Shown piece by piece: positions 1-53,757 of a stretch of 53,757 bases of DNA. The translations under genes and the position numbers were made by a program. Within the stretch, counting starts at the first letter, position 1. The number at the start of each line of letters is the position of its first letter. The DNA comes from Acidobacteriota bacterium (GTDB lineage Bacteria > Acidobacteriota > Thermoanaerobaculia > Thermoanaerobaculales > Sulfomarinibacteraceae): contig WGCW01000152.1 of the NCBI GenBank assembly GCA_015493585.1, positions 1 through 53,757 of the forward strand, read 5' to 3'. The notes below the pieces were generated by a model. The model made no database searches. It was given only the letters and a program-made list of their open reading frames with translations, and was not told the origin of the DNA.

Positions 1-2
1 CT

Positions 3-572
3 CCGGAGGAGATCCACGTCGATTATGTGCTCGTGACGCACGGCCACGGTGACCACCTTGGGGACGCCGTCCCGATCGCCAAGGCAAACGGGGCCACGAT
101 CGTTGCGCCATTCGAGCTCGCCAACTACTGCGCCGCTCAGGGAGCGGACGTTCACCCGATGCATATCGGAGGCGCTCACCAGTTCCCGTTCGGACGGGTC
201 AAACTGACGATCGCCCATCATGGTTCCGCCGCGCCGGATGGGACCTACACCGGGAATCCGTGCGGGTTCCTCGTGACGATGGACGGAAAGACGCTCTACC
301 ACCCGGGTGATACCGGGCTCTTCTACGATATGAAGCTGATCGGTGAGATGACGCCGATCGACGTTGCGGTTCTCCCGATCGGCGACAACTTCACCATGGG
401 GATCGATGACGCGCTCAAGGCCGCCGGGCTCCTGCAGCCGAGAATGGTCATCCCGATCCATTACAAGACGTTCGACGTGATCAATGTCGATCCCGATGCG
501 TTCGCTACAAAGGCGCGGGCAAACGGCTTCGACACGCGCGTTTTGGCCTACGGAGAGAGCCTGGACTTCTGA
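3..572 (+). CDS. UPF0173-type metal-dependent hydrolase (MBL fold), 5' partial
   Basis: The gene runs off the left edge; the reading frame is open from base 3. The product has the metallo-beta-lactamase signature THGHGDH near its visible N-terminus (HxHxDH), a second metal His in AHHGS, the bridging Asp in HPGDTG and a late His in IPIHYKTFD. This order and the short length match the YtkL/UPF0173 family of MBL-fold hydrolases, whose physiological substrate is mostly unknown. Probably about 40-50 N-terminal residues are missing. The TGA stop lies inside the first bases of a 151-bp repeated element (568-718), so the C-terminus may have been set by that insertion. The family assignment is solid; the exact reaction cannot be stated. 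Confidence 0.88.
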   Translation, partial: PEEIHVDYVLVTHGHGDHLGDAVPIAKANGATIVAPFELANYCAAQGADVHPMHIGGAHQFPFGRVKLTIAHHGSAAPDGTYTGNPCGFLVTMDGKTLYHPGDTGLFYDMKLIGEMTPIDVAVLPIGDNFTMGIDDALKAAGLLQPRMVIPIHYKTFDVINVDPDAFATKARANGFDTRVLAYGESLDF

Positions 573-718
573 GCACCCACATGCCCCAGGGCGGCCACCG
601 GGACGCTGGACGAACAGGGATTCGGGTACTGTTTGTCCGGTTTATCGAAGTAGCGAGGTATCAGTATGTTACCCAACCCTCTTCCGGATGATCCAAGTGC
701 TGTTCGTTGAGAGGAGGC
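568..718 (+). repeat. 151-bp dispersed element, copy 1
   Basis: By eye this segment aligns along its whole length with the reverse complement of 29387-29538. Both copies begin TCTGAGCACCC, share a central ATTCGGGTAC block and GGTTT-TCGAAGT, and end with AAGTGCTGTTCGTTGAGAGG. The lengths are nearly equal (151 and 152). The segment contains no convincing ORF. It starts at the stop codon of the preceding hydrolase and runs directly into TCATTCTGAG-type repeats. It resembles a non-autonomous mobile or REP-like unit; no transposase gene is nearby. Confidence 0.7.
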
Positions 719-1264
719 TGGGTCCGTCGCCTTCGGCTCAGGATGACATGGTGAGGATTGAGCGGTTCAGGATGACATTGAGGGGGGCGTCATTCTGCGG
801 AGGCGAAATCCTTCGCAGCGTGCCTCCGGCACGCCGCTCAGGATGACAGGGGAGGGTGTCATTCTGAGGATGCGAAGGCTTTCCTTCCAGTGTCATTCTG
901 AGGAGGCAAAGGTTTTCCCCCAGTGTCATTCTGAGGAGGCGTAGCCGACGAAGAATCTGGGCGGGGGGGAACGACCGCGAGGAAAACGCAACCGCAGAGG
1001 TCGCAGCGCTTCGCAGAGGAAGGATCAGATGGATTCAACACTGTCCATCAGCAGCCCCCCTCCCAGATCCTTCGCCTTCGGCTCAGGATGACATGGAGAG
1101 AATGGAGCAGCTCGGGATGACATGGTGAGGATGGAGCGGCTCAGGATGACATTGAGCGGGGCGTTCCGTGCGTGAAGTCTTGCGGTCCGCCCATCCAGAT
1201 ACTTCGCGGCGCGCCTTTGGCGCACCACTCAGGATGACAGGAAGGGGCGTCATTCTGAGCGGAG
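719..1264. repeat. Cluster of dispersed 'TCATTCTGAG / CTCAGGATGACA' repeats
   Basis: This gene-free stretch is built of short units in both orientations: CTCAGGATGACA (about 736, 840, 1081, 1140, 1231) and the mirror form GTCATTCTGAG (about 858, 891, 924, 1248). They are joined by the linker types CCTTCGCCTTCGG, GGCGCGCCTTTGGCGC and GCCGACGAAGAATCTGGG. The same units recur at 15205-15345 and 29263-29560. A second motif, around GCAGAGG/CGCAGAGGA at 990-1030, also has relatives in the other two regions. Spacing is irregular and nearby small ORFs only read through the repeats. Similar palindromic dispersed units are known from several phyla, but their function is not established. Confidence 0.75.
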
Positions 1265-1726
1265 TTACGACTGCAACGCTGCCGCCTGGGAGGGGCCGGT
1301 TCGAGAGGGTTGGGAGAGCTGATCGAGGATGCTCTGGCTCAGGATTTCCCGGTAGCCACGCCCGTCTGCGGACAGGTCCGGATGGCCTTCGACGGTGATC
1401 CAGGCGTGGCAGAGCCGGATGTCCCCGTCGAACCCGAGACCAAGGTGGAACTCCGGCTCGAGGCCGCACCGTGACAGGAGGTCGAGGAGCAACAGCGAGC
1501 GTTTGAGGCATCGTCCCATCCGGTGAGGAGGCAGGAAGCGCAAGGCCCGGTCGACGATCGCCACAATCAGGTGCGGGTCACGCAGCACTTCAGGGAGCCG
1601 TGTCACAGAAGATAGCCGCGCGGGCAGCTCGTCGAGGCTGTACCTCCGGAAACCGGCGCTCACCCGGGCGGCAGCAAGGCCGATCCATGGCAGGAGCAAG
1701 ACCGCCCGGGGAGGAATACCTCTCAT
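1265..1726 (-). CDS. McjB/lasso-B2-type transglutaminase-fold peptidase
   Basis: A 153-residue protein with the hallmark of the Transglut_core3 / lasso peptide B2 family: GRCLKRSLLL, then LGLGFDG and CHAWITVEGHPDL. This gives the expected catalytic set Cys73, His107 and Asp117. In lasso-peptide systems this domain removes the leader peptide from an RRE-bound precursor; here the same leader-protease role is inferred. The start is the ATG after AAGGA (9-nt spacing), with an in-frame TGA upstream. It is the last gene of a block with a radical SAM enzyme, an HPr-kinase-like protein and a PqqD-like protein. No asparagine-synthetase-like lasso cyclase is present, so the product is not expected to be a classical lasso peptide. 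Confidence 0.82.
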   Translation of the reverse strand: MRGIPPRAVLLLPWIGLAAARVSAGFRRYSLDELPARLSSVTRLPEVLRDPHLIVAIVDRALRFLPPHRMGRCLKRSLLLLDLLSRCGLEPEFHLGLGFDGDIRLCHAWITVEGHPDLSADGRGYREILSQSILDQLSQPSRTGPSQAAALQS

Positions 1727-1862
1727 GAATGCTTTCCTTGAAGACGTTCGGCCGGATCCGCAAGGGAGCAGGCCTGCTCCGCTGGGTCAAGGAGATCCCC
1801 ATCCTTGACCGGTGTCGCGGCGAACACCCACGGAAGAACGAAAAGGGCGTGGGAGAACCGCA

Positions 1863-2888
1863 TTAGGCGCCTCTCAGGTGCCGGCGCTCGATGGCTTCAG
1901 CGAAGTCACACGCGCTCTTCGACGGCCCAAGGAGGTCGCCGTCCTCCACCAAGGCTACGGCGTGGCAACGTCCACAGTAGTCCAGCTTCGTGCATGTCGA
2001 GCATTTCTTGAGGCTTTGCGGTGTTATTGATCGCAGCCTTTGAAACCACGGCGAACCTTCCCAGATTTCCCTGAAGCTTTGCTCGTTGAGGTTGCCAGCG
2101 GCACCGGGGAGAATGGTGCATCCCCGTACCTCGCCGGAGGCCGAAATGGCGGCGTAGCGGACCCCGGCAGCGCAGAGCGGCTCATCCGGATCGATCCTTC
2201 CGGCCTCATTTTCCGGGAGCAAGCAGGTAGACCTCCCAATTTCGTGGAGTGCCACCGCCTCATCGGCGGGCAAGCGAAGCTGAAGCGGTTCTCGATTGCC
2301 GTCCTTTTTTGCAAAGATGGAGGTGTAGACCTTGGCTTCGACCCCCAGCCGGTGGGCCAGCTCGGGCACCGACCGGGCCGCGTCCCGATTGAGGGTCGTG
2401 ACCGGAACGGTCAGCTCAACAGATACGTTCCGGCGGGCGAGACGCTCCACGGCGGCAAGCACCCGCTCGAAGGAGCCGTTGACTCCGGTCACCCGGTCGA
2501 AGGTTGCGGGGTCGGCGCTATGGAAGCTGATCTCCACGTGGAGGGAGAGCGCAGCCATGATGTCGGCCTCCGCTTCGCCGATGAGGGCGCCGTTGGTCAG
2601 AAGCATCACCTGAAATCCCAGCTCGCGGGCGCGGCGGGCGATCTCAGCCCAGTCGTTTCGCAGCAAGGGCTCGCCTCCGGTCAACGCCAGGAAGAGCGTT
2701 CCCATCCCGGCTAGCTCATCAAGGAGAGCGAAGATGCGTTCGGTAGACAGCCCGTCGCGCGCTTCAAAGTCAGGGATGTAGCAGTGGGCGCAGCGGAAGT
2801 TGCAATGATTTGTGAGCTCGATGGCGACATCCAGTGGGATGTGCTCCCGGGCCGCTCGCCGAACCAGGTTGACGAAGGGCGAGGTCAT
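1863..2888 (-). CDS. Radical SAM/SPASM peptide-modifying enzyme
   Basis: 341 residues. The radical SAM cluster motif CxxxCxxC is present as Cys29, Cys33 and Cys36, followed by the SAM-binding GGEP near residue 71. The C-terminal third holds a SPASM-like auxiliary-cluster set: Cys239, Cys257, Cys296, Cys299, Cys305, Cys308 and Cys327. Enzymes of this layout (PqqE, AnSME, sactipeptide and ranthipeptide maturases) act on peptides or proteins and usually need an RRE/PqqD partner, which is encoded two genes upstream. The start ATG overlaps the TGA of the HPr-kinase-like gene (ATGA), implying coupled translation. Function as a RiPP maturase is inferred from domain and context; the bond formed cannot be told. 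Confidence 0.88.
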   Translation of the reverse strand: MTSPFVNLVRRAAREHIPLDVAIELTNHCNFRCAHCYIPDFEARDGLSTERIFALLDELAGMGTLFLALTGGEPLLRNDWAEIARRARELGFQVMLLTNGALIGEAEADIMAALSLHVEISFHSADPATFDRVTGVNGSFERVLAAVERLARRNVSVELTVPVTTLNRDAARSVPELAHRLGVEAKVYTSIFAKKDGNREPLQLRLPADEAVALHEIGRSTCLLPENEAGRIDPDEPLCAAGVRYAAISASGEVRGCTILPGAAGNLNEQSFREIWEGSPWFQRLRSITPQSLKKCSTCTKLDYCGRCHAVALVEDGDLLGPSKSACDFAEAIERRHLRGA

Positions 2889-3646
2889 TGAGTGGGCTCC
2901 GTGATGACATCCCAGACGCCGGGGTCCTTTCGGAAGCCGAGGCGGTAGACCGGGACTTCTTGGACCAGCCGCGTCAGGGTCGTAAAGGCGGCCATCATAG
3001 CATTCGCATTCTCGGTAGGCCAGCAGATGTGGCGGCGCAACTCCCGGACGGCCTCACCAGGGGCGATGCGAGTGCGCCGGTGGGAGGTGGCGTGCTCGAG
3101 GATGAAGACGCTGGCCAGAGGAGCCGATCCGGGCCGGGCGACCCAGTAGGGGAGGGAAACCCCTTCGAAACCACCGTCTGTGGGCCGGATTGCGGCCAGC
3201 TCGTCGCACAGGGCATGTTCGGGGAGCATGGCGGCCAGGGTACTCTTGCCGGCGCCCGATTGGCCGCAGCAGAGGTAGGCCCTTGATCCATCGCGCAGCA
3301 GGGTTCCGTGCACGACCAGGGAGGGTTCCAGAAGAGCCGGTAAGACCTCGATCAGCACCGTATCGAGAAATCGAGGGTGGCACGCTCCCTTGAGGGTAAT
3401 GCGTTGTTGTGATGGAGAGGTGGAAAAGGCCGCTTCCCCGGCATCAGGCCGATGAGTGACAAGAATTGAGGCCTCTTCTTCCGAGAGGAAGGCAGAGAAC
3501 CGGTTCTTATTCCATGCCAGCCAGTCTGTGTCGGGCGATGCCACTTCGAGGATCAACCCGGAGATGTTGACTTTGAAGCCTCGTGGGGAGGCTGGAGAGG
3601 TCGAGCTTGTACGTGCCGCCGAGCTCTGGAGCGCTGGAGCCATCAC
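2885..3646 (-). CDS. HPr-kinase-like P-loop protein of the RiPP block
   Basis: About 253 residues with a Walker A motif GQSGAGKS at 128-135, a preceding HG pair at 113-114 and an acidic CDELAAI segment near 147, the arrangement of the HPr kinase/phosphorylase C-terminal fold. It is clearly distinct from the true HprK encoded at 44527-45534. Relatives occur next to PqqD-like and B2 proteins in lasso-peptide clusters, where one characterised member phosphorylates a C-terminal Ser of the precursor. The gene begins GTG then ATG and overlaps the upstream PqqD-like gene by 4 nt; downstream it overlaps the radical SAM gene by 4 nt. A role as kinase of the peptide tail of the upstream protein is a reasonable guess, not shown by the sequence. 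Confidence 0.78.
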   Translation of the reverse strand: MMAPALQSSAARTSSTSPASPRGFKVNISGLILEVASPDTDWLAWNKNRFSAFLSEEEASILVTHRPDAGEAAFSTSPSQQRITLKGACHPRFLDTVLIEVLPALLEPSLVVHGTLLRDGSRAYLCCGQSGAGKSTLAAMLPEHALCDELAAIRPTDGGFEGVSLPYWVARPGSAPLASVFILEHATSHRRTRIAPGEAVRELRRHICWPTENANAMMAAFTTLTRLVQEVPVYRLGFRKDPGVWDVITEPTQ

Positions 3647-4056
3647 TGCTCGGGGTTCGTGCTGCAGATCGTGCTAACGCCGGGATACTTGGCGCACGAT
3701 GCCCCGGCGAAACGCCGAATCTCCTCGCGCCATGTGATACGCGGATCGGCGGGGCCGACAGGCTCTTCAACGTCTTGTTGAAACTCGGCATCAGTCACAA
3801 TGAGCCCCTCGCGTGCCAGGCCGGCAAGGAAAGATTCAAGAGACCGGCGCATAATGTCCTCAGTGCCAGCTTCTCTAGGAAGGAGGCGCACGAGATTCTC
3901 GAACGTGGTTGAGTCACCAATCGCTTCCCAGATCCGTCCTCCGGGCTTGTTCAGGCCGTACATCATCTTGTTGGCGAGGTGAATGACGATCGTTTCTCCC
4001 CCAACCGTTCGCCACGCGAGCCCAGATGCCCTTGTGATCTGCATCTCCATCCTCAT
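3643..4056 (-). CDS. PqqD-like RRE protein with Cys-containing C-terminal tail (candidate fused precursor)
   Basis: 137 residues. Residues about 5-90 look like a PqqD/RiPP-recognition domain: GETIVIHLANKMMYGLNKPGGRIWEA followed by helices and GLIVTDAEF. The family is usually about 90 residues, so residues 91-137 are an extra tail. The tail holds WREEIRRFAGASC, then Cys121 and Cys131 nine residues apart, and ends ICSTNPEQ with several Ser/Thr. It is the only short Cys-bearing peptide encoded in the block. The tail is truly in frame, because its TGA overlaps the next gene's start. AGGAGGG lies just upstream; Met1 is very close to it, so Met3 (4050) may be the real start. The RRE assignment is good; the precursor idea is inference. 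Confidence 0.75.
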   Translation of the reverse strand: MRMEMQITRASGLAWRTVGGETIVIHLANKMMYGLNKPGGRIWEAIGDSTTFENLVRLLPREAGTEDIMRRSLESFLAGLAREGLIVTDAEFQQDVEEPVGPADPRITWREEIRRFAGASCAKYPGVSTICSTNPEQ

Positions 4057-4115
4057 TTCCCTCCTCGACCGTGCTAGCTTATCTGATCGCTCGATTCAGC
4101 TTCTCCTACCGGACG

Positions 4116-4664
4116 TTACTGCTCGATGAAGAAATATACCGCTTGCGGGCATGGTTTGCTCGCCCCGTCCAGAACGATTTGGACTTTCCATTTGCCGTAC
4201 AGCGAGTTGGTAACGATCGTGGTTCCAGCGACTGGGAACTGGATATCCACGCTGTCGTACGTTCCGTGATTGTACGTCACGGAATGCGGGGCTTTGATCC
4301 GGACGGGGTAGGGGTACCCTGTCAGCCGCCGGCTGCCCATCGGCGTGTGCCCCTTCTGGGGTGCGACGGGGACGTCGAGTTGCTGGTACAGGAACCCGTG
4401 TGGGGTGTAGATCTTCAGCGTCACGACATGGTCCTTGTCCAACTTGCCGTGAAAGAGCACGTGAAACACGAGGTCGGTCGTTTTGGTGGCCGAAAACCGG
4501 TTCCGGCTGAGCTGGTTTGGCGTCTCGACGGCACTGACGACAACCTGGGGACAGGTCGAAACCGGAGGCCCAAGGTAGCCGTGTGTCTGGGCAGAGACTG
4601 GAACGCTGGAAAGGGCGATGCCACCAGCGAGAACGAGCACAAAGCCAATCGAACGATATTTCAT
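4116..4664 (-). CDS. Small secreted protein of unknown function
   Basis: 182 residues with a clear Sec signal peptide: Lys/Arg start, hydrophobic LVLAGGIALSS core and a likely cleavage after VSA at about residue 25. The mature part is rich in beta-type sequence (VVTLKIYTPHG, TIVTNSLYGKWKVQIVLDG) with two Cys that could form a disulfide. I do not recognise the family; it may be an Ig-like or similar beta-sandwich domain. Only 9 nt separate it from the stop of the giant FN3 protein upstream, and 59 nt from the PqqD-like gene downstream, so it is probably co-transcribed with both. Its start is preceded by GGAGGCACC. Confidence 0.6.
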   Translation of the reverse strand: MKYRSIGFVLVLAGGIALSSVPVSAQTHGYLGPPVSTCPQVVVSAVETPNQLSRNRFSATKTTDLVFHVLFHGKLDKDHVVTLKIYTPHGFLYQQLDVPVAPQKGHTPMGSRRLTGYPYPVRIKAPHSVTYNHGTYDSVDIQFPVAGTTIVTNSLYGKWKVQIVLDGASKPCPQAVYFFIEQ

Positions 4665-4673
4665 GGTGCCTCC

Positions 4674-7600
4674 TTACTGAAGCGGGAGCTGGATTCCGTA
4701 GATCGCGCCAGATTCCGATCCAACGTAGGCGGTCTGATTGACGACGTCGTACGCCGGACAACCAATGGCCGCAGATCCGTCTCCAAGCGTCACCGAGGTC
4801 ACGATCGAGCCGGCCGCGGTATTGAGCTGATAGAGCTTACCGTCGCCCGATCCAACGTAGAGGTTTGTCGCACCGAGGACGAAGAGCGGACTGGATGGTG
4901 AGCTGATGCCGGTCTGCTGCCAGGCGAGGTTTGCCGATGTGCCGTTATCTGTCAGCGCCCAGACGTCATTCGTCGTGGAGAAGAAGAGCTTGCGCGGCGT
5001 GGAGGACGTGAACTCAGGCCAGATGTACCCCTTGACCGGGCCATCGTTGGTCGCGTAGGACCAGATCGTTTGGCCGTTGGAGGGATCGATCGCATACACG
5101 GTGCCGGAGTTGTTGCCCACATAGAGCCGGTCTCCATACAGGATTGGCGCTCCATCGATGTCACCCAGTGGAACCGACCAGGCCTTGCTCAAGCTGGTTC
5201 CATTAAAGCTCAGGCACCACAACGTATCAGATGACCCCGTCGAGCTTTCACGGCTGGCGAAGTAGATCCGGTTGCTTGCGTAATCCACGGTGGCGGCCGA
5301 CGAGATGATTCCGATGGCGTTCGAGCCACCGCCGTTATTGAAGCTTGTGATGGTGTGGCCATCCGACGGGTCGAGCATGTACATCGCGTTGTCCGCGTCG
5401 GCATCGCGTGAGCCGACGAAGAGGAGGTTATAGGCACCGCCGAAGTCCGTGAAGATGCCGGCCGGGGCGGCAAGCAGGATGTTGGCGAGCTGATCGCTCT
5501 GCCACAACGTCGAGCCGTTTTCGGCATTGGCCGCATAGACGTGACCATCCTCGGAGCCGAGGAAGACGACCAGGCTGGCGCCGGACACCACGCTGGTCGG
5601 GACGACCGGTGGCCGCGCATCAGCCGCACCGTTCATGGCCATCGGCTCCCAGGAGAAGTTGCCGGTCCGTGGCCAATCGCCCCCGGTTCCCGCGGGGTTC
5701 ATGGCGTGCAGCACACGGTCGTTGGAGACCGCCCATGTGGCGCCGGTTCCTGCCGCGCCTGGGTACACGCCATTCGGTGCCATCGAGGTCGCAGCAGAGC
5801 TGTACGCCCACTTGACCTTGCCAGACGTGTCGAACGGTGTCGCCGAGACGGTCTTGACCGGCGAGAGGTTACCCGCACCATCGTCGACGAATGCCGTGTA
5901 GTAGTACGTCGTCCCATTGGTCAGGCCGGTATCGGTGTAGGTATCGTAGGCCCCGGTTGTGCCGGTCTGATCAACGATCGGCGTGCACGACGACGCATCG
6001 GGATAGCCGGAGGTGTCGCGGCAGATCTTGGTCGAGCCGTAGACACCGCCCGACGGATTGACCCACTCAAGCTTGACCTGCCCCGACGTTGCGCGGGCGG
6101 TGAAGCTCTGCAAGGGTTCTGATGTCCCAGACGAGCAGGTGGAACCGACGTTTGTAACGGTGACGTCGTCGATGAGCCAGCCGACATAGTTGTTGTACTG
6201 AGAGTCGACCGAATCAAAGGTGAATCGGATGATCATATCGCTCGGCGAGGCGGGGGGTGAGAGGGCAATATCACCAGACGCTGTCCAGGCTTTCTCCGAG
6301 CTATCAGCGCAGTCCTCATACCACACCTGCGTCCACGATGATCCTCCGTCGTATGACACCTCGACCTTTGTAATGTCATATCCACCACCGGAATAGGACT
6401 CGACTTCGCGCCAGTACTCGAAGCTCAACGTGGATGACGATGTAACGCCGGATATTGTTGGAGATGTCAATGTACCGGTCGTTGTCGAACCGGTATCGTA
6501 ATCACAGCTCGAATCCTGACCGTAATACCACGAATGGGTTCCCGATGTGGCAGACGGGCTGACACAGCCTGTGTTGTTCACCTCGTGCCACAAGCCGGTT
6601 CCACTCCAGCCGGTCGAGCCGGACTCGAAATCTTCAGTCCAGGTGGTGTTTCCTGCCACGCCGCTCTTTTCGACAGTGTTGGTATCTTCGAAGCCGCCGT
6701 TACAGGCACCGCCATGGCCAACCGAAGAGTCTTCGGCCCGGACGATGTAGTAGTACGTCGTGCCGCCGGCAACCGTCGTGTCTTCGTAGTAGAGGTTGGT
6801 CACGCAGCTTGCCAGCAGGTTCGACGAATCGGGGGTGAAGCCGGACGTTGTCGACCGGTAGACGTTGTAGACGATCGATGAGCCATCCGAGCAATTCGAG
6901 GTCGCGGCGTTCCACTCGAGCCGGAGCCCACACGTGCTACCGGACATCGCAGTGACCGACTGGAGACCGTCGAACGTCGGCGGTGACCCGACGTTGTCGG
7001 CGGCCGAAGCCGTTGTACCACCGTCGGTGGAACAGCCGTAGCCATTTGCCGCCTGGATGCTGTAGCTGTATGTGGTTCCGTTCGTTCCCGTTGTGTCGAC
7101 GTACGATGTCGTGCCTTCGGAGACGTTGCTGGCGATCGCGCTGCCACCGCGCAAGACGGTGAAGCTGCGGCTTCCCGTGCCGCCATCGTTCCAGGAAGCT
7201 GGCGTGTTCCACGTCAGCACGACGCCGGTGTCGTCGCAGGCATCGCGGTCGGTCGCGCTCTGGATCCCGCCGAAGGCAAACGAATGATCCGCATCGGCCC
7301 CAGCGGTGCCCGCCGACCATGCGCTCGTGCTGCTGCAGTTGTCATTGACCGCCTGCACGGTGTAGGTATGTGAGGCGGTGTCGCCCGGCGTGTCGGTGTA
7401 GCTCGTTCCAGAGATGCCGGTCGCCACCGTCGTTCCATCGCGAGCGACGTTGTACGAGGTCGCGTTGGTTGCGGCGCCCCACGACACGCTGACACCGCTT
7501 GAGGCGCACGCCGAGATGTCACTGACACTCGGGGCACCTGGCGTGGCCGGGGTCGCGTCGGCATCCGATGCCGAGGTCGCCGCCGACCAGGCACCGGTGC

Positions 7601-10600
7601 ACGTCGAGTTCGTGCCGCGCACCTGATAGGTGTGCGACGCGGAGTCACCGGGGTTGTACGAGTACGGGCTGGTGACGCCGGTGATTGTCGTTGCTCCGTC
7701 GATCAGGAGGTCATACGAAGTCGCTCCGCTGACCGAGCTCCAGCTGATTGTCACGCCGGTCTGTGCGCACTGGTCGTCGTCACTGACGCTGGGCGCTGCG
7801 GGCGTGGCCGGGGAGTTGTCCTCATCGGTGAAGCTCTGAGCGGCGCTGTCGGTGTAACAGCTCCCATCGACCGCCCGGATCACGTAGCTGTGGGAGTTGG
7901 TATCGCCCGGGTTGTACAGCGCACCGGACGTGTAGTTACTGACAGCTAGCGTACCGTCGACGTAGAGATCGTGGCTCGTTGCGCCAGATCCCGCCGTGTA
8001 GTTGACATGCACACCGTCCTGAGCGCACGCGCTGTTGTCAGTGATGCTCGTAATGACCGGCTGGCCCGGATCGGTGCATGAGGAACCGGTTGTGCAACTG
8101 CTCGCTGTTGCGACGTTGGTGAGCTGAATGTCGTCGATGTACCACGTGCCACCGGCGTTCGACGAGTCACACCCCATCCGCCAGCGGATCAAGACGTCAT
8201 CGTTGGCGTAGCTGGAAAGATCAACGACCACCTGCGTGAACGACGACTGAGTCCCCGACCACGCCGAACGTCCACCGAGCGGATTGCTGTAGTTCGACGA
8301 GATGGTCGAGTTGTAGCCGCCGGTGGTGATGTCCGAGCCGAGATCCGACCAGGTGCTTCCCCCGTCGGTAGAGATCTCGATGACGCCACCATCGTAGGTG
8401 TTCTCAAAGTCGTACTGGTGGTAGAACGTCAGTTGGGCGTTGGAACCGAGGTGTTTTGATGGGAGCACGAGCCACTTATCGGTGACAGTCGAAACGTCGT
8501 CCGACGCGAAGGACTGAGAGCCTCCGGACGTGTGATTCGCCCCGGTGTCCACGCGCCAGTCATCGGTTCCTTGTGCAGCATCATGGGCGTAACCCACGGC
8601 AACCGCATCGGCGATCGTCGAGTACGACTCAACGTCATCGCTCCACGTCCCAGTGGACGCGGGCCCCGTCGGTGTCCCGCTCTTCTCGACGGTGTTTGTG
8701 TCCTCGGCGCCGTTACCGGTATCGACGGCCCGAACGATGTAGTAGTAGGTCGTGCCGGAAACCAGGCTATCGGTATCCGAATAGCTCGTTCCGGTCACGC
8801 CGGTCGCGATCTGGTTGCCGGAAGCCGGTGTGAATCCCGACGTCGTATCCCGGTAGATGTTGTACGTGACGCTGTTGCCACACTGGCTGGTCGCCGCGTT
8901 CCAGGAGAGGTCGAGGGTGCAGGTCGTATCTTGCGGATTCGTGACCGATTGCAGCCCATCAAAACTCGGAGCCGCCGTGCACGCACCGGTCGCTGTGGCC
9001 GACGCTTCCGGCGAATCATCAGACTCACAGTCTCCGTTGTACGCCCGCACGACGTAGTAGTACGTCGTGCCGCCGCTGACGTTGGTGTCGCTGTATGCCG
9101 TCGAGGTCGATGTCCCAATCTCGGTGTACGGCCCACCCGACGTCGTCGAACGGTAGACGTGGTATTCCGTGGCATCCGATACGCTGCTCCAACTCAGATC
9201 GATCCGGTTGTCACCGTTCGGAGTTGCCGAAAGCGAAGCAGGCGCCGTTTCGGTACAGATCGAGCAGTCCGAATACTTGAACGAGGCGATGCGAGTATGC
9301 CACTTGAAGTCATCGGTCGTCGTATAGTACTCCTGCGTGTACCAGAAGGTGCAGTCGTCCGACGGATCGACGCTCATCGAGGAGTAGTCACCCCACCGGC
9401 TGTGCCCGTTTTGTGATCCAGTTCCGTCGACGATCTTCGTTTCAGCCTGAGTCATCTGGTTGAGCGGGTCACCGGCTAGCCTCCCCGTGTAATAGATCGA
9501 TGGGTACACGGACGAGCCATCGGACTTACTGAATCCAAGGGCTATGTTTCCCATGTGATCCATGGCGATCGAGCCCATCCAGCGGGAGGTGCTGTCCGGT
9601 TCGTACGTTCCCGATTGGTAGATCGTCGGCGTGCCGTTGGGATCCCGGATTTCGTACCACCTGACGGCGCTGTCGGCAGATGAGCCGGTGATCGAGTGGT
9701 TCACGACAAGCGATTCGTGATCGCCCGGGAAGTTCCGGTACGCGAGACGATACATCATCCTGTCGGCGAGTGAATCGAGCTGTTGGCTGACGCCTGGCTG
9801 TGGGATACATGTGCCCCCGCTACACGCTTCAGAAAAGTTTGCAACACTGAGCGTCGTTGGGCCGTCCAGGTGAGAGTTGCTCGAGTTACTCCAGTCGATA
9901 GTGAGTTTCCAGAAGAGAATGCTTTGTCCATCGCCTCCCTTGGCGACGACGTATTCGGGCGAACCAGACGGCGGCTGGTTGGGGCCATCCATATCGGCCG
10001 GGAGCAATCCGCCGTAGCTCGAGTACGGCCCAAAACACTGGGTCGCCGCTGTGGCATCACCGTTGATCATGGCGGTCCGGTCATAGGCGCAGATCTCTCC
10101 CCCGTCCCAGGTGCTGCCGTTGGCAAACATATTGTAGGTGATGTAGTAGCCGTCCGGCCAGACGCCCATCTTGGGATAGTCGTTGAAATCAGAGAATGCA
10201 TACTCGTACAGATAATACGACCCAGTGGGATCGGATGTTTGGGAAACAGCGATACACTGATAATAATGACTCTTATCATCTGTTTGCGAGACCGCGAACT
10301 GTGTCATGATCCAGCGGTTCGCCATTTGATCGTACTGGACAATCGGGTCACCGTCGTTGTCATCAGCACATTCGTTGCCTGATCCGAGGCTGCTCCAAAG
10401 GGTATTCCCAGCAGCGGGTCCGTATGCCACGCTCCCATCGGACTTATTGAAGATGGTAAACATCGTGTTCGTCCACTGGACGTAATAATTGAGGCCAACA
10501 TCACCCTCAGTATCCGGTGGCTCACTTGCAATCGTGTAACCAGACAGTCCATCTCCGCCACCTTCAAAGTTCATGATTGGCGCCGAGACGGAATTGTCAG

Positions 10601-10979
10601 TGCCGGCATTGGTCTGATCGGCGAAATTGACGTGTGATGGGCCTTTCCCAGCCGTTGGAGAATTTGGTGGCATATTGATGCCCTCGGGAAGCTCATGCTC
10701 GGGCATCAGATGAATCTTCTTTGGAACGGGGAGCGGCTTAATCGTGCGCAGCGGCGGGCTGACTGCGAATGCGACCGGTTTGTAGACGGTCGCGCCTTGT
10801 TTTTGTGGCGGGCTGCCGCCGTGCCATTGCGCAGTTGCAACCGGGACCACTCCAAACATCACAAGGCCTGGGAGAATACACAGCATCACCCATTTCCTGA
10901 TGCGGACGGTGAAGCGATTCCAACGATTGTCAGGCACACAAACGCCGCTGACCTGTTGTGTGTTCTTGGTTTCAAACAT
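4674..10979 (-). CDS. Giant secreted multidomain protein (propeller-like head, FN3/Ig repeats, two jelly-roll domains, PQQ-type beta-propeller)
   Basis: 2101 residues. A long basic N-terminus is followed by a signal sequence (about 32-50, cleavage near ATAQ). Residues about 120-570 form a large domain rich in Trp, Asp and aromatic residues that I cannot name. FN3-type repeats with the TTYYYIVRA strand motif follow from about 576. A choice-of-anchor/MAM-like beta-sandwich (WYIDDIQLTNV end) spans about 776-958. Several Cys-containing Ig/FN3-like repeats fill about 960-1350. A second FN3 plus sandwich pair ends with GWLIDDVTVTNV near 1610, and a PQQ-like propeller (GSEDGHVYAANAENG-type blades) fills about 1720-2101. 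The start follows GGAGGGG. It is likely a cell-surface or released adhesin-like protein; no LPXTG, PEP-CTERM or type IX sorting tail is visible. Confidence 0.85.
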   Translation of the reverse strand: MFETKNTQQVSGVCVPDNRWNRFTVRIRKWVMLCILPGLVMFGVVPVATAQWHGGSPPQKQGATVYKPVAFAVSPPLRTIKPLPVPKKIHLMPEHELPEGINMPPNSPTAGKGPSHVNFADQTNAGTDNSVSAPIMNFEGGGDGLSGYTIASEPPDTEGDVGLNYYVQWTNTMFTIFNKSDGSVAYGPAAGNTLWSSLGSGNECADDNDGDPIVQYDQMANRWIMTQFAVSQTDDKSHYYQCIAVSQTSDPTGSYYLYEYAFSDFNDYPKMGVWPDGYYITYNMFANGSTWDGGEICAYDRTAMINGDATAATQCFGPYSSYGGLLPADMDGPNQPPSGSPEYVVAKGGDGQSILFWKLTIDWSNSSNSHLDGPTTLSVANFSEACSGGTCIPQPGVSQQLDSLADRMMYRLAYRNFPGDHESLVVNHSITGSSADSAVRWYEIRDPNGTPTIYQSGTYEPDSTSRWMGSIAMDHMGNIALGFSKSDGSSVYPSIYYTGRLAGDPLNQMTQAETKIVDGTGSQNGHSRWGDYSSMSVDPSDDCTFWYTQEYYTTTDDFKWHTRIASFKYSDCSICTETAPASLSATPNGDNRIDLSWSSVSDATEYHVYRSTTSGGPYTEIGTSTSTAYSDTNVSGGTTYYYVVRAYNGDCESDDSPEASATATGACTAAPSFDGLQSVTNPQDTTCTLDLSWNAATSQCGNSVTYNIYRDTTSGFTPASGNQIATGVTGTSYSDTDSLVSGTTYYYIVRAVDTGNGAEDTNTVEKSGTPTGPASTGTWSDDVESYSTIADAVAVGYAHDAAQGTDDWRVDTGANHTSGGSQSFASDDVSTVTDKWLVLPSKHLGSNAQLTFYHQYDFENTYDGGVIEISTDGGSTWSDLGSDITTGGYNSTISSNYSNPLGGRSAWSGTQSSFTQVVVDLSSYANDDVLIRWRMGCDSSNAGGTWYIDDIQLTNVATASSCTTGSSCTDPGQPVITSITDNSACAQDGVHVNYTAGSGATSHDLYVDGTLAVSNYTSGALYNPGDTNSHSYVIRAVDGSCYTDSAAQSFTDEDNSPATPAAPSVSDDDQCAQTGVTISWSSVSGATSYDLLIDGATTITGVTSPYSYNPGDSASHTYQVRGTNSTCTGAWSAATSASDADATPATPGAPSVSDISACASSGVSVSWGAATNATSYNVARDGTTVATGISGTSYTDTPGDTASHTYTVQAVNDNCSSTSAWSAGTAGADADHSFAFGGIQSATDRDACDDTGVVLTWNTPASWNDGGTGSRSFTVLRGGSAIASNVSEGTTSYVDTTGTNGTTYSYSIQAANGYGCSTDGGTTASAADNVGSPPTFDGLQSVTAMSGSTCGLRLEWNAATSNCSDGSSIVYNVYRSTTSGFTPDSSNLLASCVTNLYYEDTTVAGGTTYYYIVRAEDSSVGHGGACNGGFEDTNTVEKSGVAGNTTWTEDFESGSTGWSGTGLWHEVNNTGCVSPSATSGTHSWYYGQDSSCDYDTGSTTTGTLTSPTISGVTSSSTLSFEYWREVESYSGGGYDITKVEVSYDGGSSWTQVWYEDCADSSEKAWTASGDIALSPPASPSDMIIRFTFDSVDSQYNNYVGWLIDDVTVTNVGSTCSSGTSEPLQSFTARATSGQVKLEWVNPSGGVYGSTKICRDTSGYPDASSCTPIVDQTGTTGAYDTYTDTGLTNGTTYYYTAFVDDGAGNLSPVKTVSATPFDTSGKVKWAYSSAATSMAPNGVYPGAAGTGATWAVSNDRVLHAMNPAGTGGDWPRTGNFSWEPMAMNGAADARPPVVPTSVVSGASLVVFLGSEDGHVYAANAENGSTLWQSDQLANILLAAPAGIFTDFGGAYNLLFVGSRDADADNAMYMLDPSDGHTITSFNNGGGSNAIGIISSAATVDYASNRIYFASRESSTGSSDTLWCLSFNGTSLSKAWSVPLGDIDGAPILYGDRLYVGNNSGTVYAIDPSNGQTIWSYATNDGPVKGYIWPEFTSSTPRKLFFSTTNDVWALTDNGTSANLAWQQTGISSPSSPLFVLGATNLYVGSGDGKLYQLNTAAGSIVTSVTLGDGSAAIGCPAYDVVNQTAYVGSESGAIYGIQLPLQ

Positions 10980-11321
10980 GTTCCCCTCCAGTCCCGGACA
11001 CCAGGCAATTCCTTCTTATCTTCTATATAGCATCCGAAAAGACGCAATGCAAGTGACTCCTGCCTTGTGGGACAGGATGTTTACATAAGTTTCACAATGA
11101 TGGAGGAGTGGTTGCGCTGGTAATGATTGTAAGAGATTGTAGTACTGCATGTTACATATGTCGCATGTTGTTAATGAGACAGCGTCGCAAACTAGATTTC
11201 TCCGGATGATGGAAGGGAGATCTTTGGCTCAGGGCCGACGGCCCGGGGCGAGCGGTGTCCTGACAAACACGGGGACTGGCGCGGGGGAGAGCGCTGCTGT
11301 ATGGTCGCAGCGGAGGTGAGC
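10980..11321. other. Divergent intergenic region, locally AT-rich
   Basis: 342 nt between the divergent giant-protein and epimerase genes. Bases about 11020-11215 are clearly more AT-rich than the genes on either side and contain several ATGTTACATATG-like and TGTAAGAGATTGTAGT stretches. Apart from the promoter at 11024-11052 I see no gene, terminator or known riboswitch. It may hold regulator sites. Confidence 0.4.
11024..11052 (-). promoter_or_regulatory. Sigma-70-type promoter for the giant protein / RiPP block
   Basis: On the minus strand TTGCAT (11047-11052) is separated by exactly 17 nt from TATATA (11024-11029). It lies 45 nt upstream of the ATG of the giant secreted protein. Both hexamers fit the housekeeping consensus reasonably well. 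It could drive the whole 10979-1265 block, since no gap larger than about 140 nt follows. Confidence 0.5.
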
Positions 11322-12260
11322 ATGGAAAAACGGCCGCGGGCTCTTGTGACGGGTGGGGCAGGCTTTTTGGGATCGCACCTGTGTGAACGATTGCTCGACG
11401 AGGGGTGCTCGGTTGTCTGTATGGACAACCTGATTACCGGATCGTTGCGGAACATCGAGCATCTCTTTGGTCGCGAGGGGTTCGTTTTTGTCAAGCATGA
11501 TGTGACGAACTTCATTCATGTGCCGGGGCGGCTGGATTACATCCTGCACTTTGCGTCGCCAGCCTCGCCGATCGATTACCTGAAATTGCCGATCCAGACG
11601 CTCAAGGTCGGTTCCCTAGGTACGCACAAGGCGCTAGGACTGGCCAAGTCGAAGGGGTCGCGGTTCCTGCTGGCTTCGACCTCTGAGGTCTACGGTGATC
11701 CGCTCGTCCACCCGCAGCCGGAGAGCTACTGGGGGAACGTCCATCCGGTCGGACCGCGCGGGGTGTACGACGAGGCCAAGAGGTTTGCCGAGGCGTTAAC
11801 GATGGCCTACCACCGGCATCACGGTGTTGAGACGCGGATCGTGCGGATCTTTAATACCTACGGACCGAGGATGCGGGCCGGGGATGGCCGGGTCGTTCCA
11901 ACGTTCATCAACCAGGCACTGGCCGGGGAGCCGCTGACCGTCTTTGGAGACGGCTCGCAGACCCGGTCATTCTGCTACGTCGATGATCTCGTCGAGGGGC
12001 TGTGGCGGCTGCTCAACTCCGATTACGCCGAACCGGTCAACATCGGCAATCCGAAGGAGATGACGGTGCTGCAGTTCGCCGAGGAGATCGTCCGGCTGAC
12101 CGGCTCGAAGTCGAAGATCGTCTTCGAGCCGTTGCCCGAGGACGACCCGAAGGTCCGTCAGCCGGACATCACGCTGGCGAAGAAGTTGCTCGCATGGGAA
12201 CCAAAGGTTCCACTTGACCAGGGGCTCGAGCGTACGATCGCGTACTTTGAGCACGCCTGA
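11322..12260 (+). CDS. UDP-glucuronate decarboxylase (UDP-xylose synthase)-like SDR epimerase
   Basis: 312 residues from the preferred ATG at 11322, which has GGAGGTGAGC just upstream; an in-frame ATG at 11301 lies before this RBS and is unlikely. An extended-SDR Rossmann motif [11 protein letters not shown] is at the N-terminus, followed by NAD-handling HFASPASP, the catalytic Ser in STSEVYGDP and the YDEAK (YxxxK) pair. The segment [15 protein letters not shown] and the SRSF-like [13 protein letters not shown] are typical of UDP-xylose synthases, which decarboxylate UDP-glucuronate to UDP-xylose for surface polysaccharides. It stands alone here, convergent with the YigZ-like gene. A general nucleotide-sugar epimerase is the main alternative. 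Confidence 0.85.
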
Positions 12261-12279
12261 CCGGCGGTAACCGGCCGGG

Positions 12280-12660
12280 TCACTCCGGCAACTGATCGAG
12301 CGCGGCCTGAGCGGCATCGCGGAAGGCGCGCGAGACGCCGCCAACGCCGAGCTTGACGCCCCCAAAGATCCGGGCCACGACAATGCCGCCGGCCAGATCG
12401 CGACGCTGGAGCAGCTCGAGGAGGACACGTCCGGGGTGGCCGACTTCGCCGTCGTCCCGCATCTGTTCGACGATGGCGCCACCCGGGCTGGGAACCCGGC
12501 ACGCCCAGCAGACGTGACGGGCGCGCCGGTGTTTCGTCCGGTACGCCTTGACCCGGTCCTGGACCTCATCGAGCGATTGAGCCGGAAAGACCAGCGCGAA
12601 GAATTTCGACCGCTTCTCCGTCAGCTTGGCCTCGGCGGGGGCGGGAATCGTCCGTGTCAT
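12280..12660 (-). CDS. YigZ/IMPACT-family protein (UPF0029 domain only)
   Basis: 126 residues covering the UPF0029/IMPACT N-terminal domain: EKRSKFFALVFP at the start, HVCWACRV in the middle, then DDGEVGHPG and the signature VVARIFGGVKLGVGGVSRAF. Bacterial YigZ proteins are usually about 200 residues with a C-terminal DUF1949 ferredoxin-like domain; that domain is absent and the ORF simply ends. The family has been linked to translation-related regulation, but its molecular role in bacteria is unclear. It is convergent with the upstream epimerase gene, with 19 nt between stops. Confidence 0.8.
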   Translation of the reverse strand: MTRTIPAPAEAKLTEKRSKFFALVFPAQSLDEVQDRVKAYRTKHRRARHVCWACRVPSPGGAIVEQMRDDGEVGHPGRVLLELLQRRDLAGGIVVARIFGGVKLGVGGVSRAFRDAAQAALDQLPE

Positions 12661-12725
12661 ACCGGGAGGATACCGCAGCTGAGCCCGTGGGTGCGCGCAG
12701 CGAGCGGGGCGTTTGGCCCTGCTTC

Positions 12726-13451
12726 CTATGCGCGAGTGTGAGCTTGGGCGATCGCAGCGAACCGCCCAAGGATCGTCCGGCCAACGGCAGAGTCCCGGAC
12801 CGAGCTCAGCAGCTCATCCGGGTCGAGCCCCTCGGCAAGCAACGTCTCCCGATGGCCAGCAATCAGGGCACGCATGATGTCAGCGGTGAATTCGGGGTGA
12901 AACTGGAGCCCCCACGCCTGCAGAGCGGCCCGGAAGGCGTGGTTCGGCTCGTGGCCATTTCCGGCGAGACGGGTGGCTGCAGGCGGGAGCGTCAGCGCGG
13001 ATTGCACGTGGGTGACGTGGACGGTGAGAGGGTCCGGGAGGCCGCCGAGCAGTGGATCTTCACCGGCGGCGTCAAGTAACCGGACCTCGACCGTGCCGAT
13101 CTCGCGTCCCCGCGGGTTGTCGCCGGCGCGGCCGCCGAGCGCCTGCGCCAGGAGCTGATGTCCGAAGCAGATGCCGAGCACGGGCAGCCCAGAGGGAACG
13201 GCCCGCCGCAGCCACGCCGCGGTACGCTCCATCCAGGGCGTCCGCTCGGTCACCATCGCGGGGGATCCGGTGATGATGGCACCGCTGACCCGTGAGGGAT
13301 CGGGCAACGGCTCACCCTGGAAGACGCTGACGATCTGTGCTTCATCGCGGCTGAGCCCGGCCCGGGCGAGGGTCCAATCTTCGAAGCTCCCGAAGCGCCG
13401 TGTGATCGCCTCGTCCGGCTGACCGGTCTTGATGATGAGCAGCGGCGGCAT
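12726..13451 (-). CDS. Class I glutamine amidotransferase
   Basis: 241 residues. The nucleophile elbow GICFGHQ gives Cys95 and the late GLQFHPEF gives the catalytic His; GSPAMV provides the oxyanion-loop-like segment. Stand-alone proteins of this type hydrolyse glutamine or act on gamma-glutamyl bonds (YfeJ/GuaA-like GATase, gamma-glutamyl peptide hydrolases). No synthetase partner is encoded beside it, and guaA at 15484 carries its own GATase domain. It follows mgtE by 16 nt in the same direction and may be co-transcribed. The class is secure, the substrate is not. Confidence 0.85.
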   Translation of the reverse strand: MPPLLIIKTGQPDEAITRRFGSFEDWTLARAGLSRDEAQIVSVFQGEPLPDPSRVSGAIITGSPAMVTERTPWMERTAAWLRRAVPSGLPVLGICFGHQLLAQALGGRAGDNPRGREIGTVEVRLLDAAGEDPLLGGLPDPLTVHVTHVQSALTLPPAATRLAGNGHEPNHAFRAALQAWGLQFHPEFTADIMRALIAGHRETLLAEGLDPDELLSSVRDSAVGRTILGRFAAIAQAHTRA

Positions 13452-13467
13452 CTGCCAAGGCCTCCGG

Positions 13468-14847
13468 TCAGATGCCGAGCATGAGCTGGGCCGTCGTGAA
13501 ATAGATCAGCAGGCCCGTGATGTCAACGATCGTCGTCAACGCCGGGCTTGCCACGACGGCCGGATCGAGTTTGAGCCGTGCGGCGATCAGGGGAAGAAGC
13601 GCGCCGATGAGCGTCGCTGTGACCACCTGTACCGCAAGGGCGATGGCGATGACCTCGGCGATGTGGAGCAGGGAGAAGCCGGGCGGAATGTACGAGTTAT
13701 GGGACAGGAACATGACCTTCGCCCAGGAGAGCACACCGAGCACGGCGGCGAGCATGGCGGAGATCTTGAGCTCCTTGAACAGCACACGAAAAAGATCTTT
13801 GGGACGAACCTCGCCGAGGGCGAGCGCACGGACCACGACGGTCGCCGACTGACTCCCGGTGTTCCCGCCGGTATCGGCAACCATCGGCATGTACAGCGCC
13901 AGGATCATCAAGTGGTTCAAGGTCGATTCATAGCTGTGGATGATCCAGCCCGAGACGATCTCGAGGGCGGCCAGGCCAACGATCCAGCCGGCGCGGTTCT
14001 TAAAGTGCTCCCATGCCGGAGTTCCCAGGTAGACGCCGGCCTCGTGAGCGCCTCCGATCGCCATCATCTTTTCCATATCTTCGGTCTGTTCCTGCGTGAT
14101 GACGTCGAGGGCGTCGTCGTGGGTGATGATGCCGACCAGCGCGTCGTTGCCGTTGACGACGGGCAACGCGATCAGGTCATACTTCTGGATTTTTCGGGCT
14201 GCCTCCTCCTGGTCGTCGGTGGCCCTGGCGAAGATGACCTCGCGCTGCATCATGTCCTCGAGCTTCGTGTTCGGATCGGCGAGGATCAGATCCTTGAGCG
14301 AGACGAAGCCGAGGAGACGGCGCTGGGAGTCGACGACGTAGGCGTAATAGATGGTTTCCTTGTCGGGCGCCTCGTGGCGGAGCTTGTCGATCGCCTCCTG
14401 GGCCGTGATATCCGGGGGTAATGAGGCGTAGTCAGACGTCATGACCGAGCCCGCCGTTCCTTCGGGGTAGGCGGCCAGACGGCGGATATCCTCGCGCTCG
14501 GCCTGCGCGAGGGCGGGGAGGACCTTCTCCTGGCGCTCGGGTGGGATCTGCTTGAAGAGGTCCACACGCTCATCGGGAGGCATGTCCGAGAGGAGCTGGG
14601 CGAGCTCATTCCGGGGGAGCGTCGCCGCAATCTCGATCTGGAGATCGTCCTCGAAGTGACTGAAGATTTCGGCTCGAAGCTCGGCATCGAGATGCTTCAG
14701 CACCTTCCAGATGTCGGTAGGCTCGAGCGATGCGAGATGGTCCGCGACGACCCGCGGGTGTTCTTTGATACAGAACTCCCGGAGGCTGTCAAAGTCGTCG
14801 TGCTCAAGGAGCTCCAGAATCTCCGGAACCAGGATCTGAGTTGTCAT
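13468..14847 (-). CDS. mgtE: Magnesium transporter MgtE
   Basis: 459 residues with the full MgtE plan: N domain (1-130, superhelical acidic Mg2+ sensor), paired CBS domains (about 137-255), connecting plug helix and five membrane segments (about 285-459). The pore signature MVADTGGNTGSQS sits at about 322-334. MgtE is a Mg2+-gated inner-membrane channel that closes when cytosolic Mg2+ is high. The RBS GGGAGG lies 5 nt before the ATG and is part of a 9-bp inverted repeat (14853-14890). A small ORF and a good promoter lie further upstream, suggesting leader-based control of expression in addition to gating of the protein. Confidence 0.95.
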   Translation of the reverse strand: MTTQILVPEILELLEHDDFDSLREFCIKEHPRVVADHLASLEPTDIWKVLKHLDAELRAEIFSHFEDDLQIEIAATLPRNELAQLLSDMPPDERVDLFKQIPPERQEKVLPALAQAEREDIRRLAAYPEGTAGSVMTSDYASLPPDITAQEAIDKLRHEAPDKETIYYAYVVDSQRRLLGFVSLKDLILADPNTKLEDMMQREVIFARATDDQEEAARKIQKYDLIALPVVNGNDALVGIITHDDALDVITQEQTEDMEKMMAIGGAHEAGVYLGTPAWEHFKNRAGWIVGLAALEIVSGWIIHSYESTLNHLMILALYMPMVADTGGNTGSQSATVVVRALALGEVRPKDLFRVLFKELKISAMLAAVLGVLSWAKVMFLSHNSYIPPGFSLLHIAEVIAIALAVQVVTATLIGALLPLIAARLKLDPAVVASPALTTIVDITGLLIYFTTAQLMLGI

Positions 14848-14852
14848 GATCG

Positions 14853-14890
14853 CCTCCCGAATCCGCCGCAGGTGGGGCCGGTCCGGGAGG
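14853..14890 (-). promoter_or_regulatory. Hairpin sequestering the mgtE ribosome-binding site
   Basis: In the transcript, CCUCCCGGA (14882-14890) can pair with UUCGGGAGG (14853-14861) over 9 bp including one G-U, enclosing a 20-nt loop with a possible inner CCG/CGG pair. The 3' arm contains the mgtE Shine-Dalgarno GGGAGG. Formation would block initiation of mgtE, and an alternative structure or a ribosome stalled upstream could free it. Confidence 0.45.
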
Positions 14891-14902
14891 AATCTGCCGG
14901 GG

Positions 14903-15031
14903 CTAGCCGGAAATCAATCCGGTGATCCCCGCTTCCTGGCCGGACGCAACCCGGTGCGGCAGGCGTCGTGGCAGCGGCACGTCGCCAGGACGTTTCGTAC
15001 TGCTGCCGTCACTGTCTGCTGGGTCGCTCAT
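14903..15031 (-). CDS. Small ORF (42 aa) in the mgtE leader, MgtL-like candidate leader peptide
   Basis: An ATG preceded by GAGGAGAAAGAAGAG opens a 42-codon frame ending in TAG, 55 nt before mgtE. The peptide begins MSDPADSDG and contains DVPLPRRLPHR. The Asp/Pro-rich start followed by PLPRR resembles MgtL, the enterobacterial mgtA leader peptide, which starts with acidic and Pro residues and also contains PLPRR. MgtL-type leaders destabilise ribosomes at low Mg2+. Placement before a Mg2+ channel gene and behind a promoter makes a sensing role plausible. The similarity is short and Pro/Arg codons are common in GC-rich DNA, so coincidence is possible. Confidence 0.4.
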   Translation of the reverse strand: MSDPADSDGSSTKRPGDVPLPRRLPHRVASGQEAGITGLISG

Positions 15032-15087
15032 CTCTTCTTTCTCCTCGCGCCGGGCATGCCTAGGCAATCAACGTCCGACGCCCCCGC

Positions 15088-15116
15088 AGGGTAACCACGC
15101 TCGCGAAAACTGTCAA
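15088..15116 (-). promoter_or_regulatory. Sigma-70-type promoter for the mgtE leader
   Basis: On the minus strand a perfect TTGACA (15111-15116) is followed after 17 nt by TACCCT (15088-15093). Transcription would start near 15081, giving a leader of about 235 nt that contains the 42-codon ORF and the RBS hairpin before mgtE. Confidence 0.5.
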
Positions 15117-15483
15117 TAACGCCGGCGGATGGGATGGGCGAATCCTCAAAGCGCGACGCCAAGAAGTCTGGGCCTGACCGGAGACGGAGCGGATAGCCCC
15201 CACCCAGATCCTTCGCGGCGCGCCTTTGGCGCACCGCTCAGGATGACAGGGAACGGTTGGGCGCCTTGCGCGTACCACTCAGGATGACAGGGGAAGGATG
15301 TCATTCTGAGGAGGCGAAGCCGACGAAGAATCTGGGCGGGAGGAACCGAGACTCTTCCCTTCCTCTGCGTTCCTAGCGATCTCCGGGAGAAACCTCTTGG
15401 ACAGATGGGTAGAAGCAAGCCTTCGGAAGGGGACGCGGGGCGGGGGAACGGAGATTCAGATATGATGCGGGCCTGGAGGCGGC
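15117..15483. repeat. Second cluster of dispersed repeats, upstream of guaA
   Basis: Units at about 15205-15345 match the cluster at 719-1264: CCAGATCCTTCGCGG, GGCGCGCCTTTGGCGC, two CTCAGGATGACA copies and TCATTCTGAGGAGGCGAAGCC followed by GACGAAGAATCTGGG. Bases 15358-15375 carry the CCTCTGCG motif. From about 15440 the sequence is unique and leads to guaA, with a TATGAT hexamer at 15461-15466 and GGAGG before the start. I see no gene here. Confidence 0.65.
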
Positions 15484-17016
15484 ATGCATCATGAGATTCT
15501 CCTGATCCTGGATTTTGGGTCCCAGTACACCCAGTTGATTGCGCGGCGGTTCCGGGAGCTCGGCGTCAAGACGATCATTGAACGCGGGGATTGCCCCGGT
15601 GAGAAAATTCGCCGGTACGACCCGATCGGGATCGTGTTGTCTGGAGGTCCGGCCAGCATCTTTGAGCCGGGCGCACTCCGGCCCGATCCCACGGTGTTCG
15701 CCGTTGGTGTTCCGGTTCTCGGAATCTGTTACGGCATGCACGCGATGGCGGAGATGTTGGGTGGGACAGTCCGGTCGTCGGACCGGCGTGAGTACGGCCT
15801 GGCCGAGCTGACCGTCACTGGATCTTCCCTGCTTTTCGATGGCACTCCATCCGTACAGCGGGTGTGGATGAGTCATGGCGATTCGGTCGAGGTATTACCC
15901 GCCGGTTTCCAGCGGACGGCGAGGACCGGAAACACACCGTTTGCAGCGATGGAAGATCCTCAACGGGGCTTGATTGGGCTGCAATTTCATCCCGAGGTTC
16001 GCCACACTGAGCACGGGGCGGCACTGCTGGAACGGTTCGTGACGTTGACCGGTGCACGGCGGGAGTGGACACCGGCGGCAATTCGGCGCGAGCTCGTTGA
16101 GCATCTTCGCGAGTCGCTCCCGGAGGGGCGGGTGATCTGCGGGGTTTCAGGAGGTGTCGATTCTTCGGTGACGGCAGCGCTGCTCCAAGAGGCGATCGGC
16201 GATCGTGTGATCCCGATCTTTGTCGATACGGGGCTGCTGAGGCTGGGAGAGGCCGAGGAGGTCCGGAGACGCTTCGCCGAGCTCGGCGTCCCCCTCCAAT
16301 GTGCCGATCGGGCGGATCGTTTCTTAAGCGCCCTCGAAGATGTTTCTGACCCTGAAGAAAAGCGGAAGATCATCGGCCACGAGTTCATCGCGGTTTTCGA
16401 AGAAGAAGCGCAACGGTTTCCCGATGCCCGGTACCTGGCCCAGGGCACGCTCTATCCGGACGTGATTGAATCGTCCGGGGTGCGTGGCACGGCGGCGGTG
16501 ATCAAGACCCATCACAACGTTGGAGGGCTGCCGGCCCGGCTTGGGCTCGAGCTCGTGGAACCGCTGCGCGAGCTGTTCAAGGACGAGGTCCGCCGGGTTG
16601 GCGAAGCGCTCGGATTGCCGCACGATTTTGTCTGGCGTCATCCGTTTCCAGGCCCAGGGCTCGCAGTTCGTATTCTCGGCCCGGTCACAGCGGATCGGAT
16701 CCACACGTTGCAGCACGCGGACAGTATCGTGATCGATGTCATCCGGCGGGCTGGTTTGTATGAGGAGATCTCCCAAGCTCTGTGTGTGCTCCTGCCGGTG
16801 CGAAGCGTTGGCGTGATGGGGGATCAAAGGACGTACGAGGAGGTCCTTGCCGTCAGAGCAGTCACGACGGAAGACTTCATGACGGCCGACTGGTACCGGT
16901 TCCCACCCCAGGTGCTCGACACGATCGCACGCCGCGTCGTCAATGAGGTGCCGGGGATCAACCGGGTGGTGTACGATGTCACCTCGAAGCCGCCCGGTAC
17001 GATCGAATGGGAGTAA
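15484..17016 (+). CDS. guaA: GMP synthase (glutamine-hydrolysing)
   Basis: 510 residues, normal length. The N-terminal class I amidotransferase domain has GICYGMH with nucleophile Cys82 and GLQFHPEVRHTE with the catalytic His. The ATP-pyrophosphatase domain has the PP-loop SGGVDSS, and the C-terminal dimerisation domain ends with the typical TSKPPGTIEWE. It converts XMP to GMP with glutamine as nitrogen donor, in purine synthesis. The residue after GICYGM is His rather than the usual Gln, a visible oddity close to the active site. The start ATG follows CTGGAGGCGGC. It is a single gene with the repeat cluster upstream. Confidence 0.96.
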   Translation: MHHEILLILDFGSQYTQLIARRFRELGVKTIIERGDCPGEKIRRYDPIGIVLSGGPASIFEPGALRPDPTVFAVGVPVLGICYGMHAMAEMLGGTVRSSDRREYGLAELTVTGSSLLFDGTPSVQRVWMSHGDSVEVLPAGFQRTARTGNTPFAAMEDPQRGLIGLQFHPEVRHTEHGAALLERFVTLTGARREWTPAAIRRELVEHLRESLPEGRVICGVSGGVDSSVTAALLQEAIGDRVIPIFVDTGLLRLGEAEEVRRRFAELGVPLQCADRADRFLSALEDVSDPEEKRKIIGHEFIAVFEEEAQRFPDARYLAQGTLYPDVIESSGVRGTAAVIKTHHNVGGLPARLGLELVEPLRELFKDEVRRVGEALGLPHDFVWRHPFPGPGLAVRILGPVTADRIHTLQHADSIVIDVIRRAGLYEEISQALCVLLPVRSVGVMGDQRTYEEVLAVRAVTTEDFMTADWYRFPPQVLDTIARRVVNEVPGINRVVYDVTSKPPGTIEWE

Positions 17017-17135
17017 ACGGCGGTTTCCCAAACTTGATAGGATGCGCATGACATCGCCGGTTCAGCCTTACCCGGCGATTTCCCGCCGCCCGGCGGGGCG
17101 CACGCATGGGGCGTGCACAGTTCAGGAGGTGTCTC

Positions 17136-18455
17136 ATGGAAAGAACGAAGGTCGTGATCATGGGAGCGGCAGGACGGGATTTTCACAATTTCAACTGCCT
17201 GTTCCGGGACAACGAAGCGTACGAGGTGGTTGCATTCACCGCAACGCAGATTCCTGACATTGAGGGCAGGACATATCCCGCCGTGCTTGCGGGCTCACTG
17301 TATCCGGACGGGATTCCCATCCGGCCTGAGTCGGAGCTCGAACAGATTATTCGGGACAACGCTGTCGACGAGGTTTGGTTTTCCTACTCCGATGTTCCAC
17401 ACACCTACGTCATGGACAAAGCCAGTCATGTCATCGCTTGGGGCGCGCACTTTGGGGTTTGCTCGGCCGACAAGACGATGCTCCGTTCGAGTAAACCCGT
17501 GATCGCCATTACGGCCGTGCGCACAGGCGTCGGAAAATCCCAGACGACACGGTACGTGTCGCGAATTCTCAAGGCCCTCGGTAAAAAAGTCGTTGCGATC
17601 CGGCATCCGATGCCGTACGGAGACCTGGCCAAGCAGGCCTGCCAGCGTTTCGAAACCTATGAGGATCTCGACCGTCATCAGTGCACGATCGAGGAGCGCG
17701 AGGAGTACGAGCCGCACATCGACAACGGGTTCATCGTGTACGCAGGCGTCGACTACGAACAGATCCTCAGGGAGGCTGAGAAGGAAGCAGATGTCATTCT
17801 GTGGGATGGTGGGAACAACGATACACCGTTCTACAAACCCGATCTCCACATTACGCTCGTCGATCCGCACCGCGCCGGGAACGAACTGACCTATTACCCC
17901 GGTGAAACCAACGTGCTGATGGCCGATCTTCTGATCGTCAACAAGGTTGATACGGCCAAGGCGGAAGATGTCGAGCTCGTGACAGCGAATTCCCGCAAGC
18001 TCAATCCAAACGCGACGATCATCAAGTGCGCCTCGAAGATCACGGTCGACGATCCGGAGATGATCCGCGGCAAGCGGGCTCTCGTCGTCGAGGATGGTCC
18101 AACGTTGACCCACGGTGGGATGACGTACGGGGCCGGCTGGTTCGCCGCGAAGAACGCGGGCGCCGCCGAGATCGTCGATGCACGTCCGTACGCTGTGGGA
18201 TCGATCAAGGCAACGTATGAGAAGTATCCGAATGCCGCCCACATCCTGCCGGCGATGGGGTATGGGGAGCACCAAGTCAAGGAGCTCGAAGAGACGATCA
18301 ATGCGACTCCGGCCGATGTCGTCGTTGAAGGTACACCGATCGATTTGAGCCGGATCATCACGGTCAACAAGCCGTTGGCAAACGTCCGGTACGAGCTCGA
18401 GGAGAAGGAGCCGGGTGTCATCGAGGCGATGATCCGGAAGGCTCTCGGAAACTGA
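17136..18455 (+). CDS. Cyclic 2,3-diphosphoglycerate synthetase-like GTPase/ATPase
   Basis: 439 residues from the ATG at 17136, which follows CAGGAGGTGTCTC. The N-terminal part (VVIMGAAGRDFHNFN) is Rossmann-like; the P-loop AVRTGVGKSQTTR lies near residue 130, with NKVD-type recognition (LIVNKVD) around 270. The C-terminal segments TYGAGWFAA and LPAMGYGEHQVKELEETI are characteristic of the family named after the archaeal cyclic-2,3-diphosphoglycerate synthetase. Many bacteria encode such homologues and their real product is generally untested. A perfect 12-bp inverted repeat follows the stop. Confidence 0.8.
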   Translation: MERTKVVIMGAAGRDFHNFNCLFRDNEAYEVVAFTATQIPDIEGRTYPAVLAGSLYPDGIPIRPESELEQIIRDNAVDEVWFSYSDVPHTYVMDKASHVIAWGAHFGVCSADKTMLRSSKPVIAITAVRTGVGKSQTTRYVSRILKALGKKVVAIRHPMPYGDLAKQACQRFETYEDLDRHQCTIEEREEYEPHIDNGFIVYAGVDYEQILREAEKEADVILWDGGNNDTPFYKPDLHITLVDPHRAGNELTYYPGETNVLMADLLIVNKVDTAKAEDVELVTANSRKLNPNATIIKCASKITVDDPEMIRGKRALVVEDGPTLTHGGMTYGAGWFAAKNAGAAEIVDARPYAVGSIKATYEKYPNAAHILPAMGYGEHQVKELEETINATPADVVVEGTPIDLSRIITVNKPLANVRYELEEKEPGVIEAMIRKALGN

Positions 18456-18485
18456 GCTCACTAAGTTCTTGGAGAAAAGCATGAG

Positions 18486-18511
18486 GACGTGGACCCATGT
18501 GGGTCCACGTC
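18486..18511 (+). terminator. Perfect 12-bp inverted repeat (terminator or operator)
   Basis: GACGTGGACCCA and TGGGTCCACGTC are exactly complementary with TG between them, 31 nt after the GTPase stop and 26 nt before the histidine kinase start. The following ATTGTATGT is only weakly T-rich, so it is not a textbook intrinsic terminator. Its position next to a -10-like TAAAAT would also suit an operator. Confidence 0.5.
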
Positions 18512-18524
18512 ATTGTATGTGCGG

Positions 18525-18530
18525 TAAAAT
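18525..18530 (+). promoter_or_regulatory. -10-like TAAAAT 6 nt before the kinase start
   Basis: TAAAAT is followed by six bases and then the ATG of the histidine kinase, which lacks a Shine-Dalgarno sequence. This geometry implies transcription starting at or next to the ATG, a leaderless mRNA. No clear -35 is seen. Confidence 0.4.
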
Positions 18531-18536
18531 AACTGC

Positions 18537-20486
18537 ATGGCACAAGACGGAACGCAGAAGAACGAAGGGCGGCACACACTCGGCGGGAGCGAAGAAATCC
18601 TGAAAACGATCGTCGAGACGATGCCCGGCGCGGTCTACGTCGCCGAATGGGTCGAGGGTCATGGCCTCGAGTACGGCAGCATCTTTGAGAGCCCATCGAT
18701 CGAGCAGTTCACGGGGATTCCCCCGGAAGAGCTGACGGCTCATCCAGGCATGTTGCTCAACCTCGTTCATCCAGACGACAAGCGGAAGATGGTGGACGCG
18801 TTCTACGAGGCCGTCCACTCGCCGGAGGAGGTGGAAGTCACCTACCGGTTGCAAAACGCTCGGAGCGGAGAGATGCGGTGGATCCATGAGAGGATCCGCT
18901 CCATCAAGCCTGCGGAGACCTCCGGCCGGCGAGTCATGATCGGCGCCATGATGGACGTGACGGAGCTTCGCGAAGCGGAAGAGGAGCTTCAAAGGGCCAA
19001 GGACCGGATGCAGATCCTCGTTGAGGGAACGCCGTACCTCTTTTTTTACACGCAGGACCAGGAAGGAAATGTCACCTACATCTCTCCATCGGTGGAAAGC
19101 ATCACCGGGTATCCCGTCGAGGAATGGCTGGGCCAACGCCACTGGTTCGCGACCGGGAACCGTATCAATGATCTGGCCCGTGCCGCGACGCACGCACACC
19201 TGCGAGGTGAAGCGCCGAGGCCTGCCTTCGAATTCGAGATCCGCCACAAGAACGGAGGCACGGTGTTGCTGGAAGCGTACGAACATCCCTTCGTCGTTGA
19301 TGGCAAGGTCGTTGGAATTCAGGGGGTTGCCCGCGACGTCACTGCGGAGAGGCGCCTTCAGGAGGCGCTGCTCGAATCTCAGAAGATGGAAGCCATCGGA
19401 CGTCTTGCCGCCGGTTTGGCCCACGACCTCAACAATATGTTGCAGGGAATCGTGACGTGCGCCGATTTGATCGGGGCTCAGTCGCAGGAGGACGCGATCC
19501 ATGCGCTCGCCTCCGAGATCGTGGACATCTCTGAACGTGGTGCGAATCTCGTCCAACAGCTGCTCTCGTACTCAAGGCGCCAGATTTTTGAACCGGCTCC
19601 AGTTGACCTCAACCTGTTCGTCCGCGATAACGCCTCGTTCCTCCAAAGACTCGTTGGGGATGACATCGCGGTTTCGCTCGACCTTGGCCCGGATCTGCCC
19701 CCGATCTTGGGAGACCGTGGGCAGCTCGAACGGGTTCTCGTGAACCTTGCCTCCAACGCTCGCACGGCAATGCCGGATGGGGGCGCTCTCAGGATCACGA
19801 CCCGCTTTGACCTTTCGGGGGAGCCTGAGGTTGTTCTGACGGTCGAGGACGAGGGGGAGGGCATTGCGCCCGAGCGGCGCGACAAGATCTTTGAGCCGTA
19901 CTTCACGACGCGGGCCGCGGAGGGAGGAACCGGGCTTGGTTTGGCGTCTGTCAAAGGCATCGTAGAGCAGCATGGGGGACACATTTCAGTGCAATCGGTC
20001 GTTGGCGGGGGCACGGCTTTCATCATCGGTTTTCCGCCGCTTGACGAGAACAGCCCGGCAGAGCAGGTGCAAGAACAGTCACATGCGCAGCCGTACGTTG
20101 CAGCGCAAAGCCCCGGTGGCAGAATCCTCCTCGTCGACGACAATGACGAGGTGCGCCGTTCGGTGCGAGATGTTCTCACCTTTTCCGGGTACGAGACCGT
20201 CACCGCTGCCACAGTTGCCCAAGCGGTCAAGGCGGTCGAAGAGCATGATCTCGATCTGCTTCTGACGGATTTGCAACTTCCAGACGGCTCCGGCCTCGAC
20301 ATTATTTCACGAGTGCGGGAACAACGGGACCCTCAGTTTCCGGCCATCCTGATGAGCGGATATCCCCGCGGTGGACTTCCGGGGAATGTCGGAGAGCTCC
20401 CGGCGTCTGTCCTCTTCTTAGAAAAGCCGGTCCGTATCCAGACACTCCTCGAGACGATCGAAACAAGCCTGAGTAAGGTGAGATAG
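18537..20486 (+). CDS. Hybrid histidine kinase: PAS-PAS-HisKA-HATPase-REC
   Basis: 649 residues, no membrane segment, so cytoplasmic. Two PAS domains (about 20-145 and 150-280; GITGYPVEEWLGQRHW marks the second) precede the HisKA box GLAHDLNNM with His296. The ATP-binding domain has NLASNARTAMPDGG, VEDEGEGI and GTGLGLA. A receiver domain (about 525-649) has RILLVDDNDEV and phospho-acceptor Asp578 in LTDLQLPDGSG. The HDLNN kinase core and fused receiver resemble CckA-like hybrid kinases. No cognate output regulator is adjacent, so signalling probably passes through a phosphotransfer protein encoded elsewhere. Confidence 0.92.
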   Translation: MAQDGTQKNEGRHTLGGSEEILKTIVETMPGAVYVAEWVEGHGLEYGSIFESPSIEQFTGIPPEELTAHPGMLLNLVHPDDKRKMVDAFYEAVHSPEEVEVTYRLQNARSGEMRWIHERIRSIKPAETSGRRVMIGAMMDVTELREAEEELQRAKDRMQILVEGTPYLFFYTQDQEGNVTYISPSVESITGYPVEEWLGQRHWFATGNRINDLARAATHAHLRGEAPRPAFEFEIRHKNGGTVLLEAYEHPFVVDGKVVGIQGVARDVTAERRLQEALLESQKMEAIGRLAAGLAHDLNNMLQGIVTCADLIGAQSQEDAIHALASEIVDISERGANLVQQLLSYSRRQIFEPAPVDLNLFVRDNASFLQRLVGDDIAVSLDLGPDLPPILGDRGQLERVLVNLASNARTAMPDGGALRITTRFDLSGEPEVVLTVEDEGEGIAPERRDKIFEPYFTTRAAEGGTGLGLASVKGIVEQHGGHISVQSVVGGGTAFIIGFPPLDENSPAEQVQEQSHAQPYVAAQSPGGRILLVDDNDEVRRSVRDVLTFSGYETVTAATVAQAVKAVEEHDLDLLLTDLQLPDGSGLDIISRVREQRDPQFPAILMSGYPRGGLPGNVGELPASVLFLEKPVRIQTLLETIETSLSKVR

Positions 20487-20640
20487 CTCATCACGAAACG
20501 GGGTGGGAAATTTCGTGTCACCCCCGTCAATCTCAGCCGGACATCCATGTGCGGCCCCTCAACGCCTTGAAATGTCTGCTGGGTGTAAAACATCTGACGA
20601 ATGAGCCATGATTCGTGAGAGATGCCGTACCATTTCCCTC

Positions 20641-21531
20641 ATGAAGAGGCTGAGATCCCCGGTCTGGATGTGGCTGCTCGCCTTATGTGTAACACTGGCG
20701 CTGGCCTATTTTCAACGCGCCACTGGGCCAACACATCCAGCCCATGTGAGCACGATCATCGCCGGCCAGCGGTACACGGTCAGATTGCCGCGAACGCACG
20801 GTGGGCCGGGCGGGCTCATCGTTGCGGTTCCTGTGCCTGTAACGGGAACAACGGGCATTCTCGTATGGCGCCATTATCCATCGTCCGAGCCGTGGAAGCA
20901 GATTCCGCTCACCGAGAAGGACGGTACGCTGACCGCCGCGATCCCGCACCAACCCCCGGCGGGCAAGGTTGAGTATCACCTCGTGCTGAGGCCTCCCCAC
21001 AGTGTTGCAGCCGTGCTTCCTTCCAGCAGAACACTGGTTGCCCGGTTCAAGGGTGCTGTCCCGTTGTCGGTCCTCCTGCCACATATCCTTTGCATGTTTC
21101 TCAGCATGCTGTTTGCGACACGGGCCTTACTCGGAGCGGTCATGTGGCCGGAGCGTGGTGTCCGCATGCCGATTCTGATTGGGGGGTTGCTGCTCTTCGC
21201 CGGCGGCCTGATCCTCGGGCCAATCGTGCAGTACCACGCATTTGGAGCGTACTGGACTGGATGGCCGTACGGATATGACCTGACCGACAACAAGACGTTG
21301 TTGGCGTTCCTGGCATGGCTTCCAGCCCTGGCTATTTCGCTGCGCCGCCGTCCACGCACGTCATGGGTCGTTGCAGGCTGGCTCGTCATGATGGCTGTAT
21401 TCCTCGTGCCGCACAGCATGCACGGATCACAGATCGACTGGTCGAAACAGGACCACAACGCCGTTCATCCGGTTCAGACAGCCGCCACCGCCCCAGCCAT
21501 ACAAACCTTGCCACATACGCACAGCCGTTGA
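20641..21531 (+). CDS. Conserved membrane protein of unknown function
   Basis: 296 residues from the ATG at 20641 (TACCAT ends 7 nt before it); an upstream in-frame ATG at 20608 would add 11 residues. One N-terminal membrane helix is followed by a periplasmic beta-type domain of about 110 residues, then four hydrophobic segments. The loop GPIVQYHAFGAYWTGWPYGYDLTDNKT and the late VPHSMHGSQIDW recall a conserved hypothetical membrane family with the same Trp/Gly/His-rich motif; I know no function for it. The conserved His and polar residues between helices could bind a metal or haem, but that is speculation. Confidence 0.65.
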   Translation: MKRLRSPVWMWLLALCVTLALAYFQRATGPTHPAHVSTIIAGQRYTVRLPRTHGGPGGLIVAVPVPVTGTTGILVWRHYPSSEPWKQIPLTEKDGTLTAAIPHQPPAGKVEYHLVLRPPHSVAAVLPSSRTLVARFKGAVPLSVLLPHILCMFLSMLFATRALLGAVMWPERGVRMPILIGGLLLFAGGLILGPIVQYHAFGAYWTGWPYGYDLTDNKTLLAFLAWLPALAISLRRRPRTSWVVAGWLVMMAVFLVPHSMHGSQIDWSKQDHNAVHPVQTAATAPAIQTLPHTHSR

Positions 21532-21728
21532 TGAGGGCTGCCTGGTAGCAACCGGATAGAAGCGATTCTGGCGGATGAGATTGTGCCACGATCGAATGTT
21601 TCGGGCCTGTGATGATCGGAAGCATGTCGAGCATCTCCGTGCCTTAGGCAACGCAAGAAACCGGTGCAGATTGCGGTGGTGAGAATCGTGCACCTCAAGA
21701 CGAATCGAGATGGTATCCTCAGGCTGTT

Positions 21729-22184
21729 ATGCAGCGTGTGAAAGAACCGGCCCGCCAAACGGAAGAAACGTTCTTGATCGTCCGGGTGGGACAGATCATG
21801 TATGCGATTCCGTCCAGGCATGTCCAGCGCGTCATCCGGGCGCTGGAAATCCACCCAATCCCTCATGTGCCTCCTGAAGTGCTCGGGTTGGCGGGAGTCG
21901 GCTCCGAGCCCGTCCTCGTTCTGGATCTCAGTTTGATGGCGGGACATGGACCGTTCAATCCTGGCGAGCGTCCCTTGCTCGTCGTGATCCGTGCGGATTC
22001 TGGGACGGCCCAACGGACGGTTGGGTTAGCCGTCGATGATGCTCTCAAACTGGAGACCTTCGAGTGGGATCCGGACAGCGCCGGTGAAGCCGGCTTCACG
22101 GTCCGGCTCATGGAGGCGGCTGACCGGGAAATCTATCGTGTCAACCTTGAAAATGTGGTCTTTGCCAGTCTCGAAGGGTTGTGA
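21729..22184 (+). CDS. CheW-like chemotaxis coupling protein
   Basis: 151 residues forming a single CheW domain: FLIVRVGQIMYAIPSRHVQRVI at the start, GLAGVGSEPVLVLDLSLM in the middle, and GLAVDDALKLETFEW late. CheW links receptors to the CheA kinase. Here the usual GxxxxRGxxxPVxDL motif is altered to AGVGSEPVLVLDL, lacking the conserved Arg, so it may couple differently or act in a non-motility pathway. It is the first gene of a three-gene module with an MCP and a CheA-receiver fusion. Confidence 0.85.
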   Translation: MQRVKEPARQTEETFLIVRVGQIMYAIPSRHVQRVIRALEIHPIPHVPPEVLGLAGVGSEPVLVLDLSLMAGHGPFNPGERPLLVVIRADSGTAQRTVGLAVDDALKLETFEWDPDSAGEAGFTVRLMEAADREIYRVNLENVVFASLEGL

Positions 22185-22244
22185 ACATCATGATGAGGCG
22201 AAGCCCGGGGCACAAAGCTGCCGGATTCACAGCGTGGAGGTGAG

Positions 22245-23876
22245 ATGAGTGCACCAGCCAGAAAACGCATGTCAACATCAACGCTTGGTTTGATTCTCTT
22301 TGCACTGGGCATCCTTGCCGAGGGCGCCGTCCTCGAGGGGGCGCTGCCCGACGCTGCACCACCTTGGGCGGTGGGAGCCTTCCCAATCATTGCCGCTTTA
22401 GGCGTGTTGGCGTATGTTCTGGCAGTCTTCATCCCGCAGAAGCACGCCGAGAAAGAGAGGATCGAAAGCGAGCGGGCCTTCTCCAAACAGTGTGGCGCTT
22501 TAAAAGATGCACTCAACGATCTCAAGAAAGGCGACCTCGTCAGGACCACCGAGGCGCGTGGACCGCTGTCCACCGAATTCAAGGTCAAGGTGAGATCGGC
22601 CGTCCGGGCGTTGGACGGGCTGATTCGCCAAATTCAGCTCAACTCCGTCGAGGTCGCGACGGCCGCGCAGAGAATTCACGAAACGGCCTCTGAGCTCGCC
22701 GCCGGCGGCTCCGAGCAGGCCGCAGCCGTCGTCGAGATCACCGCCACGATGGAGGAGCTGGCACGGACAGCCGCTCAAATTGCCAATAACGCCTCAAACC
22801 AGGCGCAACTGGCCGGGCGCGCAGCGGATGCCGGCAACGAGGGAGCTGCCGCGGTCGATGCAGCACTCGGTGGAATGGAAGTCGTGCAGGAGAGGATGCA
22901 GGTCATCGCAAGCCGGACCGAAGCGCTCGGAAAGCGCTCGCGGGAGATCTACGGCATCCTCGATCTGATCAATGAAATTGCCCAGGAGACCCACATCCTC
23001 GCTCTCAACGCCGCCATCGAGGCGACCGCAGCCGGGGAAAACGGGGAACGTTTCGGCGTCGTTGCCGAAGAGGTCCGGCGGTTAGCGGAGCGTTCCAAAG
23101 AATCCGTCGGATCGGTGCGCACGCTCCTCGATGATTTCTCATCGTCCTTACGCGCCGCTGTCATCGCAACCGAGGAGGGTGGGAAAGCTGCCACACAGGC
23201 GTTGGAGCAAACGGCTTCGGCAGCACAGGCCATCGAACAGCTTCGGGATGCGTTGACCGAGACGGCAGATGCATCGCGAGAGATCTCTCAGGCGACTCAG
23301 GAACAGCAGACCGCCTCCGATCAGGTCGTCTTGACTGTCAAGGATGTCCGGGAGGTCATTCAACGGGCCTCAGAGGGCCTCAAGGAGCTTTCCGGTGCTG
23401 CAGATCAGCTCAGTCAGGTTGCCCTGTCGATTCAGCTCCTGACCCAGGCGTTCAGGATCGATTCTCCCCGGTCATTGAAACACGTCCTGTTGGGCTGGGC
23501 GGAGCGGTTGCGTGGCTTTACGATCCATGGAGAGGTTGTGGAAGGCGTGCTCAAGGAGCTCGTCAACGCCTGCCCGTACGTGGAGCTTGCCTACGTTGTC
23601 GATAAGCGTGGTGCCATGGTCGGCTTTCGTGTCAACGCTGCGTTGATCGCGGAAGGTGACCTTCCAGATGAAGTTGGAGTCGGTAAGGTCTATGCAGACC
23701 GGCCCTGGTTTCAGGGGATGCTGCACGGGCAGGAGTCGATCGTGACCCCAGTGTACGACTCGCTGCTGACCAATGAGCGTTGCTTTACCGTGGCCACGTA
23801 CATTCCGGACGCCGAGGCGAGCTTTGATGGCATCCTGGGGATCGATATCAACGTGAGGCACTGGACTCACATCTAG
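22245..23876 (+). CDS. Methyl-accepting chemotaxis protein with C-terminal PDC/Cache-like domain
   Basis: 543 residues. Two membrane helices near the N-terminus (about 12-30 and 45-65) are joined by a short loop, leaving no periplasmic sensor. The signalling domain has the hairpin tip ETHILALNAAIEATAAGENGERF followed by VVAEEVRRLAERS. After it, residues about 400-543 form an extra domain ending DRPWFQGMLHGQESIVTPVYDS and LGIDINV, which has the look of the last part of a PDC/Cache ligand domain. So the sensor would be cytoplasmic and C-terminal. The start follows GGAGGTGAG. It sits 2 nt before the CheA gene. Confidence 0.9.
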   Translation: MSAPARKRMSTSTLGLILFALGILAEGAVLEGALPDAAPPWAVGAFPIIAALGVLAYVLAVFIPQKHAEKERIESERAFSKQCGALKDALNDLKKGDLVRTTEARGPLSTEFKVKVRSAVRALDGLIRQIQLNSVEVATAAQRIHETASELAAGGSEQAAAVVEITATMEELARTAAQIANNASNQAQLAGRAADAGNEGAAAVDAALGGMEVVQERMQVIASRTEALGKRSREIYGILDLINEIAQETHILALNAAIEATAAGENGERFGVVAEEVRRLAERSKESVGSVRTLLDDFSSSLRAAVIATEEGGKAATQALEQTASAAQAIEQLRDALTETADASREISQATQEQQTASDQVVLTVKDVREVIQRASEGLKELSGAADQLSQVALSIQLLTQAFRIDSPRSLKHVLLGWAERLRGFTIHGEVVEGVLKELVNACPYVELAYVVDKRGAMVGFRVNAALIAEGDLPDEVGVGKVYADRPWFQGMLHGQESIVTPVYDSLLTNERCFTVATYIPDAEASFDGILGIDINVRHWTHI

Positions 23877-23878
23877 AG

Positions 23879-25927
23879 ATGCCTTCTCAGCCCGACGATC
23901 TGCTCGTCCTGTTCATCGGCGAAGCCGAAGAGCGGATCGAGCGCTTGTTTGACCTGTTACCCCGGGTCGAGACTGACTCAGCCGTGATGGATCAGGCCCG
24001 GCGGGAGCTTCATGCGCTCAAGGGTGCCGGCAGAATGATGGGGCTGGAACATTTCGCCGACCTCTGCCATGAGGGAGAGACCCTGCTTGCCAGCCAGGAA
24101 CAGCTCCTCCAACAGAAAATGCTCGCGTTGCTCGACAAGCTGACAACGACATTGCAGGAAGTTCGCGATGCGAGCGCGGGAAGAAGCGATGAGCCAGGTC
24201 TTGCCGCCAAAGAAACAGGTCATGAGGCACGGGAGCCTGAAGAGAGTGTGGAACCGGCCGCCCCAGCATATGGGCAACATGTCACCGTGGCCCGGATCCC
24301 CGTTTCCAGGCTCGATGAGGTTGCCGACCGGGCGATCCGGCTGAGAGTCTTGGCCGTTGGCGCCAGTACGCTGATCGAGCGCTTGCGCCACCTGAGCCGT
24401 TACGCCGAAACGAGTGTCAACGACCCGGAACCGCAACAGGTGCTCGCGACGTTGGCAGCCTCGCTCAGCCGGGTCGCGCTGGAGCTTGACTCCGGCCAAC
24501 GGAAGCTGCTCCACGGCGCTGAGCGCCAGCTCGAAACCCTCCTTCGTTTTCAGCTTCAGCCATTACGGCCGTTTCTGATGAGGTTGGCTCACCACGCTCG
24601 TGAGCTTGCCGAGAGTCTAGGCAAGCAGGTCAATGTGACGGTGAAGGGGGGGAAGGTCGAGCTCGACCGGCGCATTCTCGAAGTCATCGAAGAGGCGATG
24701 GTCCACCTGATTCGAAACGCCGTTGATCATGGGATTGAGCCACCAGAACAACGGATCAAGGCCGGCAAGCATCCAATTGGGAGCATTGTGCTCGGTGCGG
24801 CCAGCCACGGTGGCATGGTTGAAATCACCATCGCCGACGACGGGGGAGGGGTCGACCGGGAACGCGTGCTCGAAACCGCAAGGCAACGTGGACTGCTCGA
24901 ACGTGAGCACCTGCCGGACATCCCGGATGATGAGATCTTTCACCTCCTCTTTCATCCTGGATTCACGACCAAAACACGTGCCACCGGCATCTCTGGCAGG
25001 GGTATTGGGCTGGATGCCGTTGCAGCGACCGTGCAGCGGATCGGCGGGCAGGTTTGGCTCCAATCCTCACCCGGGGAAGGCACGACCGTCCATGTTCTCG
25101 CACCGGTCTCGAAGAGAAACGAACAGGTGAGAATCCTTCAAGCTGGATCGTCTCTTGTTGCCGTTCCTTCGGCTTCGATTATTGGATACCGGACCTCGGA
25201 GAGGTTGAAACGGCACGCATCGAGCGGGAAGGCTGAAACGGTCGAGTATGAGGGCCGGCAGGTCGCTCTTTACCGCCTCAGTGAGCTCATTGGTGAGAGC
25301 CCATCTGCGGAAGGTGTGCTCGTTTTTCTGAGGACGGGTGGCATGGTTCTGTGTATCGCGGCGGATGCAGTCGGGAACGAAGAAGATGTTCTCCTGCACC
25401 CGCTGCCAGCTCCGCACGGTGAGACGCTCATCTTTGATGCGGCGGTGTTGCTACCCTCAGGGAGACCGGTGCCCGTTCTTTCTCCATTCCTGCTCAGCAC
25501 CCATCCTGTTCACGGTCTGAAGGCGGGGCCCACGAGACCACAGACAGAAGTCAAGAGAATTCGGGTGCTTCTCGTCGATGATTCGCGCGTGACCCGGGAG
25601 ATGATCCGGGGGTTGCTCGAGGATGCAGGCTTGAGTGTCGTGGCGGTGCCATCGGCTGCACGGGCGCTGAAGGCTCTCGACACACTGGAGTTTAGCTGTG
25701 TGATTACGGACATCGAAATGCCTGGAATGGACGGCCTCGAGCTGACCCGGCGGCTCCGCCGGGACCAGCGTTTTTCCAGTCTTCCGATCATCGTCGTCTC
25801 GACAAGAAACACGGACGAAGACCGTGTAGCTGGGCTCGAGGCTGGCGCCGATGCGTATATCACCAAACAGGGCTTCGATGCCCCGCGATTGATTCGGCTG
25901 GTCAAACAGCTCGGTGTGCCAGGGTAG
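23879..25927 (+). CDS. CheA-type histidine kinase fused to a receiver domain
   Basis: 682 residues: HPt domain with phospho-His45 in LHALKGAGRMMGL, a Glu-rich linker with no P2 (CheY/CheB docking) domain, a dimerisation region (about 140-250), an ATP-binding domain with LIRNAVDHG, ADDGGGV and GRGIGLDAV, a CheW-like domain (about 420-545), and a C-terminal receiver with Asp611 in ITDIEMPGMDG. Absence of P2 and presence of a fused receiver suggest that phosphate goes to its own receiver. The gene starts 2 nt after the MCP stop. No cheR, cheB or separate cheY occurs in the window. Confidence 0.92.
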   Translation: MPSQPDDLLVLFIGEAEERIERLFDLLPRVETDSAVMDQARRELHALKGAGRMMGLEHFADLCHEGETLLASQEQLLQQKMLALLDKLTTTLQEVRDASAGRSDEPGLAAKETGHEAREPEESVEPAAPAYGQHVTVARIPVSRLDEVADRAIRLRVLAVGASTLIERLRHLSRYAETSVNDPEPQQVLATLAASLSRVALELDSGQRKLLHGAERQLETLLRFQLQPLRPFLMRLAHHARELAESLGKQVNVTVKGGKVELDRRILEVIEEAMVHLIRNAVDHGIEPPEQRIKAGKHPIGSIVLGAASHGGMVEITIADDGGGVDRERVLETARQRGLLEREHLPDIPDDEIFHLLFHPGFTTKTRATGISGRGIGLDAVAATVQRIGGQVWLQSSPGEGTTVHVLAPVSKRNEQVRILQAGSSLVAVPSASIIGYRTSERLKRHASSGKAETVEYEGRQVALYRLSELIGESPSAEGVLVFLRTGGMVLCIAADAVGNEEDVLLHPLPAPHGETLIFDAAVLLPSGRPVPVLSPFLLSTHPVHGLKAGPTRPQTEVKRIRVLLVDDSRVTREMIRGLLEDAGLSVVAVPSAARALKALDTLEFSCVITDIEMPGMDGLELTRRLRRDQRFSSLPIIVVSTRNTDEDRVAGLEAGADAYITKQGFDAPRLIRLVKQLGVPG

Positions 25928-25932
25928 TTCGT

Positions 25933-26640
25933 TCAGGGAAAGAGACGGCGGCCACCATCGATGACAAAAGTTGCACCCTGAGCGACGGATGCCGGGAGGT
26001 CGAGGATCGCCACCGCCGCCCTGGCGATTTCTCCCGGTTGCGCCAGGCGTCCGAGGGCCGTCTTTTCCTGAATGATCTTGACCATGGCATCTGATCCGGG
26101 TGAAATCCCACCGGTGGTAGAACCTGGGGCGACGCAACTGACGATGATATCCGGTCCCCATGTCCTGGCGAGGGATCGCGCGGCGGCTTCGAGACCCGCC
26201 TTCGCAGCCAGATACACGGCGTACGAGGGCCAGCCAAGCACCGAACCCGTATCGGAAAAGAAGAGCATTCTGCCGCCAGGTGCCAGGGCATCGCGGAGCT
26301 CTGCGGCAAGGCGAAGCTGAATCTCAAGGTTGAACCTGAGCATTCTGACCACGGCAGGGCTTGGGAGATTTTCTACCGGTGAGGGCAAGAAGACCGACGC
26401 GCACAGAACCGCCCCCGCTAACGGTGCGTGACGCAACGCGACGGCTTTGAGCCGTTCCCGGTCCCGGACCCGCGTGAGATCCCCGCGGATGAGAACAGCA
26501 CATTCCGCGGCCCAGCCGATTCGTCCGGTTTCACGATGGATGTGGAGGAGGGGAGCTGGACCACGTTCCACGAACAGGCGTGCAATTTCTGAGGCGATCA
26601 GCCCATTGGCGCCGGTCACAAGGAAGGGACGGTTACGGAT
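25933..26640 (-). CDS. Short-chain dehydrogenase/reductase, start probably ATC
   Basis: The reading frame gives a classical SDR: TGANGLIASEIA cofactor loop, SDTGSVLG with the catalytic Ser region, YAVYLAAKAG (YxxxK) and the VAPGST segment after it. The only ordinary start in frame, GTG at 26619, would encode the Val of the first beta strand (FLVTGANG) and delete the strand itself. Seven codons earlier an ATC (26638-26640) follows AAGGAG with 9-nt spacing, and an in-frame TGA lies two codons before it. Initiation at ATC restores IRNRPFLVTGANG. Substrate is unknown. The gene lies 25 nt downstream of the exonuclease gene on the same strand. Confidence 0.75.
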   Translation of the reverse strand: MRNRPFLVTGANGLIASEIARLFVERGPAPLLHIHRETGRIGWAAECAVLIRGDLTRVRDRERLKAVALRHAPLAGAVLCASVFLPSPVENLPSPAVVRMLRFNLEIQLRLAAELRDALAPGGRMLFFSDTGSVLGWPSYAVYLAAKAGLEAAARSLARTWGPDIIVSCVAPGSTTGGISPGSDAMVKIIQEKTALGRLAQPGEIARAAVAILDLPASVAQGATFVIDGGRRLFP

Positions 26641-26665
26641 GGCTCAACGCTCCTTCACCGGCGAG

Positions 26666-27262
26666 CTACCACTCGACATCCACGCGGCGCGGCCGCCCAC
26701 CGAAACGGGACACAAGGACGAAACGGTTTCGCTTGCCAAACTCGTACACGTCACGCGTCACGCGGACATCCTGCTGGCAGTACTCTGCAATCTTGTCAAT
26801 CTCCCCCTGCTTCCACCATTCGAGCGCCTGGAGACCATCAGCAGATTTTCCAACGCCAAGTGTTGCGCTGGCGACGCTGTCGAGCTTCGGCCGGAAACCG
26901 AGGCGCGATTCCAGATGATACATGATATCCATGGTTGGGAGCGTTTGCAGATCCCGCTCGGTATATCCCCTCAGAACCTCGTAATCGAACCCCTTGATGT
27001 TGTAGCCGACAACGAGGTCGGCCGCGCCGAGCAGCTCGATCAGATCCCCAATTGTGTCCTCGGTATAGGTGATGAACCGGTCCTCATCGTACCGGTAGGC
27101 AACACCAACGGAAACACCGAGCCGGTGGAGCTGACTTCGGCCGCCAACATCCTGGAACGATCGCTGCGTTTCCAGATCGAACACAACGATCAGTTTGTCC
27201 CGGGGAACCTCCCGCTGCGGATTCTCATCGAACAGACCCATCTGACCATCCCACAACTCCAC
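26666..27262 (-). CDS. DEDDy-type 3'-5' exonuclease / RNase H-like protein
   Basis: 198 residues from the GTG at 27262, chosen because AAAGGAGG lies 9 nt upstream; a longer frame to 27463 has no RBS and low-complexity residues. Motif I is FDLETQ (Asp29, Glu31), motif II GYNIKGFDYE (Asp93) and motif III YCQQD (Tyr161, Asp165), the DEDDy set of metal-dependent exonucleases. The fold matches RNase_H_2/YprB-like proteins and the PolB exonuclease domain. It probably trims single-stranded DNA or RNA ends; no polymerase domain is attached. Confidence 0.82.
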   Translation of the reverse strand: MELWDGQMGLFDENPQREVPRDKLIVVFDLETQRSFQDVGGRSQLHRLGVSVGVAYRYDEDRFITYTEDTIGDLIELLGAADLVVGYNIKGFDYEVLRGYTERDLQTLPTMDIMYHLESRLGFRPKLDSVASATLGVGKSADGLQALEWWKQGEIDKIAEYCQQDVRVTRDVYEFGKRNRFVLVSRFGGRPRRVDVEW

Positions 27263-27348
27263 GTGTGATCGCCTCCTTTGACTATGTGACGGTGCCGTCC
27301 CACGCCGCTGGCGGGTACGAATGCCGTGCATCCCGGACACGGCGAGTG

Positions 27349-27354
27349 TAGCAT
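27349..27354 (+). promoter_or_regulatory. -10-like TAGCAT 6 nt before the start
   Basis: TAGCAT, six bases, then the ATG of the gene at 27361, with no Shine-Dalgarno sequence. It fits the leaderless pattern seen at several other first genes in this window. Confidence 0.35.
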
Positions 27355-27360
27355 TCTGGT

Positions 27361-27981
27361 ATGAAGTGGGAGATGCATCCGCCGTTGGAGGTTTCAGAGT
27401 CCGGCCGCCGTGTGACCGGGCCGGTGTGGACCTTTCTCCACGCGCATCTGTGGATCTCCGCACGCCTTCAGAGTTGGCACACGGATGTGGACGGTCATCT
27501 CCACCTTGTCACCAGGCTGGATGGAGTGGACACACCGGACGTCCGCTGGGAGGTGCTCGATCTGGGCGCACATCCGCTCATCCTTTCCGGAGCAGGGGAC
27601 GGTTTGCCACCGGATACCACCGGGCTTCTCGAGCGGCTGATGGACGAGCTTGCAATACCGCTCTTTCGTGTGCGCAGTCTCGGCATCATCTCAACGCCCG
27701 GCGAATCGATCGAGGCGCTGAGATCCCGGGTTCTCGGCATGCTGCAACCTCAGGTGAGGGAACTTCGAAAACAGTCAGCCGGCGATGCTGCCAGTCCCCG
27801 AAGGGGGAGCGAGAGGGCGCTGGCGTCTGTCCTTGCAGCCATCAACGGCGATATTGAAGAAATCTGCCTCCGCCCGCTCAGCCGCTACGTGATATCAGGC
27901 GAGGCCGGTCTCCTCGTCATGACGCCAGCCACGTGGCGGGCTTCCACCAGGGGTCTGGTTGCCGGAGTATCTGGATCATGA
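27361..27981 (+). CDS. Hypothetical protein
   Basis: 206 residues, no signal peptide or membrane helix, so probably cytoplasmic. I do not recognise the family. It has alternating strand and helix segments (WTFLHAHLWISARLQ, DVRWEVLDLGAHPLILSG, then GLLERLMDELAIPLFRVRSLGI) and a basic/Ser-rich linker near 140. The coding case rests on length, on the downstream metal transporter gene starting within its stop (ATGA overlap, translational coupling) and on the -10-like TAGCAT before its start. Association with metal export is inferred from that overlap only. Confidence 0.6.
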   Translation: MKWEMHPPLEVSESGRRVTGPVWTFLHAHLWISARLQSWHTDVDGHLHLVTRLDGVDTPDVRWEVLDLGAHPLILSGAGDGLPPDTTGLLERLMDELAIPLFRVRSLGIISTPGESIEALRSRVLGMLQPQVRELRKQSAGDAASPRRGSERALASVLAAINGDIEEICLRPLSRYVISGEAGLLVMTPATWRASTRGLVAGVSGS

Positions 27982-28841
27982 GTATTGGGGAATCCCGCCG
28001 GGCCGCAATCGTCGCGGTCGTTGTCGCGAGCCTCCTCACGTTTGCCAAGATCGCCGTCGGCATACTGACCGGTTCGCTGGCCGTGCTCGCGTCTGCCGTC
28101 GACAATTTCCTCGACCTGACCTGTTCAGGGATCAATGTCTTCTTCCTCAGCCTTGCCGAAAAGCCTCCCGATGAAGAACACCGTTTCGGTCATGGCAAGG
28201 CTGACGCGCTCTCCGGCGTTATTCAGGCAACCCTGATCGGAGGCGGAGGCGTCGCGATGGCCGCGATCTCGGTCTGGAAATTGATCAGGGGTGCCCGGAG
28301 CTTGTGGGCGATGCCTGGAATCATTGTTTCTTTGGCATCCCTGGCCATATCGATAGGACTGGGACTCTATCTCAAATACAAGGCGAAGAAAACCGGATCG
28401 TTGGCGCTGCGCGCAGACGCCTTTCATTACCTGACTGATATTGCGACCAACATCGCTGCTGCCGTTGCACTGGGGCTCGTCACCTTGACCGGGGGTGACT
28501 TCTGGGACCCGCTCGGATCGATCCTCATTTCGGTCTATATCGTATATGAAGCGGCTCGCATCCTTCGTGCCTCGGCCAATGAGCTCCTGGACCAAGGACT
28601 TCCGAGCGAGCTGGAGAAAACAATCGTCGACGCGATCACAACCTTGGGTGACGAGGTGCACGGTTTCTCGAATCTGCGAACTCGAAGAGCCGGTACAACG
28701 GTCTTTATTGAGCTTCATCTGGCAATCGATCCTGCTGTCTCTTTTACGAGGTCCCACGAATTGACAGAAGCCCTGATTGCAGAGCTGAAACGGCGGTTTG
28801 GGTCCAACACACAGGTGATGATCGATACGGATCCAGCATGA
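27978..28841 (+). CDS. Cation diffusion facilitator (CzcD/FieF-type metal exporter)
   Basis: 287 residues from the ATG at 27978, which overlaps the TGA of the preceding gene. The transport site is complete: Asp42 and Asp46 in VDNFLD on helix 2, and His150 and Asp154 in HYLTD on helix 5, the DD-HD set of FieF-like proteins. HRFGHGKADALSG after helix 2 is the usual cytoplasmic motif. A C-terminal metallochaperone-like domain of about 80 residues follows (GFSNLRTRRAG, FIELHLAIDP). It exchanges protons for Zn2+, Fe2+ or similar ions across the inner membrane. Confidence 0.92.
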   Translation: MSIGESRRAAIVAVVVASLLTFAKIAVGILTGSLAVLASAVDNFLDLTCSGINVFFLSLAEKPPDEEHRFGHGKADALSGVIQATLIGGGGVAMAAISVWKLIRGARSLWAMPGIIVSLASLAISIGLGLYLKYKAKKTGSLALRADAFHYLTDIATNIAAAVALGLVTLTGGDFWDPLGSILISVYIVYEAARILRASANELLDQGLPSELEKTIVDAITTLGDEVHGFSNLRTRRAGTTVFIELHLAIDPAVSFTRSHELTEALIAELKRRFGSNTQVMIDTDPA

Positions 28842-29386
28842 TGAACATGTGAGGGCGTTACGCCGTCGGGAAGGCCAACGAGGCGAGAAATTCTAAGGCG
28901 CCGACTTCACTCCGAGGAATGGGGCCGAAATCGCATTTGTCCCGGGAAGCGGGCGAAACGGCGAAACCACACGAAAAAACGCGTACGATCGGCCGGCTGG
29001 CAGACCGTCTCCGGCCCCATGTGCCTCTGTGCTGCTCTTCTCTCTGTGCTGCCCGCGCCCTCCGCGGTAAGATTCTCCAGATGGATTCTCACGAGATGGG
29101 GACAGTGTTGAATATCAGCGGGTCGCTGCCGTGTCTTTCTCCCACCGATCCAAGAGCTGTCTCGCTGAGAACGCCGGGAGAGCGGGGAAAGAGAGTGGTT
29201 CGTCTCCGGTCGTGACGGTTTTGAGCGGCGTGGCGTGAGATGCGTAGTGACGGGCCACCCCCGCCTAGATTCTTCGTCGGCTTTGCCTCCTCAGAATGAC
29301 ACCTCTTCCTGTCATCCTGAGCGGTGCGCCACAGGCGCGCCACGAAGGATCTCGCCTCCTCAGAATGACAGTGGAGGGAAGGCTTC
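28842..29386. repeat. Third repeat cluster, left part
   Basis: No gene is supported here. Bases about 29015-29095 hold degenerate CTCTGTGCTGC / CTCCGCGGTAAGATTCT sequence related to the GCAGAGG motif near 1000. From 29263 come the dispersed units: TAGATTCTTCGTCGGC, TTTGCCTCCTCAGAATGACA, TGTCATCCTGAGCGGTGCGCC, then TCGCCTCCTCAGAATGACA. The orientation is mostly opposite to the cluster at 719-1264. The 98-residue ORF at 28919-29215 is low complexity with no RBS and is not called. Confidence 0.6.
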
Positions 29387-29538
29387 GCCTCCTCTCAACG
29401 AACAGCACTTGCGTCACGTGGGAGAAAGCATAGTAAGCTCCTGACAAATCCAAACTTCGAGAAACCAGAGAAACGGTACCCGAATGCCCGGCAGCCCACC
29501 GTCCCGGTGCCCCGAACTGGGGCATGCGGGTGCTCAGA
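29387..29538 (-). repeat. 152-bp dispersed element, copy 2
   Basis: Its reverse complement aligns along its full length with 568-718 (see that entry): same TCTGAGCACCC and TTCGTTGAGAGGAGGC ends, shared ATTCGGGTAC core and near-identical length. The interior has diverged by roughly a third, so the copies are not recent. It is flanked on both sides by CAGAATGAC-type units. Confidence 0.7.
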
Positions 29539-29686
29539 ATGACTGGGGAGGGGAGACTTTGCCTCCGCCGCCTGGTGCCTCTGCGCTTCATTCCTCTTTC
29601 CACCGGTCTCGCGACGAAAGTAAAGAGGCGGCACACGGCGTAACGAGCTCAATGTGAGACCGCGCCCGGTCCGTCAAAAGCTCGTG

Positions 29687-29692
29687 TATCAT
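29687..29692 (+). promoter_or_regulatory. -10-like TATCAT 6 nt before the start
   Basis: TATCAT, six bases, then GTG at 29699. It supports that GTG as the start of the site-2 protease over the in-frame GTG at 29654, which lies upstream of this hexamer. Confidence 0.35.
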
Positions 29693-29698
29693 GACCGC

Positions 29699-30385
29699 GT
29701 GCTGGCTTTGAACGCTCTCATCACGATTGCCGTTGATCTCATCGCGCTGCTGATTTCAGTGTCGCTGCACGAGGTGGCGCATGGACGGACGGCGTTGGCA
29801 TTGGGGGACACAACGGCGCGCGACCTCGGACGGCTTTCGTTGAATCCAATCCGTCACATTGATCTCTTCGGGAGCCTCATCGTTCCGGCCACCCTCGCGA
29901 TTGCCCACGCGCCGGTTTTCGGCTGGGCAAAGCCGGTTCCGGTCAGTCCCGGCAGATTTGCCGAACCCCGTCGGGGGATGGCGCTCGTGTCGATCGCGGG
30001 TCCGTTGACCAACTTCGGTCTTGCGGCCGTCTCATTGGGTAGTTTGAGGTTGCTGGAAGCTTTGGTGCCACAGACCCGTCAGGCAGCCCTGATGGACCTC
30101 GTGGCTCAACCGCACCGGACTCTGACTTTGCTCGGAACCGTCTGCGGCTTCCTGGTCGCGATGCTCGTCATCAATGTCGTTCTCGCCGTTTTTAATCTGA
30201 TTCCCATTCCGCCGTTGGATGGAGCCGGAATCGTGGCAGGGTTTCTGCCGGAACCGGTGGCCAGGGGCTACGAACGGCTCGGACCGTTCGGGTTTTTCGT
30301 CATTTTCTTTTTACTGTGGATCGGTGCGTTCGACATCGTGTTCCGTCCGTTCATGGCGCTGATCGTCACCTTGATTGCGAGATGA
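29699..30385 (+). CDS. Site-2 protease family (M50) zinc metallopeptidase
   Basis: 228 residues from GTG 29699. The catalytic HEVAH (HExxH, residues 24-28) lies in the first membrane helix and the third-ligand motif NLIPIPPLDG in a later helix, as in intramembrane M50 proteases of the short FpsA/YwhC-like type. Four to six hydrophobic segments are visible. These enzymes cut substrates inside the membrane; the substrate is unknown. It overlaps scpA by 4 nt (ATGA). The same pairing with scpAB occurs in other bacteria, so the operon is probably conserved. Confidence 0.9.
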   Translation: MLALNALITIAVDLIALLISVSLHEVAHGRTALALGDTTARDLGRLSLNPIRHIDLFGSLIVPATLAIAHAPVFGWAKPVPVSPGRFAEPRRGMALVSIAGPLTNFGLAAVSLGSLRLLEALVPQTRQAALMDLVAQPHRTLTLLGTVCGFLVAMLVINVVLAVFNLIPIPPLDGAGIVAGFLPEPVARGYERLGPFGFFVIFFLLWIGAFDIVFRPFMALIVTLIAR

Positions 30386-31179
30386 GCGAAACGCAGATCT
30401 CTTCCGCAAGCTCTCTTTTGGCGCCGGTCAACCTTCCGAGCTTCAGCGGGCCGCTCGATCTCCTGTTGCATCTGATCCAGAAGAATAAGGTCTCAATCTA
30501 CGACATCCCCGTCGCAACCATCTGCGATCAGTATCACGACTTCCTGGCCGAAATGGCCGAGCTCGACATCGAGATTGCCGGAGAGTTCATCTGGATGGCA
30601 TCCTGGCTGGTACAGCTCAAATCCCGCATGCTGCTGCCAGGCCGCGACGAGACTGGAGAGGATCCACGGGCCGAGCTCGTCGAGCGGCTCCTCGAATACC
30701 GGAAGGCTAAGGAGGCCGCTGCGGTACTGGCTGAGAAACAGGCGGTCCGCCGTGGCCTTTGGCCAGCGCGCGTCATACCGGTGCTCGAGGATGATGAGGA
30801 ACCCGAGCTCGACTGGGAAGAGATCGATCTCGAAGCGCTCGCCTCCGCCTACGAAGCCGCCATGCAACATTTCTCGGACGAACATCCGCCCCCGTTGGAG
30901 CTGCGGCCGTTGCAATACTCGCTGGAGGAGAAGATGCGAGCTCTCCAGAAGGAGGTTTGGGAATTGGGCCTCTTTCCATTGCTCAAGAGCATTCATTCAA
31001 GGGCGGAGCTCGAGGAGGCCGTGACAGATTTGGTGGCGACGTTGGAGCTGGCCCGGCTCGGTTCGATCCGGGCCGAGCAACGGCGGATCTTTGCCGAAAT
31101 TTACCTTCGTCCCGGACGCCACAAGATTGATCCCAAACTGTTCGGTGAAGAAAGCAAAGGGGGAACCGATGCGCCGTGA
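30382..31179 (+). CDS. scpA: Segregation and condensation protein A
   Basis: 265 residues starting at the ATG that overlaps the previous stop. The kleisin N-terminal region is typical: FSGPLDLLLHLIQKNKVSIYDIP, followed by DIEIAGEFIWMASWLVQLKSRMLLP. The C-terminal winged-helix part (SRAELEEAVTDLVATLELARLG) binds the Smc head. With ScpB and Smc it forms the bacterial condensin that organises sister chromosomes; smc is not in the window. It is followed by scpB with an 11-nt overlap. Confidence 0.95.
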   Translation: MSETQISSASSLLAPVNLPSFSGPLDLLLHLIQKNKVSIYDIPVATICDQYHDFLAEMAELDIEIAGEFIWMASWLVQLKSRMLLPGRDETGEDPRAELVERLLEYRKAKEAAAVLAEKQAVRRGLWPARVIPVLEDDEEPELDWEEIDLEALASAYEAAMQHFSDEHPPPLELRPLQYSLEEKMRALQKEVWELGLFPLLKSIHSRAELEEAVTDLVATLELARLGSIRAEQRRIFAEIYLRPGRHKIDPKLFGEESKGGTDAP

Positions 31180-31732
31180 GGAGCTCGCGCCCATCGTTGA
31201 GGCCATCCTGATGACGGCAGGGGAGCCGGTGCGCATCCCCGATCTGCTCGAAGCGCTTTCGCGGGAAGGGAACGATGTGACGGCCGGCGTGGTCGAAGCC
31301 CTGCTGTCGGATCTCGAACAAGAATACGACTCACCACGCCGCGGGATCCGCATCGAACGGGCCGGCGGAGGCTGGCGGATTGTGACGGCGCCCGGCATGG
31401 ACCCCTACCTCAAGGCTTTTCACAGAACAGCATCGCGCCAGAAGCTTTCTCAGGCCGCTCTCGAGGTACTGGCGATCGCTGCATACCGCCAACCGGTAAC
31501 CCTCCCGGAGATCAACTTCATCCGGGGCGTGAATTCGGCTGGGGTTTTACGAACCTTGCTCGACCGGAAGCTCCTCCGGGTCGCTGGCCGGAAGAAAGTG
31601 GTTGGGAAGCCGTTTCTCTACCGTACAACGAAGGAATTCCTCATTCACTTTGGCCTTGACACACCGGAGGATCTCCCCAACTTCGACGAGATCACACGAG
31701 AGCCCGAATCCGTGACATCCAACGGCCGTTGA
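31169..31732 (+). CDS. scpB: Segregation and condensation protein B
   Basis: 187 residues from ATG 31169 (AAAGGGGG upstream), inside the last codons of scpA. Two winged-helix domains are visible; the signature ALEVLAIAAYRQPVTLPEINFIRGVNSAGVLRTLLDRKLL is diagnostic (motif about residues 100-140). It ends with PFLYRTTKEFLIHFGL. ScpB dimers bind ScpA within the Smc complex. The overlap with scpA points to coupled synthesis of the two partners. Confidence 0.95.
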   Translation: MRREELAPIVEAILMTAGEPVRIPDLLEALSREGNDVTAGVVEALLSDLEQEYDSPRRGIRIERAGGGWRIVTAPGMDPYLKAFHRTASRQKLSQAALEVLAIAAYRQPVTLPEINFIRGVNSAGVLRTLLDRKLLRVAGRKKVVGKPFLYRTTKEFLIHFGLDTPEDLPNFDEITREPESVTSNGR

Positions 31733-31787
31733 CCGGGCTGACGGGCGGTCTTGGCACGAGGAACGCGAATCCGAGACGGGGCCGAGC

Positions 31788-32360
31788 TCAGAGGTACGGT
31801 GGTTTGACGGGAAGGACCTCAGCGGGAACCTCTGGCCAAAGGGCCAAACCGAGGTCTTCGGTCAGGCGGCGCAACCGGTTTCCCAGAGCTTGCATCGCCA
31901 TCTCCCTCGTGAAAACGGACCACATCGATCCTGCAGCGAGGGTCGCGATTCCGGCTGGAATGCCCGTCACCAGTCCTCCGGCGAACCATGCCGCCACCGA
32001 CAGCATGAGGACGCCCGCCATGCCCACAGCGTGTGCCTGATGTGTTGCGTACGGGATGCATGTCAGGCGGAGTGACCGGCTGACCGGGTCTTTGGCGATG
32101 ATCTGAGCGTCGACGGCCTCCTCGAGCTGGCGCGGAATCATGCCAAAGACGCGGGTGCTGTGCGGCAACATGAAATGCCACGACATCGGACCGGAACTCG
32201 TGACGGAGGTTCCATGTGCCGCCGAGACTGCCTCGAGAAACCGTTCACTCATCTCGGACGGCGGTACCGGAGCACGCCCAAGCGCCCCGTACTCAAGATC
32301 AAACCGCACCGTGGGCTGTGCCCGAACGATCTCCGGGAGCCAGATCCTAAACCGCATCAC
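31788..32360 (-). CDS. Hypothetical protein with two membrane segments
   Basis: 190 residues (GTG, or ATG one codon later). The first 110 residues are soluble with Arg/Glu-rich segments; two adjacent hydrophobic stretches (AVGMAGVLMLSVAAWFAGG and TGIPAGIATLAAG) follow, then an amphipathic C-terminus with LGNRLRRLTEDLGLALWP. The layout could place both ends in the cytoplasm. I do not recognise the family. It is convergent with scpB and divergent from the thioesterase gene. Confidence 0.55.
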   Translation of the reverse strand: MMRFRIWLPEIVRAQPTVRFDLEYGALGRAPVPPSEMSERFLEAVSAAHGTSVTSSGPMSWHFMLPHSTRVFGMIPRQLEEAVDAQIIAKDPVSRSLRLTCIPYATHQAHAVGMAGVLMLSVAAWFAGGLVTGIPAGIATLAAGSMWSVFTREMAMQALGNRLRRLTEDLGLALWPEVPAEVLPVKPPYL

Positions 32361-32520
32361 GCATCATCCATCATGCGGGCACAGTCTATCCTATCAGGAC
32401 GAGCTCACCGGCTCTTGAGCGGGGCTCCTGGCACATGATCCGAGACATGATTGAAGCGGGAGAGCCGGTTCGGTATACACTCTCGGTGAAGCAACGCTGT
32501 GCCGAGGGGAGGAAACTGAG

Positions 32521-32916
32521 ATGGAAACTTCGGCTCAAGAGCCAGCGATCCGCGTTCTGATGATGCCGCGTGATACCAACCCGAGCGGGACGATCTTTGG
32601 TGGGGTCATTCTCTCGTACATCGACCAGGCCGGTGCGGAGGAGGCAAAGCTCCACGGGGCCAAGCGGCTCCTTACCGTCGCCATGAAATCGGTTGAGTTC
32701 CACGAGCCCGTCTTTGTCGGAGACCTCGTATCGTTCTACACCGAGCTCGTCCGGATTGGGAGAACCTCGGTGACGGTCCGAGTCAAGGTGCGGGCGGCCA
32801 GATACTGGGACAGGGAGGCGGTTGCCGATGTCACGGCCGCTGAGATCACCTACGTCAACGTCGGCGATGATCGCCGCCCAATGCCGATCAAGAGGTCCGG
32901 TGGACAAACCGCCTGA
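32521..32916 (+). CDS. Acyl-CoA thioesterase, hotdog fold (YciA-like)
   Basis: 131 residues starting at ATG 32521 with GGGGAGGAAACTGAG before it. The hotdog signature [21 protein letters not shown] contains the catalytic Asp, followed by [23 protein letters not shown]. These features place it in the YciA/BACH acyl-CoA hydrolase group, which releases free CoA and fatty acid in the cytoplasm, usually as a hexamer. The gene overlaps the start of the serine hydrolase gene by 17 nt, so they are probably co-translated. Confidence 0.9.
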
Positions 32917-34039
32917 ATCTCCGTTTGGCAGGCGTTCGGCCGAGAATCCTGACGTTGCGCTGCTGATCGAGAGGGGAATCGCGGCCGGACTTTTCCCCGG
33001 TGCCGTCGCCGCATGGGGGCGTGCGGGAAGGGCACCGGCCGTGGCCGCGGTGGGCGCCTCCAGGTTGCGTCCACGGAGGGTTGCGGCGATTCCAGAGACC
33101 TGGTACGACCTCGCATCGTTGACCAAACCTCTCGTCGTCGCCCCTCTTTTCCTCATGGCGATGCGCGAGGGCCGGGTGAAACTGGAAACTCGAGCTGACA
33201 CCTTGATTCCCGAGCTCAACGGCACAGCCGTTGGAAACGCTACAATGCAAAGCCTCTTGACGCACACGAGCGGCCTTCCAGCGTGGCAGCCGCTCTACGC
33301 CGAAACGAGAGGGGATCCATCACGGCTTTTCGATGCCTTTGCGAACATTTCCTGGTCCACACCCGGTGATGGCCGCGTCGTCTACTCGTGCCTCGGGTAC
33401 ATCCTCCTCGGGAAGATCCTGGAACGGGTTTTTGGGTCCACCCTGGATCGTTTATTTACCGAACGTGTTTCGCGTCCGCTCGGGCTCGAGAACGAAAGTG
33501 GATTCCGTCCACAGACGGGACCAGTGGCGGGAGGCTCGATCGCGCCGGATGCGGAGATCGAGCTGCTCCGGCAGATGTCCCGCGATGACGATATCCGGTT
33601 CATTCCGCCGCTCGATGAAGGTTTGCCCGATGATGGTAATGCCCGCTTCCTTGGCGGTGTGGCGGGAAATGCGGGGCTGTTTGGAACGGCACGAGCCGTC
33701 TTCGTGCTGACATCCCAGTTCATCGAGGAAGCATCCCAGCTATTCTCTTCTGAGGAGATTCTCATGGCGACGCGTGACCTCACGCCGGAGAGCCCGGAGC
33801 AGGGGAGGGGGCTCGGATGGCAGCTAGCCCGGTCTTATGGATGCTCGGCGGGCAGGACCCTTCCTCCGTCAGCGTTTGGTCATACCGGTTTCACGGGAAC
33901 GTCCGTGTGGGCCGACCCCGCCAGTGGCCTCATCGCGGTTTTCCTCAGCAACCGTCACCATCCAGGCCATCGTGGCGTCGATCTGCACCCGTTTCGCCGC
34001 CGCTACAACGATCTGATCGTCAGCCCGGGCCCGGTCTGA
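32900..34039 (+). CDS. Serine beta-lactamase-like hydrolase with altered YxN motif
   Basis: 379 residues from GTG 32900 (AAGAGG 4 nt upstream). The nucleophile motif SLTK gives Ser73 and Lys76, and a late GHTGFTG corresponds to the KTG/HxG box of class C-like esterases and DD-peptidases. The central YxN position reads YSC (Cys164), where family members normally have Asn, Asp or similar. No signal peptide is visible, so it is probably a cytoplasmic esterase rather than an antibiotic beta-lactamase or periplasmic penicillin-binding protein. It follows the thioesterase in the same operon. Confidence 0.85.
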
Positions 34040-34040
34040 G

Positions 34041-36533
34041 CTACGTCCGGACCGTCGTCAACCGGTTGGCTGCGAACAGCGCGGCCAGGAGCAACGGCAG
34101 CCAGGCCCCGAGAACGGGCGGAATGGCGTTGGCCTCGCCGAGTTTTCCAAACAGGGCCACCAGCACGAAGTAGAGCATTCCCAGCCCCAGCCCCCACGCG
34201 ATACCGTGCATCGGACTGAGACGCCGGCCACCGCTCCGGTTCAGGCCGAACGGCAGGGCCAGAAAGACCATGACGAAGGCCGAAAGCGGATACGTGATTT
34301 TCTGATACAGACGGACGATCAGTTGAATCGGCCGGTAGCCGGAGACCTCAAGCTCATCGATGTATCTACGCAGCTCACCGAACGACATTTCGCCGGGCGT
34401 CCTACTGTCGTTCGCAAAATATGTCGGAGCTTCGGGCACGTCGAGCTCCATCGGCCGCGTGATTTTCTTGAACGTATCAGTCCCATCCGGAAAAATCTGG
34501 CGGAACCATCCGGAATCGGCGACCCAACCGCCATGGGAGTATTTCGCGCGGTCAGCAAAAAGGATGAACCTTAGATTCCCGTCTTCATCGAAACGATACA
34601 GAGAAAACCGGTAGAGCGTTCGAGACCGCCGGTCGTACCGCAAAAGGTTGTACAGCGTCGAGCCATCGCGTGAAAACAGCCATTGCCTCTCAGTTCCCAT
34701 GAAGGAGCGGGGACCCTTGTGCCCCTTGATCTCATTAAGCAAGACCTTCGCTTCGCGATTACTCCGGGGCACGATCGACTCCTGAAGTGCGGCAAGACCC
34801 AGTGCTGAAAAGCTGGCCACGATCAACACCGGCACCGTGACCCGGTACAGCGAAATACCTCCGGCCTTCATCGCTGTGAGCTCCATCCTGCGTTCGAGAA
34901 CCACAAACAGGAGCAGAACCGAAATCATGAGCGCGAGCGGCGCAACGTCAAGAATAACCTGCGGAACAAGGTTCCAGTAATAGGCGACGAAGACGCCAAG
35001 AGACGCGGTATGCTTGGCAAGCTCGTCGATCTTGTCGGCAAAATCCACGACAATATAGAGCAGGGCGGTGCTCGACAGAACCAATGCCAGCGGCCAAACC
35101 AATTGAGAGGCTATGTACCGGTCAAGAAGGCTCGGAAATGCGACAAAGACGCGCCGCCGTTGCAGCGCAACCGGAATCGAGCCTGTCAGTTTTCCATCGG
35201 CCGCCTTTCCCGCCTTGACCCTTTCAAAGATCTCGCGCATGCTGCGCCCGATACGCTTGAAGGCCTTTCGCAGCCACCCATCACCCCGCGAGCGTTCGCC
35301 GATCCACGATCCGCTCTTCCAAAGAAGCGCAAGTCCAAGTGCACCAACCAGAAGATTCGGAATCCAGACGCCAAGCCAAGACGGGATATCGCCTTGCCTC
35401 GAAAGAAGCTCCCCATGATTCAACGCCACGTAATACGCCAGGATGACCCCAAGCGAGATCAGGAAGCCACGCCCCCGGCCCCCGGATCGGGACCGCATCG
35501 CCAGTGGCAACCCGATCAAACCGAAGAAGAAGCAGGCCGCAGGGATAGCGAGCCGTTTCTGCAGCTCGACCATCGCCAATCGTCTCGTCGAGGCCTGCCG
35601 TGCCGCCTGGGCTCGGGTTTTCCCCTCCCCGGAAGGGGAGGAAGCCACTGCCCCTCCCCGGACCAGACGGTAGAGATCTGCCGTCGACCTGGCGCGCATG
35701 CCGCCCGTGTAATGCACATGTTCGTTACCACGCCGACGTTCCAGGCGAATGAGCTGGCTTTCATTGATGTTGACACGAAAGAGCTGAGGCTTACTCTCGT
35801 TGAGCTGATGCGTCACGACCTGGTCAAGCAGCAACCACGGTGCTCCTCCTCCGCTGACCCGGGAAACCTTGTTAGAGGAAGACCGAACACCTTGAGCTTC
35901 CTGCAAGCCTCCAGCATTGACCAACCGTCCAGACTTGGCCACAATCAGGTTTTCTTCCGAATGCATCCCGCGTTGGAAAAGGAGCACACCTTTCCAGCTA
36001 CCGGAACTCTTGTTGATGTCCCTGACGTACAACAGTGTTCCCGGCAGAATCTGATAGAAAATCTTTGGTTCCACCTCACCCAGACTTTTCGCCGACGAAA
36101 AGAGCCGAACCTTCAATCCCACCAACTCCTGATTCGCTCGCGGCATCACATGCAACGTTAGATACCCGTTCACTCCCCCCAGGAGGATCCCAAGCCAGAG
36201 GATGGGGACAAGAACCCGCCGGAGAGAGATACCACTCGCCTCCAGGGCGATAATCTCATTCTCACTGCTCATCCTCCCGATCCCCAGGAGAACTCCGAAC
36301 AAAAAACTCATTGGCAGCGTCAGCACGACGACGTGGGGAAGTGACAGCAAGATCAGCAAGCCGGCGTCCCGAGCCGAAACCCCACGAACGAGGACCTGCT
36401 CGAGTACAACGAAGATTGCGCGAAGCAGCAGCAAGAACGTGTACGTAAAGAATCCCACGACAGTCGGGACGAAAACTTCCCTGACCACGTATCTGTGAAT
36501 CTTCAGCGGAGCCAATCGGTGCAGCACTCTCAT
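34041..36533 (-). CDS. LptF-LptG fusion, lipopolysaccharide-export permease
   Basis: 830 residues, roughly twice a normal LptF or LptG. The N-terminal half (about 8-400) and the C-terminal half (about 465-830) each show the YjgP/YjgQ plan: two helix pairs around a periplasmic domain, with RYVVREVFVPTVVGFFTY in the first and RYIASQLVWPLALVLSSTALLY in the second. Both have the ELTAMKAGGIS / EIIALEASGIS cytoplasmic coupling-helix motif that contacts LptB. A single chain therefore supplies both halves of the LptB2FG transporter. lptB and lptC/A are in another operon at 48074-50802. The joining segment (about 400-460) is basic and lacks known domains. Confidence 0.92.
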   Translation of the reverse strand: MRVLHRLAPLKIHRYVVREVFVPTVVGFFTYTFLLLLRAIFVVLEQVLVRGVSARDAGLLILLSLPHVVVLTLPMSFLFGVLLGIGRMSSENEIIALEASGISLRRVLVPILWLGILLGGVNGYLTLHVMPRANQELVGLKVRLFSSAKSLGEVEPKIFYQILPGTLLYVRDINKSSGSWKGVLLFQRGMHSEENLIVAKSGRLVNAGGLQEAQGVRSSSNKVSRVSGGGAPWLLLDQVVTHQLNESKPQLFRVNINESQLIRLERRRGNEHVHYTGGMRARSTADLYRLVRGGAVASSPSGEGKTRAQAARQASTRRLAMVELQKRLAIPAACFFFGLIGLPLAMRSRSGGRGRGFLISLGVILAYYVALNHGELLSRQGDIPSWLGVWIPNLLVGALGLALLWKSGSWIGERSRGDGWLRKAFKRIGRSMREIFERVKAGKAADGKLTGSIPVALQRRRVFVAFPSLLDRYIASQLVWPLALVLSSTALLYIVVDFADKIDELAKHTASLGVFVAYYWNLVPQVILDVAPLALMISVLLLFVVLERRMELTAMKAGGISLYRVTVPVLIVASFSALGLAALQESIVPRSNREAKVLLNEIKGHKGPRSFMGTERQWLFSRDGSTLYNLLRYDRRSRTLYRFSLYRFDEDGNLRFILFADRAKYSHGGWVADSGWFRQIFPDGTDTFKKITRPMELDVPEAPTYFANDSRTPGEMSFGELRRYIDELEVSGYRPIQLIVRLYQKITYPLSAFVMVFLALPFGLNRSGGRRLSPMHGIAWGLGLGMLYFVLVALFGKLGEANAIPPVLGAWLPLLLAALFAANRLTTVRT

Positions 36534-36697
36534 ACGCCGCCAAGTTTACACCGGAACCCAAAACAGACGCGGCCACCGAACGAAATTTCAACCCCTATGA
36601 GATCGTGGTCGTCCACCGAGCATGCGACGGCCACATGCGTGCCGCTCGCTTCGGCAGGCGGGCTGGTGCGCTATCAATGAAGAGGGGGCACACAACA

Positions 36698-36815
36698 ATG
36701 TTCACAGCTTTTCCACAGGGTGACGATTTTCCACACGTTACGTGCTCTATAGCAATGTCCGATAAGATATATTATGTAAACTCGCAAACGATATTCGCAA
36801 TCCACTCAAAAATTG
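36698..36815. other. Candidate replication-origin-like region (DnaA boxes plus AT-rich stretch)
   Basis: TTTTCCACA occurs at 36709-36717 and again at 36727-36735; both fit the DnaA-box consensus TTWTNCACA and are 18 bp apart in the same direction. A weaker ATGTTCACA lies at 36698-36706. Immediately after comes an AT-rich tract (about 36760-36815). It sits in the 341-nt gap between lptFG and parB, next to parA-parB, genes that are often close to oriC. Only two good boxes are visible, so this is tentative. Confidence 0.4.
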
Positions 36816-36874
36816 CAAGAAGATTCATCCCCCTCTTCCTCTTGCTGATTGCTGACCCCTGATGCGTCAAAACC

Positions 36875-37810
36875 TCAGGATTCGCTGGAATCGTTGGATT
36901 GCTGGCGGCGCAGGTCGGCGATCAACTCCTCGAGTGCGGAAATAATCTGGGCTGGCTCAGGCGGCTGCTCCGATTCAGTTCTGAATCGCAAGGAAATACT
37001 GAACCGTTTGTCTGGATGACGGTAGCGGATGATGAATGGTTTCACGCGCGGTGCACGAGGATCGGCATGGTTGTCTTGGCCGTTCGTTGCGGCAGGCTCA
37101 GCGTTCGCGGTGTGCGTGGGATTGTCACTGAGCTGTTTGCGAAGCTGGCGCAGCTGGGCGCGGTCGAGCCCCTGCATCGCGATCGCGTCAATGAGGCGAA
37201 GCATCGCATCGGTATCACCGGCCTTCGCGATTTCGAGGAGGAGGCCCTTCGCCGTGATGTCGGCATGCCGACATGCGTCGCGGATTTCCGGAGGGAGCGT
37301 GAGGAGCTGGAGGGTCTCCGTGACGGTGACGCGGGAACGGCCGACAGCAGTGGCGACCTGCTGGTGGTTGTAGCCGTACTTGTCGATGAGGGTCTGGAAG
37401 CCTTCAGCCTCCTCGAACGGTGCGAGATCTTTTCGCTGGAGGTTCTCAATGAGGGCGATTTCAAGAGCATGTTGATCGCTGACGTCGAGGACGATACATG
37501 GGAGCTCGCTGAGGCCGGCTTCGAGGGCGGCATGAAAGCGGCGTTCACCGGAAATCAACTCGTAGGTTCCTGTATCGTCCGGCCTTTTCCGAATCAAGAG
37601 CGGCTCAAGGACGCCATGCGTTTTGATACTGGAGACGAGATCCTCGATTGAGCCGAGGGCCGATCGCGGCTGGTCCTGGTTGCTCGTGATCTTCGAAATG
37701 GGGATCATCCGGCCAATCCCCTCCCCCATGCGTTGTGCCAGCTCCTCGACGAAGTGGCGGTCGTGCCGCATGCGGCGTTGCGGTGGAAGTCCCCTTTTAG
37801 GCGCCGGCAC
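36875..37810 (-). CDS. parB: Chromosome-partitioning protein ParB
   Basis: 311 residues from GTG 37810, supported by GAGGAGG 9 nt upstream and by restoring the N-terminal VPAPKRGL box of the family; the next ATG (37771) has no RBS. The CTPase/clamp domain has ISKITSNQDQPR and the GERR motif (SGERRFHAA). The HTH for parS binding includes NHQQVATAVGRSRVTVTE. A C-terminal dimerisation segment ends the protein. It loads on parS sites and slides as a CTP-dependent clamp; I saw no consensus parS in the window. The start overlaps the end of parA by 14 nt. Confidence 0.93.
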   Translation of the reverse strand: MPAPKRGLPPQRRMRHDRHFVEELAQRMGEGIGRMIPISKITSNQDQPRSALGSIEDLVSSIKTHGVLEPLLIRKRPDDTGTYELISGERRFHAALEAGLSELPCIVLDVSDQHALEIALIENLQRKDLAPFEEAEGFQTLIDKYGYNHQQVATAVGRSRVTVTETLQLLTLPPEIRDACRHADITAKGLLLEIAKAGDTDAMLRLIDAIAMQGLDRAQLRQLRKQLSDNPTHTANAEPAATNGQDNHADPRAPRVKPFIIRYRHPDKRFSISLRFRTESEQPPEPAQIISALEELIADLRRQQSNDSSES

Positions 37811-38555
37811 GTTCAAGAACCTCCTCACAGAGCTGGTAATACTCGTAGGCACCGCTCGAATGGGGCGCATGTTCGAAGATGCTGAGGTGATGGGCTGGTG
37901 CCTCTTCCAGACGAACGGATTTGGTAATGATGGTGCGGAACGCGAGATCGCCGAAGACCTGATGGATTTCATCGGCGACCTGGCGGGAGAGAACCGTGCG
38001 TTTGTCAAAAAGCGTAATGAGGACACCCAGGAGCCTGAGCTCAGTGTTCGCGCGAGCCTTGATCTTGTCGATGGTTTCGAGAAGGTCATCGGTCCCTTCC
38101 AGAGCGAAGAATGACGCCTGGATGGGAACGAGAACATGGGTGGCGGCGACGAGCGCGTTGACGGTAATCAGGCCAAGGGTTGGCGGCGTGTCGATGATAA
38201 TGGTGTCGTAGTCCGGGATGTGAGGCTTGAGGCAGTCGGCCAAACGGAATGGCGCATCGATTTCGCCCGTGAGGGCGCTCTCGAACTTTGCCATCGAGAT
38301 CGCTGAGGGCGCGACCGAGAGATTGGCCACTTCAGTGGCCTGGATGATGTCTCCAAGAGCCGTGCTTCCAAGAATAACGTCATAGATGGTGTCGTGGATC
38401 GAGTGCGGGTCGAGAAAGGACATGGTGGAGTTGGCCTGTGGATCGAGGTCGATCAGCAGGGTTTGAAGCTTCTTTTGAGCAAAGCCGGCCGCCAGATTGA
38501 TCGCAGTTGTCGTCTTGCCAACGCCGCCCTTTTGATTGGTGATTGCGATAATCAT
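37797..38555 (-). CDS. parA: Chromosome-partitioning ATPase ParA (Soj)
   Basis: 252 residues with the deviant Walker A KGGVGKTTT at 9-17 immediately after the short N-terminal strand, the LLIDLDPQANST Walker A' region and the IIIDTPPTLGLIT motif. The lack of an N-terminal HTH marks it as the small chromosomal (Soj) type. ParA-ATP binds DNA non-specifically and moves ParB-parS complexes. The ATG follows GGGAGG. The order miaB - parA - parB is on one strand, with 58 nt between miaB and parA. Confidence 0.95.
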   Translation of the reverse strand: MIIAITNQKGGVGKTTTAINLAAGFAQKKLQTLLIDLDPQANSTMSFLDPHSIHDTIYDVILGSTALGDIIQATEVANLSVAPSAISMAKFESALTGEIDAPFRLADCLKPHIPDYDTIIIDTPPTLGLITVNALVAATHVLVPIQASFFALEGTDDLLETIDKIKARANTELRLLGVLITLFDKRTVLSRQVADEIHQVFGDLAFRTIITKSVRLEEAPAHHLSIFEHAPHSSGAYEYYQLCEEVLERAGA

Positions 38556-38613
38556 TCGATCGTTCGGCCTCCCTGCATTGCGAATCGATTATGGGACGGC
38601 GCAGGGAGACGTG

Positions 38614-39918
38614 TCAACCAGCGATCACGCCAAAGAGCGAGTGGGGTCCGGCGCGCTGAATATGAACCTGGACAAAATCACCGACCGATTCACCTGCGAG
38701 TCTTGGGAAGTTGACAACGCGGTTGTCGGGTGTCCTCCCCTGCCAGTGTTGAGGTGAACGCCGGCTGGGTCCGTCTATGAGGACTTTTACGGTCGTATCG
38801 ACGAGGAGTTGGTTTAATTCAAGCGAGATTCGGTCGGTGAGAGCGAAGAGGTGTTGCAAGCGTTCTTTTTTGATGGAATCTGGCACATTACCGTCGTAGC
38901 GCGCCGCGGGTGTTCGGGGCCTGGGAGAAAATGCAAAGGCGAAAACCTGCCCAAACCGGACCTCGGCGAGGAGCTCCATGGTCTGCTGGAAATCCTGAGC
39001 GGTTTCTCCGGGGAATCCGACGATGATGTCGGTCGACAGGTTAATATGCGGGATTGCTGCGCGAATGTCGTGAACCAGCTCAAGGTATTGCTCGCGGGTA
39101 TATCGCCGGTGCATGCGGCGCAGGACTGCGGTCGAACCGGATTGGACCGGCAGATGCAGGTAGGGGGCGATCTTCGGGTTGTTCGCCATGGCGTGGATGA
39201 GCTTGGCATCGAAATATCGGGGGTGGGACGTCAGAAAACGCACGTGGCGAATCCCGTCAATGTGGGAGGCCGCGTCGAGAAGATCGGCGAGATCGGCGCC
39301 TGTTTGTGGACAGCGATAGGAGTTGACAGTCTGTCCGAGAATCTCGACCTCGGGAATCCCCTCCTCCGCCAAGGTACGGATCTCGTTGACGATGTCCGTA
39401 AGTGAACGGCTTCGCTCTGGACCTCGGGTGTATGGAACGATGCAGTACGTGCAATGTTCATTACAGCCCTCGATCGCGGTGACCATACCGCGCGTCCGGT
39501 TCGATCGAACGATGGAGTCGAAGGTGTATGTTGTCCCGGGAGCGTCAAAGCCGGAAAAGACCGTTCGTTTGTTCTGCTTGAGCAGTCTCAGCGCTTCCGG
39601 GAGGTGCGTGATCTGACCCGGTCCAAGCACGAAGCCAAGAGAAGGGTGCGTGACCAAAAGAGAGTCGTGAAGCTGCTCGGCAACGCAGCCGCAGAGACCG
39701 ATGGCCGCATGACGATTGGCATGGGTGAGCTCACCGAGGCGGCTCCTGACCTTTTGAACGGCCTTTTCGCGAACGGAACACGTATTCAGGAGGACGAGAT
39801 CAGCATCCTCGATCGTTGAAGCCTGACGGAGCCCCTCGGCCATGAGAAGCCCTGCAAGACGTTCACTGTCATGGCGGTTCATCTGGCAGCCCCAGGTTTC
39901 GATAAAAAACGTCTTCAT
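38614..39918 (-). CDS. miaB: tRNA-2-methylthio-N6-dimethylallyladenosine synthase
   Basis: 434 residues. The N-terminal UPF0004 domain carries three Cys that hold the auxiliary Fe-S cluster (WGCQMN, NTCSVRE, GLCGCVA). The radical SAM motif is Cys152, Cys156 and Cys159 in EGCNEHCTYCIVPYTRG. A C-terminal TRAM domain (about 370-434, RVVNFPRL and GDFVQVHI) binds tRNA. MiaB adds a methylthio group to i6A37 of tRNAs reading UNN codons. YTRGPERSR favours MiaB over MtaB or RimO. Start ATG follows AAGG. It heads a miaB-parA-parB run. Confidence 0.93.
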   Translation of the reverse strand: MKTFFIETWGCQMNRHDSERLAGLLMAEGLRQASTIEDADLVLLNTCSVREKAVQKVRSRLGELTHANRHAAIGLCGCVAEQLHDSLLVTHPSLGFVLGPGQITHLPEALRLLKQNKRTVFSGFDAPGTTYTFDSIVRSNRTRGMVTAIEGCNEHCTYCIVPYTRGPERSRSLTDIVNEIRTLAEEGIPEVEILGQTVNSYRCPQTGADLADLLDAASHIDGIRHVRFLTSHPRYFDAKLIHAMANNPKIAPYLHLPVQSGSTAVLRRMHRRYTREQYLELVHDIRAAIPHINLSTDIIVGFPGETAQDFQQTMELLAEVRFGQVFAFAFSPRPRTPAARYDGNVPDSIKKERLQHLFALTDRISLELNQLLVDTTVKVLIDGPSRRSPQHWQGRTPDNRVVNFPRLAGESVGDFVQVHIQRAGPHSLFGVIAG

Positions 39919-40037
39919 ATGCTAACCTTGCTCGAGCCGGGCATATTGTGTGGGCTCGTCTCACTGTTCCTTGGGCCAATGGAAGGAGCGGCCCGTCCTC
40001 GCGCGAATTCTACCATTGCTCCGATGTGACGATGAGG

Positions 40038-40712
40038 TCAGCGCTGGCTGGGCTGGTGCGAGTTGCGTGATGCAAGCTCTTTATCAACCTCACGGAGCCA
40101 GCCTGGAGGGATGCTATGCCGTCGCGCCTGATCGAGAAATCTCGGGAGGGCCGCCTCCTCGCGACGAAGAGCGGCCTTGAGTTTTTGCCTCTGGGCGAGA
40201 GCCGTGTCGAGCTTTGGCTTGATGACACCGTCCCGGTACGCCGGATCGTCCCAGGCGTAAAACGTGTTCCAGAGACGTGGAATCGCGGCGTCGAGGCGTT
40301 TGATTCGCGTCTTGAGGAGAGCGATGCGCATGAGAAGGGAGCGGTACCGTTTCTGCCACAACGCCTTCTTAGAGAGCTTTCCGGATCCAGTGGTTCCAGC
40401 TGGCACCGGATTGCGAGCACCACCGGGCGATGAAACGGGGCCGGCGTTCGTTCCGCTCTGGGAGGGAACCACGGTCGTCAGTCCACCTTGTCGAGAGAAC
40501 ACGGTGAGGTTCTTGTTCGTGATCAAGGTCTTATGGCCTTCCGGCCACCTGAGGCGGATCTGCCGGGCGGCTTCACCGAGCGTGTGTGGTGCCGGTTCTG
40601 ACGCGGAGGGCTTGGTGGCCGATTGGGGGGCTGCCAGCGCTGAACGGGTCAGGAGTCCCCCACCTAACAGGATGGTACAGACCAGGCAACCAGAGATGGT
40701 CAGACGCTGCAT
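40038..40712 (-). CDS. Secreted coiled-coil protein of unknown function
   Basis: 224 residues. A signal peptide (hydrophobic CLVCTILLGGGLL, cleavage after ALA at about 28) is followed by a low-complexity Pro/Ser/Gly region and then a mostly helical part rich in Arg, Lys, Ala and Leu (RSLLMRIALLKTRIKRLDAAI and LAQRQKLKAALRREEAAL) that should form a coiled coil. DUF4124-like or periplasmic assembly proteins look similar, but I do not recognise a family. It is upstream of miaB by 119 nt on the same strand. Confidence 0.6.
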   Translation of the reverse strand: MQRLTISGCLVCTILLGGGLLTRSALAAPQSATKPSASEPAPHTLGEAARQIRLRWPEGHKTLITNKNLTVFSRQGGLTTVVPSQSGTNAGPVSSPGGARNPVPAGTTGSGKLSKKALWQKRYRSLLMRIALLKTRIKRLDAAIPRLWNTFYAWDDPAYRDGVIKPKLDTALAQRQKLKAALRREEAALPRFLDQARRHSIPPGWLREVDKELASRNSHQPSQR

Positions 40713-40801
40713 GAGAAAATCCAGCTTTTATGGTACCACGACGAAAGAGGTGGCGGTCCTCTGGCAGGGTTCTGATTGTGCGCAGGAGATCAAAGCTGGG
40801 C

Positions 40802-41173
40802 TTAGGGGGTGTTTGTCCCTTCCCGTCCGTACCGGTCTTCGAGGCGCACGACGTCATCAAGTTGGGGTGTCGAGACCTCGAGAACGCGGGTATCGGTGCG
40901 GGCGATCATCCGGTGAACCGTCAGGGGAGGAAGATGATAGACCGCACCGGGCTGAAGAAGGACGGTCTTCAGTGCGTCACGGTTGGCACCAACGATCAGC
41001 TCGAGCTCGCCATCAAGAATGCGAATCGTTTCGTCCTTTTCCCGGTGGAACTGCAAGCTCAACGCTTCACCGGCTCTGATGAAGAGGATCTTGCCGACGT
41101 ACAGCTCAGTGTGGGCAAAGATTTCTTCAGAACCCCATGGCTTTGGAACCTCTTGAACCTTAACGATGGGCAT
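40802..41173 (-). CDS. Cupin, phosphomannose-isomerase type II-like domain
   Basis: 123 residues forming a single cupin: KPWGSEEIFAHTELYVGKILFI, then SLQFHREKDETIRILDGELELIVG (first metal motif) and LPPLTVHRMIARTD (second). This is the sequence style of the C-terminal half of mannose-1-phosphate guanylyltransferase/phosphomannose isomerase. Stand-alone versions may bind or isomerise a sugar. It is the last gene of the long PTS operon, 10 nt after ptsI, so a sugar-phosphate link is plausible. Confidence 0.8.
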   Translation of the reverse strand: MPIVKVQEVPKPWGSEEIFAHTELYVGKILFIRAGEALSLQFHREKDETIRILDGELELIVGANRDALKTVLLQPGAVYHLPPLTVHRMIARTDTRVLEVSTPQLDDVVRLEDRYGREGTNTP

Positions 41174-41183
41174 CGTTCCTCCC

Positions 41184-42950
41184 TCAGATCCGGATTTTGA
41201 TCTTCGCGAACAGGACGGCCAGGCGTTCCAGGAGATACTCCTCGACCGCGCGGGCGGTGGTCATTTTTAGCGCTTCACGTGCGATGTGGGCCGACTCGCG
41301 GTAGGACAGGTGACGGATGAGGTGGCGAACCACAGGAACTGCTTGCGGATTCATACTGAAGTTGGTCAGACCAAGCCCGACAAGGAGAGGCACCATCAGT
41401 GGATCTGACGCCGTTTCCCCACACATGGCAACGTCGATCCCTTCCGCAGCACCTGCAAGAATGACCTGTCGAATGAGGCGGAGAATGGCCGGATGGCTTG
41501 GCTGATACAGGTTGGCGACGAGCTCGTTCGCGCGGTCTACCGCGAGTGTGTACTGGATCAGATCGTTTGTGCCAATCGAGAGGAAGTCCGCTTCCTGGGC
41601 AAGCTCGGTGGCCATCATTGCTGCAGAAGGCACCTCGACCATGGCCCCGAGCGGAACGTGCTCGGGTACCTCGAATCCCTCGGCCCTTAATTCTGCCGTG
41701 GTCTGCTGGACGAAGAGACGCGTTATCCGGAACTCTTCAATTCCGGAGACGAGAGGGATCATGATCCGTACACGTCCCTCGGGTTGCTCGCCAGCAAGGC
41801 GGAGGAGCGCACGCAGCTGCGTCCGGAAGAAATCGGGCTTCGACAGGCATAGGCGAATCCCGCGGAGTCCAAGCACAGGATTGGTCTCTGGATTTCCGAT
41901 GATATCGTGGGCGAGCTTTTTTCCACCAAGGTCAAAGGTACGAATCGTTACGGGACGGGGCGCCATCCGCTGCACCAGGTCCCGGTAGAACCGCAGATGG
42001 TCCATCTCGGATGGAAGCGCTGGGCTCATCTTCATGTAGAGGAATTCTGAGCGATGTAGGCCAATCCCGTCGACGTTCCAGCGGTTCGCGAGATCGACTT
42101 CAACCGGAAGATCCACATTGGCAAGGAGCCTCAGCTTCCGGCCGTCTCGCGTGACCGCTGGAAGGTCCCGAACGTGCAGGAGCTGCGCTTGTTGCTCGTG
42201 ATAATTCCGCCTCTTTGACTCGTAGGCGTGAATCTCGGCGGTATCGGGGTCAAAGATGATCTTTCCTTCGAATGCATCCAGGGCAACGAGCTGCGATTCC
42301 ATGGCTTCGTGGCATGCGTTGTGAAGCCCCACAGCCGTTGGAATTCCAAATGAACGGGCGATAATCGTCGTGTGAGAGCTCGGCCCGCCCATTTCGAGGG
42401 CGAACCCAAGAATCTTGTCGAGCGGAAGCTGCACCGCCAAGGAGGGCGGGAGCTCGTCTGCGACGAGCACGACAGGTTCTTTCAGATCGTTGAGGCGATC
42501 GATGTCTTGACCTTGGAGCATGCGAAGAATCTGAGTGGCGACATCGAGAAAATCCAGGCGGCGATCGGCAAAATAGAGGTCGCCGAGATTTTCAAAACGG
42601 GCAACCACATTCGCGACGACCTGTTCGAGCGCCCACTCCGCGTTGACGTGCTCCGAACGGATGATCTCCTCAACGGGTGAGGAAATGGCCGGGTCTTGAG
42701 CAATCAAACGGTGCGCCTCAAAGATGGCCGCATATTCATGGCCCAACGTCTTCTCTGCGCGCGCCTGATTCCGCTTGATTCGGGATACGACAGCTTCAAC
42801 GGCGCGATGAAACCGCGCGATCTCTTCATCGATCTTGTCCGCGGCAAGCGGAATTCTCAACGCCGGGATCGGCCTTGTTTCTTGGACAACAGCCTTGCCG
42901 ATTGCGATGCCTGGGCTGACGCCCGATCCCGTAATCTCCTTCCGGCTCAT
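41184..42950 (-). CDS. ptsI: Phosphoenolpyruvate-protein phosphotransferase (PTS enzyme I)
   Basis: 588 residues. The HPr-binding and phospho-His domain has GGPSSHTTIIARSFGIPTAVG with active His193. The C-terminal TIM-barrel PEP-binding domain has GIGLHRSEFLYM and the late motif DFLSIGTNDLIQYTLAVDRAN. It takes phosphate from PEP and passes it to HPr. Its start overlaps the ptsH stop by 4 nt. No EIIB or EIIC sugar permease is encoded in the window, so the phosphate may serve regulation through the EIIA proteins. Confidence 0.96.
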   Translation of the reverse strand: MSRKEITGSGVSPGIAIGKAVVQETRPIPALRIPLAADKIDEEIARFHRAVEAVVSRIKRNQARAEKTLGHEYAAIFEAHRLIAQDPAISSPVEEIIRSEHVNAEWALEQVVANVVARFENLGDLYFADRRLDFLDVATQILRMLQGQDIDRLNDLKEPVVLVADELPPSLAVQLPLDKILGFALEMGGPSSHTTIIARSFGIPTAVGLHNACHEAMESQLVALDAFEGKIIFDPDTAEIHAYESKRRNYHEQQAQLLHVRDLPAVTRDGRKLRLLANVDLPVEVDLANRWNVDGIGLHRSEFLYMKMSPALPSEMDHLRFYRDLVQRMAPRPVTIRTFDLGGKKLAHDIIGNPETNPVLGLRGIRLCLSKPDFFRTQLRALLRLAGEQPEGRVRIMIPLVSGIEEFRITRLFVQQTTAELRAEGFEVPEHVPLGAMVEVPSAAMMATELAQEADFLSIGTNDLIQYTLAVDRANELVANLYQPSHPAILRLIRQVILAGAAEGIDVAMCGETASDPLMVPLLVGLGLTNFSMNPQAVPVVRHLIRHLSYRESAHIAREALKMTTARAVEEYLLERLAVLFAKIKIRI

Positions 42951-43216
42951 TCCGGTTCCCCAAACTTGTTGGTGATCAGCTCGATCAAGGTACGTACGGC
43001 GTCGCCATCGTCCTCTCCATCTGCAATTATTGTGATGTGTGTTCCTTTCGAGGCTGCCAAGGTCAAGAGGCCAAGAATCGACTTGGCGTTGACCTCTTCG
43101 TCGTTCGCCCGGATGACGATCGACGAGCTAAATTGATTCGCCGTATGAACGACCTTGGCGGCCGCCCGGGCGTGAAGTCCGAGCTTGTTGACGATCACAG
43201 TGTCTTGCCGTTTCAT
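42947..43216 (-). CDS. ptsH: HPr phosphocarrier protein
   Basis: 89 residues, normal size. His15 in LGLHARAA is the PEP-dependent phosphorylation site. Ser46 lies in NAKSILGLLTLAASKG, the sequence recognised by HPr kinase, and both are at canonical numbering. An HPr kinase is encoded four genes upstream, so dual control (His-P for phosphotransfer, Ser-P for repression) is likely. The ptsH-ptsI overlap implies coupled translation. Confidence 0.96.
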   Translation of the reverse strand: MKRQDTVIVNKLGLHARAAAKVVHTANQFSSSIVIRANDEEVNAKSILGLLTLAASKGTHITIIADGEDDGDAVRTLIELITNKFGEPE

Positions 43217-43224
43217 AACGTTTC

Positions 43225-43665
43225 CTATTCCTTGGGATCATCCTTCTTGGAACTCCGGCTCGTCCGCAGAAAGTCACTGGCCACATGGATGCTCTTTTGT
43301 CCGGCCGCCACGGCCCGTTCTGCCATCTCATGGACCGTGATGCTACGGCCCCGCAACGTACCGAGGCGCAACAGCATTGGCAAGTTTGCACCGGTGACGA
43401 CTTCAATCTTGTCTGGCTCCATACGTGGCAGCGCGATATTGGTCGCTGTGCCTCCGAACATGTCTGTCAAGACGAGCACCCCATCGCCATCCTTCTGCAT
43501 TTGTTTGAGATGGTGCTCGAGCTGTTGTGCGGCATCGCCAGAATCGACGTCCCACGGCAGCGTCAGTGCTGCTGAGCTTTCACCGAGATGTGGGTCGATC
43601 CGGCTCGCCGCTTCCAACAAGTGGAGCGCCAAATCACCGTGCGATAAAACGAGAATAGAAATCAT
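43225..43665 (-). CDS. PTS EIIA of the mannose family
   Basis: 146 residues from the ATG after GGAGGTATCC, although the frame stays open further upstream. His9 in VLSHGDLA is the phosphorylation site, and VLVLTDMFGGTATNIAL is the family signature. Normally it delivers phosphate to a ManX/EIIB, yet no EIIBCD genes are here. In such operons of Acidobacteriota and Deltaproteobacteria-like genomes the protein is thought to serve regulation. It overlaps rapZ by 4 nt. Confidence 0.92.
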   Translation of the reverse strand: MISILVLSHGDLALHLLEAASRIDPHLGESSAALTLPWDVDSGDAAQQLEHHLKQMQKDGDGVLVLTDMFGGTATNIALPRMEPDKIEVVTGANLPMLLRLGTLRGRSITVHEMAERAVAAGQKSIHVASDFLRTSRSSKKDDPKE

Positions 43666-44537
43666 GGATACCTCCATCGGTCCTTGTCCCGATGAACGAG
43701 CGTCACAACATAACCTGCCTTCTGAATTCTCTGCGCGAGCCGTGTTGCCACGAAGACAGAACGATGCCTCCCGCCCGTGCATCCAAGCGCGATCGTCAGA
43801 GAGGTTTTGAGCTCTGCTCCATATTTCGGGAGGAGGTCAAGGGTGAATTGGGACATCTCATCGATGGCAGTCGCAACCTCGGCAAACCCATCCAACCACG
43901 AGGACACCTCCGGGCTGTCCCCCGGCAGTGCGCGAAGGCCTGGCACAAAATATGGGTTTGGGAGGAACCGCACATCAAAGACCAGGCTCGCGGTTGGAGG
44001 CACGCCTTGAAGATAGGAGAAACTTTCGATATGGAGCGACATCAGCTCACGCGGATCATCGATGCCCCCGAGGCTCAACGCCTGCCTTCTCAGCTCATGC
44101 GGATTGAGCCCGGTTGAGTCAATCACAACATTTGCCAGCGCCCGAATCTTTTCAAGCCGGTGACGTTCTTCGAAGATCGCTTCTTCGAGGTTGAGACTTC
44201 TCAGAGGATGCGGCCGCCGCGCGATTGAATACCTTTGCAGGAGGACCGACGGGGCTGCCTCGACAAAAATAAGGCGGAGGTTTCCCCATTTCTCGACCGC
44301 CTCGTGGTAGATCGAGGGAAAATGGGCGGCGAAACCCTCGGCGCGCACGTCAAGGACCACGACCAGCTTCTCGAGGTGCGTTGCGCTGTGCTCAAACAAC
44401 TGGGGAAGAAGCTCCAGAGGAATGTTGTCAACACAGAGGTAGCCGATATCTTCCAGCGCGCGGCTCAGAACGCTTTTCCCCGAGCCAGAGAGCCCTGTGA
44501 TGACAAACGGTCCATGAAATTCCCGGTTATTCCTCAT
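43662..44537 (-). CDS. rapZ: RNase adapter protein RapZ (YvcJ family)
   Basis: 291 residues from the ATG at 44537 (overlapping the hprK stop region); an upstream in-frame start at 44579 would add 14 residues and lacks an RBS. The P-loop GLSGSGKS is at residues 15-22. The C-terminal half has the family motifs DVRFLPNPYFVPGLR and GCTGGRHRSVFVATRLA. In Proteobacteria it controls glucosamine-6-phosphate synthase via small RNAs; elsewhere its role is unclear. Adjacent to hprK and ptsH, as in many genomes. Confidence 0.94.
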   Translation of the reverse strand: MRNNREFHGPFVITGLSGSGKSVLSRALEDIGYLCVDNIPLELLPQLFEHSATHLEKLVVVLDVRAEGFAAHFPSIYHEAVEKWGNLRLIFVEAAPSVLLQRYSIARRPHPLRSLNLEEAIFEERHRLEKIRALANVVIDSTGLNPHELRRQALSLGGIDDPRELMSLHIESFSYLQGVPPTASLVFDVRFLPNPYFVPGLRALPGDSPEVSSWLDGFAEVATAIDEMSQFTLDLLPKYGAELKTSLTIALGCTGGRHRSVFVATRLAQRIQKAGYVVTLVHRDKDRWRYP

Positions 44538-45534
44538 TGGCTGGAGACTCTCCCGGCGAGGCGGACTGCGCCCTTTCATCGACCGAGTTGAGGAACATCC
44601 GTTCGTCGTCGACCCCCCTCTGAGCTAGGAGGCACTTCCGGACAGCCGTTTCCACCATGATCGCGACATCTCGACCCGGAGCAACTGCCATCCGGTACAG
44701 CGGGATCTCCTGGCCAAGGACTTCTTCCGTCTGGGTCCAGGCCCCCCCATGATCCATCAATCCCTCCCGCCAGCTCCGCTCCATCGCCCGCACCTCGTCG
44801 TTCAGCTTCATCAGCCGGATGACGAGGGATACGCCAACGCTCGGGGACGTCGCCGTCATGCCAAAATGTTTTCTCACGTCAATGATCCCAACGCCCCGAA
44901 GTTCGAGGAAGTTCTCAAGGCGGGGATGCGGCATGCCAACGAGCCCATGTCCATGGGTTCGTTTGAGAACGACGATATCATCTGCAACCAGACGATGGCC
45001 GCGATACACCAACTCCAACGCGCACTCGCTCTTCCCAATACCCGCTTCACCGAGGATCAACGTGCCCAGTGAGTACACCTCAACAAGCACGCCATGAAGC
45101 TGCACCTGAGGCGCCAGGCGGTCTTCGAGATACAGGGAGATCAATGAGATGACCTGAGACGTTGGATGTTCCGTCAGGAGGAATGGCACGCCTTTCGCAT
45201 GGCAATACGCGAGAACCTCCTGCGATGGCCGCAAACCCTTTGCGGCCACTATTGCCGGAAGCTTCTTCTCGATGAGCCGCTCGAACCGCGACAGTGCTTC
45301 ATTTGGCGGGAGAGTCGCCAGATAGTCAAACTCCGATTGCCCAACAATCTGCAAACGTCCTGCTTTGACATATGGGAAGTACCCGGCCAACGCGAGACCT
45401 GGTTTCTGGATCCGAGGATTTGTGATGACGTTACGATCCAGGAATTCCTCTCCCGCCAGTAACTGCAAATGAAGAGGCTGCAACTGCGGGGCTTCCAGGA
45501 GCGACCTCACTGGGACGGGGGGCTGTTCCTTCAC
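44527..45534 (-). CDS. hprK: HPr kinase/phosphorylase
   Basis: 335 residues. The N-terminal domain (1-130) is followed by the catalytic domain with HG at 147-148, Walker A GEAGIGKS at 162-169, and the signature LELRGVGIIDVRKHFG around residues 208-223. It phosphorylates Ser46 of HPr using ATP and removes it when phosphate is high. Its start overlaps the ptsN stop by 4 nt. Presence in a diderm with rapZ and an EIIA(Man) points to a regulatory PTS. Confidence 0.95.
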   Translation of the reverse strand: MKEQPPVPVRSLLEAPQLQPLHLQLLAGEEFLDRNVITNPRIQKPGLALAGYFPYVKAGRLQIVGQSEFDYLATLPPNEALSRFERLIEKKLPAIVAAKGLRPSQEVLAYCHAKGVPFLLTEHPTSQVISLISLYLEDRLAPQVQLHGVLVEVYSLGTLILGEAGIGKSECALELVYRGHRLVADDIVVLKRTHGHGLVGMPHPRLENFLELRGVGIIDVRKHFGMTATSPSVGVSLVIRLMKLNDEVRAMERSWREGLMDHGGAWTQTEEVLGQEIPLYRMAVAPGRDVAIMVETAVRKCLLAQRGVDDERMFLNSVDERAQSASPGESPANEE

Positions 45535-45995
45535 AGGCCTTCGACCTCGGCAGCATGCCGGACGACGGCGACCAGATCTTCTGCACTCTCAGCAGCCAGA
45601 ATAGCCTTGCGAGATTCCTCCCGCTTCAGAATGCGGGCAATTTGCGAGAGGGTTTGCAAATGAGCTGCCGGTTGATCCGGCGGAGAAAGCACAACGAACA
45701 TGAATACGACCGGTTCCCCATCGACAGCGTGAAAATCAACCCCCTCTGGAAACGTTGCGATAACCAGTTGGATCTCAGTGATACCATGAAGCTTACAGTG
45801 GGGAATGGCGAATCCGTGACCGACGCCGGTAGACCCCAGCTCCTCGCGCTCCAGCAGCGCCTGAATGATATTCTCAGGGGGAAGGCCAAGATCCCCGGAG
45901 ATTTTTTCAGCGATCGTCGAAAGCGCACTGTGGGCATCGGGGGCTGACAGACCCAAGAAAATACGTTCGGGATGAATGAGCTGTTGCAGTTTCAT
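45531..45995 (-). CDS. ptsN: PTS EIIA of the nitrogen/fructose family (PtsN-like)
   Basis: 154 residues with TGVGHGFAIPHCKL, giving active His66, the phosphorylation site of the PtsN/EIIA(Fru) family. The ATG overlaps the stop of hpf (ATGA) and its stop overlaps hprK. Together with sigma-54 and HPF in the same operon this is the classical rpoN-hpf-ptsN set, which in enterobacteria controls nitrogen and K+ responses. No GAF regulator PtsP is present; ptsI is the likely phosphate source. Confidence 0.93.
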   Translation of the reverse strand: MKLQQLIHPERIFLGLSAPDAHSALSTIAEKISGDLGLPPENIIQALLEREELGSTGVGHGFAIPHCKLHGITEIQLVIATFPEGVDFHAVDGEPVVFMFVVLSPPDQPAAHLQTLSQIARILKREESRKAILAAESAEDLVAVVRHAAEVEGL

Positions 45996-46543
45996 CAGAG
46001 CTCTGGAGTAATCAGACCGAGGTTACCGTCGCGCCGTTTGTATAACACGTTGACCCGGCTACTCACCGCATTCAGGAAGACAATGAAGCCATCCCGGGAT
46101 TTCCCGAGTTGCAGCATGGCCTCCTCGATGGTCATTGGTTTGACCTCAATCGTCGTTGTCGTGACGATCTTCGGTTGCCCAGAGGCGACCGAATCCGGAG
46201 CCAGGACGTCGATGCTCCAGTCAGGCGCCTGTACCGGTTCGGCCGGTTGACGTTTTCTTCCCTTTAACTTGGTCTTGGCCTTCCTGGCCTGAATTTCAAG
46301 CTTGTCGATAGCATCTTGCACCGCGGCCAGAAGATCTTTATTTTGGGACGTGGCGCGAGCATCGAAGTCTTTCCCGTTGATCAGCAGATCGACCACGTAA
46401 AGGTGTCGCTCCTGGGTGAATTCGGCCCGGATATCGAGGATCTGCTTGAAATACTTCTCCAGCTTGGCAAGTTTCTTCTCGGTGAATTGCTTGGTTTTAT
46501 CGCTGAGCTCAACTTTACGTGCGATGTACTCGATGTTCATCAT
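45995..46543 (-). CDS. hpf: Ribosome hibernation promoting factor, long form
   Basis: 182 residues from the ATG after AGGGGGGAAC. The N-terminal S30AE domain (MNIEYIARKVELSD, then HLYVVDLLINGKDFDARA) binds the 30S subunit. The C-terminal part (residues about 125-182, IEVKPMTIEEAMLQLGKSRDGFIVFLN) is the dimerisation domain of the long HPF type, which forms 100S ribosomes alone. It lies 22 nt after rpoN and overlaps ptsN. Confidence 0.94.
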   Translation of the reverse strand: MMNIEYIARKVELSDKTKQFTEKKLAKLEKYFKQILDIRAEFTQERHLYVVDLLINGKDFDARATSQNKDLLAAVQDAIDKLEIQARKAKTKLKGRKRQPAEPVQAPDWSIDVLAPDSVASGQPKIVTTTTIEVKPMTIEEAMLQLGKSRDGFIVFLNAVSSRVNVLYKRRDGNLGLITPEL

Positions 46544-46565
46544 GTTCCCCCCTTTTACGACAACA

Positions 46566-48068
46566 TTAAAGAGCTCGCTTCCGCTTGTCCGATGAAAGAA
46601 GACCCAGCTCTTCTCGATACTTGGCCACTGTACGGCGCGCCAGCCGGATCCCTTCACGTTGCAACATCTTCATGATAGCCGAATCTGAAAGCGGCTTCGC
46701 AGGATCTTCCTCCTGAATCATCTTCCGTATCCGCTCCTTGACGACCAAGGAAGATACGTTCTCGCCCCTAGCCGAATCAACACCGGAGTGGAAGAAGAAC
46801 TTCATCGGGTAAAGCCCCTGCGGTGTCGACATGTACTTGTTGGTGACCACTCGAGACACGGTCGATTCGTGCATGCCGATATCCTCGGCAACTTGGCGCA
46901 ACACCATCGGCCGGAGCGCCTCGATTCCGTGATCCAGGAACCCTCGTTGAAACCGTACAATGCTTTCTGCGACTTTGTAGATCGTTCGCTGCCGCTGGTC
47001 GATGCTCTTCATCAGCCAGACGGCGTTTTTCATCTTGTCTTTCAGGTAGGCGCTCGCGTTTCTGTCGAGGGTGCCACTCTGCAGCAGCCTCAGATAGCGG
47101 GAGCTCATCCTGAGCCGGGGCATCCCGTCATCGTTCAGGAAGATCTTGTACTCATTGCCAACCTTCCGGACGTACACGTCGGGCTCGACAAAGACGTTCC
47201 TCTCCGTGCCATATTTTTGGCCGGGCTTGAGCTCCAGCCTTCGAATGACATCGACAAGCGCCTGCAACCCTGGCCGGTCGAGCGAGAGCGCCTTCGAGAT
47301 TTCGTTCCACCTCTGATGAAGGAGGTCATCCCAGTGCTCGGAGATCAATTTTTCGGCCAGATGAAGGAGCTCGCGCTCATTCTCATCCGGCGATGCTTCC
47401 TGGATCAGGTAATCGACTTGGAGCAGGAGGGCCTCCTGCGTGTTTCGGGCTCCGATTCCCGGCGGATCGAGCGAACGCACCACGGACATCGCATGCTGGA
47501 CCGTTGTAAGGTCGGCCCCGGTAGCCTGGGCGATCTCTTCATCGTTGACCTGGATGAACCCGTTTTCGTCCAGATTACCAATGATAAATTCCCCGACGTC
47601 GGCAACTTCCCTCGAACAATTGGCCAGATGAAGCTGCCAAATCAAATGATCGTACAGACCTGAGGACGCGGCCAGCATCGTCTCGATCGGATCACGATGG
47701 TCATCGCTACCGATCGAGGAAGCGCCCTCAGTTGGGGACCCACCGACGTAGTCCGCGAAAAACGCTTCGACATCGATATCCCCGTACGATTCCTCCTCCG
47801 TCGGGAGTGCCTCGCCGGCATCATCGGATGTTCCGAGGGCTTCCCCGCCCTCGCCGCTCTCATCGCTCCCCTCTTCCGGCTTTGAGAGCTCCTGAAGCTC
47901 CTCGTCCTCAGCCTCGACCTCCAACATCGGGTTGGCGAGGATCTCCTGGCTGAGCGTTTGCTCCAGCTCGATCCGTGACAGAAGCAACAACTTGATCGCC
48001 TGTTGGAGCGACGGCGTCATAACAAGACGCTGGCTGAGCTTCATACGGAGTTGTTGTTCGAGCGCCAT
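46566..48068 (-). CDS. rpoN: RNA polymerase sigma-54 factor
   Basis: 500 residues. Region I is Gln/Leu-rich (LEQQLRMKLSQRLVMTPSLQQAIKLLLLSRIELEQ), followed by an acidic region II, the core-binding domain, and region III with an HTH. The C-terminal RpoN box ARRTVAKYRE lies at about 477-486. It directs RNA polymerase to -24/-12 promoters that need enhancer ATPases; no such activator gene is in the window. It follows lptB by 5 nt. Confidence 0.96.
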   Translation of the reverse strand: MALEQQLRMKLSQRLVMTPSLQQAIKLLLLSRIELEQTLSQEILANPMLEVEAEDEELQELSKPEEGSDESGEGGEALGTSDDAGEALPTEEESYGDIDVEAFFADYVGGSPTEGASSIGSDDHRDPIETMLAASSGLYDHLIWQLHLANCSREVADVGEFIIGNLDENGFIQVNDEEIAQATGADLTTVQHAMSVVRSLDPPGIGARNTQEALLLQVDYLIQEASPDENERELLHLAEKLISEHWDDLLHQRWNEISKALSLDRPGLQALVDVIRRLELKPGQKYGTERNVFVEPDVYVRKVGNEYKIFLNDDGMPRLRMSSRYLRLLQSGTLDRNASAYLKDKMKNAVWLMKSIDQRQRTIYKVAESIVRFQRGFLDHGIEALRPMVLRQVAEDIGMHESTVSRVVTNKYMSTPQGLYPMKFFFHSGVDSARGENVSSLVVKERIRKMIQEEDPAKPLSDSAIMKMLQREGIRLARRTVAKYREELGLLSSDKRKRAL

Positions 48069-48073
48069 GATAT

Positions 48074-48793
48074 CTACAGCTCAAAGCTCTCCCCAAGATA
48101 GATTTCACGAACTTCATCGTTGCGTGCCAGCTCTTCTGGCAAGCCCGATGCAAAAATCTTACCATCCTTAATTATATAAGTGTGGTCGGTGATGTTCAAA
48201 GTTTCCCGGACGTTGTGGTCTGTAATGAGCACACCGATTCCAAGGGTTTTGAGCCGCCGTACGATCCGTTGTAAATCGAGCACTGCGATCGGATCAATGC
48301 CGGCAAATGGCTCGTCGAGCAAAATGAACGTTGGATCGATGGCAAGCGCCCTGGCAACCTCGAGCCGCCTTCGCTCTCCTCCAGAGAGGGTACCCGCGGG
48401 TTGCTTGCGCCGGTCGCTCAATCCGAACTCCTCGAGCAGGGCATCGACTCGTCTCATCGCCTCGTGGTGATTGGGGATGAGCGGCTGCAGGATCATCAAG
48501 ATGTTGTCTTCGACGCTGAGAGATCTGAAGGAGCTCGGTTCCTGGGGTAGGTATCCGACCCCCATCCTGGCGCGCCGGTACATCGGAAGATTCGTGATCT
48601 TGCGATCGCCGAGGAAGACATCTCCGGCCTCCGGCTGAATCAACCCAACGATCATGTAGAACGTCGTCGTCTTCCCAGCGCCGTTCGGCCCAAGCAGCCC
48701 AATGATCTCTCCAGGTGAAATCTTCAAGGAAACATCATCAACGACCCGCCGGCCCCCGTACGATTTCTTGAGGCCTTTTGCTGCAAGATCCAA
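48074..48793 (-). CDS. lptB: LPS-export ABC transporter ATPase LptB
   Basis: 239 residues with Walker [10 protein letters not shown], signature [15 protein letters not shown], Walker [14 protein letters not shown] and the H-loop TDHNVRETL. The [13 protein letters not shown]-loop region is the LptB pattern. It powers LPS extraction from the inner membrane with the fused LptFG at 34041-36533. It sits between the LptC/A-like gene (11 nt upstream) and rpoN, the common lptA-lptB-rpoN arrangement of Gram-negative bacteria. Confidence 0.95.
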
Positions 48794-48804
48794 AGCTTTC
48801 GGGC

Positions 48805-50802
48805 TCAGTGGGGTGCCTCCTGGTGAATGATCGTCTCGGACGGCGCGTTCTTTCCGCCCTGGACAGTGACGGTACCATCGGCCCCATTCCAGGTCAACGA
48901 AGTGCCCGTCACCACGTTACCCTGGGCATCTGTGACATGAACTTCCTTGCCCTTCAACGTCATGACTTTGCTTGGCAGATCGAAGTGGGCGTCGTCACCG
49001 GACATCCGCCTGTGCTCTGTCAAATCCACGACATCGACGTTGCCTGTGGCGTCGACCGTTTCAACGTTATCGTGCTGGTCGAAGTGAATGGTCAGAACGG
49101 AGGCCGACAGGATGCGTTGGTGATCCGAGTAGCGCACATCTCCTTTGTAGACGGCGACCCTCGAATGTCTTTCGTAGTGGAGCGATCTCGCAACGATCGA
49201 GAGCTCGTCGGATGGTTTGAGCCCCGCTGCGCCATGCTTTCCCTTGATCTCACGCGCTGGGAAGGTTGTCCAGACGTGTCCGAGCCCGTCCAGGGTAGCC
49301 GCCGAACGGTCCGAGATGACTTCGTCGGCGAGAAGGAGCTTCCCCCCCTCCCACAACCGGGCGTTCTTCCTCAAATGAAGCAGATTGCCGCCGTGACTAA
49401 CATCGAGGGCGTCGGCGGCAAATCGAACCGGTGCCCCTGTGCTCGCCCCTGCCGAAGAGAGGAACCCCGTTCCGCGTGCTGCAAACCCCAGGACATTCCC
49501 ACGCGCATGGGCAGTCCCACCATTCTCATGTGACACTTCGATACGGTCGGCCGTAATCTGGGCCCCTTTCAAGAAGAGGGTTCCACGCACCGTCTTGTCC
49601 GTGTTCGACATCAGAATGATGCTGTTGGCCACCTTGAGCAGACGTGCCGAGGACGCCGTGGCCCGCATTTCATCGCCGGACAGCCGGACGTCACCTGCAA
49701 GCTGAATATCGCCAGGCTCACCGTTTTCGAACCACAACTTAGCCGTATGAGCCTCTCCGCTTCTCGGGGCACCCTTGGGTGGAATCTCTTCGAGACATAC
49801 GATCGGCCGGCACTCCAGGGTGACGGGGCCCGCCGTGGAGAGAACACCCCCGATCCTCCACGTTCGGAGGATCTTGAGATCGGTATTGACGGCAGACCAG
49901 ATATCGAGCTCGATCCAGCGTCCGGTCGTCGTTCCCAGCATCCGCCATGATCCAGCACGGCCGGTATGGGCCTCGATCCTCTCAATCCACGCTGTGAAAG
50001 AGGGACCAGCCGATGTGGCCGGTCCAGCTATATCGACGCCTCCGTCGAAGACGAGTTTTGAGATTCTTCCGGTCGTCCGGTCCATCCAGGCCCGGGCCGA
50101 TGGAGCCGTCACGCGGCTTCCCCTGATCTCCATAACGCAACCCGCCGGGAAGAAAACTTCTCCGGTGTTTCTGAGGTATTCCACCCGCGACGTTTTCAGC
50201 GTTGCACCAGCTTCCTGACCGATGACGACGTCTTGCTCCAGAATCAGTTTGTCACTGCTGAGGAGATAGACGGCTTTCCCTGCCCGCCCCACCATGCCAC
50301 CAAGTGAGAAAACGACGTTTGCATTTGTCATGAATGACTGTGACGCGGAATCGAGGCGTCCCCGATCGGTATCGATGAATCCGTTCTCCCCCTCGAAAGT
50401 GAGATGAACGGCTCCTTTCAGCCGTGCGTCGCGGGTTTGAGGATTGAATTGCGCGGCATCACAGGTCAGAGTTCCCTTGTGAATGCCATTCCGGTACAGC
50501 TCGAGCTGAACGCTTTGAATATCCTGCCAGCCGGATGAAAATCCGAGCGTCCGGTTCGCCTTGAGGACAAAGACCGTCTTCCCCGAAAGACTCTCAGTAA
50601 ACTCGAATCCATGGTAGACACCAACCGTGCTGCCCTTCTCCAAGTTTCCACCCACCAAAGGCGCCCCGGTTTCGACCGTGACCAGCTCAGGGTGGATCCC
50701 CCGCCGCAGACTGTGTTCCAAGATGACGCCGACAAGAATGAGTAATGCCACAATGAGCGCCAGGGTCGCCCGCCTCACGAATCGGAGAAAATGCTCAGAC
50801 AT
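48805..50802 (-). CDS. LptC-LptA-like fusion (OstA-domain LPS-export protein)
   Basis: 665 residues. A single N-terminal anchor helix ([18 protein letters not shown]) and the following beta region ([21 protein letters not shown]) match LptC. The rest holds several OstA/LptA-like beta-jelly-roll stretches: [29 protein letters not shown] near the end, and similar repeats at about 340-440 and 540-660. One polypeptide would thus span from inner-membrane anchor into the periplasmic LPS bridge. It sits 2-11 nt from accA and lptB. Separate lptA was not found. Confidence 0.85.
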
Positions 50803-50809
50803 CGTTCGC

Positions 50810-51763
50810 TTAGCGCTCGAGGTACTTCCCCATCGTGCGGAACTTCTTGTACCGTTTACTGATCAGCGCTTCCGTCTTGAGCCGGCGGAGTTGTTTGAAG
50901 TGGTGCCTCAGGGCATCGGCCAGTGTGGCGGCCATCGCCGGAGGATCCATCTGCGCCCCACCGGCCGGCTCTTCGAGCACTTCATCGACAATCCCAAGAT
51001 GCTTCAAGTCACGTGCCGTCAGGCGAAGCGCTTCTGCTGCCTGCTCCGCCCTGCTCTGATCCTTCCAGAGGATCGCGGCGCATCCCTCGGGGGAAATCAC
51101 CGAATAAATCGCATGTTCAAGCATCAAGATCCGGTCTCCCACGCCCAGTGCGAGCGCTCCTCCGGAACCGCCCTCCCCCGTGATGACACAGACGATCGGG
51201 ACGGGCAGCCTCGCCATCTCGAGCAGATTGGTGGCGATGGCCTCCGCCTGCCCCCGTTCTTCAGCATCGATGCCGGGATACGCGCCAGGAGTGTCAATGA
51301 ACGTCACAATGGGCAACGAAAACCGCGCCGCCATTTTCATGATCCTCAGCGCCTTCCGGTACCCTTCCGGACGCGGCATCGCAAAGTTCCGCCGGACCTT
51401 CTCCGCGGTGCTCCTCCCCTTCTGGTGTCCGATGACGGCGATGGGGTCTCCATCAAAAAGAGCAAACCCGGCAACAATCGCGGGATCATCGGCGAATCGC
51501 CGGTCCCCGTGGAGCTCAGTGAACTCAGTCATCATCCCATGGATGTAATCGAGCGTGTAAGGTCTCTCGGGATGGCGTGCGAGCTGACATGTTTGCCACG
51601 GCGTCAGATGTGCAAAAATCCGGTCGATTGTCTCGCGGAGCTCCCGTCGCGCCGCTTCCAGCGCTTGAGCCGTTTCGGCAGAGGTTTGTTCCTTTTCGAG
51701 CTCGCGGATCCTCTGCTGAAGCTCGCCGATCGGTTCCAGGAAAGAAGAAACAGGTTGAGCCAT
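50810..51763 (-). CDS. accA: Acetyl-CoA carboxylase carboxyltransferase subunit alpha
   Basis: 317 residues, normal length. A helical N-terminal segment ([16 protein letters not shown]) is followed by the crotonase-like core with [51 protein letters not shown] and [34 protein letters not shown]. With AccD it transfers the carboxyl group from biotin to acetyl-CoA, the first step of fatty-acid synthesis; accD is not in the window. It is the first gene of the long operon down to the cupin at 40802. TAGAGT lies 6 nt before its ATG and no RBS is visible. Confidence 0.96.
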
Positions 51764-51769
51764 GTGCGG

Positions 51770-51775
51770 ACTCTA
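51770..51775 (-). promoter_or_regulatory. -10-like TAGAGT 6 nt before accA
   Basis: On the minus strand TAGAGT is followed by CCGCAC and then the accA ATG, with no Shine-Dalgarno. It is a candidate leaderless start for the 12-gene operon. Confidence 0.4.
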
Positions 51776-51989
51776 TCAAAGACGGCCCGGAGTTGCCACA
51801 GGATGAAACCGGGTGGGGACAGGGCCCGGTCTCGCTTGTGCGAGATCGGCCGCCCGGTGCGAAAACCACATTGGCGCGAAATGAGTTGTTTCCGTCTCAC
51901 AAGGGATGCGCGTATCGATTTCCCGTCCCGCCACGTGGTTCCAGGGTGATATCGTATACGCGCTCAGGCGCCGCTGCTGATCTGCTTTG

Positions 51990-52754
51990 TCAGGGTTCCT
52001 GGCCGTCCCGCCGTTCCCAGAGCTCCATCAGGAAGAGGTATTTCATCCAGGTCATGCGTGCAGCGGCAGCGGACAACTGCACGCCTCTTGCGCCTCCAAG
52101 GAGATACCCCCTTCCAAGCCAGTGACGCAAGAACGTCACACGAGGCCTTACCCAAAGATCACCAACTCTTGGATGCTTATCCCGTGACCAGGCATCCTCG
52201 GCTCCAAGACGCGCGTACCGGAGGTGACGCAGAAACATATCCTCCCACCCATCATAGGAATGATGCTCCATCACGGCGCGTAGTTGCCCTGCCGCCCCAT
52301 TGAATTGAAGCGACTCATGCACGGCACGTTCGGAGAAGCGCGCCCGCCTTCGATCGTACAATCGGATCGTCAGGTCCCATGACCACGGCCACCTTCGAAT
52401 CGGTTTCCCGGCAAAGTAGTTACGCCGGCGGACACTGAAGGCCGGCGGCTCCGGACTCTCCCCAACCCGGGAAATACCTTCGGCAAGTTCGGGGGAGACT
52501 CGTTCGTCGGCATCCAGAGAGAAAATCCAGTCGTGTGCCGCCCGTTCCGCAGCACAGTTTTTCTGGGCCCCATATCCCTTCCACGGCTGCACGACGACTT
52601 GAGCTCCGGCGGCCCTTGCCACATCCCGCGTTTTGTCGGTACTCCCAGAATCCAGGACCAGCACCTCGGCAGCCCACGAGACTGACTCGATGGCAGCGCG
52701 AATGTTCGCCTCCTCGTTCTTCGTGATGATCGTGGCTGAAATTGCTGGGAACAT
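51990..52754 (-). CDS. Glycosyltransferase family 2, LPS-core type (WaaE/KdtX-like)
   Basis: 254 residues from ATG 52754; the frame is open upstream to 52871 but the family N-terminus ISATIITKNEEANI begins right after this Met, and TATACT lies 6 nt upstream. GT-A motifs are ITKNEEANIRAAIESVSWAAEVLVLDSGSTDKT and the DxD in SLDADERV. The segment KNYF-like RRRNYFAGKPIRRW and HESLQF is typical of LPS core beta-1,4-glucosyltransferases. It adds a sugar to lipid A core or a surface glycan in the cytoplasm. This fits the LPS theme of the neighbouring operon. Confidence 0.9.
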   Translation of the reverse strand: MFPAISATIITKNEEANIRAAIESVSWAAEVLVLDSGSTDKTRDVARAAGAQVVVQPWKGYGAQKNCAAERAAHDWIFSLDADERVSPELAEGISRVGESPEPPAFSVRRRNYFAGKPIRRWPWSWDLTIRLYDRRRARFSERAVHESLQFNGAAGQLRAVMEHHSYDGWEDMFLRHLRYARLGAEDAWSRDKHPRVGDLWVRPRVTFLRHWLGRGYLLGGARGVQLSAAAARMTWMKYLFLMELWERRDGQEP

Positions 52755-52760
52755 GGGAAG

Positions 52761-52766
52761 AGTATA
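52761..52766 (-). promoter_or_regulatory. -10-like TATACT 6 nt before the glycosyltransferase
   Basis: TATACT, CTTCCC, ATG on the minus strand; the hexamer matches the -10 consensus at five of six positions. No Shine-Dalgarno is present. Confidence 0.45.
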
Positions 52767-52888
52767 GCCTGAGCCGGACGCCGGAACAGCACGAGTCTCC
52801 ACCTCCGCACCAGAACAACGATGGATGAGGCTCAAGCAAACAGCGCCGCCGGAGCGGCGCCGTTCGCTCATTCTGCGTGAAGCGGGTT

Positions 52889-53635
52889 TCAGTGAATAGT
52901 CGCGTGTGCGAGAACGGGGTCACCGGGCACCGTGGCCCTGCCCTTTTCAAGAATCTGCCGTGCCCTCTCCGGCTGACCATTTCGGGAAGCGGCCCTGGCC
53001 CACTGAACGTAGACCATGCCCCAGGGATAGTGGCGGTTCGGATAACGCGTGCGGAGGGTGAGCAGTTTCTCAAACTGCCGGTTACATTCGCTCAAGCGCC
53101 CGGGAATATACGACAGGAAGATGGCCTGTCCAAGGCGCGCGCTGAAGTTATCAGGATCGATCTTGAGGGCCTTGGCATAGTCCGACTGCGCTTGGGCCGA
53201 CCATCGGGCGGCCACGGCCGGCGGTGCTCCGGCAGCGTTGAGCTCCGGCAGGGCCATTCCCAAAGCATTTCCAGCCGCGGCGAGCACCTCGGGATCGTTC
53301 GGGTGTTCTACCGTCAAGCTGCGGAAGAAGCTGGCCGCCCGGAGGCCTTGGTGCGTGTCTTCTACCGTGGGCCAGTAGATGGATTGAAGCATCCCGAACG
53401 TTCTTGCATCCGGCGCCGCCATGCGCATCGCTTCTTCGAGGAGTCCGAGCGCAGCATCATTTCCATTGGCGGCACATCCCGCCTTGGCGAGGGCGTAGAC
53501 CGCCGGCGTTGCGATGTGCCGAAGCGCCGCGAGCCGTTCGTGCGAACACGCCGCCGCCTGCGTGCGTTCCCCCGCTCCGGCAAGGGCAGTCATGGTAAAA
53601 ATGACGATAACGATGGTTGAAACCTTTTTGATCAT
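52889..53635 (-). CDS. Secreted TPR-like protein of unknown function
   Basis: 248 residues with a signal peptide (KKVSTIVIVIFTMTALAGAG; cleavage near residue 22-29). The mature part is almost entirely helical, with TPR-like helix pairs (NDAALGLLEEAMRMAAPDARTFGMLQSIYW, YAKALKIDPDNFSARLGQAIFL, ARAASRNGQPERARQILEKG). Three Cys are visible in the mature chain. TPR proteins in the periplasm usually act as scaffolds. It is preceded by AAAGGA and lies upstream of the glycosyltransferase by 134 nt. Confidence 0.65.
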   Translation of the reverse strand: MIKKVSTIVIVIFTMTALAGAGERTQAAACSHERLAALRHIATPAVYALAKAGCAANGNDAALGLLEEAMRMAAPDARTFGMLQSIYWPTVEDTHQGLRAASFFRSLTVEHPNDPEVLAAAGNALGMALPELNAAGAPPAVAARWSAQAQSDYAKALKIDPDNFSARLGQAIFLSYIPGRLSECNRQFEKLLTLRTRYPNRHYPWGMVYVQWARAASRNGQPERARQILEKGRATVPGDPVLAHATIH

Positions 53636-53757
53636 TGTTCTTCATCCTTTCTCGTATGGTTCTGTTGAGTGTTCCGGGGAAACGGACTCCTCTGCGACGC
53701 AACGCAGGTGGCGCACGTGTCCAAAGTACTTTGTTATACAGAGCAATATGACACACC

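Follow-up and report, generated by a model that had tools for sequence, protein, structure and literature searches.

A lasso-type RRE probably fused to its own RiPP precursor in Acidobacteriota

Results

The window, a stretch of 53,757 nucleotides of acidobacterial contig WGCW01000152.1, carries a minus-strand operon in which one gene very probably encodes a lasso-B1-type RRE joined to a RiPP precursor, the latter made up of a P-x-[I/V]-x-W leader remnant and a Cys-bearing core (Table 1). This reading was built on four computed, sequence-based results, i.e., the homology of the tail to free precursors of related clusters, the syntenic slot that the two forms share, a single apparent origin on a tree of the radical SAM (rSAM) enzymes, and the loss of an aromatic anchor from the leader. 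The genes of the operon are ordered propeller protein, sec182, RRE-tail, HprK-like kinase, radical SAM/SPASM maturase and B2-like protease. Since the GGAGGG ribosome site of the fused gene lies only 2-3 bases 5' of ATG-4056, M3 (4050) is the likelier start.

Table 1. Features of the minus-strand operon in the window
Feature	Position	Strand	Basis or remark
Large secreted protein, FN3-like, with C-terminal PQQ/BamB-type beta-propeller	4674..10979	-	PF13360 E 2e-14, above cut-off; PF13570 E 1e-18, below cut-off
sec182, small secreted beta-rich protein	4116..4664	-	No Pfam match; cassette-linked
RRE-tail fused gene, 137 aa ORF	3643-4056	-	Open and in frame
PqqD/RRE domain, residues 1-88	3793..4056	-	PF05402 and lasso_PqqD model
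Hypervariable linker, residues 89-104	3745..3792	-	Column identity and length spread
Putative precursor-peptide tail, residues 105-137: P-R-I-T-W leader remnant, then Cys-bearing core	3646..3744	-	Free-precursor homology
Cys121 codon	3694..3696	-	Cys in 18/21 fused tails
Cys131 codon	3664..3666	-	Cys in 21/21 fused tails and 13/13 free precursors
Stop codon TGA of fused gene	3645-3643	-	Overlaps GTG/ATG start of HprK-like gene
HprK-like kinase, P-loop GQSGAGKST	2885..3646	-	TIGR04352 E 4e-5; overlaps stop of fused gene
Radical SAM/SPASM maturase	1863..2888	-	PF04055 E 1e-24; PF13186 E 3e-9
Lasso B2-type transglutaminase-fold cysteine protease	1265..1726	-	PF13471 E 1e-11; NF033537 E 3e-9

Residues 21-86 of the fused protein match PF05402 (PqqD) above its cut-off (E 5e-9) and residues 5-87 match the NCBIfam lasso PqqD model (E 6e-8), with an NF033536 score for the RRE of 32.8 bits, below the cut-off of 80. 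The best Foldseek matches to the AF2 model of the RRE are lasso RREs, the top one and nearest solved structure being TbiB1 bound to its leader (5v1v; TM (target) 0.85), so that sequence (PF05402) and fold alike place the domain in the PqqD-like winged-helix family. About 49 C-terminal residues follow it, with Cys at positions 121 and 131, which agrees with the extra Cys-bearing tail reported in a preliminary description of this DNA; the last residue is Gln, not Ser. AlphaFold2, run with six sequences, gave an ordered RRE and an ordered strand at residues 107-109 (pLDDT 84 for residues 101-110), with pLDDT below 50 for residues 114-137, a predicted pattern that corresponds to a leader/core split within the tail.

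The preliminary description also held that the tail is not a simple frame error, and our results bear this out. The in-frame stop of the fused gene overlaps the start of the HprK-like gene and therefore speaks against a frame error, and a read-through artefact was ruled out along with it by the persistence of the tail in 21 loci, at a length of 29-36 residues, and by tail dN values of 0.01-0.06 against a much higher dS of 0.43-1.23 in the three closest pairs.

These 21 loci, all from Acidobacteriota, were collected by a genome search, two profile searches and the examination of gene neighborhoods. The full-length RRE-tail architecture occurs in the window's family and in several others; the named records that carry it are acidobacterial, two of them labelled Thermoanaerobaculia or Thermoanaerobaculales. 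Beyond this phylum the search comprised one narrow contig scan, which, run with the closer alignment set (A3), returned five loci, all Acidobacteriota, and the distribution may be wider; a scan of IMG/VR gave no match. An HprK-like gene lies directly downstream of the fused gene in every locus, and the radical SAM/SPASM gene was found in 20 of the 21, the remaining contig ending before it. Conversely, G016 has the rSAM gene without a visible fused gene because its contig begins inside HprK.

The tail could be aligned end to end in 12/12 of the first homologues, with P105, W109, G118, C121, C131 and P135 invariant. Among nine members of the window's family, mean column identity was higher in the tail (0.72) than in the RRE (0.61) or the linker (0.37), whose length ranges from 15 to 31 residues across the 21 fused proteins. 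The preliminary description had proposed a check of whether the Cys positions and adjacent rSAM genes are conserved among homologues and had counted homologues with the same neighbors but without the tail or its Cys residues as evidence against the fusion. The rSAM gene proved to be kept, as did the last Cys, which none of the 34 sequences lacks (21 fused tails plus 13 free precursors). The objection applies in part to the first Cys, which is present in 31 of the 34 and absent from three of the fused tails (L091-L093). Since the last Cys is thus the more constant, it would be a better candidate than the first for the rSAM reaction. The three exceptional tails (from G108, G105 and G104, respectively) end in SPPQ...NPQC, and that of L092 also retains the WxxP of the free precursors.

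In f21, another acidobacterial family and a sister lineage, six loci (L115, L118, L131-L133 and L135) have a free peptide directly before the HprK-rSAM pair, i.e., in the slot of the fused gene. These peptides are 40-50 aa long with the pattern WxxPxIxW...C...C (e.g., MSATQNEKKKTWIRPAIEWEEDYEPVVFAASCTSEAFNCGGGAHS and MKTDNPQPAKTWEKPAIEWEERYEPVVFAASCTSQPFNCGAGARG). On contigs of sufficient length, sec182 lies before the free peptide, and the RRE is a separate gene, devoid of a tail, upstream of sec182; L118 and L115 show the complete order RRE, propeller protein, sec182, peptide, HprK, rSAM. One genome, G009, has both forms of the cluster, fused (L035) and free (L051).

Profile comparisons in both directions connected these peptides with the tail. 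When a profile of 19 fused tails was run against 5277 ORFs from 22 non-fused loci, the top matches were short peptides of rSAM/HprK/PqqD clusters (E 2e-6, 2e-5 and 3e-4); an example is ...RKRAYEKPAISWQEMLEVRKTLAVACAKVAGRSAICTQFPTS, encoded just upstream of a tail-less PqqD in a PqqD-rSAM-HprK cluster of the same class. Some free members matched weakly (E 0.05-1.7), and similarities between single tails and precursors are short (33 residues). A profile of free peptides only, run against 6589 ORFs (>=20 aa) of the 21 fused loci, returned the fused gene in all of its 16 best matches, the window's own at the top (E 3e-5), and hhalign aligned fused tails with free peptides at 97% probability (E 8e-11). 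Neither the tail nor the free precursors have a Pfam or NCBIfam model.

We also considered, and rejected, a separate precursor hidden in the fused clusters, as no other precursor was found among the 6589 ORFs of the 21 loci with either profile: both recovered fused genes instead, and the tail profile matched fused genes alone. This bears out the earlier remark that, apart from the tail, no short Cys peptide is encoded next to the maturase. Judging from synteny and profiles, the tail is a former free precursor and forms one family with the free peptides. The preliminary description had asked whether a recognizer is fused here to its own substrate and had regarded a separate precursor gene in relatives as evidence to the contrary. 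Such genes were indeed found, but the relatives that have them all carry an RRE without the tail, and they therefore support the fusion. Through the homology of its tail to motif-bearing free precursors, the cluster also has a precursor related to ones with an RRE-binding motif, as is expected of an RRE-dependent pathway.

Discrete lasso-type RREs bind the leader motif [Y/W]xxPx[L/V/I/F/A], of which the aromatic residue and Px[I/V/L] fill two pockets, and mutation of the motif weakens binding (PMC13381572). We found [Y/W]xxPx[I/V/L] in 13/13 free precursors vs. 1/21 fused tails (L092, as WxxP), a contrast with a Fisher p of 1.5e-8 among sequences that are related and not independent. P-x-[I/L/V]-x-W, by comparison, is retained in 20/21 fused tails; in L114, Ala replaces Pro. 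Loss of the aromatic anchor is consistent with a leader that the RRE need not capture from solution any more, and we suggest that this anchor was lost in the fused form because the leader is tethered.

In a maximum-likelihood tree of the rSAM proteins, rooted at the midpoint, 20 fused loci form one clade (98/96). Its sister is the f21 free-precursor lineage (L115 and L118), with a further two free-precursor groups branching outside the pair. One fusion event is the simplest reading of this topology.

Two secreted proteins are encoded upstream. The C-terminus of the propeller protein recurs upstream of the cassette in most fused loci while its N-terminal part varies; that of L045 appeared, by eye, to be S8-type protease-like. 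sec182 was present in 19/20 cassette genomes vs. 2/129 others of the class, and both of the latter have free-precursor clusters. The link of both proteins to the cassette is a strong association. No Pfam or NCBIfam model matches sec182, its AF2 model is all-beta with low confidence, and a fold search gave weak immunoglobulin-like matches at most. Since it has a signal-peptide-like start, sec182 is likely to be exported and thereby separated from the cytosolic enzymes. This bears on an improbable alternative, namely that the tail imitates a leader within the RRE's own chain and fills the RRE groove in a regulatory or stabilizing role, while the real substrate is another protein, e.g., sec182 or the propeller protein. 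The nearly perfect co-occurrence of sec182 with the cassette would suit such a role, as would the P-x-I-x-W segment, which varies less than most of the tail and is predicted to form a strand. However, the probable export of sec182 tells against it, the Cys-bearing end of the tail is also conserved and matches complete free peptides through the last Cys, and 20/21 tails lack the aromatic anchor expected of a good RRE ligand.

The enzymes of the cassette are each recognizable by domain but differ in how closely they fit named models. The HprK-like kinase scores 22.7 bits against a cut-off of 200 for TIGR04352. Kinases of this kind in paeninodin-type pathways phosphorylate the C-terminal Ser of the precursor (PMC9266682); a C-terminal Ser is found in 14/21 fused and 8/13 free peptides, the window protein not being among them. 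The maturase exceeds the cut-offs of both PF04055 and PF13186, and P0003 has CX3CX2C as CNFRCAHC together with a SPASM Cys pattern. Against the curated maturase models shown, the window rSAM falls well short of every cut-off. That the enzyme has these cysteines of its own weighs against a very improbable reading of the tail as an accessory to it, in which its two Cys, as a disulfide or as ligands of a metal or an Fe-S cluster, would help the radical SAM enzyme. The two Cys conserved in most tails and the rSAM/SPASM partner are consistent with that role, but the first Cys is missing from L091-L093 and the same Cys peptide is free in relatives.

The B2-like protease scores above the cut-offs of PF13471 and NF033537 and keeps the CLKRS and HAW motifs. 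Together with the match of the RRE to a lasso model and the lasso leader motif of the free precursors, this could point to a conventional lasso-peptide pathway whose B1 protein is unusually long. We consider this scarcely credible, since no lasso macrolactam cyclase (Asn synthetase-like) domain was found among the seven main ORFs of the first 11 kb of the window, a radical SAM/SPASM enzyme stands in its place, and the tail is the sole precursor candidate; for want of a cyclase among these ORFs we do not class the pathway as a lasso peptide, although its RRE, B2 and leader motif would act as their lasso counterparts do.

B2-like genes follow the fused cassette genome-wide (18/20 cassette genomes vs. 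2/129 others of the class). The gene is adjacent in 14/20 assessable fused loci; where it is not, a similar B2 is encoded at another place in five of the six genomes. It is absent from four f21 free-precursor genomes. Therefore, recruitment of B2 may have come with the fusion, perhaps for release of the core. A competing and rather unlikely possibility is that the tail is modified and never released, so that the cross-linked or phosphorylated RRE-tail protein would be the final product or a carrier. In its favor are the fused clusters without a neighboring B2, the absence of B2 from the four sister genomes, the lack of an apparent transporter among the main ORFs of the cassette, and a tail conservation unusually high for a RiPP core. 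Against it are the genome-wide distribution of B2-like genes and the occurrence of the homologous peptide in relatives as a free product of 40-50 aa, from which it follows that the peptide needs no RRE body.

Discussion

If the fused gene is an RRE joined to its precursor, as we consider very probable, the tethered leader segment would dock in an RRE groove, either within its own chain or on a partner chain, and the docked protein would present the core to the radical SAM/SPASM enzyme and the HprK-like kinase. The former may use the conserved Cys, a thioether, as in sactipeptides and ranthipeptides, or another cross-link being plausible, the latter might phosphorylate the core, and the B2-like cysteine protease would then sever the core from the RRE. 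As to the product, we put forward, as speculation and with considerable doubt, a modified peptide, conserved and non-diversifying, that would act together with the secreted propeller protein and sec182 as a peptide-derived cofactor or a conjugated surface module and not as a secreted antibiotic. If true, the pathway would unite a fusion of RRE and substrate with a destination new to RiPPs.

The cassette shares traits with several known systems. It resembles the lasso B1/B2 systems of the paeninodin type, with PadeK, in the fold and sequence of its RRE, its B2 match, its HprK-like kinase, the leader motif of its free relatives and a frequent C-terminal Ser, but differs in its radical SAM/SPASM enzyme, in having no cyclase found in the cassette and in the fusion of precursor to RRE. 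With linear polyphosphorylated peptides (LPP; PMC13381572) it has in common a discrete lasso-like RRE, an HprK-like kinase, the lack of a cyclase and a YxxP leader. However, LPP pathways have a signal-peptidase-like leader peptidase, an NTP transferase and a separate precursor, and their described conserved set is without rSAM (PMC13381572), so that they differ from the window cassette on each of these points. PQQ, mycofactocin and other PqqD-rSAM/SPASM RiPPs likewise combine an RRE with a SPASM radical SAM enzyme and have a strongly conserved core, but no PqqA- or MftA-like precursor was seen here and the rSAM lies below the curated cut-offs shown. The nearest precedent for fused vs. split precursors is that of the borosins, in which the precursor is fused to a pathway protein in types I-III and separate in the 'split' type IV (PMC8429565); in borosins the fusion partner is the methyltransferase that modifies the peptide, whereas here it is a recognition domain. 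We found no RRE-precursor fusion in the open-access literature, which has RREs separate or fused to enzymes or other domains.

Mining for a short precursor ORF beside an RRE would miss fused clusters. Since the fused and free forms occupy the same slot in sister lineages and the fusion appears to have one origin, they constitute a natural experiment on the purpose of leader recognition: once the leader is tethered, the aromatic anchor goes and P-x-I-x-W stays. The fusion would remove the usual binding step and illustrate the evolutionary rewiring of RiPP pathways, and it may offer a ready-made RRE-substrate tether for peptide engineering.

Two further observations were made. A third group of free precursors (PRI[LV]..E...C...ISS) occurs beside HprK-PqqD-rSAM clusters (L044:7006-7269, L048:8501-8719 and L104:5981-6187) and is apparently a related RiPP type to which no Pfam or NCBIfam model gives a name. 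In the window itself, a short motif (CTCAGGATGACA / GTCATTCTGAG) recurs many times, on either strand, across the intergenic positions 690-1260, which resemble a dispersed repeat array.
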